Source: Aphanomyces cochlioides (taxonomy: Eukaryota; Oomycota; Saprolegniomycetes; Saprolegniales; Verrucalvaceae). Taken from it: a DNA stretch of 64,000 nucleotides. The notes below the pieces were generated by a model that saw only the letters and a list, made by a program, of their open reading frames with translations, made no database searches and was not told the origin of the DNA. Below, piece after piece: positions 1 to 64,000 of this stretch (position 1 is its first letter; every line of letters starts with the position of its first letter). The DNA lies in NCBI GenBank assembly GCA_019828595.1, contig JAHQRK010000001.1, forward strand, positions 1,302,001-1,366,000, in the 5' to 3' direction. The position numbers and the translations under genes are program-made.

Positions 1-3000
1 TTCTGGTTTGTCATTTAGCAACAGCGGTCAGCAAGCGCCAGCCATGGATATTACCAAATACATTTCTGGTACTAATGGTAACAATCGCTCAGACGTTTTA
101 GACTTACCTTCTGTGTCTGTCACTGTTCAGCAGAACTACGTCAACCCTGGATTACAAGAAATTCAGACGCTTACTTGTACTGGATCAAGCAGCTTCACCC
201 TGACATTTGGAGGCAACACGATTACTGTCGCGCCCTCTCTGTCACTGGCAGCTTTCAAATCCCTGCTTTCGCCGCTTGTCACAGGTGGTATTTTGGTGAC
301 TTCTACGTACGCAACAACCGTATGCCACCCATACATCCCATATCCAGTAGTCATAACATTTTTCGTTCCGCTTCCCGTGAATCTTCTAGCTTGGGGCTCG
401 TCCTCAAACGAAATCACAATTGTTCGGACTCAGACCGGTGTCGCAAGTACAGCCACACTTCTCTCTATTGCCAACTTTGAGCAACAAACTCTGGTGTGTA
501 CGGGAACAGGCTCAGCAACATTCGATATTACGTATGGAACTGCATCAATCAATGTGAATGCCGGAACTACGGCGAGTCAATTAGCAAGCCAACTGAATGG
601 TATGTCTCCAATTCAAGCTTTTGGTGGGGTTTCTGTGTCCATTTCCAATGGACAATCTGCTATCTGTGCTGCTTCAACGCCAGCTAATGTCGTGATAACT
701 TTCAACTCGGTGGGCAATCCATTAACTCTCCAAGCTCAGAATCTTCGTGCTGGCATCACGTCTGTCACGATTACAGAAAGCGTTCGTGGACTTGACTCGC
801 TCTCTGCACTCACTCAAGGACAATATGCAATTCAGTTCACACCCACAATTGCTGGTCTTTATACATTTGGCGTCAGTGTTGGCGGTAGTGCAGCTATGAA
901 TCCACCTCGCATTTTGGTTGCCCCCAGTCGTTCAAGTGGTCCTTTTTGTACCCACAATGCAAATTCAGTGGCGACACAGGGAATCTTGGAAAATTTCGTG
1001 GTTCAGTCTCGTGATATGTTTCTAAATCCACTCGACGGCAGTGTTGAGCTTGGTTCAGCAGGGTATCAGGCAACGCTTGTGCTGAAGAACCAATCGATGA
1101 GCCCTGTGACAGTCACAGAAGCCACTCCCAACACCGATGGAACCTATACGTTTTCATATATGCCTCGTGTTTATGGAAATCATTCTCTCAAGATTGAACA
1201 TCGACTTTCGGGTGGCCTTCTTGCAACATATTTTGCCAACCCAGACTTTTCCCTGCCTGAAATATATTGTGTTACTCAGCGTCTTTCTGCATCTCCGCTA
1301 TGCGATGGTACACGCGTGGAAGGTCCTGTCAATTTTACATGGGGCCAATCTCAACCACCCAACCTTCTCAACCCTTCATTTCCATCTACACGATATAGCG
1401 TTATGTGGCGCGGCGACTTGGCAGTCCCAAAAGAAGATGACTACACGATTATTGTAACAGCTGATGGATCGGTAGACCTTTACCTTGACGACATGGTTTT
1501 GATTCAGCACAATGGAAATACGAGCTCAACAACGTCAGCCACCACGCATTTAACGCCTGGTACATTTCACAGCTTGATTATTAGGTACAACGTTGGAGCG
1601 TCGCCGGGTATTACACTTAGCTGGTCGACTCCATCACAAGCGGCAACCGTCATTCCCTCGTCACAGCTCTTCTTTCGGCGACAAATTGATCGCAGCCCAT
1701 TCTCTGTCCAAGTTTACCCTGGAGCTATGGTTGCAGCCACAAGCTCTAGCTCCTACGTTTCAAATACAACAACGACATCTCTGTCACCTGTGAGCTTTAT
1801 TGTCACCACACGCGACAACGTGAGCAATGTGCGATTGAATTTTGGACGGGACCCTCTTGACGTGACAGTGATCGGTAGTGATGGTTGGGCAGCCATCGGT
1901 CGAGTTAATGAGGTTACTCAAGGTTCTCCTATCTCCATCACTCCTTCGTTACTTTGCGCAGCATGTGTCCAGAGCCTAGCCGGAAATGTTATTACTGTGA
2001 ACGCAGACGTGCTTGACCAACTGATCCCACCAATGCGCTTTCGAGTCATCGGTGCTAACGCTGGGACATTGACCCCACCACAACTGACTGACTGCTTCTT
2101 CACAGTCGTTTCTACGACTGCCTTCGATACTGTAGCAGGCACATCAACGGTAACTGTCGCATCTCCTCATGGATGCAGTCCTTTTACAACTCAATCGCTT
2201 GCGTTGTCACTGGTTGTGCCATTGAATTGGCGCTATTTAGGGACAGCATCAGTTTCTCGGGACACTTTAAGCTTGACAGCTACCAGCAGCGACTTCCGCT
2301 ATCTACCATCAGATAATCCACTGGCGAGAGGTGACACAATTGTTGTTGGCCAAGAAATTCATCAAGTTGACCCTGTCGTTGGTACATTTAACAACCTACA
2401 AATACCTCTTGCCGAACCCTACACTGGACCAGATGCTCAAAATGTTCGCGTGTACAAGGCTGGTACAAGCACTGGTAGTTATCTCGTTAATTTTGTGCCT
2501 GAGGTGAAGGGCACATATACTCTCGATGTATCCATTCCTAAGGTGAAGGAAGTTCAAACTGTAACAACAAGTGCGTCGACAGCTTTAGGGGGCACCTTCG
2601 TTTTGAGCTTTACCGGACTCGCGAATGGGCAAATGAAGTTGTCAACAACACCTTCTATTGCATACAATGCGGATGCCCTAACGATGAAAAACGCACTTGA
2701 AGGCCAACATAGCATTCCCACCGGGAGTATCTCCGTTGCTCCAGTTGTGTGCCAAAATGGCGACGCAACACTTGGTTGCACCTGGACGATAACGTTTGAT
2801 AGATCACCTGACGAAGGCCAGCTCAACCTGCTGAATCCCATTTACACAGGCACATTGACGGGAAACTCCGCTGCGGTAGCAGTTACTCGCTTACGCAGTG
2901 GCGCAGCTCGCCAACACTTGAAGGGTTTCCCTACAACATTGATTGTACGCCCCTCAAGTACAAATGCTGCAGTGACAACAGCACTTGGTCAGGGCCTCGT

Positions 3001-6000
3001 ATATGCAGTGGCAGGCAATCAATCAACATTTTCAATCCAAGCCAAAGACACACATGGTAACAATAAGGAAGACAGTGATCCCCTCGACTACTTTGACGTG
3101 ACCCTGGTCCCTGCGGCAACGGCATACCAGGACTCCGCGATTGTGAAAGGCTCAGTCGTATATGCAGGCAACGGGCTGTACAATGTTTCATACACGCCAT
3201 TGAAGTCTGGTCCAAACACACTTGTCGTAGCTATGGCAGTCTTACCTGAGATTCAAACTCTAACTCTGGATTTTTCTTCGAGTACTCAACAAGCTGGAAC
3301 ATTCACCTTGTCTTTCGGCCCAAACATGACAACTATTCCGCTGGCTTGGGATTCTACAGCTGCCCAAGTGCGCACAGCTCTCTTGGCAATTCACGCAAAT
3401 CCCGTTACGGTCACAAGATCTATCTTTAACAATGGTTTTATCCACACAATTACATTTACTACAGATGTGGGCAACGTTCCACTTCTTGTCGTGAACAACG
3501 ACCTTATCTTCAGTACTGTTTGTTCAATGGCAACAGTTCAAGATGGAACGAAGACTCATATCAAGACGTCTAGCAATTTGGGACAAGCAATGATCAATGA
3601 AGTCCAAGTCATTCGAGTTGAATCAGGAGGAGGGGCTGCATTAAGCACTGGTGGTTTTCGCCTGTCATGGAATGGACTCTCAACCTCTGTCCTTGCCTAT
3701 AATGCGGATGCACCGACAGTGCAAGCCGCTCTCCAAGGTCTCTTATTGGATGGATCTGTGCTTGTTACAGTGTCTACAACAAGCACTACATTCTCTCAAG
3801 AATGGGTCGTGACTTTTTCTGGTTCTCTTGCTGGAACAGCTCAAACCATGTACTGGTCGTCTGCTCGCTACCTTCAATCCCAGTATATACAGTCCACTCG
3901 GATGATAGGCAACCTAGCTGCGCTAACAGCGACTGCTGTCGGCTTAGGTCCTGGAGTTAGCCCTCGCGCTATGGTATTTGCAAACGGGGCTGTCTCGACT
4001 GGTGGAGTTACAACAATCGATGGTTCGTCATCATTTGTTGTCTCTGTGGATCCGGGTACGCTCGTTGCCAACGAGACAACTGCCATTGACTCGCCTGTGC
4101 AGTATTGGCCAGGTTCTTTGAACTCAGTTGGCCAGCATGGGCTCGCTAGCGGCACTTACAACTCCTTGTCGACGTTTATTATCCAACCTCGAGATATTTA
4201 TGGTAACTTGATTACAGTTCGAACACCGCGACCCGAAGTTCAGATCATCGAAACGTTTATTCAATCAGGGAATGGCCTTGGTGCGATTGGAGGAACTTTC
4301 ACTTTGACATATCGAGAAGCTACGACGTCCCCATTACAATTCAATGCAGGAATCAATATCGTTCAAGCGGCGCTCAATAGCTTGAGTACCATCAGTGATG
4401 TTGTCGTTTCAACGAATTCAGCTCAAACCCTCGTTGGAGCGGTCAGTGCCACGTATTTATCCGACACACTCTCAACTCCCGACTTGACAGCATCGTTCTC
4501 CGTGAACGATTGGATCCGATTGGGCTCGACGTCGGGTCCAGTATTCACAGTGATGCAAATTTCAACAACAAGCATCCAGCTCTCGTCTCCATACCTTGGC
4601 GCAACGAGTGCAACTACAAATGTATACAAGCAAACGGCAATTGGATTCATGTATATTGTAACTTTTGACTCAAACTTGGGTGACCTTCCGTCCATCACTG
4701 CAGACGGCTCGCAACTCACACTTACAGGAGGCGCAGGCACTGCCACAGTGAAAGTAACTTCGTGCACTGCGCGTCAAATCCAAGTAATTACCACGTCAGC
4801 ATTGTCAACAATTGGTGGTAGCTTTTACCTTCGATTTCACAATGCGCGAACAAAGGACTTACCGTACAACATCGCGGCCTCTACTTTGACGACAGCTCTC
4901 CAGCAACTTCCAGATATCTATGCTGTGAATGTGGTTGGGCCTGTTGCTGGACCAAGCAATGGAGTCTCATGGACTGTAACTCTCCTCGCAATTGACGGAA
5001 GTTTAGATTTATTGTACGCTGAAGGCCAGTTGCTAACAGGACAAAAAGTATCGATTACGGTTACCGATGTATGCCCATCAGCAGTAGCAGGCGGTGTTAG
5101 CAGCCAATATGGTATAATTGGAGATTATTTTGTGCCTAGATTGTCTGGTGCATCTGTCGTTACTGGGTATACTTCATTTGCATCGGCAGGCCAATACCTC
5201 GCGACATACAAGACCCCTCGTGCTGGAACATATCAGCTGGACGTCTGGCACGCTTTTCCGAATGGTCTCATCGGCTCGTATTATAATAATCGATGGTTCA
5301 TGGATGACCCAGCTATGACTCGTGTGGATGCTGTAGTGAATTTCAACTGGACCGGGTTAATTACGCCAACTGGCAAGGACTACGTCAGCATTCGATGGGA
5401 AGGATATGTTCAACCAGCCTTTTCTGAGCAATATACTTTTGTGTTAAATGTCAATGACGGAGCACGCCTCTGGATTGATCATACACTGGTGTTGGACAAG
5501 TTTGAAGTGACAACAGCAACTGCTGTTCAATACCAAGCAACTCCAATTGCACTTGTGAGTGGTCGACTCTACGATATTACGATCGAATACCGCGAGAACA
5601 CTGACGTCGCCACGTGTGTCCTCATGTGGCAATCTTTATCTCAGGATCTTTCAATTGTTCCCACCGAGCGTCTGTTTTATCCTGACGCTTCCATTGTGGG
5701 AAGTCCTTTTTCCGTCGCTCCCTTCGGCATACATCCTTCAGCACCTCTCAATCCATCGCTTTCAATACTTGGTGCTCAGTCATTACGACTGAGTTTCTTC
5801 CCACCATTGGACGACGGTGGAGCAATTATTGATGGATATCGTGTGGAATGGTGGGAACCGCTTTTGTATGGAACGCTCGATCAACAGACGATTAAGATCG
5901 CCAAGACAGTGACTGGGGGTTCGTTCACGATTACTTTTGGTAGTAGCACGACTGGTCCACTTGCGTACAACATTCTCTACTCTGATATGGAAAAGGCAAT

Positions 6001-9000
6001 AGAGGCGCTAACTGATGCTGGTGATTGCACAGTGACAATGACAACAACTGCAGCTACTCGAAATTACCTTGTTGTATTCCGAACAGCGCTCGCGACTGTA
6101 CCAACTCTGACAGTTGATGGATCTCTACTGACTGGATCCACAAACATTGGAACATGTCAAGGCGGTTCCACAGTTGTGAATGCCTCACCCAGTACAATCG
6201 CGAGTGGGGTTATCACTTGTGCAGCTGGAGATAGTTCTCTAGGCACTGCCACTGTCGGCGGCTCAAGTACGAGTGTGGTGATGGCTATTGCTCCAGGAGC
6301 ACCATATACTTTTGATATTACAGGTCTCACTCAGTCTGCAATGGGTATCCCCCCGTCCTCCCCTGGGGATGGTGGCTCCACAGGTGGCTATATGGTTCGT
6401 GCCACGGCTCATTCGAGCTCTGGATTTTATGGACTGCCATCTGTTGTGGTGCAATTAAAGCCAATGGCAGTACCAAGTACTCCAACTTCTGTTGTTCTCA
6501 ATTTGGTTGCTGGTGTATCGTCGGCGTTACGCGTGTACTGGAGCGCCCCAAATATGGTGAATGGAGCAGCAATCACAAATTATAAGATTGAATGGGATAT
6601 TAGCTCTGCATTCAATACAACGTTACAACAATACGTCAATACACCTTCATATTTCCTCGGTCAAGTCCCTGCATCGACGAAAATGAAGTACACAATTCAA
6701 GGGTTGACACCAGGTGTGCTTTATTACGTACGAGTGCGAGCCCAAAATGTTATGGGCTTAAGCGATCCTTTACCAAATTCACTGTCGGAAACTCCTCGAG
6801 ATCAAGCCGATGCTATTACTGTCAATTGCGGTGTAACCTTAAGCACTTTGGAAGTCGATGGATTTCATACCGTGCTGGATGCGACTTCATCCTTACTCCT
6901 CTCATGGCTACCCTCACAAAATGAGCATGGTAGTCCCGTGACAAAGTATTTACTTGAATGGTACGAGACTGCTTCACCGGGCACGCAGGAGGTTCAGGTG
7001 CTGAAGATTTTCGACACATTGAATGCTCAAGCAGTTACCGGATCTTTCCAACTTCAGTACAGCCAATGTACAACAGACTATCTTCCTGTGGACGTCACTG
7101 CTGCTGCTATGACCTCTGCTCTGAATAGTCTTCCGTGCCTTCGAAGCGTTCAAGTTGTGCGTTCAGGACTCATTTCTGGTGGATACGAATGGAGCATCAC
7201 TTTCCTGACAGAATATCCGTCTGGCAAGGTTCTTAGTGTGGGGGCTAATGACCTCGCATCTCCCAACAAAGCTTGGGATGTTGGAGCAAATATGGACCCA
7301 ACACATGTTGGTGCGACTTCTGTGAACGTGAATGTGAACCAAAATAGTGCTGTCGTTGCATCTGTGGGCATCCAGAGTAGTGCTACCGTTGGCATGTATT
7401 TGCAAATTGCAGGGATCACGTTCCAAATCGCTGCAGTAACAACGGACCAGGTGACACTGACAACACCATACTTGGGCACCACTGGTACTGGTGTCACGGC
7501 TGTTCTTGGTAAAACTGTATCTGGAGTGCCTCCTCCGTCTCTACAAAGTGTCGAGTTCACCGATACGAGCGTCAGTCCTCCATTTGTGTACCATGTGAGC
7601 AATTTGAGACCTGGTGTTTCGTACACTGCCCGTGTTTCATGCTTTAACAATCGTGGATACAACATACCAACTTCGTCACTTCCGACTGCGCCACCCCAAC
7701 AAGCTCCGTCCAGACCACTTCAAGTCAAAGTCACAACAGGATCAGCTTCGACTTTAAGTGTCTATTGGTCTCACCCACAGAGCGATGGAGGCATTTCCGT
7801 TGCTAAGTATCGTATCGAGTGGGACGTGAGCCCTTCGTTCAATTCAGGAAATGATGGTGGCTCACTTGGATCTACTATCGTATCAGTTATCGTGCCTGGT
7901 GTAGACTGTGTATTAACTCCCTGTCAAGCAACAATTGGAAGCCTCCAAAAAGGCACTCCGTACTTTGTCCGCGTGTACGCATACAATAAATTTGGCTATT
8001 CGGCCGATGCAGGTGTGCCATCACCGTTGGCAACAACTCCTCAAACGTTTTCGATGCCCCCAAATCAAGTTCTGATATCACCTGGTCAAAATGCAACTCT
8101 AGTTGTTTCTTTTAGTTCTCAACATGACAATGGTGGTGCCCCTGTGACTCAATACAAAATTGAATGGGATTGCATGGACCAACACGCCGTGGATGCAACA
8201 CCTGGCTTGACCTCCACAGACTTACTTTATATGCAACATGCAACCCAAAGCATCGTAGTTTCAGCTGCCGCCTTTGATCTAAGAGGAACATTTCGTTTGG
8301 CTTTTGCAGGGAGTGTAACCCCTTGGCTAAATTATGACACGTCAGCAACAGTTCTTCAGCAAACGCTGCAAAATTTAGACGCAATCGGGGCCGTGTCAGT
8401 GACGCGCAGCACTGTTGGAAATGGGTTTCAATGGCTTGTTACATTTTGGTCTAACCGAGAAAATAGCAACCACAATGGAGATATTCCGTCTATCGTCGCT
8501 TCCATTCTTCCAACTGAAAACTACGCAAACTTTGGTACAACTAAAACAACTGCAGCTGGTGCGACTCTTCTAGGCACAAGCGCTGCAATTCAAATAACAA
8601 CAACTGTTTACGGCTACAACGGGTATGAACAGCAGAGCGTCACTCTTTCAACGAATGGTGGTGGACTGCAGGGCCAAGTTTCTCTCACATTTGACGGCCA
8701 GACAACCGTGCCGTTGCCATACAATGCGTCTGCTTTAGCCGTCAAGTCAGCGTTGGAGTCTCTTGGAAATGCAGGAGTTGTGTGGGTTACTCGTTTTGCA
8801 AGTGGCCTTGGAACAACCTGGAATATTCTGTTTCTCACTCGTCTTGGGAGCCTGCCGTTGATCTCCGTTGGCAGAAGTAGTCTTTACTCGTCTGACCCCG
8901 CTGCAAATGTGTATGTGAACGTGCTCGAAACACCTGGACGACTTCCTGTGATGAGCAGCACCCTCTACGGCTCCAGCATCATTAATGTAAACTCCACTAG

Positions 9001-12000
9001 CCAGATGAGTGTCCAGTATACAATCCCTTCATTGATCGTTGGCGCTTACTATTTTGTTCGCGTTTCTGCTTGGAATGGTTTTCAGAACAATTTTGGCAGC
9101 GCACAGTACTCAACACCGCCAGTTGAGGCACCACAATTACCGCCAGGTAATCCCTTGAGTCTTGTCGTCGAAGCCAATTCGACTCAGTCATTGAGTGTGT
9201 CATGGGCATCCCCTCTAAGCGACGGCGGATCTCCCATTATTGGCTATACAATTGAGTGGGATACAATGCCTCCACCAGTCTATGAAGTTCATCAAGTCAT
9301 AATAAATGCAACTGGGACATTGTCTGGATTCTTTACTCTCTCGTATTCCAACTACCGCACCACCAATTTGCAGTGGAATGCTCAGTCTGATTTGGTTGCC
9401 AGCGCATTGAACGCTTTACCGAGTATTGGAGCCGTAAATGTGTCCCGTGGCTCACTTGGTCAATTTGGCTACATTTGGAATATTTCATTCGTTGCCAATG
9501 CGGGCAATTTACCTTTGATGACTATTCAATCCACAAACTTGGTTGGACTTGGTGTTTCAGCAGTCATCGTCGAAGCCGTTGCTGGCAAGGATCCACCTTT
9601 CAACACACTGACAAAATGCTCAGTACTTGTCAGTTCTCAGCCGGAGGTGCAGGAAGTATTTGTTTATGCTGGTGCAGCTGATCTAGGTGGGACATTCAAT
9701 TTAGTATTTTCCAGTGAAAGCTCTGTGGCTATTCCATTTGATGCTTCTGCAGATGTAATGACTCGGGCTCTTCAAGGCATGTCCACTGTATCTCTTGTCT
9801 CGGTTTCAACAATTGCCATCACTCAGTCGTCAATTCTTTGTCGACAACAATATGGCCGAAAGTGGCTCATAACATTTTCAGGAAGTGATGGTAATGTCCC
9901 TCTTCTGCTTGCAACAACAACCGCAGGAGCTGTTCCTCGAAAAATGGCATGCGGAGGCTCTCTCACCGGTACGACACCTTGTGTGTCAACGAAAGAGATT
10001 TCTCGTGGTGGCGTGCCTCTTCGATACACGATAACCAATCTGCAAACGGGGACACCTTATTTTGTTCGAATTCAAGCCAGGAATCGGTTTGCTTCAAGTC
10101 AGCTCCAAATTCATCCATTTGCTATTGCTCCTACTCTCGTTGCGCCGCTACCGGTCCAATATGCGTACGGCTCAATGGTTTCCAATTCCCAGATAGGTGT
10201 TGTTTGGACTGCCCCGAGCGACTCTTCAGTTGCCAACTACAAACTACAATGGGATACAACGCCGTCGTTCAGTATGACAACTACGTCATCTGGCTCGGCG
10301 ACTGTTCAAGTTGTAGCAAATCAGACGCAGTACTCTTATGTCATTGGAGGCCTATCAACAAATGCCTATTTCATCCGCCTTATGACGTATAACGCCGGTG
10401 GATTTAGCGATCCATCTCCTGTTGTGCCATTCTATGTGAATCGCCGTGTCATACGAATCGTGGTGAGCAATGCAAACATCAACGGTATCTTAGCTTCCCT
10501 CCAAACGTTTACAATGGCATTTGCAAACTATCCTGCGACTTCTACAGTAGCCGTACCCGTGAATGCTCGTGCTGCCGAGATTCAGGCTGCATTGCAATCT
10601 CTAGTCTTTGTTGGCAGTGTTATAGTGAAAAGGCATGATCATTCACTCGGCCCTGCACTAGCGACGCTAGACACATCAGGAGTTGACACAAACAGCTTTC
10701 GCGTCGAGTGGTTTGTTACGTTTGTTTCAGCCTCCGTTGACAATATTACACCGGACACGCTTGGCGCTCTTTCAGTCTCCGTTTCAACTGGTACCATTGC
10801 GGCAGCAGATTTCAACATTGTTGACGTTGTCCCCGGAACTTACCCCTTGCCAAGCTCCATCACACCGATGTTAATTGCACCAGACGTTCCTCGCAATGTT
10901 GCTGTCACCGCTGTTTCGAGTACAACACTTGGTGTCCAATGGACTACTCCACTGTACGTGTCAGGGATAACAAAGTATTTGATTGAGTGGGATCTCACTT
11001 ACCAGTTTACATCACCAATTCAAACAGGCACAAGTTTCACTAATGCCCATTCATCCTGCGCTGTTGTTGTTGGAAGCTCACTTAGCTACCTCATCAATGG
11101 CCTTACGACAGGCTCATCATACTTTGTTCGCGTATCAGCGTATAATGGCCAAGTGACCGCGTCAAACATGGGCTACAGCTCAGCTGTTGTTGCTACGGGA
11201 TCGCCTATTGCTCCGCTTCCGCAGGTTCCGTACAAACCAGTCAATGTTGGTGTGACTGTAAGTCCTCTCAATGTCGCCAACCAACTCGATATATTCTGGA
11301 ACGAACCCACCGTGAATGCTCTTGGATTTACGCAAGGCAACGGCGGCTCTCCGATCACTAGCTACACTGTGGATGTGAGTACGCAATACCAATTTGCCAC
11401 TTATCAATCTTTTGTCGTGAGCACGTATGATGCCTCTGGAAATGTTCAGTCCTGTGCAGTTTCTCTTTGCCACTTCCCACTTGGTGTGACAGTGCAAACA
11501 TTAGTTGTGGCGGCGACTGCTGGTTCATTTCAACTTGTGCATACCACGTCATACCCAGACCCTCCACTTTGCGCTGCATGCGCGCTGTCCCTCGACACTA
11601 CTTTAAATCAGATAACTTACACAGGTGACCTGAGAACTAAGCTTGGCACGAATGTCAAGTTTATTGTGGACAAAGCCGGGGCAGCATGTGCTTTCACTGT
11701 TGCTGCTGTGGCGACTCCTCAAGCTGGTGTGGTCAAAGTCCTACCGGGCTACACATGCTCGCTTCCAGCTGGCACTTACAGCATCCACACTCAGCCGACA
11801 ACATCGTGCTTGCCTGTCGCAACACTTTCCAGCTCTGTGCTTGATGGCGCTTTGGTTGGGCTGGCCAACGTTGACAACGTGGATGTCACACAAGAACCAG
11901 GTCCATCGTCTGGATCTACTCTGTATCGTATTACTTTCAGTGGTTTGCTCGTCACAGGCAGCATCCCGCAGTTGCAAGTCGCATCTCCAGACGGGTCAGG

Positions 12001-15000
12001 TGGTTGTACTGCACTAACAGGAACCGTTTGGACTGGTACGTCGATAATGGGTGGAGTGTTGACACCTGGAACATCGTACTATGTTCGAGTATCCGCTGGA
12101 AACGTTGTTGGAACTGGTCCACCTCAGATAGCTGCACCTACCCTTTGCCCAGGTGGATGTCCTAGCGACAACACTATCTTCCCTGTGGCTCGACCACCAC
12201 CTCCTCAGTCTGTATTGGTATATGCAAAACCCTCAGATCGCAGCAAGCTACGTTTGACTTGGGCAACCCCGTTGACAACCAACGGTGCAGCAGTTTCTGC
12301 GTATTTTATCGAGTACTCTGTCGATAATTTTGCGACGTCTGACGTTTGCGGCGGTTGTGTGGTATCTCTTGCCTCAAACAATGTGCTTACATTGAGTGCG
12401 CAAGTAACGACACTGCAAGTTGGTGACATGGTTCAGCTCCAACTCCCTACCCCATGTATTATAATTGTTTCTGTGGCACCGACGTGGAATGGTGTATCTG
12501 GTACTATGTCCATCCAGCCTAATCACGGCTGTCTATCTTTTTCGGGTCAGACAATATTCATGACGGATCTTCACGGTACTGGAAGTGGCTACGTGCAAGT
12601 TTTAACGAGCTCTCTCACTTCACCATATTCTATTGAAATCAGTGTCGCACCCAACACTGGATACACAGTACAAATGCGGTCGGCCAACTTGATTGGGATC
12701 GGTCTTCCTGCAACCGCAGTTCCGACGTGTGACAACACGCTTGTTGGTTGTACTGCATCGCCAGGCTCCAATGTTGTGGTAAGTCGGCAGCTACCAGCTG
12801 CTCCAACGCTTGTCTTGCCAATGCAACTAGTCTCAGGTGTTGGCAACATGAATGGATTTACGCAGACATCAATTGACGTGATAGTAAGGGATACATCTTA
12901 TTGGCATGGACTTGAAGCTGTTGACAGCTTTGTTATCGATTGGGATATAAAGCCTTCGTTCAACTCGGCTGCAGTGAGCTCAGTAACAATTCAAGTTCCA
13001 GGTGGAGCTTTGCCAACATTAGCGTCACGGTATGCAATGACATCGATTTGTACAAGTTGTGTATCCACTTTGGCCACGAACGTCCTCACTGTTACCATAT
13101 CGACAGCTAATCTTAACGTTGGTCGGTGGTACACAATCAACTCTGGGACGCTCAATTGTGCGATCAAAGTGACTGCAATTACCAGCGCGACACAAGCTTC
13201 CGTTCAATCTGGATATACATGCTTGGATTTCTCCCAGATGACATATTCACTTAGTGAGAACGACTGGCTTGGGACGACCATAACAGGACTAACGATGGGC
13301 ACAATGTATTATATCCGTGCCACAGCGCATAACTCGCTAGGCATGGGCACTGTCGCAGCCTTCCAAACGGTTTCACCTTTGGTTTCATCCGATCCACCAT
13401 CTCAAGTGACCCTCTCGACTCTGGACGCGTCAGCTTCTGCTTCCGATCGAACCAGCTCTCTCTTGGTATCGTGGATGCCTCCGAACACAGTTTTGTCGAC
13501 AGATTTGAATGGAAACGGCGGCACTCCTGTTACACAATACCTCGTCGAGTGGAGTACACAAGATTGGAGTACGTACGCATCTCTTCAGTTTATGCCACAT
13601 GTCCAGACAATCGCTACAACATCGTCTGGGGATGTTCTTTCAGGTAGCTTTCAACTCCAATTGGACACGACTGGTTGTGCTCGTTGCAAAGTCAAAAGTC
13701 TAGCTGTGAGTTCAGCGATTCCAATTGACGCATCGCCAGCTAGACTAACTCAAATTTTACAAAATATGCCCAACATTGGTCAAGTCACCATTACGACCAC
13801 CGGTCTCACGGCCAAAAACGAACAATCTTGGAGTGTCACATTTGTTTCTGAAATTGGAGTCGTTCCAGCATTCACGGTCGCAACAAATGCTTTGACGGCA
13901 TTAAACGGTGTGGCGGCTATTGCAATTACACAAACAAATGGTGTGTGGTCCGGTAATGCTTACTGCAATGCCAATGTCTGCAATACGGTGGCTGTAACGC
14001 CTTCGACGACATATCCCATTCAAAATCGCATTACTGGGCTTGCGCCTGGCACAACATATTTTGTTCGCGTTTCTGCCTTCACTTCGCTTGGCTATGGACT
14101 GCTCCGACTAACTGCACCTATCTCTGAAATGGTTCCTTACGATGTGCCTGCACAACCAACAAGTCTATATAATGTTGCCGCAGCCCCAGTATTGTATGTA
14201 ACTGGCCCTACGTCCCTTCTCGTTGCCTTCCAACCTGCCACCTTTACAGGTGGCGCTGCTATTATCAGTTGTACTGTCGAGTGGGATACGTCGTCGTCTT
14301 TCAATAGTGGAGTTGCAGGTGCTCCTATTGGTGCTACGTCTTTACTAGGCGATAATGCAAACGGCGCTGAAGTTGCCATTAAGTCCCTTACCTCTGGACA
14401 AGTCTACTTTACACGAGTTTTCTGCTCGAACAATCAGTTGGGCGCAGGGCCTCCGATTGCTACTGTTCCATCAAGTGAAATACCGAGACAAAAGCCTTCT
14501 ATAGTGAGCGCTGTTGCCTTGGCGGCGGGCATAGACACTACAGGTTCTTCGATGGTCGTGTCTTGGAACACACCGAATAGCCCTGGAAGCAGTATCTCAA
14601 GCTATATGGTCGAGTGGTTCACAACGGCGCCGTCAGTGCCTTATTTTGGTGTGCAGGCGCAGCAACTATTATCGTCAACAGGTGTAATTTCAGGCGGTAC
14701 ATTCACCGTTGCTTTTGGACCAGTGACTGCTTTGACCTTACCTGGTGTCATTAATGCAGTTAGAGGTCAAAATTATATCACGACATCGGTGGACTTAACG
14801 AGTTATTTGTATCCTGGAGATTTAATCTCCATCAGCGGACTTACATATATGGTCTCACCAACTGGAACATTTACTGGGTCAACTATTCCTCTCGCAAATG
14901 CTGCCACTGCTTGGGCAAACCTGGACCCCACGACATTGGCACAAGTTGCAAGTGTCGCATACATAGGTAACACAATTCAAGGTGCAGGGATATATACTCA

Positions 15001-18000
15001 GTATCGCACGACGCGCCTCTCAATTAATGTGCTGCCTACTGATCTTCAGGCGGCACTTGAAAATTTGCCAAGCATTGGTCGTGTTCGAGTGGCTCGCACG
15101 GGCTCTACCAACAACTACGTCTGGACTGTTACTTTCGTGAGTCAATTGGGACCCCTGAGTAGCCCAAATGTATTACGGGTAAACTCTTTGGGTCTAACAG
15201 GAACCTCCCCAAATCTAATTTCGTCTGTCGCTGTCGTGGGCACAAGTCCACTCAATTACAGGTCGCAGCAGGTCGCTTCAACGGCCAACTCTGTCATAAT
15301 TACTGGATTAACTGCTGGCACACCCTACTACGTTTACGTTAAAGCTTCGAATGACCGAGGATTTGGTATGTACGGCACGCCGACGCCTCCGTCTTATGTA
15401 CCAATTGGTGTGCCTTCTCAATTATCGAATGTTTACCTCCGGTCTCTTAGCCCGACGCAGGTTGAGTTATCTTACGATGAAGTCGACGTTTCAGGAGGTG
15501 CTTCGGTGGATCAGTACATCATCCAATATGGCAACGACGCCTCCTTTCAGAACGCTATGGTCATTCCACCTGTGATGCCACAAAATAAATACTTCCGTGT
15601 CACAACTGCAGCAGACCTCGGACCAATTGACCCCACGAGTTTCTTTACACTCTCTCTGTCTAATTACTTCGGTGTGTATAATGTCGACCTCGGAGGCTAT
15701 TTCACATTATTGACAAACAGCCAATTTATCACACAAGTACCATCAAATCCTTCTGGAGGTATAACACAAGTCGACTTGACTAAGCTCGTCGGTCGAGGCG
15801 AATTCATCAAAATTGGCACCCAGGAATTTCGCATTTGCTTGGACCCAACTGTGTCTTACGCAATTCCAGGTATCACTGTGACGCAATTTAACACTGCCAC
15901 CAATGTAATTACCGTATCACCTGCGTTATCCAATGACCCTGTCTTGGTCATTGGGACGAGTATTCGCGTACGAGATTGCTCGATGGTCATAACTGGTCTT
16001 CCAACGACAACAACTATTTCTGTATCACATCAGTGTTTTGCCAACTTTGGTCCAGCAGCAACTGATGCGCTGAATGTGCACTGGGGGGCCAGCGCGATAC
16101 CGCTCTGCGCTAAGTCCAATCCATGGTCAACTGCAATCTACACTGGTGTATCGCTGGTCAAAGTACCAGTTTTCAAGTTGGATACAGCTTTGGGAAGCTT
16201 CACCAATCTTGACACGACAGTTGTTTCTGGCAATGTTCTCACGTCACAATGGAATGACGTAGCCAGCACAATTCACTCGATACCATCCAGTATAGGTTGC
16301 GAAGACTTTATTCGAATTGGTGATCCTTTCAATGGCCAAATCGCTCGAGTATTTACCCCGTGTTCAGGTGGCACATGTTCATGTGCCGGTCTGACAGCTA
16401 GTCTGCTACCTTTGGGTGATCCCACATCGCCTTCTCTTGCATCAAGTCTCTCGTACGATGCACTCCAGTATGCAACCCAGGAGATACAAACGATTCGCAT
16501 CGCGACGTCAGCAAATGACTTTACACCAGGTGTTGGTGGTTTCCGTCTCCAATTTGGCACAGATGTGACAGCGACAACACTTGCCGGGGGGGATGGCAGT
16601 GCAAATGTCAACTCCCAGTATGGCTGCTTACTCTGGGCTTCTGGCACTTCACCTCAGGCTGACATTGCTGACAGCGCAGCAATTCAGGCCGAGCTCATGA
16701 CGCTACCTTCTATTGACCAGGTTAGCGTCAGCCGCAAGCTGTACCTGAACCCAACAGTTGTGGTGTATTCAGTCACATTCACGGGCTATAAAGTTCGCGG
16801 TCTGCTTCCTACTCTGCAAGTGATTCATCGGGGAACCAACGGGTGCAGCGCATTTGCTGGGGCAACACCAAATGTCCCTGTTGTGTCAAAAATCCAATCT
16901 TCATATGTGAATATTTATCGACTCGAAAAGACGAACGATATTCCCGTCACAGCCAGCGCACTGGACGTCAAAGCAGCAATTGAATCGCTTTCTCTATCAT
17001 GCAAGGTCGACGTCTATCGCGCGACGGCCAAGAATGGCTACAATTGGTTCGTCACATTCAGCCGCAGCACGCCACCAAATTTGCTCTCTTTTCAACCGAA
17101 TGATTTTAAGCTCAGTGCAATTTTGGACCCCAGTGCTGCAGTCACGCGCATGAACAAAGTAGTTTTGAATGTTCCATCAAGTGGCCAAAGTGTATATGCC
17201 CGTATAGCTGCTCATAACGTCGCGGGTCTTGGACAAATGACGATTCCAACACCATCATCCACCCAAGCTACGAGTCGACCGCCTAGTCGAGTAACGTCAT
17301 TGCGAGTTGATGTTGTGTCGGACACGGAGCTCTTGGTGCAGTGGCAGGACCCGATAGAATCGGGCGGTCAAAATGTGTCTGAGTTCAATGTTGAATGGTC
17401 TACGGGTGCCACAAAATGGAATCAAGTTGTCAAGTACACTGACACGGTCGGTGTGAATGACGTCGAAGTCATTTCAGTCTCTGCTCCGTCAGTTGGCGCG
17501 TACACGTTCTTGGGTGGATCCTTCCAGCTCCAGTTTGACAATCAAGTCACTGATGAACTACCATTTGATATATCTGCTGCTAATATGCAAGCAGCATTGC
17601 AATCGCTCTGCACGATCGACTCAGTCACAGTTACCCGAGAGTTAGGGCCAAACGTACTACATCATAATCATATTTTGTGGTCTAATTTATGACTAGGGTT
17701 TTACGTGGCTTGTCACGTTTTCTCAGAAGATGTACGCAGGCAACCAATTCACTCAGTACACATCAAAGTTGCAGACTCAAATTGGTCATCGTCTCGCAGT
17801 TCTCGGCAATAATCTCTTAATCTGCTCTGACATTTCTCGAACTCAGTGCCAGCAAAAAACAATTAATGGCGCACAATCTATTTCCCCTAGTGCTGTTACA
17901 GGAAGTTTAGCTGAAATTCAGACGCTTCTCTGCACTGCCGCAGCTGGTCAGACGTTCGTGCTAAATTACATGGGATATGCTACAACAGCCATCTCAACAA

Positions 18001-19343
18001 CTGCGACTCAAGCTCAATTTGCAAGTGCACTGGCGAGTTTACCGTTTGTGTTTTTAACTGCGACTTTTTCGGCCGGCCAGACAAGTGTCTGCGATCCCAC
18101 GACGCCATTGCCCGTGACCATTCAATTCAGCTCTGAAATGGGCGATGTTCCTCTCCTCACAGCAACTGGGACCGGTACTTTTTCGATTGTCGAATCGACA
18201 AAAGGTCGCTTTCAGCATCGAGTTGGTGTAGCTCCTCACTCGTATTTGATCACCGGTCTCTCATCGGCAAACAGCTATACTATACGCGTTGCAGCATACA
18301 ATAATCTAGGCTATGGAAGTTTTCATCAAGCGATGTCAACTTATATTCCAAAGCCCAAAGGCCCGACGATGCCAGCTTCAGTAAGATTACTGCCCCAGAC
18401 TGCTACATCTTTTGCTGTTGTGTGGGAAGAGCCCATTAGCTATGGTGGTAGTGCAGTCACCAACTACATCGTCGATTGGGACCACACGAGAACATTTCGA
18501 AGTCAGTGTGGTGACAATGCCGAAGTACAATATCTCACTGTGGCAGGCGTATCAACCTTGGATGCAACAAAACAGTTCCAGCTCTCAATCGGCACGACTG
18601 TTGTTGGTTGCATCAATTGGGGCATCACAGATACCGCCCTTCAGACACTCATTCGGGCTATTACAGGCTATGGTGCCGTGACAGTTGTGCGGCACGGCGA
18701 TGCTTCGGCCGCGTGGAACTATGGTCACATGTATGAGGTGACATTCTACTCTCCATTGACGTCTCCACCATTGGGAAATGTACCCACAATGGTTGCCGCA
18801 CTTGTGCCTGGATGTGCTAGCTTCACGACTGGTATATTCACAGTCACAACTCAAACATTTGGCCCTGGGCTCGATACGATTGAAGGCGTGGGTCGACAAA
18901 CACCAACAGACAACGAATGCAATGCCATGTACTTACAGCCACTTGGAAGGAAAACTGTGTCCGACTCGGTAGCTAAGGCCACGGCACTATCTTTGGCGGT
19001 TCCAGCTGGCACCAATCTTAAACCACTTTGTCTCTCGTGTGCTCAAACTTTGTCGGGCACCACGGTGACCGTGACGACCGACTTGTCGACAGACTTAACG
19101 TTTGGTCAGGTCTTCAGTATTGGCAGTGCTTCATGTGTGTACACAGTACAATCATCTGATGCGACGTCGATCACCATCGCTCCAGGTCAGGCTTGCCTTG
19201 GGTTTACAGGTCAAGCATTGCCTGTGTACCGCTACTCCATGCGGGCATATGTCGTCCAAGATGCTGAAGCGGGCAAACCGTACTTTGTTCGTGTCGCAGC
19301 CCAAAATTCCATTGCGAATGGCCCACCAAACTACAGCTATTAG
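1..19343 (+). CDS. Giant secreted FN3/PA14 repeat protein, 5' end outside the window
   Basis: The reading frame is already open at base 2, so the true start and any signal peptide lie upstream. A 43-nt phase-0 intron at 17654-17696 joins the long first exon to the last one; the join restores the recurrent G-F-T-W-L-V-T-F pattern, and the protein ends with TAG at 19343 (over 6,400 residues). Two PA14-like domains lie near nt 1216-1690 and 5260-5690 (residues ~404-562 and ~1752-1895 of the visible part). Filamin-like beta-sandwich segments lie between them. From nt ~5750 on there are about 17 FN3-like domains, marked by Y-x-I/V-E-W-D and Y-F-V-R-V-x-A-x-N. Many FN3 domains are interrupted by a ~90-residue module (EVQ... 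G-F-L-F ... AL-L ... W-VTF). The likely role is extracellular adhesion or carbohydrate binding; this is inferred from domains only. The protein stops soon after an FN3 strand without a visible membrane anchor. Confidence 0.85.
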
Positions 19344-19668
19344 GGTATTTTCACATGTACGAAGTATAATTTCTTGAATGATTCATTATGTATTTTACAA
19401 ATTTGGCGGAAGAGTGCAATTGCGTTGGTAGTGCATACATTTGTCACATACTCTCTCTGGTTTAGTCTTATCACTCGCAAGCACAAGTTTTGACTTGGAG
19501 CATTTTCCGCACACCAAAGTGCCACATCGCCTAAAACGTGGGGACTTAATTGTCAGAAAGAACAGTCAGCATACTTGCAATGATGTCGAGTTCGATGGAA
19601 TGCAAATTTGTTCGAGCAAATCGTACAGTTCTACATAGAAAATGTTTCTATAAATCACAATGGGAGTC
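19344..19668. other. Tail-to-tail intergenic region
   Basis: 325 bp between two converging stop codons, presumably holding the two 3' ends. The frame after the TAG at 19343 stays open for about 50 codons, but the product looks nothing like FN3. I see no gene here. Confidence 0.5.
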
Positions 19669-22600
19669 CTAGCGTACCTTAGCACCAAACATATAGATAG
19701 GTGCATATCCTGTGCTAGGTTCTGAAACACTTGAACTGCACGAAACCAAGTCGCTTGAAGCGCAACTTTGAATGCAATGATTTATTGCGCGAGTCCACTC
19801 ATCGCGGTCGTTTAATGCATCCAGAATGAATTCTTTTGCCATAGCCTCAATGCTATCCTGATGCAAGGTTGAATAGGCTCATACCAAATACGGATACCTC
19901 GAACAAGTCGTCGCCAATTACACGGAATTGACTCGGACTGTCCTTGACACTCTCGATTTCGCAACTTTGGATAACAAGTTGGACTTCTGGACTCGTCTGG
20001 AACGACGAGGCAAATGATAGATTTTGGTAGTCGACTGTAACCCACATACGCTTCCATTTCTTGCCGCGTTTCACGGGCAACCAGCCCGACTTGATAGTCA
20101 AGTCAGCTTCGTTGTTGTTTTCGTTCTCATCGACCGATGACACGGACAAACGTGAGGTAAACTCAATTCGTCCAATTTCATCCTGCAAATATTTTACAAC
20201 ATGTTTAAGCGATAGATCTTACTTGAATGGCTGTAAGCCAGCGAATTTGATCTTGGGCAGTTTCTGCAATCAAGAGAAACGACTTATGATTTGACAGGAA
20301 CTTGAAAGCACTACATTGTGTGACTTAGACATGTAATTGCAAGAGAAAAATTACTTGTCATGACTTTGCTCTGTCGAGAGGACACTGCGTATACTGTCTG
20401 TGAGGCTGTCAACTGGTAACACGGAACACCCTTTCAATTCAATAATTTTGTGCTTCCTCTGGTACGTAGCGATCCAATCTGTAGGTGCATACAATAGTGC
20501 TACGAAGAAAAGCAGTCAATAGAAGTCATTCTTATGCAGTACCGTTGTTAAACAAAACGACATGGTAGACTTTGACTGTGTGGCGACAAACTTTCCGCAA
20601 TAGGCCCTCCGTAATAAATTGGCGGTCCTTTTCGGGTTTTAGTGAATACTTGAATTCGACTTGACGAAGTTTTCTCGCGTTGTCGCGAGCAACAATATTA
20701 TCTTGAATCATTTGGACAACGCGGTTCACAGCAGCAATGGACGATTGCAGCGGTACGTAGTCCATATGTGTGTCGTCAGTGCATTCCATCAATTCTTGCA
20801 GGAAAACTTTATACTTGGGAATCCGCTCCATGGGCATGTTTAAGTATGTCCTCAGTCGATGCAGGGTAGGTTCGTCCATGTGTAGCTGAATTTCTTCCAA
20901 CATGGATTTGAATCGTTTCGACTACATTACACATTTGACATCGTGAGAGTTTTGGGAAACATCTACCTCAATTGTTGCAAGTGCTGTATCATGGTAGCAG
21001 GCATATGAAGAATACATTTGAAAGAGAGGGGCATACGCGTTGAAAATTGCGCCCTGAAATTGGCAATTACATCAGAGATAAAGATGTCTTACTTACTACT
21101 CGGTGGACCGGATTTATGGAGCTCTCTGTTTCTTTTAAATGACGCGTGAGATGATCCAAGAGTTGTTGGTTTAGCGTGTATATTTGACCCATACTGTTTA
21201 CATCAGGTTTAACATGGATTTTAGAATACCTTGTGAAGAAGATGGACATATCAGCATCCAGAAGAGACTTTTTCGTGTAGTTTTCGTGTCCTATAGAATT
21301 TACAAGGCCTTGAGGCATTCCAGCACCTAGTACATGTGTTAATATTGGAACCAGAAATAGTTCGGCTCACGTTTATTGAGTCCGATCAATGTAAATGTTT
21401 TCTTCAATTGTTCATGTTTCTTCATTGACATTTGAGACAATCTCCTCTGGAGACTGAGTTTGCGGTTGTGCTCCAAACTTCGCTTTCTTTCGACCTCTCT
21501 TAGCATCAATGGCTGCACAAATACGCGGATGCATTCGCCGATACATTCGACATAACTTTCCTCCTAAATAAGTTAATACAGTAATCCAATCAAGAATCAT
21601 GATTACCGAGCGAACTATTTCTTTGAGGATATGATGCCGGTATCGTTCTGCCTTGTGGTCGTCGTATACAAGAAAATCCAGTCTATCGAGATCAATGTCG
21701 TTAACTACGTATAATGTCAGGCTGGGAATGTAGCAAGCCATATACTCTGAGGATTGCCCGTCGTCGACGCTAACGTCTCATCCATTGAGCGTGTCCTCAC
21801 GGCGGAAGACATTCGTTTTAATGCCTTGCTAGCTGATTTTTCAATTGCTTGAGTCCATTGAGCTAATTGCTCATTTGAAAAAGCGCACAAGAGCCACTCT
21901 TGGTCGTCCCAGCGATTCTTGTCCATCATTTTTGAGGCGACTTTTAGTGGTGACTTTTTGCCTGTTGTTGGTGCTGGTGTTGAAGGCGAAATTTGAAAAC
22001 AATATGAAGAGCGCCTACGTCTTATGAGCTACAGACCTGAAAACCAGTACATACTTATCAGGGCGTCGGACAACAATAGCGCCAGACAAGTTTAGGGTTT
22101 TTGTCACAACCCCACCGCAGTATTGCCGTAGTATACCTCCTTTGATGTCAAAGTCATATTCACTCCACTAAATAATTCGATTAAGCATTTAATCAAAGGC
22201 ATTGTTACCTTGTTTTTGCGATCTCGGCGCAAGAGGCTTTGTTTCTTGAACTCGATTAAGCATCCGAGCCACTTGTTTGCACACTCTTTGACCTTTTCTA
22301 GTACTTTAAAGCATGGATCGCAGACTCTGACTGATTTAGGGTCGTTATCCATCAAAATAGACCGATGTTCAGAGCAAAATCCACACACCACAAATCCACA
22401 TCGTCTATTCACCATGTGTGAGAGAGTTGAGCAATTTCCAATCTTACCGGCAATGGTGCCTCCTCAATAGCAGTGTAAAAGACTTTTGACAATGGCTACA
22501 TGAGCCTGCCACACTATCGGGAATCCACAATGCAGCAGCGGAATTGTCAATAGTCAAAGCTGAGTCTTTGGCTTGTGTTTCTGCGATTAACTGTGTAATC

Positions 22601-24036
22601 AGGGACACCCAAGCTTGTTTTTCTGCAACATTGGCTGCGAACAATACAAAGGACTTTTGTGTGCTCGACATCTACGCTCTTCTTTGTCAATCGGGTGCTC
22701 CAGAGGTATAAGTCTACCATAAACCCACAATCAATTGATTCCGTGGAATATAGTTTTGAATAAGACGCTGGCAACGTCGCATCGACACGGCATGCTTTGG
22801 AATGAAAATCCACAGTTCGTCTTGCATGAAATGTGTCCATTGCAAGAATATCACTGTAAAGCAAGAGATCGTTGAATAAATGGATCATAACCTTGTCCTT
22901 TCGTTTTGTTGATAGCTATTTCCATGTTTAAGGATCCGGATTTGAATTTTACAATACCTTCACCAAGACGCCTGATTTTATCAACCGGCGGTCTAGCGTA
23001 AATAATGACACTTGACCAGCGAACTGGGCTTGGATTTTGAGCACTTCTTCCATCTTTTCTTTCTGTTGAAGGGTTTCATTCATCAGTTGAGCAGCTTTCC
23101 CAACAGATTCCACGGCCTAAAACAGTTGTTTAGCTGCAAATATGTTGTTCAATTTGGACAAACTTGTTGAAGAGAGGCTAAATCTGGGTGATTTTTCTGC
23201 GTGTACTCCATAACCCGCTTGAACAATATGAGTTTGTTTCACCTGGCAAGAAGCAAACCTGAAGCAATAAGCTGTATCTCGGAATACGCTGAATAGGAAG
23301 GATCAAGAAACTCTCAAAGTTTTGATTTGAACCACATTGGCGTTGATATTGCTACGATAGATCATGGAAAGGCGAAGAAGTCTAGACTTACATCCATCAG
23401 TGCGGTAAATTCCTTGGACTGCGTCCTGTATTCATTGACTAAAGGAGTAAAGTCGTCGAAGAACTTAGCGTATTCCGTGTAGAATTTGGTGAATAGAGGA
23501 ATATAGCGATTGAACAAATCAGCAACTCGTTCGGTTACATCGTTTCCAGGCTCTTCTTGGATGGTGACTTGCATGAGCTCTTCCAAAAATGTCGAGTTCA
23601 ATGTGACGAGCTTGTGTAGTGTGGTGAAAAAAACCTATATGCATGTTAGGCAATGAACAGAATGCGTTCGTACAGCTGCTGCGGTGTTTTCCATGATGGG
23701 ATGTTTTGCTTCTTGCATGGGCTTCACATACGATTCGACAAGAGTGATGAGACCTTTCACGTATGTTGCTTCTGTCGTGCAAATTTCTTCGACAACAAGG
23801 TCGAGCTTCCCAACTTTTCTCTCTTTCATAGGTTCGTCTTCGTGTGTGCTTTGATTATTGTTCGCGTTGTCGTTGTCGAGCTGAGTTGGTGGTCGATTTT
23901 GTTTTTGTTTCCCCAAAGTTTTGGACGATCTTGAGGATTTGGAGGCTGCCATGCTTGTAAACGAATGTCTAATATCGGCTGCTCGTCTTCGTTCAGTCGA
24001 TGCACTGATGCTTCGCCGGAGCTTTTGTTTCTGCAT
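19669..24036 (-). CDS. Multi-domain RhoGEF: DH-PH-FYVE-PH followed by DH-PH-PH
   Basis: Twenty exons separated by 36-47 nt GT-AG introns sum to 3,570 nt, an unbroken frame of 1,189 residues. Minus-strand exon ends in order: 24036-23674, 23634-23392, 23351-23259, 23217-23164, 23116-22958, 22915-22718, 22671-22448, 22404-22209, 22167-22055, 22014-21746, 21704-21607, 21563-21371, 21326-21230, 21193-21097, 21053-20967, 20921-20543, 20499-20355, 20310-20223, 20182-19898, 19857-19669. DH1 (residues ~78-265) has the LPIQRIPRYSLLL signature. PH1 (~290-400) follows. A FYVE finger (~423-485) keeps WxxD, RRHHCRRCG and four CxxC pairs. PH2 is at ~512-605. DH2 (~660-905) has MERIPKYKVFLQEL; PH3 (~925-1030) and PH4 (~1060-1165) follow. 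By family, DH-PH units load GTP on Rho/Rac/Cdc42 GTPases, and FYVE binds PI3P on endosomes. The start is the first ATG in frame before the basic N-terminus. Confidence 0.85.
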
Positions 24037-24814
24037 ACGAGATCTACAGAGCGTAGCGACGATCTCGGGACTGAGTTAGGAGAAAGAGGGTCAGATAGCA
24101 CACATGCTCTGGGTGAGATTCCCCACATACAAATCGCAAGTCAAAATATCTTCCGTCTCAAAATGCAACTATTCGAATTTAGTGTGAAGTGTTTTTCTTT
24201 ACTGTCAACTTTACACTTACACTTGAATAGTAAAGTAACACTATATTCTGAACTGCTTTACAGTAAAGTTTTTACACTAAGTTACAGTACTCAACTTTCA
24301 ATGACATGTCGATACTAATTCATGTTGTCTACGTCAACACGTGATGTTATTCCATCTTGGTTGCCCTCGATGGTCCACGTCCAAAGCAGGATATGCTGGA
24401 CTATCCACGGTTAAAGCTGCGTGGATTTATTTTCGATCACATGAATTCACATCGTAGAGTCCTCAAATGATTGTCTTCAACGCGATCTCAGATCAACAAC
24501 GTCTGACTTTACTACTTTACTGTAAATTTTAATTAGTTACGGTAAAGCTTAGCAACGAAATCATACTGTAATGCTGAGGCTTTGGGGGAAGTTTCTGACA
24601 GGCCTTGGGCCAAGAATGTAGGGTCGATTAGGCTGATATAAAGGCGATGTAGTCAGAGCTGTTGGCGTATTTGTTCAGGCTTCATTTCACCTCGAGAAGT
24701 GTATGTACCGTGCCGAAAATCTCATGCCCTGAACTTCAGACCTTCGATATTTTATAAATGACCTGTTAAATTTTATGCTGTCATTATGAGTGTCATTTTA
24801 AGGACGAGAATTCC
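24037..24814. other. Divergent intergenic region with TTTACAGTAAA-type inverted motifs
   Basis: 778 bp between two divergently transcribed genes. It should hold both promoters, but I see no clear TATA box. AT-rich stretches near 24195-24300 and 24505-24550 repeat TTTACAGTAAAG and its complement, which could be decayed transposon ends. No coding potential seen. Confidence 0.4.
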
Positions 24815-26442
24815 ATGCATCGTCTGTACTGTGCGGGCTTGCGTCATGCACATCTTCGTCCCGCCGCTTCAGCCGTTCAGACACGCTTGCGCCATCAACT
24901 AGCGTCAAGGAATCCATTCTTGGTTGGTGAAAGCGAGCTAGTTCCTGGTATCGAAGCCGTTGAAGTTCAGCTACGCCGCCAGAAAGCAGTTCAACTCCTA
25001 CCGCCCAACTCATTGCTCATTGTACGTGCTGTGTGTCGTCTCCATCGATGATAATGCTCTCTAGCTCAATGCAGCGGAGGAAAAGTATATGTCCCATGAC
25101 ATTCCTTACGATTTCCGCCAAGACTCGCACTTTTTGTATCTCACGGGCCTGGACGAGCCTGACGCGGTCGCAGTCTTAAAGAAGAACGCAGATGAATCGT
25201 CCGAGTACATTTTGTTTGTGCGGCCACGTGACGCTCACAGGTACTAATAGTCTAGGACGACAGAAGTCAATTATCATCTGCAATAGTGAACAATGGGACG
25301 GCCCACGTGTTGACGTCCATTCTGCCCGTACGCGCTACCTTGCAGATGCGGCCTACACATTGGATGAACTTGAAACGCACTTGGTCAAGCTTGTCGCGCC
25401 TGAAACGCAGCTCTTCTTGACTTCGGCGATCCAGAACCGCTACCCAAGCCGCTTCCTCGCTGCAGCTCAATCAATCTCTCAAAACCACCAGTTTCAAATG
25501 GCCGACAGTCTCTTAGACCAACTCCGTGTGATCAAATCTCCTGCCGAGATTGCACGCATGCAGGAGGCCACTTCCATCGGCTCTGATGCTTTTTGCTCTC
25601 TTATTAAGGGATCGTATCCTGGTCAGTTGGAAGTCGCCCTGGCCGGTCACTTCGAGGCTGAGTGCCGTGCACGTGGAGCCCCTCGCAATTCGTTTCCATG
25701 TGTCGTTGGTGCTGGGCCGAATGCTGCTGTAATTCATTACTTGTCCAAGCGCAGCATGCTGCGAGAAAATGAACTGGTCCTCATGGATGCAGGCTGTGAA
25801 ATCAGCGGCAACTATGTGAGCGACATCACAAGAACCTGGCCAGTGAATGGGCGATTCACTCGTCCACAAGAGCAGCTTTACTCATTAATATTGGACGTGC
25901 AATTGCGCTGTTTGGAGGTAAACAACACCATTGATGCGACGTCACGAGATGATAACTTGGTGTAGCGATTGCGTCAGGCAATGGAGCGAAAAGTAACCCT
26001 TTCTCTCGATGAACTTCACCAGTATTCGGTTGGCCTCTTGGGCGAAGGCATGAAGGACTTCGGCATCGTGCCGAATCATGTGAGCCTCAACTCTACCGAG
26101 TTCCACGCTATCTTTCGTGCGTACAACCCGACGCATCTCAGTCATTACCTCGGCATGGATGTCCACGATACTCCTCGCTATTCACGGTCATTGCCACTCC
26201 AGCCTGGGATGGTCGTGACTGTCGAGCCTGGCATTTATCTCCCTCTTCAAGACACGAACGTGCCAGCGGAATTCCGCGGCATTGGCATCCGTATCGAAGA
26301 CGATGTCCTGGTACGCAACGACATATCGAATAAAGGCTGACGAGATGTGGAATAGATCACAGAGACGGGCATTGAAATCCTGACGAGCCGTGTGCCCAAG
26401 ACCATCTCGGAGCTAGAGTCTTTCGTTGGGTCAAAAGCATAG
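24815..26442 (+). CDS. XPNPEP3: Mitochondrial Xaa-Pro aminopeptidase 3 (M24 metallopeptidase)
   Basis: Five exons (24815-25021, 25065-25240, 25287-25917, 25966-26310, 26356-26442) give 481 residues in one frame. The N-terminus is rich in Arg/Ala/Ser with few acids, like a mitochondrial import signal, and is followed by the family hallmark [16 protein letters not shown]. The C-terminal half is a pita-bread catalytic domain. Its metal ligands appear in order: Asp in LMDAGCE and in SDITR (~294-305), His in HYLGMDVHD (~398), Glu in EPGIY (~425) and Glu in GIRIEDD (~450). This family (yeast Icp55, human APP3) removes an N-terminal residue from imported proteins after MPP cleavage. An MPP beta subunit is also encoded in this window. 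Confidence 0.9.
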
Positions 26443-26881
26443 AGTCCTCATAGACGACATCTTGATAGACATATCGTGGAGTTACAACTCTGCCATGTTG
26501 AGTTTGCAAGCATGTGGACATTTCAAATGTGTGAAACGATCCAAATAAAGTTTCCGAGGGATTGAACCAACCGCTTCAAATCGGTCCTGAGATCTCCATC
26601 AATCTCGCTCTTGGGACTAGATGGCCATGACGCGACTGTTTCGGCTTTGACGGCGAGGCATCTCCACGGAGAACGATGTCGACTTGGAGGAAATTCCCCA
26701 ACAACCAGGTGCATCTTTGGTCAGATTTGTTTCGTCAACGAACACCGCACGGAAAGTATACTTTAATTAAAATAAAAGTTCCATTCGCACTTAAGCCATC
26801 CAATATTTAATGTTCAAGTTGACTAAACAGAAAGATCGCTGAGGGACACCACACAATCCTCTTCGCACACTCCCTCGCAGC
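26443..26881. other. Intergenic region
   Basis: 439 bp between two plus-strand genes. It should hold the promoter of the thiolase gene. The minus strand has a short open stretch with a VFVDETN string, too short and broken to call. The last ~100 bp is AT-rich. Confidence 0.4.
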
Positions 26882-28275
26882 ATGATCCGCGCTCTGTCCC
26901 GCAACTTTAGCTCCCGCCGCGTCGTCGTCGTCGATGGTGTCCGCTTGCCATTCCAAAAGTCCAACACGGTCTACAGTGATCTCATGGCGTACGATTTGAT
27001 GCGCGATGCGATCAAGGGATTGCTTGTCAAAACGGCTTTGGAACCGTCCAAGGTGGATTACGTGCTTTGTGGCACGGTCATCCAAGAAGTGCGCACGAGT
27101 AACATTGCCCGTGAAGCTGCCTTGGGTGCCGGTATTCCCAAGCATATCCCAGCTCATACGGTCACCATGGCCTGCATTTCGTCGAGCCAAGCTATTGCCA
27201 CCGGTGCTGAAAAGATTTTGGCCGGTAACGCTGACGTTGTTGTTGCTGGTGGTGCGGAAACTTTTTCCGACGTGCCGATTCGTTTCTCCCGCCCTATTCG
27301 CAAGCGTTTGATTAATTCTGCCAAGGCGATGAAGGCCGGTCCTGCTGGAATTTTGAAGCTTCTCTCGGGTTTGAAACCTGGTGATTTCGCCCCGGAAGCT
27401 CCTGCCATTAAGAACTTCCACACGAATGAGGTCATGGGTAACTCTTCGGACCGTTTGTCCGCTCGTTTTGGCGTCACCCGTAAGGAGATGGATGAATTTG
27501 CCATCAAGAGCCACAAATCAGCTGCCAAAGCTCATGCCGATGGCAAGTACGAAGGCGAAATCCTTCCATACAAGGGTACCACGTTGGAAAATGGTATCAA
27601 CCCTGACAGCAACTACGAAAAGGTAAATTTATCTCTGCAAGGACGGTAGCTCATGCGTTAATTAGGTGTCGTCGTTGAAGCCTGCTTTTGTCAAGCCTCA
27701 TGGCACACACACGGCAGCTAACTCGTCGTTCTTGACTGATGGCAGTGCCGCTACTTTGCTCATGTCGGAATCCAAGGCCTTGGAATTGGGTTACACTCCA
27801 AAGAGTATCATCCTTGATTCGGTCTTTGTCGGTGTCGATCCATTCGAATCTCTCTTGCTCGGCCCTGCCTATGGCATTGCCAAGATCCTCAAGCGCAACA
27901 ACTTGACGTTGAACGACATTGACCACTTCGACATCCACGAAGCATTTGCTGGACAAGTTTTAGCCAACTTGAATGCCTTGGCTGATGCTGAATTCTGCAA
28001 GCAAGAGTTTGGCTGGAGGTACTTTTGATTGCTTTATACCTGTGTGTTTATGCTTCGCCTGTAGCGACGCCGTTGGTCGCGTGCCTCACGACAAGCTCAA
28101 CTCATGGGGTGGCTCCTTGTCTTTGGGTCATCCTTTCGGTGCCACGGGCTCTCGTTTGGTCAACACTGGCTCGAACAAATTGGTCAAGGAAGGCGGCAAA
28201 TATGCTCTCTTGGCTGCTTGTGCAGACAGTGGCTTGGCTTACGTCGGCCTCCTCCAAAAGTACGAATCCAAATAA
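26882..28275 (+). CDS. HADHB: Mitochondrial trifunctional enzyme beta subunit (3-ketoacyl-CoA thiolase)
   Basis: Three exons (26882-27622, 27666-28018, 28065-28275) give 434 residues, near the usual length without a long leader. The protein starts MIRALSRNFSSRR, a basic Ser-containing import signal. The thiolase fold shows the acyl-accepting Cys in TMACISSSQ (~98), HEAF (~338), GHPFGATGSR (~385) and the general-base Cys in AACADSG (~416). The strings VVVVDGVRLPF, GTVIQEV and WGGSLSLGHPFGATG favour the trifunctional beta subunit over cytosolic or peroxisomal thiolases. It catalyses the last, CoA-dependent cleavage of beta-oxidation. The final motif reads CADSG rather than the common CAAGG, but the Cys is kept. 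Confidence 0.92.
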
Positions 28276-28873
28276 GCAATCTCCTCTCTTGTATATTTTA
28301 TGACTCAATCGATGCCTTGAATGAAATGCTGTTCTCCCAATAAGCATGGCTGTCTCAGTGCGCCATCGACACATTTAAGCTATCTAGAACACTTCTCCAA
28401 GCCGTCAAATGCTCCGATCTAACTCTTGGACTTGACATACAGCTATTGATTTCAGCATTTCATCAAACTATGATCCAACAAAGCAAACGAAGAGCACACA
28501 TCGAGTAGTTCAGCTTGTCTTCCATGTTGAGGCGTGATTCATGTTCAGTGATGCATTCGTGAATCCCTCGCACCTATCTTGAAATGTGATGCCAATCATC
28601 GGTGCAGCAACTCGAACATTAAGCTGTGTAGCAACCATTGTCAAGGAAGGCATGAAAAGTTAACCTCGTCTTGTTTCGTTTGTTGAAGGAACCACAAGAG
28701 CGTTGTGAATCTTCCAAGTCATGAAATATTGCTCATAGCGCTAGGTATAGCCTGGTGGATTGAACATGCTGTGCCATAATTCGCTTGTACCTTCAAGAAA
28801 CCAGTCTATCAACGTGCATGAGGGTCAACATTGTGTTTGTCCGGGATTTTGCACTTTGTCCGGATAGGTCGTC
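28276..28873. other. Intergenic region
   Basis: 598 bp between the thiolase stop and the JmjC start. No convincing exon on either strand. TCCGGATA sits at 28859-28866, just before the next ATG (listed separately). Confidence 0.4.
28859..28866. promoter_or_regulatory. TCCGGATA motif upstream of the JmjC gene
   Basis: This 8-mer lies 8 bp before the ATG at 28874 and is the core of a longer palindrome found upstream of other genes here (31973, 35985, 52717). A regulatory role is inferred from recurrence only. Confidence 0.25.
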
Positions 28874-30644
28874 ATGTTGGAAGCTCTGGCCGAAGTGGCT
28901 CGATGGTATCGCAAACAACCAGCGGCTCGCTCTGGTGGCGTTAACCAAGAGACTGACTCGTGTTGTCCATCAACTAAGCTGAATCGCCTTCTCTCAATAG
29001 ACATTGTTCAAGAATTTCTTCGCGATAAAGTCTCGGAGCTACGGTGAGATGAAGTCGATCCATTCAAACTCATATTGACCATGCTCTAGGATCTCGTTGC
29101 AAAGAGATCGCGAGAATCATGCTTTGCATGCAACGGTAGCTCTATTCCTTGAGCTCATTGACAGAACGGACGACGACACTGTTTATCACATGGAGCGGGC
29201 GATGGCTTTAGCCCCTGATGAAGGTGATTACTCTTTCGACTTTGACTCAATTGTGTGATTAGTGCAGTACAAAGCCCACCATCGTCGAATGGCTTTCAAT
29301 GCTGCTTCCAAACGAGCAATAATTGAAGTTGAACGCAAGATAAAGAATGGAGAAATCCAAGCCATCCTCACCAAGGCTTCAATAGCTGTCAGAGACTCAT
29401 CCTCGTTGACAGCGGATGAATTCATAGCGAGTACGAGTCCAAACTCATCCCTCAATCTAAGTACATTCTAGATTATTCAATGAAACGAATTCCCGTCGTC
29501 ATCCGAGGCGGGGCGTCTCTCGTTACTCATCCGGTGTGCCTGTCTGGCTTGTGTTGGTCGTCTGAATCGTTCCTTGTAGCTATGGACACTTGATTTTCTT
29601 AGTTCACATCCCGCTTTTGCCACTGTCGAAGTAGAGACAAAGCGCAAAGTGCTTGATTCCGTGCGTTGGGCTCGTCTCGAAGAAGGCCCAAGATTGTCGT
29701 TACGAGACTTCATCGCCCAAAAAGCCTCAGCTCAATTGTACGTTCACGATGTGTCCATTCCACTGCATTTTCCAGGTTTTATATCCCATGAAGAGTTTAC
29801 CCAACAGTGTCTAGCTCTGGCTGAGACCATGAACATTCCAGCATATTTTGCAGGAGACTTCCTGCAATTAGCTCCACAGTACGCTCATCGTCTATCAATT
29901 TTATCAAGTTGTTATGGAATAGAGGATCTCTGTACCGTGAAACGTGGCCGAGTTTATTTCTCGGCCCAGCATCGACAGAAAGCCAAACGCATATTGATTC
30001 GTTCGGGTCGAACTTTTGGATGGCTCTGATAGAAGGACGGAAACGTTGGCTTCTTGTCCACCCTGACGATGTTCACCTGCTTTATCCACATTGGCACCCT
30101 GGATCACCAGACCTTGTCTTCTCCGTTGATCTTGCTCGTCCCGACCATGCGTTATTTCCGCTGCACAAGTGAGTTCATGCAGGATCTATCGATTTCTAAG
30201 TCAAGTGTAGGTATGCTCGTGTCAGCGAATGCATCATGGAAGCAGGGGACATCCTCTTTGTTCCAGCAGGCACTCCCCATTATGTGGAGAATATCACAGA
30301 TACTGTCGCTGTGTCGAGCAATTATATTGACTCGAGTAATTGGCCTTTGGCAAGAGAAGCTTTGGAGCAACAGGTAGAATGACACGTGAAAGAATCAGAT
30401 TGAAGGCAATGTGTAGAGCTTTTCGGATCCACGGGCGGCAGAGCTCTTAGCTCTTTTAGAAAAAATAGTCGCTGAAGGCGAATCTCATGAAAGTCGAGAG
30501 GGTTTGAGCTTGTCTTTTCAAGAGTTCAAAAATCCAAAGAAGATTGATAGATCTACCAAACGTCGTCGAATTGAAGACGAATTTGCTGCCGATTTCGACG
30601 AGGACCCAGAAGAGGACTATAAAAACGGAGTCGCTTCCTATTAA
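28874..30644 (+). CDS. JmjC-domain 2-oxoglutarate oxygenase
   Basis: Eight exons (28874-29043, 29090-29223, 29263-29430, 29472-29533, 29580-29878, 29923-30168, 30211-30373, 30417-30644) give 489 residues. The start follows an in-frame TAG. An N-terminal helical part of ~150 residues precedes a cupin-8/JmjC domain. That domain shows KRIPVVIRGG, the LWTLDFL segment, TWPSLFLGPA, the iron ligands H-x-D (~299/301) and the distal His in AGTPHYVENI (~381). WMALIEGRKRWLLV fits the strand after the metal site. The C-terminus has an STKRRRIEDEF basic patch, possibly nuclear targeting, then an acidic tail. Proteins of this kind hydroxylate or demethylate protein side chains using Fe(II) and 2-oxoglutarate. 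The substrate cannot be told from sequence; the layout is closer to JMJD4/JMJD6-like hydroxylases than to histone demethylases with reader domains. Confidence 0.85.
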
Positions 30645-31052
30645 TTCGATTCAGATACGAATTGGATAGTCTGTACGGCTTGGAGAATCTAGCATGCTGG
30701 TACAACATTGAGTGAAGCCTGAAGACAGCATTTTAGTCGCTGAATTGAATGAGCTGCGTTGCTCATGGAGCTCATACATGTAGCAAGACAATCGCGAAAA
30801 ATCATAAATCCTGGGCAGCGTTGGGTGTAATTATTGAGATAATTCACGAAGCCAGTGACAGTGTTGACTTTGACAAGCATCGGGAAAGACTTGACCCCGC
30901 GAGAAGGCAATGTTGTCTAACAGAGAGCCTCGATATTCTACTTGAGGCTTGCGTTTTTGCACGATATATATGGCTCAGGTTGCATGAAGGCAAACAACTC
31001 GACGGAAAGTCATGATGAGGCTTGAATACATATTTCATTAACTATATAGAGC
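30645..31052. other. Tail-to-tail intergenic region
   Basis: 408 bp between converging genes. Short open frames on both strands show no recognisable motif. Nothing else seen. Confidence 0.4.
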
Positions 31053-31835
31053 TTACACCAAGAGGACAGCATTGATGCAACCATCGTTTTCTGGGTTGTT
31101 GGTCACTTGGGCGTATTTACCCCACACAACTTTGCCAGTCGTCGTGACCAAACCCAATTCACTCACGTTCACTTCAATGATCGTACCCTTTGTCATGACT
31201 CCAAGCTGGGTATATAATGGCGACGATGGGTTCTTCTTCACCCCCAAAATGTCGAGTTGGAAAGTGGTTTTCAATTCAGGGTGGGTCACATGAGCCTTCT
31301 TGAAACGCATGGCAGCAGGACGAATAAATCGTTCGTATTTTGGTGGCTTGCGGGTAAAGTTTTCACCGACAAATGTGGCTTTGGTAATCATACGCTTCCA
31401 AGCTTTGTTGCGTCGCTTGCCCGATCGAAGTACTTTGAACATTTCATCATCGGCAATGGGCTTGACCTTCGGAATTGGTACATCCCACTTGCCAGCCTTT
31501 TCTTTTCGCTTTTGCTTGACTGTGTTACTGAGCACCTTGGCTCGGCTCACGCCTTCACGATCAAGCAAATACGATGGCACAGCACCGTCTGGAATATTGT
31601 CGTCGTTGGCATGTTTGTTTGTGCGTTCGTTGTGCATCGCTAAAGTCTTCTTCATGGCAGCCTTTTCCTTGAATCGCTTCTGGTTGTACAACTTGGCGCG
31701 CAAACCGTGCACCTTTTGGGCAAACGCTGATCGGCGATGGACTTCACGCGCTTCTTTCTTACGCGCACGTTCATGGTGGTCATAACGCACACCATGGCGC
31801 TTCTTGTGCATCTCCATATGCTCATGTTGAGGCAT
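31053..31835 (-). CDS. NSA2: Ribosome biogenesis protein NSA2
   Basis: A single uninterrupted exon of 260 residues, the usual family length. The N-terminus [15 protein letters not shown] is followed by a highly basic coiled segment, [10 protein letters not shown] near residue 88, and a C-terminal S8e-like beta domain ending in [15 protein letters not shown]2 is a nuclear/nucleolar assembly factor of the pre-60S ribosomal subunit, needed for 27S pre-rRNA processing. It is one of only two intact host genes in the window without introns. An AT-rich palindrome lies 138 bp upstream. Confidence 0.95.
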
Positions 31836-32468
31836 CTTGACTTGGCGGTCTCAAGTTCTACGGCAACTTGAAAACTAATGCACCGTCTCGGGATTTGACA
31901 AAAAGCCCAGTCGTCCAACCAACCATTGTATCACACTATCTACATTCCATTTATTCAAATAGTGTGATTATAATATCCGGATATTCTGAGGAATTATTCG
32001 GATATTCTTTTCCATGATCAACCGTTTCATGTTGCCAGACCACACCTCTGGCAAATATTGCGCCGAGATAGCAGACTTGGACGTGCTCCATGGATAGGAT
32101 TACACGAAATGCGCATTCTTGAATGCATTTTACGTCTCCATTGGTGTGCTTACTGAGAATAAGAGCGGCATCTGAATAGATCTCATTGCAATCTGCAAAA
32201 TTCTTTGTATTTTTGAGACACCTGGAGATAGGAAGATTGCCTTCAAGGCTGGTTCGTGTAGCAATGAGATCTTCGTGTGCATTCGAGTTGCTGTCTGCTT
32301 GTTAATGACATTAGGATGAACTATGGCTATTGTTTCGAGGGTATTTCAGCCAGTTGAAGTGAGACACCAATCAAGAAGGTTTCCTGGGACGAGGACGACG
32401 GTCAACCGCCGTCGTTTCGAACTGCGAGAACATATCCAACACGACCTATTGAGAAATCGACCACGACG
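31836..32468. other. Divergent intergenic region
   Basis: 633 bp between the NSA2 start (minus) and the methylsterol oxidase start (plus). It contains the 12-bp palindrome at 31973-31984. No coding exon recognised. Confidence 0.4.
31973..31984. promoter_or_regulatory. ATATCCGGATAT palindrome upstream of NSA2
   Basis: A perfect 12-bp palindrome 138 bp upstream of the NSA2 start, with a half copy (TTCGGATATTC) about 15 bp further on. The core TATCCGGAT recurs upstream of VAMP7 and MPP beta. A dimeric factor site is plausible but unproven. Confidence 0.35.
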
Positions 32469-33632
32469 ATGAAACGCGAGCTTGTCGATGCAATCGTTTT
32501 GCCTCTATATGGTACAGCTATTCTGCTTTCGCTTCGAACCGCTTATGGTAAGCACGTCCGGCATCGACTCAGTACAAACTACGTGAGATGTGTAGAATCC
32601 GCATGGTTTCAAGGTATCATGGCGAGTCATGGAAGCAATGTGGCCAACTATTGCAGCTTGACTCTGTCGTTTGTGGTGTTTTGGACACATTCACTTATCT
32701 TGATGGCTATTGACAATCTTCGACCAGGTAAAGCATTTGCTATGCCGTTGATTTGTTGAGGATTCTAGCGTGGGCGATCAAGTACAAGGTCCAAGCTGTA
32801 CGTTTCATGAATACGAACTTGCATTGAGCAACTACTATAGGACAAGTTTGTGTCGAGCGAGATGACGGTCAAGGGAATTCGCGTGGCATTGTTCAACATT
32901 TTATGCATTGCGTTGCCAATGTCCATTGTGTGGAACGCATTTGTGTTGCCTTGGCGTGGCGTGGATCCTGATACTCCACTTCCATCTTGGTACGTTGCAG
33001 CTTGAATTCTTGGGCTAATCCACTGGGCCCTCGCAGGTCAAGAGTAATCATGGACTTTGCTGTCTTCCTTCTTGCCGTCGAAGTGCTCTTCTACTATTCG
33101 CATCGCATCTTTGTAATGATCTCGCCTGGTCCATCATGGACACTCACAATCGTCTAGCACATGAAAGCCTTCTATGCTACCTACCACAAGATGCACCATG
33201 AATTTACAGCACCTATTGGCGTCGCAGCAGTGTATTGCACCCCTTTGGAAATGGTTATCGCGAATGTGCTTCCTCTTATGGCTGGTATTCTTCACGTTCA
33301 ACTTGCAATGACCTCAGCAATTTTTAGGCCCAACAATCATGGGCTCTCATATTACTACGACCACCTCTTGGTTTTGCTTGGCGCTCATCAATACCGTCCA
33401 AACGCATTCAGGATATGATTTTCCCTTCATGGCCAGCCCACGACGACATGATTTCCATCACGAGGCTTTCACTGAAAACTTCGGGTACGTCACTTGAATG
33501 AGAGATTTGATGCTCATGAGGAATCTATGCAGAGTTCTCGGCGTTTTAGACACTATTCACCACACGGATACCAAGTTTTTAGCCCGCATGGAGCAGGAAC
33601 ATCAAGCAAATCTTAAGCCCAAGGCTGCGTGA
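32469..33632 (+). CDS. C-4 methylsterol oxidase (ERG25/SMO family)
   Basis: Eight exons (32469-32547, 32596-32727, 32769-32797, 32841-32989, 33037-33112, 33158-33284, 33328-33484, 33533-33632) give 282 residues. The di-iron histidine boxes are intact: HRIFH (~152-156), HKMHH (~165-169) and HDFHH (~239-243). HEFTAPIGVAA and HSGYDFPF are characteristic of sterol C-4 methyl oxidases. At least three hydrophobic membrane segments are visible, as expected for an ER enzyme. It removes C-4 methyl groups from sterol precursors with O2 and cytochrome b5. The first intron (48 nt) has good splice sites but no stop and is frame-neutral; if retained it would add 16 residues. The 29-nt third exon is small but needed to keep the frame. 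Confidence 0.85.
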
Positions 33633-34141
33633 GGCCATTTATATATTACTAGTACTCTAATGAATATTAATTTGGTGCATCCGTCGCGGAGTGTACCATA
33701 TATTATCTTTTAGGACATCGGAAACCAATCTTCTCAATCCCGAGGTTCCTCATCTGAAGTATAGATCATTGATGCCATTTCATTTCAAAGATCTCGTTGG
33801 ATTCTCTGAGTGTCTGGAGAACTTGATTTCCTTGAGTCATCTTTCCGGTAAACGCTCTTCAGCTCACGATGACATCACGATATCCACTCGACAATATGAA
33901 TATGCATCGTTGGGCGGGATATGACCTACTCATTGACCTCTCTCGTCCAAGCAGACCCCCACGTATTCGACGAACGGCTTCATTTTGGCATTTTCGATTC
34001 CGAAATTGAAAAGGATCCGAATTTCGGGTCATATGGTTGAAAAAAGGTTCCCCCATTTAGGAAATATCCTAAAATTAATCAAATGTATCCTCCGAACTCA
34101 TTTGAGGCCCAGAGTTTGCGAGGAAGTTCTCGACAGAAGCC
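33633..34141. other. Intergenic region
   Basis: 509 bp between the methylsterol oxidase stop and the PSMA4 start. AT-rich at the 3' end of the first gene. No recognised gene or repeat. Confidence 0.4.
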
Positions 34142-34990
34142 ATGTCTCGACGATATGATGGACGCACAACGACTTTCTCCCCCGAAGGACGCCTCTTTCA
34201 GGTCGAATATGCCATGGAAGCCATCAACAATGCAGGCTCTGCGGTCGGTATCCTCGCAAAGGATGGTATTGTGATTGCAGGTGCATTCTTTGCCTCACAG
34301 CACGCCCAACATGTATAACATTGTAGCTGAGAAGAAGACAGTGTCAAAACTGCTTGCACCAGTCAAGACCAGTGAAAAGACGATGAAATTGGACGATCAT
34401 ATAATTTGTGCCGTCGCAGGTACGCCGTGCTCCATGGTCACAACACCGTGATTGACATGTGTGTCCAAGGTCTCACATCTGATGCCAATATTTTGGTCAA
34501 CTATGCTCGCCTCTCTGCTCAACGCTACCAATTGTCGTACCAAGAACAACAACCATGCGAACAACTTGTCCAGACGATTTGCAACTACAAGCAAGCATAC
34601 ACCCAATTCGGTGGGCAACGCCCTTTTGGCGTGTCGTTCCTCTATGCCGGCTGGGACCGACACTTTGGCTTTCAATTGTATCACAGTGACCCAAGTGGTA
34701 ACTATGGCGGATGGAAAGCCACTGCCATCGGTGCCAACAACCGCGCTGCCAAGAACATGCTCAAGTCTGACTATCAAGAAGGCATGACTGTTGAAGAAGC
34801 ACTCAAGTTTTCTGTCAAGGTGATGGGCAAGACCATGGATACGACAACACCAACTGCCGAGAAGCTCGAATTCTCTACTTTGACCCGAAATGAAAACGGC
34901 AAGTTGGTTCACCGTTTGCTCTCTGCCGCAGAAACGGAAGCATTGTTGAAGGAAGCTGAAGCTCAAACCGCATCGTCGGGTGACATTTAG
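34142..34990 (+). CDS. PSMA4: 20S proteasome subunit alpha type-4 (alpha3)
   Basis: Three exons (34142-34280, 34327-34419, 34470-34990) give 250 residues. The N-terminus [20 protein letters not shown] is the alpha-subunit signature, followed by [39 protein letters not shown] and [12 protein letters not shown] identify the alpha3/PSMA4 paralogue. Alpha subunits form the outer rings and the gate of the 20S core; they are not proteolytic. The C-terminal tail is shorter and less Lys-rich than in animals. Only 41 bp separate this stop from the converging VAMP7-like gene. Confidence 0.95.
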
Positions 34991-35031
34991 GTGCTTTGAC
35001 GATTAACATTGGTAAAGAGATGCATTTGTGC

Positions 35032-35911
35032 TCATCTATTATGCACTGCAGTGTCTACTGCGTCTTTGGCCTTGTCCACTGAGCTTGAAACTTCGTTCTT
35101 GACAGACTCGGCACCGCTAACAACTTTGTTGGAGATGTCCCGGATCATGGGGATCTTCCTCTCGCTGTTGCCACTACCACATGAAGCCATATCCCATCCG
35201 CATATCCAACTCAAGCTCAGCCACATGAGGATGGCGAAGAGCAGCAGGGCAAGGAGCTGATACTTGATGTTCTTCCACCACAAGACATTCTTCAGTTTGG
35301 TCGAAGTTTGCTGGAACACAATCGCGTCATGGTGGAGCTTCTCAGTCTTTCCCACGAGCTCATTCATCTTTTCACCACGCTCGAGCAACTACAATCGACA
35401 ATATGAGGTGATCAAAGCAAGGATGAAACTACTCGATGCAAGCTATCTGCCATTTTATTCTTCACTTCCTTAACTTGATCCGTGACCTAGGGAAGAGTAT
35501 CAACATGTCGTTGACATTGCTACTTACCACATCAATCTTCGTCCGAATCTTGATGTGTTCGTACTTGGTAACGAGAGCTTTCAACTGGTGGACGAAATCT
35601 TTCGGTGTTTTGCTCTTGTGCATGCTTCGTGCCATGAACTCGTTCTTGGTTTCTTCTAGCATTGCGTAGGCAGCCTCGCGTTGAAATAGCTCACAGCACA
35701 TGCACATAAACGTCAATCCGTCGCACACATAATAGTAGTAGACACGCTGCCCCATCACAAACACATTGCGCGTCTCGGTTGGGTGCCGCTTTTCGTAAAT
35801 ATCCCGCAGCACTGCATGGGAAAACTTGATAGGCTCACTGTCAATAGGTTCTTCTGTGTATTCACACAGAACAGCCAAGTCACGCGCAATCACAACGTGC
35901 GAAATCGGCAT
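35032..35911 (-). CDS. VAMP7: VAMP7-like longin R-SNARE with an extended C-terminal tail
   Basis: Three exons (35911-35528, 35486-35433, 35388-35032) give 264 residues. A longin domain spans roughly residues 1-110, beginning ISHVVIARDLAVLCEY. The SNARE helix covers ~127-188, with the zero-layer Arg in LLERGEKM at ~150. WWKNIKYQ leads into a transmembrane segment at ~190-213. R-SNAREs on vesicles pair with three Q-SNARE helices to fuse membranes; the VAMP7 class acts in late endosome/lysosome and secretory fusion. About 47 residues follow the membrane span (KNEVSSSVDKAKDAV and similar), far more than the few residues usual for this class. They would face the lumen or outside. Confidence 0.85.
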
Positions 35912-35984
35912 TGCGGCGGTGGTGGCGACTCGTCAAAAGATCGCGTATTCCAATTTATTGACAAAAATATATTGATAACATCAT

Positions 35985-35994
35985 TATCCGGATA
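35985..35994. promoter_or_regulatory. TATCCGGATA palindrome upstream of VAMP7-like gene
   Basis: A perfect 10-bp palindrome 74 bp upstream of the VAMP7-like start codon, identical to the core of the NSA2 upstream motif. Role inferred from recurrence. Confidence 0.35.
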
Positions 35995-36032
35995 TCCAAC
36001 GATGGAGTATCATGCTATTTTTTGTTCGTTAA

Positions 36033-36611
36033 GGGCGGGTCTGGATGCCACCAAAAATGGCATAAAAATGCCAAAAAATGCCATAATTCGAAATATGCCA
36101 TAATTTTCAATTTTGACTGTCTGGATGCCACCTTCTCAAAGAAGTTTTTGTCACAATTTTCTGGAGTTTTGGCCAAATTAAATAAATAGCCAAAAAAAAA
36201 ATGGACCAAATTGGTCTATTTTTTTATGACATATTTTCGTCATGAACGCAGTGATCGAGTCAAGCTTGAGATTCAGCTTGTCATCTCTACAAAAATACAC
36301 GCACACACTATATATTATCACTGTTGCATGTTCTAACACTCTGAGAAGCGACAGTGATCGAGCCTTGCTCATCTCTGGCTCATTTCAAAGTTTCCGGTAG
36401 GAAGAGACTGACACAGCAGTATCACAACAATCGTCTGTACCGGTAATGTTGAAGTTTCTTGTGGGCCTCAAGTTGTGGCATCCAGACAAATAACAAATTC
36501 TCCAACTACATATTCCATTTTAAATTGTGAATTTGGAACTTTGGAAAAATTTTGCAAAATGTTATTTCAGTTTTATGGAATAAAAAAATTGATGGGCATC
36601 CAGACCCGCCC
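36033..36611. mobile_element. PIF/Harbinger-type MITE with doubled inverted ends
   Basis: 579 bp. The left end reads GGGCGGGTCTGGATGCC and the right end is its exact reverse complement. The flanking trinucleotide TAA is present on both sides (36030-36032 and 36612-36614), matching the TWA target duplication of PIF/Harbinger elements. A second inner pair repeats the motif: TGTCTGGATGCCACC near 36117 and GTGGCATCCAGACAA near 36474. The interior is AT-rich and has no transposase, so it is non-autonomous. Confidence 0.75.
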
Positions 36612-37008
36612 TAAGACTGCGTGCAGGAGCACAAGCAATCGTATAGTCGAGACCTTGTTCGCAACTTTCAGGATGGCTGTCTTCGCTATCAGTGATTTCG
36701 TCAAAGTACTTTCGACATTGTGCCGCTTCTTGAAAAACATAAAATTTTCGAAAATGATAAACTCGTGACGAACGACATGCGATCTCGTGTGGCACAGCTC
36801 TCATCACAAAATTCATTCGCACGGACGGATAATGTGTCTCCCTGCAGTATTAAGGGCCTCTTTCGAGTAGGATTTTTATGAGTCTCTGTTTACCACAAAA
36901 AGTTGACTCCAAGTTCATCCATGTACTTTTGGGAGTCAGATTTTCAGCTGATGAAAAATGATTGGTCAGTACAGTGACCTAAAATGTTTGATCATGGTGA
37001 GCATGGTA
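36612..37008. other. Spacer between two MITEs
   Basis: 397 bp without recognisable coding sequence or repeat ends. Confidence 0.3.
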
Positions 37009-37596
37009 CAGTAAAACCTGGTAGAATGAACATCTCATGGTGGAGTGGGATTTTCGTTCAAATTGAAAGGCGTTCAGCTATAGATAAATATAAGATTTTG
37101 TATTCGCATAGTAGCCTCAAGACAAAATGATTCTGTATGTAACAACACCTGGTACACGCCCTCAACGACGACCATGCTAACAACATTTATACAATCAACA
37201 ACTCAATGTCGTCTATATTAATGAGAAAGGAATGTTTATTAAAGGATATGAACATCGCCTTGGAGCACTTAAATCGCTGCATAATATCAGCGTATGGTAC
37301 ACCTTCGTCGATCATCTTCAGCATAGCCACCTTGTCGTCTATACTCAAGTCAACCATGCTTCCTGAGTTGAGTGAGTATGTGGCTGTTTATCAAAATAGA
37401 CCAGAAAACGCCTGCTCGTATTCAACCTTAAACGCTGTTACTCCTCACATCTGTCAATATTACTGCGTTCAGCTTCAAAGGGTTTTGTTCAATCTAGCAA
37501 TGCCGCTATCAATGAAAATCTGTCCGTGGATCCAAAACATGTTCATTTTGAAAGGCGTTTAGCTATCCGAGGTGTTTAAAGTGGCAGGTTTTACTG
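37009..37596. mobile_element. pogo/Tigger-type (Tc1/mariner) MITE
   Basis: 588 bp bounded by CAGTAAAACCTG and its reverse complement CAGGTTTTACTG, with TA on both outer sides (37007-37008 and 37597-37598), as expected for Tc1/mariner elements. The CAGT start and AAAACCT are typical of pogo-like ends. A subterminal direct repeat TTGAAAGGCGTTYAGCTAT occurs near both ends (about 37064 and 37547). A 118-codon open frame inside (37206-37562) has no DDE transposase features, so the element looks non-autonomous. Confidence 0.75.
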
Positions 37597-38638
37597 TATC
37601 TCCTACAGAGACCTACAAAGCCATCGCTCCTGCACGCACAATAGCTCTATTCCTCGGCTAAAGCGGCGAGAGGGTATTGCTCGGTCAGCTCGTCCATCAA
37701 CTGAAGAAACAACTGTAGCAACCACAGTGGAAGCATTTTGTTCTGGCTTGCGTGGTGTGCCTCGATCCATCGCTCTTCAAAGCAAAATAATAATAAAATA
37801 GAATAAAATGCAAAAAGAGACCAAAAAGACCTCGCTGACCTTTTTTTGGAAAATGCGATGAAAAAAAGAGACGAGAAGTGTTTTGATTGGCTCCGTCTCT
37901 GTCCGAAAACTACTCGAAAGAGGTCCTAACAAACATGTTAATTGACGACCCTGATTGAATCTTTCATTAAGTGGACCGAGAAGTTCCCTCGGCGGAGCGC
38001 GGCGTGCACACTGAGGTGTTGCCGCAAGTTTGAGAGTTTCGAAGGAATCAGTCACCAACCTCCTGAAAGATTGCCAGTTAACATGCTCTCCATCGTTTCC
38101 CTGCTCCATTGAAGTCACACTTTAATCCAATCATATATTTCTATCTAAACTTTTTAGCCAATCAATTCGCTCTGTCAATGTGATATTTAGTGGAACAACC
38201 ATCGTTTGAAAGCGAGATTTTTCTGATGAAGTCACAGTGTCGTATTCAAAGGATCCTTGAACCTTTGTTATTTTTCAGCAAATTCAAGTGTCGCCCGACC
38301 AATGTCACCAGTAGAGTACAAACATGAAGTTTACCTTAAAGATGATAAAATATAAATTTTGCGGTCATGACCCTGGCCATGACCAAGAAAATAAATCAGA
38401 GATATATTTTCCAAATTGGCTGTTTCTGTATAAATATTCGAGATATATTTAACTCTGGTCATCATACTAATTTTAAGCTAATACAAACACTCGTTGTCAT
38501 CACTCCTGCCAAGGTCAAGACTATCATGCTCAATGATGAGAGCCATCTCGACTGCTAGAGCGGTCATTACAAAGTTTACATGTCTTGTGATGCCTGATTT
38601 AAGCTTGAAAACAAGATTTTCGGTGTCCTATTGCTACA
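37597..38638. other. Gene-poor left flank of the Helitron pair
   Basis: About 1 kb of AT-rich sequence. A 113-codon minus-strand frame (37777-38118) has no recognised motif. Near 38360 there is a tight pair of ATGACC palindrome-like motifs that also occurs in the right flank near 52000. The base just before the Helitron (38638) is A, the expected left target base. Confidence 0.4.
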
Positions 38639-39626
38639 TCTATTACTTAAGGCTCTAACGCAACACGTAAGTACGAGACTAAGTACGAGAGTATTTTTTA
38701 CATACAAACGTCAAGTCAACAAATGAGCAATTTTTATATACTTTATCCAAGTACAAAATGAGCAATTTTTACATACAAACGCCAAGTCAAAAAAAGAGTA
38801 ATTTGAGACAAGTTCGTTCATGCACCCATGATGCTGGACGTGGCAGTTGTCGATAATATTAATAATCAAACAATTCCACATACAAAATGAAAATATTGTC
38901 CTACTATTTAAAATAATACCTGCCAAAGACGAGATGAATGGCAGTTGGGTTTTTCTGGGACGATGCAAGGTGAGATGCATGTCTTAGGATAGCTTCACAC
39001 GGGCAGAAAAGGCCGCTGAATAAGCGGTCAACACACTGTGCAGTAGGGTGACGAGCCCTTTCTGCCACTTTAAGCCATACCCTGGCCAGAGGCTTGGACT
39101 CCGAAAGGCGAATTCCGACGCGATATGCGAATGTAACGAAGTAGGGCCTTTTTGGCTCGAAATACCGGACATTTTCATAGAGCAGCCAGGGACAGCTATA
39201 ACGTGTGTTTTTACTGTATTTTCATATTGACTTTGGACGAGTAAATCCTCTCCCCATAGTTCAACTTTTTTACAGTAAGGGGACAATGTGTAACGTTGGT
39301 TACCACTATTGCAACTGATGGTGCTACTTTTTTTACGGAGTACCACTGTTGATAGTGGGCCTACGGCGAGTAGATTGAAACACTTCAGGGGTGTTTCATG
39401 ATACTTAGCAGGTGTATTACCCAGTATCAAAATTTCAACTCATTGGATGTACGAGTTCAATACGCGATATTAAACAAAGTGAAGTTTAATAAATACCGCG
39501 AACTCTGTACGATTTATGAAAGAAATGAGTAGTATTTTCTGGCAAACCACATTATGTTAAGCTTAAGTGGCGGGACACATATCCACAGTATTTTTACGAT
39601 CCAATCACATTATCATTTTTGTGTTG

Positions 39627-42530
39627 ATGTTTTTGTATGAACATTTGTCTGACGCAGTTTTCTGCGTAGAAAATAACAACTACTCGGCCTCTAAGAAAGG
39701 CAAAGGCAATGGCAATCATGATAATGACAATCAAGGACATGCGATCGATAACTCCGAACCTGGGAAGCAAGCAGAGCGGAATGAAGTGCATACTACCGAA
39801 CAAGAGTCTGCATCAACTGGAGCTAATGGCTGGGCTGTGGATGACGATGCCTTGATGCCTAACGACGAGGCGGCTATGAGAAAGGCGGAGTACAACAAAC
39901 GTGCTCGCGAAAAGAAACGGCATGCTATCGTGGAAGACTTCGACAAAGAGGTGGCTATGAAAAGATCCAAGAAGGCGGAATACAACAAACGTGCTCGCGA
40001 AAAAAAGCACAACACTGAGGTTGCGAATCAAGGGCGGGGTGCCATCATTTTGCACCATACGGACATGGATAAGAGCGACGAAGAGGAAACCAAGGAGGGA
40101 GAAGACAGAATCCATTATCACGCTCAAAGTGACCATCATCTCAAGATTCTGGCAGCTCAGGAGCAAGAAGATCGCGAGCGCACAGTTGACAATCGAAGGA
40201 TCTATGCTGCGCTACAACCTAACCGTATGAATGAAGGAGGTGAAGAAGAAACCAAGGAAGAAGATATTTCCGATGGAAATGTGGATTGCAACACTGACAA
40301 TCAATTACTTGCCTTGGCAAATGCTGATCCTCCGCTAAACGTGGATGTGGATTTGATTGATGTACCTCCTCGCGAGCAAGGATTAAGTCTCCGGAATAAA
40401 CCCAACGGTCGCCCGAAGAAGAAGAGTGGTCACAACAGTGCACGCGTCAGTTTCGATGACTTCGATGAATCATTGGTGCCTCTTCATACTATTGAGCAGC
40501 GTTCGATTTGCCGCCATTGCGAAGCGAAGATTTGGCCAGGCGAAGAAAAGGACTGCTGGGGTGGAGGCACTCGAGTGCTGCCTGTTGCTACCTGGCCTGA
40601 CACACCCGAGTTTCGCGAATACATTGCTTTGTTCAAAACCAGAGGGTTTGTCAATAACACTCGCCGGTACAACGCCCTCTTTGCCTTTACATCTATTGGT
40701 ACCCAAGAAATTATTCACGGCAACGGTGGGCCGAGATCTTATACAATCCAAGGCGCTTTGCATCATTTGATTGGACCACAGTTGCCTGCGGACGAAGAAC
40801 AAGCCAGTTACGCCCAGATCTACATTACGGATCCTGAAACGCAAGCAAGCATACGACGAAGAATGCTTGGGGGAAATCTTAATGTGTCAACTGTGACGAA
40901 AATTCAGCGTCTACTACTACAGCACAACGCGTTCACCCAGCTGTACAAGCATGCGAAGGATATTCCAAAGGATGACGACATGAGATTAGTGCTCACTGCT
41001 CAGCCTCGAAGCAACAGCCGAACGCATAACCTTCCGACGTGTTCTGAAATCGCTGTTCTTTTTTCAGAAACGTCCAAGTCAGGGCGTCATATCTTACTGC
41101 ATGGTATTGATGGCCCCGTACTCAGCGAAGTTCAGCGAAACTATCACGTTGGTAAACATGTGCGTTTGGATCGACAACCTGGGGAACAACGCTTATTTCG
41201 CATTAAGGAATTTCATTCGGCATATGACCCGCTTCAATACCCTTTGCTCTTTCCCACTGGGACTTTGGGGTGGTCGTTTGACAACAAGAGCGGTCGCAAT
41301 CATGAAAACGTGAGTTTGAACGATTATGCTCGGTACCATTTGTACGAGCGCGGTCCATTTTCTCCATTACATGCCAGCGGACCTCTATTTCAAGTGTTTG
41401 CAGTCGACAATTTTGCAAAGGTGGAAAACCAAAGGCTTCGATATATTCGTGACCAAACCAACAACCTCCGCAGCGACACGTACCGCGCACTTCATGACGC
41501 TGTTTCGCATGATGTGGACCTCAGAAGCATTGGAAAAAGGATTGTTTTGCCGTCATCTTACACGGGTGGACCTCGGTACATGAGACAACGTTACCTTGAC
41601 GCCATGGCAATTGTTCGCAAGTTCGGTCGACCAGACCTTTTTATCACTGTGACATGCAATCCAAAGTGGGTTGAAATCGACAGGGAGCTGGAATTGGCGA
41701 AAGACGACTATGGATTTAAACGATCTCCAGCTGATCGACCTGACTTAGTGACGCGCATGTTCCGCCTCAAGCTCTTAGCCATTGAAGCCATGCTGTACAA
41801 GGGGGCAGTTTTGGGTCGACAAGCTGCGTGTGTTCGTGTTGTCGAATTCCAAAAGCGTGGTCTGCCTCATGCCCATATGTTGGTCATATTCACTGGGGAC
41901 GACAAAATCAAGACAGCTGCCGATGTTGACAGTATTATCAGTGCAGAAATCCCCGACAAGGAAAAGAATCCAAGACTGCACGAAATTGTTACAACCTGCA
42001 TGATTCACAAATGCAGCGACCGATGCCTGGAAAACGGGAAGTGCAAGAAAACTTTCCAAAAGCATACTGCAACGAAACATCAGAAGGCAGTGATGGATAT
42101 CCACTCTACCGTCGTCGCCGCTCTTCGGCAGAGCGGCCCTCTGAGTATACCAACCAATATGTTATTCCGTACTGCCCAACGTTGAGTGCCATGTTCGACT
42201 GCCACATCAATGTCGAGGCGTGTACAAGTATATCTGCAGTCAAGTACCTGTACAAGTACATCTACAAGGGCTCAGACCGCTCAAATTATCAAGTTGAGTC
42301 CGGCGAACTTGACGAAATCAAGCAATACCAAGATACCCGCTATGTATCGTGCTGTGAGGCCCTCACACGCATTTTCTCTTTCGACATGTTCAAACGATCT
42401 CACGCTGTCGAGAACCTCGAAATACACTTGGAAGGTGAACATGTTGTATGCATTCTTACCGACCGACCGCCCGATGAGCCCTCAGGAATTGGCAAGGAGG
42501 AACCGGACGAAACTCACCGCGTTTTTTTAA
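39627..42530 (+). pseudogene. Helitron Rep (HUH endonuclease) region, copy 1, broken
   Basis: The frame is open from before 39567 to 42185; 39627 is the first ATG. The N-terminal part is acidic/basic and repeats KAEYNKRAREKK twice (nt ~39888 and ~39975), likely nuclear targeting or DNA binding. A CxxC-type finger (ICRHCEAKIW) follows. The Helitron-like N domain leads to the HUH motif GLPHAHMLVIF near nt 41860. The frame then shifts by one base at an A-run (~42048-42051) into a frame ending at 42541, which carries the catalytic tyrosine motif KYLYKYIYKG (~42245). It shifts back near 42458-42476 (PMSPQELARRNRTKLTAFF) and meets TAA at 42528. Each lesion is inferred from the expected continuity of the Rep protein. 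As written, no full Rep can be made. Confidence 0.8.
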
Positions 42531-42656
42531 CTGTGCCGTGAAAACAGTGATTCACAAGCACTTGCGCGTGAATGTCTGTACCATGATATCCCCGAGCATT
42601 TCGTATGGAACAAAAAGCTCCGCAAGTGGACATCACGTAAAAGGGGTGGTGATCGT

Positions 42657-44672
42657 ATGATCGGGAGGATGCTGACGGTGTCACCCCGCTCGGGAGACTG
42701 TTTTTTTATGCGAATGCTCTTATGCTACCGACGAGGTCCGACATCGCACGAAGATTTGCGAACCGTCAATGGCGTGGTTCATCTGACGTTCAAGTCAGCC
42801 GCACTTGCCCTTGGCTTTCTTGAAAATGACGAGGAATGGCTAACCTGCATGCGAGAAGCAACTGAAACAGCAACTCCCTATGAACTCCGAACACTTTTTG
42901 TCAGTATTCTGATTCACTGTGAACCTGCGGACGCACGAGGGCTATGGAACAAATTCGAAGATGAAATGAGGCAAGATTTTCACCGCATGTACCCCGACGA
43001 TTCTCAAAAATCTACAGCTTTCGCAATTCAGGCTTTATCAAGATGCCTCGAGTCGAATGCATCAAGCTTGGATCGTTTTCCGGAGCTTCCACAGCTTGCA
43101 CATTTCGAACAATATTTTGCTCTTGAGGAAACAAACAGGGGGCGTCAATCCAACCGATTAGTGGCTATGGAATCTTCGCACAACCAAGAACAAATCCAAG
43201 GCATTTTGGAAGGCAAGTCTACGATGACCGAAGAGCACGAGGTCTTCTACAACGACGTTATGAGCGAGATTACGAAGGAAAGAACTGTTCGAAGAGGCAA
43301 AGTATATTTTCTCGAAGGTGAGGGCGGCTTAGGGAAGACGTTCATCTCAAACATTTTACTGGCTCAAGTGCGCTCAATGAACAAAATTGCCTTGGCTGTT
43401 GCTTCGTCCGGACTTGCTGCTCTGAATTTGATCGGAGGTACAACTGCGCATTCGAGATTCTGTCTTCCAAGATCATTGCACGAGCTTAGCCGATGTGACG
43501 TTCGGAAGCAGTCACATCTTGCGGAACTTTTACGTCTCACAGAACTTATCATTTGGGACGAGTGTTCGATGATGCACAAGTATGCTGTGGAGGCCGTTGA
43601 TCACATGCTACAAGATTTGATGGACAACGCGCTTCCTTTTGGTGGAAAGGTCGTCATATTCTCGGGCGACTTCAAGCAAATGCTTCCAGTCATTTTGAAG
43701 GGCACACCTGGGCTAATCCTCGAAGCATGCTTGAAGAACAGCTACCTTTGGAGAAATATCGCACAGTTTCATCTGACGGTGAACATGAGGTTGACCAACA
43801 ACAACTCAGAGAGTGTTCGAGAGTTTGCTGCATTGCTCAAGTCTATTGGTCATGGAACATACCCCACATGTACCGAACTCGGTGCCGATTACATTCGACT
43901 ACCTGATGATTTGGCGATTCCATACAAGTCGCCTGATGATTTGGGGTCATTTTTACACAGCGTCTATCAAGACATGAACAACCTGCGCATCAATGCACTT
44001 AGATCGTACTTTGGATGTCGAGCTATCCTTGCACCCAAACATAGTGTTGTTGCTGACATCAACACAACACTTCTTGAGCGACTCACTTCCGACTGCGAAA
44101 TGACATATTTGTCCGCCGATTCTGTTGCTGACAAACCCAACTCGGACACAAATGCATGCGAGTTCCCCATCGAGTTTCTGAATTCTATAGACATCAACAA
44201 CTTCCCCAGCCACAAGTTGCATTTGAAAGTTGGTTGCCCCATTATTCTGCTTCGTAATTTGTGTACTTCGGAAGGCATGTGCAACGGAACACGTTTAATT
44301 GTTCTTGAGCTGAAAACACGATGTATCAAGGCTCAAATTATGAACGGCTCCCACACGAACAAGATCGTTTACATTCCCCGAACTACTACAATTCACGATG
44401 GTGAGCAAAACAATTACCCATTTGAGCTACGCAGAAGACAATTTCCTGTTCAAGTGGCCTTTGCAATGACGATTCACAAGGCTCAAGGTCAAACGATTTC
44501 TCACGTGGGCGTCTACCTTCCAGAACCCGTCTTCTCGCATGGACAGCTTTACGTCGCCATTTCAAGAGCCCAAGCAAAAGGCAACATTAAGTTTTTGGTC
44601 GCCAATGGACAGTACGATGGACTGCCTGGAATCTACACGAAAAACATTGTGTATCAAGAAGCATTACAATAG
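42657..44672 (+). CDS. Helitron PIF1-like helicase part, copy 1
   Basis: 671 codons from the first ATG; the same frame is open upstream to 42531 and continues the Rep-helicase linker (HDIPEHFVWNKKLRKW). Superfamily 1 motifs are all visible: Walker A GEGGLGKT (~nt 43320), Walker B LIIWDECSMM (~43545), FSGDFKQMLPV (~43660), an Arg-containing VNMRLTNN (~43780), IHKAQGQTI (~44470) and YVAISRAQ (~44550). In Helitrons this domain unwinds the strand released by Rep. Here it is cut off from Rep by a stop, so any product would be a separate helicase. Confidence 0.85.
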   Translation: MIGRMLTVSPRSGDCFFMRMLLCYRRGPTSHEDLRTVNGVVHLTFKSAALALGFLENDEEWLTCMREATETATPYELRTLFVSILIHCEPADARGLWNKFEDEMRQDFHRMYPDDSQKSTAFAIQALSRCLESNASSLDRFPELPQLAHFEQYFALEETNRGRQSNRLVAMESSHNQEQIQGILEGKSTMTEEHEVFYNDVMSEITKERTVRRGKVYFLEGEGGLGKTFISNILLAQVRSMNKIALAVASSGLAALNLIGGTTAHSRFCLPRSLHELSRCDVRKQSHLAELLRLTELIIWDECSMMHKYAVEAVDHMLQDLMDNALPFGGKVVIFSGDFKQMLPVILKGTPGLILEACLKNSYLWRNIAQFHLTVNMRLTNNNSESVREFAALLKSIGHGTYPTCTELGADYIRLPDDLAIPYKSPDDLGSFLHSVYQDMNNLRINALRSYFGCRAILAPKHSVVADINTTLLERLTSDCEMTYLSADSVADKPNSDTNACEFPIEFLNSIDINNFPSHKLHLKVGCPIILLRNLCTSEGMCNGTRLIVLELKTRCIKAQIMNGSHTNKIVYIPRTTTIHDGEQNNYPFELRRRQFPVQVAFAMTIHKAQGQTISHVGVYLPEPVFSHGQLYVAISRAQAKGNIKFLVANGQYDGLPGIYTKNIVYQEALQ

Positions 44673-45144
44673 GCAGGACTCCATAAAACTTCATCCATAA
44701 CTAACAAACGTTATCATGTTCTTACAAATATATACACTGTGTTGTTGTGGAATTGCCGTGACTTCCTGGATCAAGTCCAATTGCATCGTACCGATGAATT
44801 GGACGATAAATCCTCGAGATTAGCTAACCCCAAACTACGCACCTTATACTTAGATTCAACGTTACAGTATTACAAGATGAAGAAGTACGTGGTTGTCAAC
44901 CAACGATGACCTCGATCTACTCATCGATCGCACAGATTGTGCAATCTGAACTTGGGTATATGATTTATCTCCTGACGAAAAAAAAATATTCGTCAGTCAA
45001 CAGTAGCCAATCAGAATCCTCAGCGTTAACTTATTTTTTTTACTTCGAACTGGGCCTGAATCAAATTCAAAATTCATAGTATGGCTTCAAACGTTTCATG
45101 TGTGTGATCAAATCTTTGTTTTTTCCATAGCAAAAACGCTCCAC

Positions 45145-45173
45145 CCAGGGGCGTAGCCCTGGCCTCACCCTAG
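45145..45173 (+). other. Helitron 3' terminal hairpin and CTAG end, copy 1
   Basis: CCAGGG (45145-45150) pairs with CCCTGG (45157-45162) across a 6-nt loop; 7 nt later comes the terminal CTAG. This is the standard Helitron rolling-circle termination signal. The next base is the T of the TC start of copy 2. Confidence 0.9.
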
Positions 45174-46161
45174 TCTATTACTTAAGGCTCTAACGCAACA
45201 CGTAAGTACGAGACTAAGTACGAGAGTATTTTTTACATACAAACGTCAAGTCAACAAATGAGCAATTTTTATATACTTTATCCAAGTACAAAATGAGCAA
45301 TTTTTACATACAAACGCCAAGTCAAAAAAAGAGTAATTTGAGACAAGTTCGTTCATGCACCCATGATGCTGGACGTGGCAGTTGTCGATAATATTAATAA
45401 TCAAACAATTCCACATACAAAATGAAAATATTGTCCTACTATTTAAAATAATACCTGCCAAAGACGAGATGAATGGCAGTTGGGTTTTTCTGGGACGATG
45501 CAAGGTGAGATGCATGTCTTAGGATAGCTTCACACGGGCAGAAAAGGCCGCTGAATAAGCGGTCAACACACTGTGCAGTAGGGTGACGAGCCCTTTCTGC
45601 CACTTTAAGCCATACCCTGGCCAGAGGCTTGGACTCCGAAAGGCGAATTCCGACGCGATATGCGAATGTAACGAAGTAGGGCCTTTTTGGCTCGAAATAC
45701 CGGACATTTTCATAGAGCAGCCAGGGACAGCTATAACGTGTGTTTTTACTGTATTTTCATATTGACTTTGGACGAGTAAATCCTCTCCCCATAGTTCAAC
45801 TTTTTTACAGTAAGGGGACAATGTGTAACGTTGGTTACCACTATTGCAACTGATGGTGCTACTTTTTTTACGGAGTACCACTGTTGATAGTGGGCCTACG
45901 GCGAGTAGATTGAAACACTTCAGGGGTGTTTCATGATACTTAGCAGGTGTATTACCCAGTATCAAAATTTCAACTCATTGGATGTACGAGTTCAATACGC
46001 GATATTAAACAAAGTGAAGTTTAATAAATACCGCGAACTCTGTACGATTTATGAAAGAAATGAGTAGTATTTTCTGGCAAACCACATTATGTTAAGCTTA
46101 AGTGGCGGGACACATATCCACAGTATTTTTACGATCCAATCACATTATCATTTTTGTGTTG

Positions 46162-49065
46162 ATGTTTTTGTATGAACATTTGTCTGACGCAGTTTTCTGC
46201 GTAGAAAATAACAACTACTCGGCCTCTAAGAAAGGCAAAGGCAATGGCAATCATGATAATGACAATCAAGGACATGCGATCGATAACTCCGAACCTGGGA
46301 AGCAAGCAGAGCGGAATGAAGTGCATACTACCGAACAAGAGTCTGCATCAACTGGAGCTAATGGCTGGGCTGTGGATGACGATGCCTTGATGCCTAACGA
46401 CGAGGCGGCTATGAGAAAGGCGGAGTACAACAAACGTGCTCGCGAAAAGAAACGGCATGCTATCGTGGAAGACTTCGACAAAGAGGTGGCTATGAAAAGA
46501 TCCAAGAAGGCGGAATACAACAAACGTGCTCGCGAAAAAAAGCACAACACTGAGGTTGCGAATCAAGGGCGGGGTGCCATCATTTTGCACCATACGGACA
46601 TGGATAAGAGCGACGAAGAGGAAACCAAGGAGGGAGAAGACAGAATCCATTATCACGCTCAAAGTGACCATCATCTCAAGATTCTGGCAGCTCAGGAGCA
46701 AGAAGATCGCGAGCGCACAGTTGACAATCGAAGGATCTATGCTGCGCTACAACCTAACCGTATGAATGAAGGAGGTGAAGAAGAAACCAAGGAAGAAGAT
46801 ATTTCCGATGGAAATGTGGATTGCAACACTGACAATCAATTACTTGCCTTGGCAAATGCTGATCCTCCGCTAAACGTGGATGTGGATTTGATTGATGTAC
46901 CTCCTCGCGAGCAAGGATTAAGTCTCCGGAATAAACCCAACGGTCGCCCGAAGAAGAAGAGTGGTCACAACAGTGCACGCGTCAGTTTCGATGACTTCGA
47001 TGAATCATTGGTGCCTCTTCATACTATTGAGCAGCGTTCGATTTGCCGCCATTGCGAAGCGAAGATTTGGCCAGGCGAAGAAAAGGACTGCTGGGGTGGA
47101 GGCACTCGAGTGCTGCCTGTTGCTACCTGGCCTGACACACCCGAGTTTCGCGAATACATTGCTTTGTTCAAAACCAGAGGGTTTGTCAATAACACTCGCC
47201 GGTACAACGCCCTCTTTGCCTTTACATCTATTGGTACCCAAGAAATTATTCACGGCAACGGTGGGCCGAGATCTTATACAATCCAAGGCGCTTTGCATCA
47301 TTTGATTGGACCACAGTTGCCTGCGGACGAAGAACAAGCCAGTTACGCCCAGATCTACATTACGGATCCTGAAACGCAAGCAAGCATACGACGAAGAATG
47401 CTTGGGGGAAATCTTAATGTGTCAACTGTGACGAAAATTCAGCGTCTACTACTACAGCACAACGCGTTCACCCAGCTGTACAAGCATGCGAAGGATATTC
47501 CAAAGGATGACGACATGAGATTAGTGCTCACTGCTCAGCCTCGAAGCAACAGCCGAACGCATAACCTTCCGACGTGTTCTGAAATCGCTGTTCTTTTTTC
47601 AGAAACGTCCAAGTCAGGGCGTCATATCTTACTGCATGGTATTGATGGCCCCGTACTCAGCGAAGTTCAGCGAAACTATCACGTTGGTAAACATGTGCGT
47701 TTGGATCGACAACCTGGGGAACAACGCTTATTTCGCATTAAGGAATTTCATTCGGCATATGACCCGCTTCAATACCCTTTGCTCTTTCCCACTGGGACTT
47801 TGGGGTGGTCGTTTGACAACAAGAGCGGTCGCAATCATGAAAACGTGAGTTTGAACGATTATGCTCGGTACCATTTGTACGAGCGCGGTCCATTTTCTCC
47901 ATTACATGCCAGCGGACCTCTATTTCAAGTGTTTGCAGTCGACAATTTTGCAAAGGTGGAAAACCAAAGGCTTCGATATATTCGTGACCAAACCAACAAC
48001 CTCCGCAGCGACACGTACCGCGCACTTCATGACGCTGTTTCGCATGATGTGGACCTCAGAAGCATTGGAAAAAGGATTGTTTTGCCGTCATCTTACACGG
48101 GTGGACCTCGGTACATGAGACAACGTTACCTTGACGCCATGGCAATTGTTCGCAAGTTCGGTCGACCAGACCTTTTTATCACTGTGACATGCAATCCAAA
48201 GTGGGTTGAAATCGACAGGGAGCTGGAATTGGCGAAAGACGACTATGGATTTAAACGATCTCCAGCTGATCGACCTGACTTAGTGACGCGCATGTTCCGC
48301 CTCAAGCTCTTAGCCATTGAAGCCATGCTGTACAAGGGGGCAGTTTTGGGTCGACAAGCTGCGTGTGTTCGTGTTGTCGAATTCCAAAAGCGTGGTCTGC
48401 CTCATGCCCATATGTTGGTCATATTCACTGGGGACGACAAAATCAAGACAGCTGCCGATGTTGACAGTATTATCAGTGCAGAAATCCCCGACAAGGAAAA
48501 GAATCCAAGACTGCACGAAATTGTTACAACCTGCATGATTCACAAATGCAGCGACCGATGCCTGGAAAACGGGAAGTGCAAGAAAACTTTCCAAAAGCAT
48601 ACTGCAACGAAACATCAGAAGGCAGTGATGGATATCCACTCTACCGTCGTCGCCGCTCTTCGGCAGAGCGGCCCTCTGAGTATACCAACCAATATGTTAT
48701 TCCGTACTGCCCAACGTTGAGTGCCATGTTCGACTGCCACATCAATGTCGAGGCGTGTACAAGTATATCTGCAGTCAAGTACCTGTACAAGTACATCTAC
48801 AAGGGCTCAGACCGCTCAAATTATCAAGTTGAGTCCGGCGAACTTGACGAAATCAAGCAATACCAAGATACCCGCTATGTATCGTGCTGTGAGGCCCTCA
48901 CACGCATTTTCTCTTTCGACATGTTCAAACGATCTCACGCTGTCGAGAACCTCGAAATACACTTGGAAGGTGAACATGTTGTATGCATTCTTACCGACCG
49001 ACCGCCCGATGAGCCCTCAGGAATTGGCAAGGAGGAACCGGACGAAACTCACCGCGTTTTTTTAA
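46162..49065 (+). pseudogene. Helitron Rep (HUH endonuclease) region, copy 2, broken
   Basis: Same structure and same three lesions as copy 1: the one-base shift in the A-run at ~48583-48586, the return shift near 48993-49011 and the TAA at 49063-49065. The shared damage shows that the breaks predate the duplication. The HUH and tyrosine motifs are present but lie in different frames. Confidence 0.8.
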
Positions 49066-49191
49066 CTGTGCCGTGAAAACAGTGATTCACAAGCACTTGC
49101 GCGTGAATGTCTGTACCATGATATCCCCGAGCATTTCGTATGGAACAAAAAGCTCCGCAAGTGGACATCACGTAAAAGGGGTGGTGATCGT

Positions 49192-51207
49192 ATGATCGGG
49201 AGGATGCTGACGGTGTCACCCCGCTCGGGAGACTGTTTTTTTATGCGAATGCTCTTATGCTACCGACGAGGTCCGACATCGCACGAAGATTTGCGAACCG
49301 TCAATGGCGTGGTTCATCTGACGTTCAAGTCAGCCGCACTTGCCCTTGGCTTTCTTGAAAATGACGAGGAATGGCTAACCTGCATGCGAGAAGCAACTGA
49401 AACAGCAACTCCCTATGAACTCCGAACACTTTTTGTCAGTATTCTGATTCACTGTGAACCTGCGGACGCACGAGGGCTATGGAACAAATTCGAAGATGAA
49501 ATGAGGCAAGATTTTCACCGCATGTACCCCGACGATTCTCAAAAATCTACAGCTTTCGCAATTCAGGCTTTATCAAGATGCCTCGAGTCGAATGCATCAA
49601 GCTTGGATCGTTTTCCGGAGCTTCCACAGCTTGCACATTTCGAACAATATTTTGCTCTTGAGGAAACAAACAGGGGGCGTCAATCCAACCGATTAGTGGC
49701 TATGGAATCTTCGCACAACCAAGAACAAATCCAAGGCATTTTGGAAGGCAAGTCTACGATGACCGAAGAGCACGAGGTCTTCTACAACGACGTTATGAGC
49801 GAGATTACGAAGGAAAGAACTGTTCGAAGAGGCAAAGTATATTTTCTCGAAGGTGAGGGCGGCTTAGGGAAGACGTTCATCTCAAACATTTTACTGGCTC
49901 AAGTGCGCTCAATGAACAAAATTGCCTTGGCTGTTGCTTCGTCCGGACTTGCTGCTCTGAATTTGATCGGAGGTACAACTGCGCATTCGAGATTCTGTCT
50001 TCCAAGATCATTGCACGAGCTTAGCCGATGTGACGTTCGGAAGCAGTCACATCTTGCGGAACTTTTACGTCTCACAGAACTTATCATTTGGGACGAGTGT
50101 TCGATGATGCACAAGTGTGCTGTGGAGGCCGTTGATCACATGCTACAAGATTTGATGGACAACGCGCTTCCTTTTGGTGGAAAGGTCGTCATATTCTCGG
50201 GCGACTTCAAGCAAATGCTTCCAGTCATTTTGAAGGGCACACCTGGGCTAATCCTCGAAGCATGCTTGAAGAACAGCTACCTTTGGAGAAATATCGCACA
50301 GTTTCATCTGACGGTGAACATGAGGTTGACCAACAACAACTCAGAGAGTGTTCGAGAGTTTGCTGCATTGCTCAAGTCTATTGGTCATGGAACATACCCC
50401 ACATGTACCGAACTCGGTGCCGATTACATTCGACTACCTGATGATTTGGCGATTCCATACAAGTCGCCTGATGATTTGGGGTCATTTTTACACAGCGTCT
50501 ATCAAGACATGAACAACCTGCGCATCAATGCACTTAGATCGTACTTTGGATGTCGAGCTATCCTTGCACCCAAACATAGTGTTGTTGCTGACATCAACAC
50601 AACACTTCTTGAGCGACTCACTTCCGACTGCGAAATGACATATTTGTCCGCCGATTCTGTTGCTGACAAACCCAACTCGGACACAAATGCATGCGAGTTC
50701 CCCATCGAGTTTCTGAATTCTATAGACATCAACAACTTCCCCAGCCACAAGTTGCATTTGAAAGTTGGTTGCCCCATTATTCTGCTTCGTAATTTGTGTA
50801 CTTCGGAAGGCATGTGCAACGGAACACGTTTAATTGTTCTTGAGCTGAAAACACGATGTATCAAGGCTCAAATTATGAACGGCTCCCACACGAACAAGAT
50901 CGTTTACATTCCCCGAACTACTACAATTCACGATGGTGAGCAAAACAATTACCCATTTGAGCTACGCAGAAGACAATTTCCTGTTCAAGTGGCCTTTGCA
51001 ATGACGATTCACAAGGCTCAAGGTCAAACGATTTCTCACGTGGGCGTCTACCTTCCAGAACCCGTCTTCTCGCATGGACAGCTTTACGTCGCCATTTCAA
51101 GAGCCCAAGCAAAAGGCAACATTAAGTTTTTGGTCGCCAATGGGCAGTACGATGGACTGCCTGGAATCTACACGAAAAACATTGTGTATCAAGAAGCATT
51201 ACAATAG
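49192..51207 (+). CDS. Helitron PIF1-like helicase part, copy 2
   Basis: 671 codons, one residue different from copy 1: Cys instead of Tyr just after the Walker B segment (codon containing G50117). All helicase motifs are kept. The change lies three residues after DECSMM and could affect the fold; its effect is unknown. Confidence 0.85.
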   Translation: MIGRMLTVSPRSGDCFFMRMLLCYRRGPTSHEDLRTVNGVVHLTFKSAALALGFLENDEEWLTCMREATETATPYELRTLFVSILIHCEPADARGLWNKFEDEMRQDFHRMYPDDSQKSTAFAIQALSRCLESNASSLDRFPELPQLAHFEQYFALEETNRGRQSNRLVAMESSHNQEQIQGILEGKSTMTEEHEVFYNDVMSEITKERTVRRGKVYFLEGEGGLGKTFISNILLAQVRSMNKIALAVASSGLAALNLIGGTTAHSRFCLPRSLHELSRCDVRKQSHLAELLRLTELIIWDECSMMHKCAVEAVDHMLQDLMDNALPFGGKVVIFSGDFKQMLPVILKGTPGLILEACLKNSYLWRNIAQFHLTVNMRLTNNNSESVREFAALLKSIGHGTYPTCTELGADYIRLPDDLAIPYKSPDDLGSFLHSVYQDMNNLRINALRSYFGCRAILAPKHSVVADINTTLLERLTSDCEMTYLSADSVADKPNSDTNACEFPIEFLNSIDINNFPSHKLHLKVGCPIILLRNLCTSEGMCNGTRLIVLELKTRCIKAQIMNGSHTNKIVYIPRTTTIHDGEQNNYPFELRRRQFPVQVAFAMTIHKAQGQTISHVGVYLPEPVFSHGQLYVAISRAQAKGNIKFLVANGQYDGLPGIYTKNIVYQEALQ

Positions 51208-51678
51208 GCAGGACTCCATAAAACTTCATCCATAACTAACAAACGTTATCATGTTCTTACAAATATATACACTGTGTTGTTGTGGAATTGCCGTGACTTC
51301 CTGGATCAAGTCCAATTGCATCGTACCGATGAATTGGACGATAAATCCTCGAGATTAGCTAACCCCAAACTACGCACCTTATACTTAGATTCAACGTTAC
51401 AGTATTACAAGATGAAGAAGTACGTGGTTGTCAACCAACGATGACCTCGATCTACTCATCGATCGCACAGATTGTGCAATCTGAACTTGGGTATATGATT
51501 TATCTCCTGACGAAAAAAAAATATTCGTCAGTCAACAGTAGCCAATCAGAATCCTCAGCGTTAACTTATTTTTTTTACTTCGAACTGGGCCTGAATCAAA
51601 TTCAAAATTCATAGTATGGCTTCAAACGTTTCATGTGTGTGATCAAATCTTTGTTATTTCCAAAGCAAAACGCTCCAC

Positions 51679-51707
51679 CCAGGGGCGTAGCCCTGGCCTC
51701 ACCCTAA
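51679..51707 (+). other. Helitron 3' terminal hairpin and CTAA end, copy 2
   Basis: CCAGGG (51679-51684) and CCCTGG (51691-51696) form the same stem as copy 1; CTAA (51704-51707) ends the element and is followed by T, the expected right target base. Confidence 0.9.
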
Positions 51708-52858
51708 TACACTCTAAATTGTGAACGGGGTGAAAAATGTATCTATTTTTCCAAATCTATTCGAAATCTATAGCCAATCAGAATCGAGTATTTGTCTTCT
51801 TGACAAAAACAAACACAAAACACACATTCAAAACTTTACTTTATTGAATGTACTTTCATATTACACTTGGACTCACTATACCTGAATAGTATTTCAATTT
51901 TTTGTCAAAAATACAAATTTCAGTGAAAAAGACAATATTGTGAAAGAAAAATGAAAAAACAGAATATTTTATCCTGGTCATAAAACGACCAAAAATGAAC
52001 TATGACCGCAGTCATGACCGAGAAAACTCCATATAGTTCCGAAAAATATATCTGCAAAATATAATATTTTAAGGGTAAAATCTCACGAATGGAATTCTGC
52101 ATGAACGAAATATGATTATTGAGATGGACTCTATTCTTTTACGTAACCATTGATCCATAAACAAAATCCATCCTCGGCAACTCTATGGTGATGTCTCTCA
52201 CTTGGCTTATGATATCTTTTCGTCGCCTTCCTGAAGAATCTATCGAAGAACTTGAGTCCCATTGGATTTCGTGCTCAGCTTATCCGGTACCGGATATCTG
52301 CCAATGAAACTTCACGAATTCCCCGGACAATGCAAACTCTGTCCTTTCGACGCTAAAGTACTCTCAGGACTCGGCATTTTCAGCACAAGATCCAGCTATC
52401 AACAACTTCACTCTTAATGCAACTTACTACAATCTTGATCATGGGCCAATTCCTTCCCCAGCGCTTAAAATCTTCACAGGTGTTCGGTTTGAGATTGTTG
52501 CATAAACATTCTGACCAATCAGATTACCTGATGAATCAATTGATGTGCAGATCCACAGAAACGAGTCCAGCGAATAGCTCTCCTACAAGAAATTTTCACC
52601 ATAATAAGCTCCAAATCAAGCGCTTCGTGCATGGTATACCGCGGCCGCGGGCGTGGACTCCTTGATGGCCATGCGTAAAAACACGTTGTCGATGGTAAAC
52701 CACGATTGGATCAGTGTATCCGGATCCGGTTGAGAAAACTGATGATGATTGGATGAAAATACAGCTGGATAGCCAATCAGATAGCGGCACTTTCCCCACC
52801 ACTAATGACACCATGGGCACATTTTCGTTTGGGGAACAGTCAATTCGTCGGTGGCCCC
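51708..52858. other. Right flank of the Helitron pair and MPP beta upstream region
   Basis: 1,151 bp. The first ~430 bp is AT-rich, with ATGACC motifs near 52000. From ~52160 the composition is more coding-like, but stops break every frame and I recognise no protein. It includes the palindrome ATCCGGTACCGGAT (52282-52295) and a TATCCGGATCC motif at 52717. Confidence 0.4.
52717..52729. promoter_or_regulatory. TATCCGGATCCGG motif upstream of MPP beta
   Basis: Lies 130-142 bp upstream of the chosen MPP beta ATG and shares the TATCCGGAT core with the sites upstream of NSA2 and the VAMP7-like gene. Role inferred. Confidence 0.3.
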
Positions 52859-54283
52859 ATGTTGTCGAAGAGCATTCAGCGATTGTCGCGAAGCTATGCT
52901 TCCAAGGCGTTCCCTGCGTACGTATTGAATGCGCCAGCAACCGAAGTGACCACGCTCCCTAACGGTTTACGTGTGGCGTCGGAAGGCGGCCACGGCGAAA
53001 CAGCCACTGTTGGTGTCTGGATCGGTGCAGGTTCTCGCTACGAAACCGAAGCCAACAACGGCGCGGCGCACTTTTTGGAACACATGGCCTTTAAAGGTAC
53101 TGCCAAGCGCACGCAACAACAGTTGGAAGTCGAAATCGAAAACATGGGCGGCCACTTGAACGCGTACACCTCGCGCGAACAAACGGTCTACTATGCCAAG
53201 GTGTTCAAGAAGGATGTGCCTCAAGCGTTGGACATCTTGTCGGACATTTTGCAAAACTCCAAGCTCGACGACGCTGCCATTGAACGCGAACGTGATGTCA
53301 TTTTGCGTGAAATGGAAGAAGTCAACAAGCAACAAGAAGAAGTTATCTTCGACCGCTTGCACGAAACTGCCTACATGGGCAACGGCTTGGGCCGCACGAT
53401 TTTGGGCCCTGAAGCCAACGTGCGCAGCTTGACCAAGGCTGACTTGCAAGACTACATTGCCACCCACTACACTGCTCCTCGCATGGTCATTGCTGGTGCC
53501 GGTGCTGTGGACCACCAACAATTGGTCGACTTGGCTCAACAATCCTTTGGCAACTTGCCTTCGGAACCTCGTGTTGCGCCTACCTTGGAACCTGTCAAGT
53601 TCGTCGGCTCGGACATCCGCATTCGTGTACGTCTCGGTGGAGAAGGTCATTTGGGCTCATATTTACTGGTTTAGGATGATGACTTGCCTTTGGCCCACGT
53701 CGCTATCGGCTTCGAATCGTACGGCTGGACCTCTGAACACTCGTTCCCATTGTTGGTCTTGCAAACTTTGTTGGGCAGCTGGGATCGCACTTCCAGCGCT
53801 GGTTTGAACAGCTCGTCCAAGTTGGGCCAAGTTGTTGCTGAACAAGAATTGGCTCACTCTTTCATGACCTTCAACACGAGCTACCAAGACACTGGTCTCT
53901 TCGGTGTGTACGCCGTCGCTGACAAGTACAAGTTGAACGATTTGACCTGGTACATCATGGAAGCCTTGGTGCGCACTGTGCACAAGACCTCGGACGAAGA
54001 AGTCGAACGGGCCAAGACCCAATTGAAGGCTTCTATTCTTATGCAATTGGATGGTTCGTCTCCTGTGTGCGAAGACATTGGTCGCCAATTGTTGGTCTAT
54101 GGCCGCCGCCTCACCCCTGCTGAAATCTTTGCCCGAATTGACGCTGTCGACGCTGCTGCTGTGCGCAAGACGGCCGACGATGTCATCAACGACAAGGAAC
54201 ACGCCTTGGCTGCCGTTGGCCCAATCCACGAATTGCCCGACTACAACTTCATCCGTCGCCGCTCGTACTGGGTGTCGCGTTAA
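52859..54283 (+). CDS. PMPCB: Mitochondrial processing peptidase beta subunit
   Basis: Two exons (52859-53626, 53675-54283) give 458 residues; the 48-nt intron carries an in-frame TAG and sits between DIRIR and [10 protein letters not shown]. The inverse zinc motif HFLEH is at ~71-75, with the distal Glu in [13 protein letters not shown], so this is the catalytic beta subunit. The start at 52859 ([16 protein letters not shown]) gives a good import signal; an upstream in-frame ATG at 52805 is possible but adds non-basic residues. MPP removes targeting peptides in the matrix; the beta subunit may also sit in complex III as core protein 1. Codons are strongly biased to C-ending Asn, Lys AAG and TTG Leu, suggesting high expression. 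Confidence 0.93.
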
Positions 54284-54359
54284 ATAAAAATAAACGAGAC
54301 CGAGACCACCACCCTTTGGATATTAGATCAGCGTGATAAACGACCCAAATGCAGCTCTG

Positions 54360-57011
54360 CTATGTTTCGTCGAGGTCGCTGTCGCTTAGAAGTCGTGGCT
54401 TTGTCCATGAGCTTTCACCTGTGCGAACGTTGTAGTAATAGCAAGTGTGTGAGTCTTCGTCGACATATTTCTTGACAGTCTCGGCGATCAGAGTCCGCAG
54501 ACATCGCCATGCATTGCGCGTGTGATATAATCCTTGGATCTTTCTCGCTGCAGCAATGAGTTGCTGTGCTTCATCAAGTCCCGACAAGAACGCCCGTGGA
54601 TTCTTCTTCCGATGGTGTCGAGCAGGTTTGTCCACGTCATCATCCCCGAGTAGAATTGGTTTGGTCCACTGACTCTCGCCAGTCTTGGTGTTGTAGTAGT
54701 AATACTGCTGCGAGTCGGCGTCCAAAACCTTCTGGAACGTCTGGGTTATGAGATGCCGCAAGCGACGACAAGTGTTGCGAGCACGAAAGAGGCACTGTAG
54801 TTTAATGGCCGCTGCTTCAAAACGCCGTGGCGTCTCCAGCGTAGCCAAGCGATTAGCTTGAGGGCGAGGAGTCTTGACTGTTCTTGGCGAGGAGCCAATA
54901 TCGCTAACTCCAAGGAGCTTTGGCTTGTTCCATTGACTTTCACCAGTCTTGGTGTTGTAGTAATAATACTCACGAGACTCGGGGTCGAGAACTTTTTGAT
55001 ACGTTTGGGCAATAAGCAGACGCAAGCGGCGACGGGCATTGCGACTGCGGAAGAGTCCTTGGATCCTGAATGCTGCTAGTTCAATCCGCCGTGGAGTACT
55101 CAGCTCAGTTAGTGGCGTCGCTCCCTTGCACACTGGGCTGTTGATGGCAGGGATTTCCTCTATGTCGGAAGAGCCTAAGAGCACTGGTTTAGTCCAGTGG
55201 CTTTCTCCCGTCTTTGTGTTGTAGTAATAGCTCATCTTGGACTCAGCATCAAAGACCTTCTGGTATGTCTGGACAATAAGATCACGGAGCCTTCGACGAG
55301 CAAGCCGAGAGCGAAACATACCTTGGAGTTTTGTAGCCGCTAGTTCCAATCGGCGGGGCGTTGAAAGACCCTTTAAGACGTCTTTTTTCTCGACTTGAGC
55401 TGTTCTGGATGGGCGAGGTGTAGCTCGTATGTCGTCAGAGCCGAGCAAAGTTGGTTTGGCCCATTGACTCATGCCAGTCTTCTCGTTGTAGTAGAAGAAC
55501 CTGTTGGTCTCTGGATCGAACACTTTCTTGTACGTCTCAGCAATTATTTGTTTCAATCGACGTCTTGCTTGACGCTTGCGAAAGAGGCATTGGATAATTG
55601 AAGCTGCAATCGTAAGTCGTCGAGGCGTCTCCAACTCAGTAAAATTGATGTGTCGAACTTTCACCAGTTGTGGGGCGCTAGAAATCGTCGTTCGCCACCA
55701 TTTAGGCTTGGCCCATTGACTCTGCTGTGTCTTTCGGTTGTAGTAAAACACCATATTCGTCGTCGGGTCGACGCACTCTTCAAATGTCGACTGAACAAGC
55801 TGTTGCAACCGCAGGCGAGCTTGCCGCTTTCGGAACAAGACTTGAATTCGGACTGCACATTGTTCATGCAGCATCGCTTGTTGTCGGGCCCGTTGAATCA
55901 CTTGCTGCTGAGCCTTTTCAAGGGCACGGTACCATTTTGACATTCTCGAGCGAAAAAATTGTTGGAGTCGGCTTACAGCTTTGAGGATTGTCTTAACCTC
56001 ATGGCTGCTCAGGTGGAAGGCGTAGGGGTGTTTGTACTCTCGCTTAGAGGAATCACCCACAAATTCGAGGCGTGAAGTTCCGCTTAGCCTCATCTTGTGG
56101 TCTTGGACGTAATAGAAATCGCCTGGAAACAACTCGTGCTTGCGTTTGTCATATCGATATCTGAGGTACCCGCGACAGACTTTAATACGAAGCATGCTTT
56201 GCCGCAAACGCCGCTGTCGTTGTCGGCGATACCACGCTTGAATTCTTGACGTAGCTTTCAACTTAAGAGCTCTCTGTCGCTCTTCTTCCTCTCGTATGCG
56301 TTGAATTTTTGTCTCCAGGACACACAGGCTGGATTTATTACCACGAAGCCGCTCCAATTGCTTTCGGACGTCTTTCAAAGCATCTTTGTCCACCTTGAGT
56401 GCACGTTCAATCTTGCGTTTTGTCTCGCAGGCAAATTTGAATACATCGTCATTTTCAAACGCATGGGCTTGTGCTTGAGCTTCCATATGAACCAATATCT
56501 TCGAGTTGGCCGAGATTTCCGTCACCAAAAGCGCCTCTTTAGCGATGTATTCAGCTTCAGCTTTGTCAAGGCATTGTCCCCACATAAGATTTTGTCTTGG
56601 CACCTCAGAAGACATAGGAGGCTTCAGAAGTGGCAGTGATACACTGGTGTCACGGGACCTCTTTCGAGATTTGTTCGTGGATTTCAACTGTTCATCTGAG
56701 GGATCCTGTTGGTTTTTATGGCTTGGATTATCATAGGTGGGCTTCTTGAGCTTTACATTCAATTGAGGGAGTGCCTGGCTCCCCCAGTACCAAGATTGCG
56801 GTGTAGTCTCATCAGACTTGGCATTGGGTGACTCTAGTAATCGCTCTGGATAATCCGGGATCATCGACTTGTGTTTTTTGGATTTCTTAAGCTTGACACG
56901 ATGCAACTTTTGGCCGCATTGATCACAGAACTTGAAGTTGACCGGGCATGCAGTGTTGCATTTTCGGCATTCAATTGTGCTGGTCTTCTCGACAGTCGTG
57001 AGTTTGCCCAT
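54360..57011 (-). CDS. IQ/WW tandem-repeat protein with N-terminal zinc ribbon
   Basis: One uninterrupted exon of 883 residues. The N-terminus has a zinc-ribbon-like set of Cys pairs (C15, C18, C29, C32) followed by a Lys-rich stretch. A coiled, basic middle contains IQ-like segments (SRIQAWYRRQRQ). From about residue 390 to the end, six units of 84-89 residues each pair an IQ-type helix (for example IQGLFRSRNARRRLR) with a WW-like strand segment (YYYNTKTGESQWTKP). IQ motifs bind calmodulin or related EF-hand proteins; WW domains bind proline-rich peptides. The WW-like units keep the YYN...W core but appear to lack the first Trp. A cytoskeletal or flagellar scaffold is possible but not shown. 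It converges on MPP beta with only 76 bp between stops. Confidence 0.8.
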   Translation of the reverse strand: MGKLTTVEKTSTIECRKCNTACPVNFKFCDQCGQKLHRVKLKKSKKHKSMIPDYPERLLESPNAKSDETTPQSWYWGSQALPQLNVKLKKPTYDNPSHKNQQDPSDEQLKSTNKSRKRSRDTSVSLPLLKPPMSSEVPRQNLMWGQCLDKAEAEYIAKEALLVTEISANSKILVHMEAQAQAHAFENDDVFKFACETKRKIERALKVDKDALKDVRKQLERLRGNKSSLCVLETKIQRIREEEERQRALKLKATSRIQAWYRRQRQRRLRQSMLRIKVCRGYLRYRYDKRKHELFPGDFYYVQDHKMRLSGTSRLEFVGDSSKREYKHPYAFHLSSHEVKTILKAVSRLQQFFRSRMSKWYRALEKAQQQVIQRARQQAMLHEQCAVRIQVLFRKRQARLRLQQLVQSTFEECVDPTTNMVFYYNRKTQQSQWAKPKWWRTTISSAPQLVKVRHINFTELETPRRLTIAASIIQCLFRKRQARRRLKQIIAETYKKVFDPETNRFFYYNEKTGMSQWAKPTLLGSDDIRATPRPSRTAQVEKKDVLKGLSTPRRLELAATKLQGMFRSRLARRRLRDLIVQTYQKVFDAESKMSYYYNTKTGESHWTKPVLLGSSDIEEIPAINSPVCKGATPLTELSTPRRIELAAFRIQGLFRSRNARRRLRLLIAQTYQKVLDPESREYYYYNTKTGESQWNKPKLLGVSDIGSSPRTVKTPRPQANRLATLETPRRFEAAAIKLQCLFRARNTCRRLRHLITQTFQKVLDADSQQYYYYNTKTGESQWTKPILLGDDDVDKPARHHRKKNPRAFLSGLDEAQQLIAAARKIQGLYHTRNAWRCLRTLIAETVKKYVDEDSHTCYYYNVRTGESSWTKPRLLSDSDLDET

Positions 57012-57537
57012 GTCAGACTAACATGTCACGCAGCATCAGACCGTTTCATCGTACTAAATATAAGGTTAATCAATCATTGCCATGTTGAGATCTTCTCAAA
57101 ATCAGTAAGATTTTTAGCTCTTGCCATGTGAGATGTGGACGGCAAAGGTGCGACCTTCAACAAGAAATCTTTGACAGAAATCCAAGCAATCCCATTGACT
57201 CAAGCCAACCAACACTTGGGAGATTCCACACAATACAATTGCGAACGAGAAGCACATATTTTGTTCTCTGCATGCTGTTTCCTTGTCACGTAGATAGTTT
57301 ACGTTGTCAGGGAATCGTGTAGAGGCCATCAAGAAGGTCAACTCGCTTTATAGAGTTCTCGTAGTCTTGATTTCTAGTCTTCACTCTCAAAACTTCAAAC
57401 TTCTCTCGCAATTGGTACACTACCGTAGATTCTATATAATTGTGAAATCGTTCCAATGGCGGCGAGGTTGCTGAGGTCTCTTCCATTTGACTCACACATC
57501 GTCGAGAGGACCATGATGGACTCGTTGCTGTGTCAAA
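57012..57537. other. Divergent intergenic region
   Basis: 526 bp between two divergent starts. Short open frames on both strands are not recognisable. A TATCCGGATCC motif sits just after the ATG at 57538, which may mean that the real start is the next in-frame ATG at 57592. Confidence 0.4.
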
Positions 57538-60500
57538 ATGGTTAATTATCCGGATCCGTATAAACCTGGTAACGTCAATATTGGTTTTGTCATGAAAGAT
57601 CATTCGTTTCCCTGGTTCACAAGCGCTGCGATGTCCAGGAAACGGCGCATTCCGTTGTCTAAACCACCTGAAGCGAGGCTGTTTGAAGCAGACTATGACT
57701 GCTGGGTCAATATTGTAAGTGTTATGCTGAAAAGTGGATTTGCATGGATTATTTGCCTCAATTATGACCAGAATTGGGTCTCATGAAATGGTAGGTTCGA
57801 CTCCGTCAATGGGTGTCGTCCGTGGATGAATTCCAGGTAGAGATAACGTGGCGTCTCCTGAGCAATCATGACTATTCAGTCTATGCGTAGCAACCTTGCC
57901 ATCAAACCCCAACACTGCTACTCGTGATTTCGCCAATTTCAATCATCCTGAAGGTTGAACCCATTGCACACAACGGACCAGTCAAGGCGACTGATTTCCA
58001 AGTGCTTCGCACTTCGCTGCCTGCGAATTCCCGAGTGTATTGCCCACTCAAATATGAAGCACTTCTCTGCGAAGGCTTGGGTGTTGCTGCAGGAAGTCTC
58101 AACTTGACTATCGTTGGACGACCAGACAGCAAAATCCCCCATGCATTCAACGAAATAGCCGAACAATTTGCCAACAATATTCCGACGCGATGTGCTTTGT
58201 GCGACGGCACGCAGAAGAACACACCTTACCCAGGACAACCATTTCGACCATGCGTCTGTGCTGGCATGGAAGCCATTCCTCGAATGACGGATGCAGCCAT
58301 GCACTCTTTCTTTGCAACGTCGTCGTGCTTTTGGCAAGGCCAGCCATGGCTACACATGCGCATCAACCACGTCCTTCGCATCGAAGTTGCTGGTTTGCCG
58401 TTTCGGTATGTTCAAATCTTGGGTGGCACTGGTTGTTGTGACATCGCCTTAATGGCACATACCAATTGGAATGACGTCCAAAACGAAAATTGGTCCGTTG
58501 CGTCCATGAATCTGAACGATTCAGGCTATTATTCGGTCATGAAAGCCGAATTCCAGCCTCCAAGTCAAGGTTGTCGATCATGGAAAGACTTGGATTACAT
58601 TGATGCCCAAGCACGCTTGAACACGCCTCTGCAACTCCCCGACCCGGCTAACCCCGACCCTGTTACGCAACCTGTATTGCCATTATTCACACGCATCTCG
58701 ATCAAGCGAAAGAGCGGTGCCAGCGACCTCGACATGCGTCAAGTCTTGGCTACGTACGACGAGATTAGCTACCTTCAAGTCGCAATGTGGACAGTTTTGA
58801 CGCTGTTGAATGACTTTGTGCTTGAAGCAGTGCCGCAATCACCCACGGGCGACTACCGCAAGTTTTACGCATTTGAAAAGAAACTGAACATGCCCAACTC
58901 ACTCATGCTCTACAACGATCTGTCACCCGAGCATCGTGTCGTCTCTGTAACATATCCAGCCATCGATGACGTGTCAAAACTGAGCGCGTTGCAATTCGCT
59001 GGAGTCGAACGGACGAAAAAGCCCTCAGCAGAATCTACCAAGAAGAAGAAAAAGAAGAAGAAAAACAAGTCCAAGGCAAACGAGGCCGACGATCCAGAGG
59101 ACATTGACCTCGCTGCTCTCGCCCGCGTGCGGGAAATCATGTCGAGGAAAGCCATCGCGAATGGATTCTACCAAAAGGGAATGTACGTCGAAGCCTATGC
59201 GCACTACTCTCTTGTTATACATGACTTCATCACGTTCCGTGCTACCATGCAAGAACATCTTAAAAAAGATCCTCAGATGATTATCAACGGCGACAATCTG
59301 TACTCGAACCGCGCTCAAGCCGCGCTCCGTCTTGAATGGTTCGACAAAGTTATCGAAGACTGCAATCGAGTCATCCCATTCATGGTGACCAACTGCGCCA
59401 ATGTCTACGTCGTGCGCTGCCTTCATGCTCGAGCTCGTGCGTATACTGCTATGCATCACTATGACTGCGCATTTGATGACTGGCACGTCTTGGCCATTGA
59501 AGCCCAAAAAGGCAACACAAACGTCCCTCCGAAAGCCTACCTGGCTGAGCAAGGCCAGATCCTGCAAATGAAGCAAACTGCGTGTCAAGTGGATGGCCAG
59601 TGGCGAATATTGGGAACGAGTGGCACGCTCCTCACCCGTTTTTTCCACTCGACGGTGCTACATCCCGATGGCAAGAGCTTGCTTGTCTTTGGTGGTCGAT
59701 CAACGACAATGTACGGCGCAGAAGAAAACGACAGATCGATCCATCAGTATATCTTTCAAACGCAGTCGTGGAAAAATATTGACGCGTCGGGCCAAAAACC
59801 GCCTTGCTTATCAGGCCACAGCGCTGTTGTCTTTGATCGGTCTATGTACGTTTTTGGCGGCAGTCCACTGAAAGACGACGATCAAACCCAAGGATCTTTC
59901 TACCTTCTCAACATTGACACTTGGGTATGGAAACGTATCAAGGCGGCGAATGAACCAGCTTTACGAATTGAACATACTGCGTGTGTGTACAAGGACCAAA
60001 TGATCCTCTGCGGAGGCATTCCCGACAACAACACAGCTGCCGCTGAGTTTGTTTTGGACGTGTACAATTTCAAGACGAAGAAATGGTCGGTGCTGTCACA
60101 ACATGCCAAGGAGAAAGCTCCACCGGCGTCTTTGTCCCTCCACTTGGCATGGATTCATCACTCGAAGCTTTATATCTTTGGCGGCAAGGCAGACACGGCC
60201 GACTTCTACGAGTACCACAACAAACTGTACGTGTTCGACTTGGAAACCCAAACGTGGTTGGGCCACCCGACTGTCTCCAAAGCATTGCCGTTGCTTCCGT
60301 TCTATCCTGGCCCTCGGTCCGAAAGCCAAGCTGTCTGCACTGGCGACACAATGTACCAATTTGGAGGCTATGCTGAAGTCCCACTTGGATCCAAATATTA
60401 TGGTGATGGGTACCGCTTGACCCATTACGACGACGGCACCGTGTCGTGGTCCAAGTTTAATCCGTCTTCGATTGCTCAGCCATGGCCCAGTGCCCGCGCC

Positions 60501-60797
60501 GGAGCGTCGTTCACGCTAGATGCTCTGCGCAAGCGAATCCTCCTCTATGGCGGCTACGAGACCATGCGCAATGATATTGTCCACGGCGACATTTGGGAAT
60601 TGAGTCTTGACATACTGGATGAACAAAAGCAGGATGAAGCTGCTTGCAAGGGAGAAAAAGTCGTCATGGCTTGTGGAACGTGTGGCCAAGAAGGGAAATG
60701 GAAAAAGTGTGCGCGGTGCAATGAGAAAGCTTACTGCTCTCAGGCATGCCAGAAGAAAGACTGGCCTACGCACAAGACAAATTGCCGCAAGGCTTAG
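57538..60797 (+). CDS. TPR-Kelch-MYND zinc finger protein
   Basis: Three exons (57538-57714, 57795-57836, 57891-60797) give 1,041 residues. The first intron is 80 nt, the longest placed here; the second is 54 nt. An N-terminal region with Cys clusters (CALCDG, CVCAG) is followed by a run of Lys near residue 457. TPR-like helices lie at ~490-620 (YQKGMYVEAYAHYSLVI, YSNRAQAALRLEWFDKVIED). Kelch repeats span ~643-977 (GGRSTTMYG, YVFGGSPL, LYIFGGKADT, MYQFGGYAE, ILLYGGYE). A MYND finger ends the protein (~1000-1040: CGTCGQ, CARCNEKAYCSQACQ, final W-x3-H-x3-C). MYND and TPR are both protein-binding modules and Kelch forms a propeller, so a scaffold or adaptor is likely. The start may instead be the in-frame ATG at 57592. 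Confidence 0.85.
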
Positions 60798-60866
60798 ACA
60801 TATAGTTCTTCTATCCTTAACGCTAACATGGCTGTGGGATGGAACAATCAAGTGGTGCCAGGTAGC

Positions 60867-61658
60867 TCATGACGTTCCATTGCCGACGAGTGGCTTCAAA
60901 TCGCGGAACTCGTGCAAAATCTTGTCGTAGAGAACATCTCATGGACGTGATTGGTTCCCGAGCGTACCTGAGAGATGTTAGCGCATGCATCGCGGAGATG
61001 TCGGCTTTCTTTTGACCCAGTAAAGACAACTTTGCCACTACAAGATGCGTGAGAGTTGGTGGTATAGTTTAGAAGGCACCTGGCAAAGATGAGAACATGG
61101 ACTTTGGGCTTGTTCATGCGGTAGACAAGAGCAGGGTACATCTCGGGTTCATACTACATACTTGTCAGACATAATCGTTCAGGTTTCAACGTACTGTGGT
61201 TGAATCGGGATATTTGAGCGCAAGCTCTTCCAAGAGGACGCGGAACCCAGAATCAGCTCGGCCGATGACATTTTCGAGTTGAAAGTCGCTCAACGAAACG
61301 TGGAATCCGAGATGCTTCAAGAGCTGAGTGCATTTCTGCGCTGCTGCTTTCAATCCTTCTTCACTATTCTGGCCAGTGCACACCAGCTGCATGGCAAGCA
61401 CGAGTACGTGAGTATTTATGCCTCCAGGATGTCTGTGTACCTTGCCGGAGGGAAAGATCATGGCGGATGCTTTTGGATGGGCCAATTTGAGCAGCACACA
61501 GTTCTTCTTCGTGACAAGTTCTGCGCGTTTGTTTGTCTTGGTCACCACGTCCTGAAGCACAATCTTGTTCCCAAGACGGCCACTGCCGACCATATTCCTA
61601 ACCAAAGCCGTCAGATCTCCACATTGAGCGCCAGCACTGACACTATCGTGACCTCCAT
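60867..61658 (-). CDS. TBP-like (TATA-binding protein related) factor
   Basis: Six exons (61658-61642, 61597-61441, 61386-61195, 61153-61080, 61037-60968, 60920-60867) give 187 residues, about the size of a TBP core with no N-terminal domain. The first exon is only 17 nt (MEVTI plus two bases); splicing out 44 nt joins it to VNMVGSGRLG. The two TBP half-repeats are clear: AMIFPSGKLVCTG and VLIFASGKVVFTG, with YEPEMYPALVYRMNKPK and a C-terminal ILHEFRDLK. Of the four Phe that kink TATA DNA in TBP, two are kept (F54, F145) and two are changed (N38, Y128). This argues for a TBP-related factor rather than the main TBP. It is probably a nuclear transcription initiation factor for a subset of promoters (inference). 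Its start faces the NHL gene across 104 bp. Confidence 0.82.
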
Positions 61659-61712
61659 CTTGCTTCTGTCCTTGGTTTCTGTTTGTGTATGAATTAGTGT
61701 CATTATTACACT

Positions 61713-61720
61713 ATTTTATA
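61713..61720 (-). promoter_or_regulatory. TATAAAAT box, minus strand, for the TBP-like gene
   Basis: TATAAAAT reads on the minus strand about 55 bp upstream of the ATG at 61658, in the 104-bp gap shared with the divergent secreted protein gene. Spacing fits a start site ~30 bp downstream and a short leader. Assignment is by position only. Confidence 0.4.
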
Positions 61721-61762
61721 GAATATCGAAAAGACACACTGGAACGAAATCCATCGCTTCGT

Positions 61763-64000
61763 ATGATCCGCCCGCTCGTTCTATGGACATTTTGCGCCAT
61801 CTACGCCTTGTCTATGCGTGTCCATCGAACATGGACAACTAAACCATGGTGTGAGAGCGTTGAGTCCCCACATTGGCCGTTTGCGTACCAGAAACAAGCA
61901 TCTCAGACTGTTGAATTTGCAGGGCGTGTCAACTCAAACAAGCAAGATATGCGTCAACCTTGCATGACTTACGGCGTTCAGACCAAGTGTCATCTATGCC
62001 AGAACGATGCGTACCAAATTCAAGGCGTTGACTGGAATGCACTGCCCAAAAACATCCCGACTGTCACCGATGCTCCATTTGTCATTACATCTGGCCCAAC
62101 TCATCGATATGACTATGGCAATCCGACGTTAAGCCATATTTGTGTCTTACTTACGGGTGCCGACTGCCTTACTCCAAACGCAGCTAGTTATGCTACATGT
62201 GCGACGCGCTGCTGGGGATATCAATCCACCGGTCCTCTCGTGAGGAAGCCTGATATGGACAATCTCACAGACTTATGGTCCTTCCCCACTGGAAATCCAA
62301 CTGCTCAAGGCCAAGCCATCACTGTTGCCGGCACTGGACAAGCTGGATATCAAGACGGCCCGGTAGCTTCTGCGCAGTTCTCATCACCTCGGGGCGTGGC
62401 TGCTGACAGCACCAAGAACGTCTACGTCTCGGATACCAACAACCATCGCATCCGAATGGTCTCTGCTTTGTTACTATTAGGTGTATTCTCATGGCTCTGT
62501 CATAGATCTCTGCAAGCACAAACGTCGTAACAACGATTGCGGGGGATGGCACACAGGGGTACAGCGATGGGCCAGCGATGAGTGCACGTTTCTCGTACCC
62601 GACTGGTCTTGCTGTCTTGGAAAGCGGCGGCAATGCCATCAAACTATACGTTGCTGACACTGGCAATCATCGCATTCGAGAGATCGATTTGCAAACCAAG
62701 ACTGTCACATGCATCGCTGGCCGTTGTGGCTTTGGCACAGAGACAGCGACACTCGCGCTGGTAATTTGCTATATTTCTACATGGAATAACAGTGTTTTAG
62801 TCTCCTGCACCTCCACAAGCTGGTCTTGCCGATGGTAGTCCAAACAATTCCACATTCGACACTCCGCTTGGCGTAGCGGTGATGTCGGATGGCGTTGTTT
62901 TCGTTGCAGACTCTGGAAACAATGTCATTCGAAGGATCGGGTACACTACTTCCGCTTGACAAAGTGAGCTAACATGGTACTAGACTCGACCGAATGACGA
63001 CGACGGTTGCTGGCAACGTCGTTCCTCAGACGAATCCCGATCTAGGCTGCGCACCTCCATGTGTCATGGGCGTTGCTGGCTTTCGCGATGGCAATCTTAC
63101 TTATGCGCAATTCAACCATCCTTCCGACGTTACAGTTGGTCCATCCCAGACGCTCTACGTTGCCGACGACCACCGTGTCCGCCGCGTGACGTTCAATTCT
63201 GCTACGATCCAAGGTGTGGATGCATCCAATCGAGTCGTGACACTTGCTGGGGCTGGACCTTTTGTCGCTGGAGAAACCGACGGCATCTCCTCGGAAGCCT
63301 CATTTCACGTCACAGGCGTAGCCATGTGTGCCGACGGTCGTGTCTTCGCATCGAGCTCGATTTCTTCCCATATTCGAAGCATCTCCCCCGCTGATCTGGC
63401 TGTACGACGTGAATTCTAGGATTATAAGCTTATCTTGAGCTATAGGTCGAGCAAGTTAGCTGCACAACTCGCGCTTATGAAGTCCTCAGTCCGTCAGGCT
63501 GCACGTCCTATGAGCCACCAATTGGTGCTCTTGGCCAAAAGGTGTCGCCCGCCATGGGTAGGTTGCATTGTTGCTGATGATATTCTCATGATCGCCAGGC
63601 AATATCTACTACAACGCAGTCGGGCGCAATATCTCCAGCGACACAGGCGGGAAGAATATTCTTGGCCGAACGATTCAAGCTTGCATGGGATCACCGCCAA
63701 TTGATGCCCTTGTCACGGGGTACTGTGCTCGTTGCGCTTGTCTAATGGTAAACTTCCAGATCAGGATGCGTGACCATGTACGATACCACCGGTAATACAG
63801 TGACGGCAATTCCTGAAGACGTTGACTTGGGCACAACAATCACGGTAAAATGTCCAGCTAACTGTCAGGACAGCGCGCCGCAAGTGTTTGGAACGACCAA
63901 GTACACAGACGCATCGCAGATTTGCTACGCGGCGATTCATGCTGGCCTCATGACAAGTACATCAGGCGCACTACTCACGCTCACACTTGAATCCAATGCA
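61763..64000 (+). CDS. Secreted NHL-repeat and LCCL-domain protein, 3' end outside the window
   Basis: Seven exons so far (61763-62458, 62506-62760, 62801-62940, 62984-63401, 63446-63557, 63599-63719, 63760 to the window end) give at least 661 residues. The chosen ATG opens MIRPLVLWTFCAIYALS, a signal peptide; an earlier in-frame stretch lacks this and would overlap the promoter. A Cys-rich region (~30-160) is followed by four or more NHL propeller repeats (AGTGQAGYQDG...NVYVSDTNNHRIR, LYVADTGNHRIREID, VFVADSGNNVIRRI, LYVADDHRVRRV). The visible end is an LCCL domain (~610 on: CPANCQDSAPQVFGT, SQICYAAIHAG). NHL propellers bind proteins or sugars; LCCL is found in extracellular proteins. An extracellular or surface protein is likely. 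Confidence 0.85.

Follow-up and report, generated by a model that had tools for sequence, protein, structure and literature searches.

Here, we propose that the tandem Helitrons of the oomycete Aphanomyces cochlioides probably go back to a founding Helitron joint, which homologous exchange then copied while it homogenised the bodies of the units and left their outer ends alone. The proposal starts from two head-to-tail units in a 64,000-nt stretch of DNA (C1:1302001-1366000 in a 76.2 Mb assembly; hereafter the window) and extends to arrays elsewhere in the genome, where C and a number is a contig label and suffixed names (C1m, C3a, C16m and so on) are individual arrays. We prefer this reading because a concatemer accounts for the bodies of the window pair and not for its tails, and independent insertion for the tails and not for the bodies. 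The same reading would also account for the marks inside three other arrays (C10, C12, and an array of 1.42-kb units on C1).

The window element is a canonical Helitron (Helitron1) with a Helraiser-like Rep and PIF1 helicase. Both units start with TC, end in CTRR and carry a hairpin 11 nt before the 3' end (Table 1), and they encode a Rep (HUH) with an HAH motif (PF14214, E 3.9e-52) and a PIF1-type helicase (PF05970, E 1.2e-63), with matches to Helraiser (7lcc) at E 1.9e-75 for Rep and E 4.4e-116 for the helicase. An earlier, sequence-only reading had described two Helitrons with both ends of each present, joined seamlessly as CTAG/TC at 45173/45174 and lodged in a single A/T site (A38638, T51708), and direct reading of the window bears this out, the units being joined with zero intervening bases. 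The pair spans 13,069 bp and sits exactly between the A and the T of a dispersed repeat, with no target duplication or loss. When both flanks were joined and used as the query, at least 23 other places matched the right flank and ran across the insertion point, and the pre-insertion site TATTG(C/T)TACATACACTC is unbroken in all ten fetched paralogues of the right-flank repeat. Among the copies read, this target repeat, whose start is that same site, has differing left flanks; in the window it directly adjoins a second dispersed repeat on its left.

Table 1. Features of the Helitron pair and its insertion site, in window positions (position 1 is the first letter of the window).
Feature	Position	Strand	Remark
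Left flank TATTGCTACA	38629..38638	+	same sequence as the beginning of the right-flank repeat; its last base is the host A in the A/T site
Helitron unit 1	38639..45173	+	6535 bp, TC...CTAG
Unit 1 Rep frame, Helitron_like_N / Rep domain	39567..42185	+	HxH at residue 768
Unit 1 overlapping frame, Rep stretch with YKYIYKG	41930..42541	+	frame differs from neighbouring frames
Unit 1 PIF1-like helicase frame	42531..44672	+	open frame, domain match
Unit 1 tail	45121..45173	+	holds 4 of the 6 unit 1/unit 2 differences
Unit 1 3' hairpin	45145..45162	+	6-bp stem, 6-nt loop, 11 nt before end
Seamless junction CTAG/TC	45170..45175	+	45173 is the last base of CTAG, 45174 the first of TC
Helitron unit 2	45174..51707	+	6534 bp, TC...CTAA
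Unit 2 Rep frame	46102..48720	+	protein identical to unit 1
Unit 2 counterpart of the YKYIYKG frame	48465-49076	+	as in unit 1
Unit 2 helicase frame	49066..51207	+	1/713 residues differs from unit 1
Unit 2 3' hairpin	51679..51696	+	structure same as unit 1 hairpin
Rest of interrupted repeat	51708..51819	+	first base is the host T

The Rep-helicase frame shifts at the same places in both window units, at about residues 773-778 and 909-914 (numbering of an A. euteiches relative), on either side of the YKYIYKG stretch. Since both units carry the same frame changes, the doubling came after them. Nor is the change private to the window, as the C10 units likewise change frame near the first place; in a comparison of 15 units, residues 1-1236 align in a single frame in two, C11m unit 2 and C8 unit 5, of which the former has no stop. 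C8 unit 5 contains a stop and was rejected as an open Rep-helicase frame. The window copies may hold a short intron in place of real frame breaks; if the breaks are real, whatever enzyme was at work probably came from other copies. Rep is closest to proteins of A. euteiches (69-89% identity), and a neighbouring host gene, Kelch-MYND, is 98% identical to a protein of that species. A single cluster of A. euteiches Rep proteins represents 104 sequences, a hint of recent amplification there too.

How alike are the two units? They differ at six places (43582, 44609, 45121, 45128, 45132 and 45173), that at 45132 being one base absent from unit 2. The bodies have two differences in 6460 aligned sites (0.03%, or 99.97% identity) and the heads are equal, so that exchange is visible at the tail only. 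There, 3 of 74 sites and one indel differ, four of the six differences crowd into the last 53 bp (P under an even spread, 6e-8), and one unit ends in CTAG, the other in CTAA. Between 44609 and 45121 lie 511 bp with no difference. Hence the near-identity that the sequence-only reading had emphasised holds for the bodies and fails at the 3' ends, and its description of the pair as a readable fossil of Helitron replication is right as to the seamless joint and the complete ends, but the fossil is not pristine. Its inference that the event was recent is upheld.

Comparison with other loci gives these figures a scale. Among 14 long units aligned, bodies of different loci differ by 1.0-2.4% (3.4% in one pair), and within arrays divergence falls to 0.03% in the window, 0.04% between C10 units 3 and 5, and 0.13% in both C1m and C3m; C10 unit 1 stands 0.42-0.46% from units 3 and 5, mostly in its head. 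The tail divergence of the window pair lies in the between-locus range (0 to 6 of 73-75 sites), and the unit 1 tail type is also found elsewhere (0/75 differences to C3a). Like the window pair, C10 units 3 and 5 differ little in the body (3/6684) and more in the tail (4/74). When the best 40 genomic matches to a 1.87-kb piece of unit 1 were scored, unit 2 was the closest after unit 1 itself; among eight fetched matches the window pair has 4 mismatches and the next best 11.

The window pair is the smallest member of a large set. The genome search for the junction that the sequence-only reading had recommended returned 70 matches to the exact 30-nt pattern in 23 clusters, with none for the backward control; six of the clusters, with 30 junctions, are of a 1.95-kb type on C35, C48, C53 and C68. 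A 29-nt head pattern gave 410 matches with at most 3 mismatches. Such counts are lower bounds, and variant-end arrays escape the exact pattern. The variant-end arrays comprise C10 (4 junctions), C12 at 0.82 Mb (7 junctions without the last G), C1 at 2.70-2.75 Mb (at least 28 junctions, spaced 1415-1423 bp with one gap of 2835) and C8 near 0.27 Mb (spacing 611 bp). Arrays thus span 2 to about 30 units of 0.6-11 kb each. Of the 67 exact 3' ends among the matches listed, seven are the C12 junctions and T comes next in 59 of the remaining 60, one of which, on C8, is a junction with a changed head.

If joints are copied along an array, inner ends should be alike and outer ends may keep a history of their own, and C10 reads in this manner. 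Its units measure, in order, 6876, 4392, 6759, 4389 and 6762 bp, and the 6.8-kb and 4.4-kb bodies cannot be aligned with each other in the stretch immediately preceding the tail, at some 212 to 527 nt from the end of the unit. Yet the last 149 nt are identical in all four inner units, including two bases unseen in the other tails read, whereas unit 5 has the 6.8-kb body with a different tail; one head is common to units 2-5 and another occurs in unit 1. In C12, all seven junctions read CTA/TC and lack the same terminal G, although the eight units differ in length, and the outer end reads CTAG/T. Among exact pattern matches the G-less form occurs at no other place, and patterns with A, C or T for that G gave 0 matches. 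C12 tails and heads fall into two classes, the tail class agreeing with the class of the following head at 7/7 junctions; so it does at 4/4 junctions in C16m, whereas in C8 the two disagree, and in C5 the inner tails are invariant and the inner heads vary. Finally, in the 1.42-kb array, of which 6 of about 30 heads and 6 tails were read, the first head has TTAAGG and all five inner heads TTAAAG, and a single base sets four inner tails (left and middle) apart from both the terminal tail and the last inner one.

Nine arrays have three or more heads, and in seven of them the head that deviates most is the outermost one (P 8e-4). Leaving out C1m, for which the head of the first full unit, behind three 127-bp head-only units, was counted as the first, makes this 6 of 8; likewise, the first head of C3m was taken after the 18-bp head duplicate with which that array begins. 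The exceptions are C25 and C12, the latter having two inner classes. The outermost tail is a clear outlier in 2 of 6 testable arrays (P 0.40); among the other four, C1m and C3m are invariant, one ties, and in C12 the outermost tail is not the greatest outlier. These distances, over head and tail lengths of 160 and 110 bp that were our choice, were computed with free outer ends; the outer 3' ends of C12b, C16, C25, C8 and C9 were not found, and the tail of C8 unit 6, which was cut at 9000 bp with its 3' end not found, was dropped. Tails have a rank correlation of 0.29 with the head of the next unit and 0.03 with their own head (54 pairs that are not independent, and an end effect in the alignments), which would indicate a weak tail-to-next-head linkage across all arrays. 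Together, these comparisons support the view that inner joints are copies, the evidence from heads being stronger than that from tails.

In light of these marks, how might the arrays have been built? A canonical Helitron inserted between the A and T of a dispersed repeat, after which Helitron end-joining would have produced one precise CTAG/TC joint, whether through a joined-end circle, a short concatemer, or joining to the nicked left end of a resident, any of which may have been the founding reaction. The joint would then have been copied and reshaped by homologous exchange, among tandem units and with other members of the family, by unequal crossover, gene conversion, or circle integration by crossover. 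Such exchange would even out the bodies and multiply the inner tail-head module, and a separate history would persist in the outermost head and at times in the outermost tail. In the window, the bodies would have been equalised or newly duplicated, and the tail of one unit would be of other origin. Counting against exchange as the sole picture, C89, with its 2035-bp units, and the 1.95-kb arrays resemble simple concatemers, and more than one route to arrays may operate, C89 being one that fits a rolling-circle concatemer.

The strongest competitor, which we regard as possible but doubtful, is that a rolling-circle concatemer or a dimeric joined-end circle entered the A/T site in one event and that conversion later overwrote one tail. 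The sequence-only reading held that this model and insertion at a resident's left boundary both give exactly the observed structure; in fact the concatemer fails on the tails and independent left-boundary insertion on the bodies. The near-identity of the bodies, the equal heads and the rank of unit 2 as closest match (among the best 40 scored) are what a concatemer would leave, and the tail type of unit 1 exists elsewhere, at C3a. Evenly spaced arrays also exist: at C89 the spacing is 2034-2038 bp and the tails are identical in the 8 junctions and the terminal end read, and on C35, C48, C53 and C68 it is 1917-1961 bp, mostly 1952-1954. But the window units are not identical throughout, tails included, as a simple concatemer would have them; later conversion could mask such identity, at the cost of a separate, extra event whose tract was probably short, given the 511 difference-free bp. 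Arrays with unlike bodies but common inner ends (C10, C12, C5) are left unexplained, and even C89 is not uniform: ahead of the first 2035-bp unit lies sequence that matches the full-length element in its 3' part.

A particular form of exchange deserves mention as a tentative idea, which we hold a little less likely still: joined-end circles may enter resident Helitrons by homologous crossover and not by transposase, so that the outermost head and tail remain those of the resident and the inner joints copy the joint of the circle. If true, circle crossover would be a second, transposase-independent route of Helitron integration and array building, recorded by the arrays described here.

Insertion of a second Helitron from elsewhere into the A/T at the left boundary of a resident, with no later recombination, is improbable. 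Unlike neighbours such as those of C11m (3945 vs 7421 bp) and C6a (1340 bp beside about 6.6 kb) would suit it, and in the available text of PMC5148889 it is an option offered for a triple in Metarhizium. However, it predicts body divergence of 1.0-3.4%, against the 0.03% of the window pair, and, short of a subsequent conversion of some 6 kb, is refuted for the window. Chance hits would be negligible, as there are a few hundred boundaries (the 410 head matches) and, by extrapolation from the window, some 5.3 million AT sites. Moreover, the A/T left boundary is palindromic, so simple targeting should give head-to-head as often as head-to-tail pairs, and a search for head-to-head pairs gave 0 genome matches within 3 mismatches. 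This expected rarity and the lack of a head-to-head product led us to reject random left-boundary insertion as a general source of arrays. That the assembly doubled one unit is very hard to credit, as six differences and unlike 3' flanks separate the two units, and other arrays (C5, C8, C10, C12) have clearly unequal unit lengths.

Tandem Helitrons, and both models of the sequence-only reading, are already in print. Joined-end Helitron circles have been shown experimentally, and genomic tandems have been readable as concatemer integration or as left-end insertion; what this genome adds is a set of natural arrays, ranging from 2 units to about 30, in which private tail and head marks let such models be distinguished by sequence. 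In the literature searched, mostly by titles and the starts of abstracts, we found no description of tandem Helitron arrays in Aphanomyces. The arrays also show a transposon turning satellite-like. Transposon-derived satellite arrays are homogenised by unequal exchange, which leaves inner units alike and edges different; here, unlike in such satellites, the repeat joint is a pair of transposon ends and the edges are readable.

Rolling-circle amplified Helitron arrays in plants were reportedly the subject of work by Xiong, Dooner and Du in 2016. As described in the available part of PMC12628747, the plant arrays of Xiong et al. 2016 have several 5' ends and one 3' end. The present arrays are likewise head-to-tail and include cases of several 5' ends ahead of one 3' end (the 92-bp units of C3a and the 127-bp units of C1m), but many units here, full-length ones included, keep both ends. 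For Helraiser / Helibat1, the accessible text of PMC5876387 describes precise joined-end (head-to-tail) circles and cites head-to-tail junctions and tandem Helitrons in plants and bats. The circle joint in that account is the same kind of joint as seen here, and the elements share matching Rep and helicase, TC and CTRR ends, a hairpin and A/T insertion; unlike Helraiser, the present elements have an oomycete host, chromosomal joints that are arrayed and have mosaic ends, and frame changes in both window copies. In Metarhizium acridum, three tandem copies were described, the same two models proposed and a joined-end PCR product reported (Chellapan et al. 2016; PMC5148889, as far as its available text goes). 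Unlike the window pair, those elements are Helitron2-like with other termini, and the same portion of that paper holds no analysis of exchange between units.

Several further observations concern individual arrays. The arrays of about 1.95-kb units lie at C35:296-321 kb, C48:1-16 kb, C53:65-78 kb and C68:0.3-14 kb; three of them lie no farther than about 16 kb from the end of their contig, opposed orientations occur on C35 and C48, and a subtelomeric location is possible. The 1.42-kb array (C1:2698204-2747518) is satellite-like and measures about 49 kb in total, made up of an 8.2-kb first stretch, read in part, whose right part matches the full-length helicase region, and about 29 units after it. 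Head-only repeats stand ahead of a full unit in C3a (92 bp; C3:62997-63209) and C1m (127 bp; C1:1026604-1027014); these micro-units were considered as nested insertions and rejected, as what follows the last 3' end does not continue an interrupted element. At C5:1230403-1230643, the upstream tail of a junction repeats the Helitron 3' end in inverted (palindromic) form. C8 unit 4 (11.2 kb) resembles the adjacent 7.2-kb unit with some 4 kb duplicated inside it and no junction, which may again point to misaligned exchange. In C6a, a stretch of 9650 bp was rejected as a single unit, as it contains an eroded second junction; about 8.2 kb into the stretch, on C6, a tail cut just past the hairpin leads into a head without its first bases.
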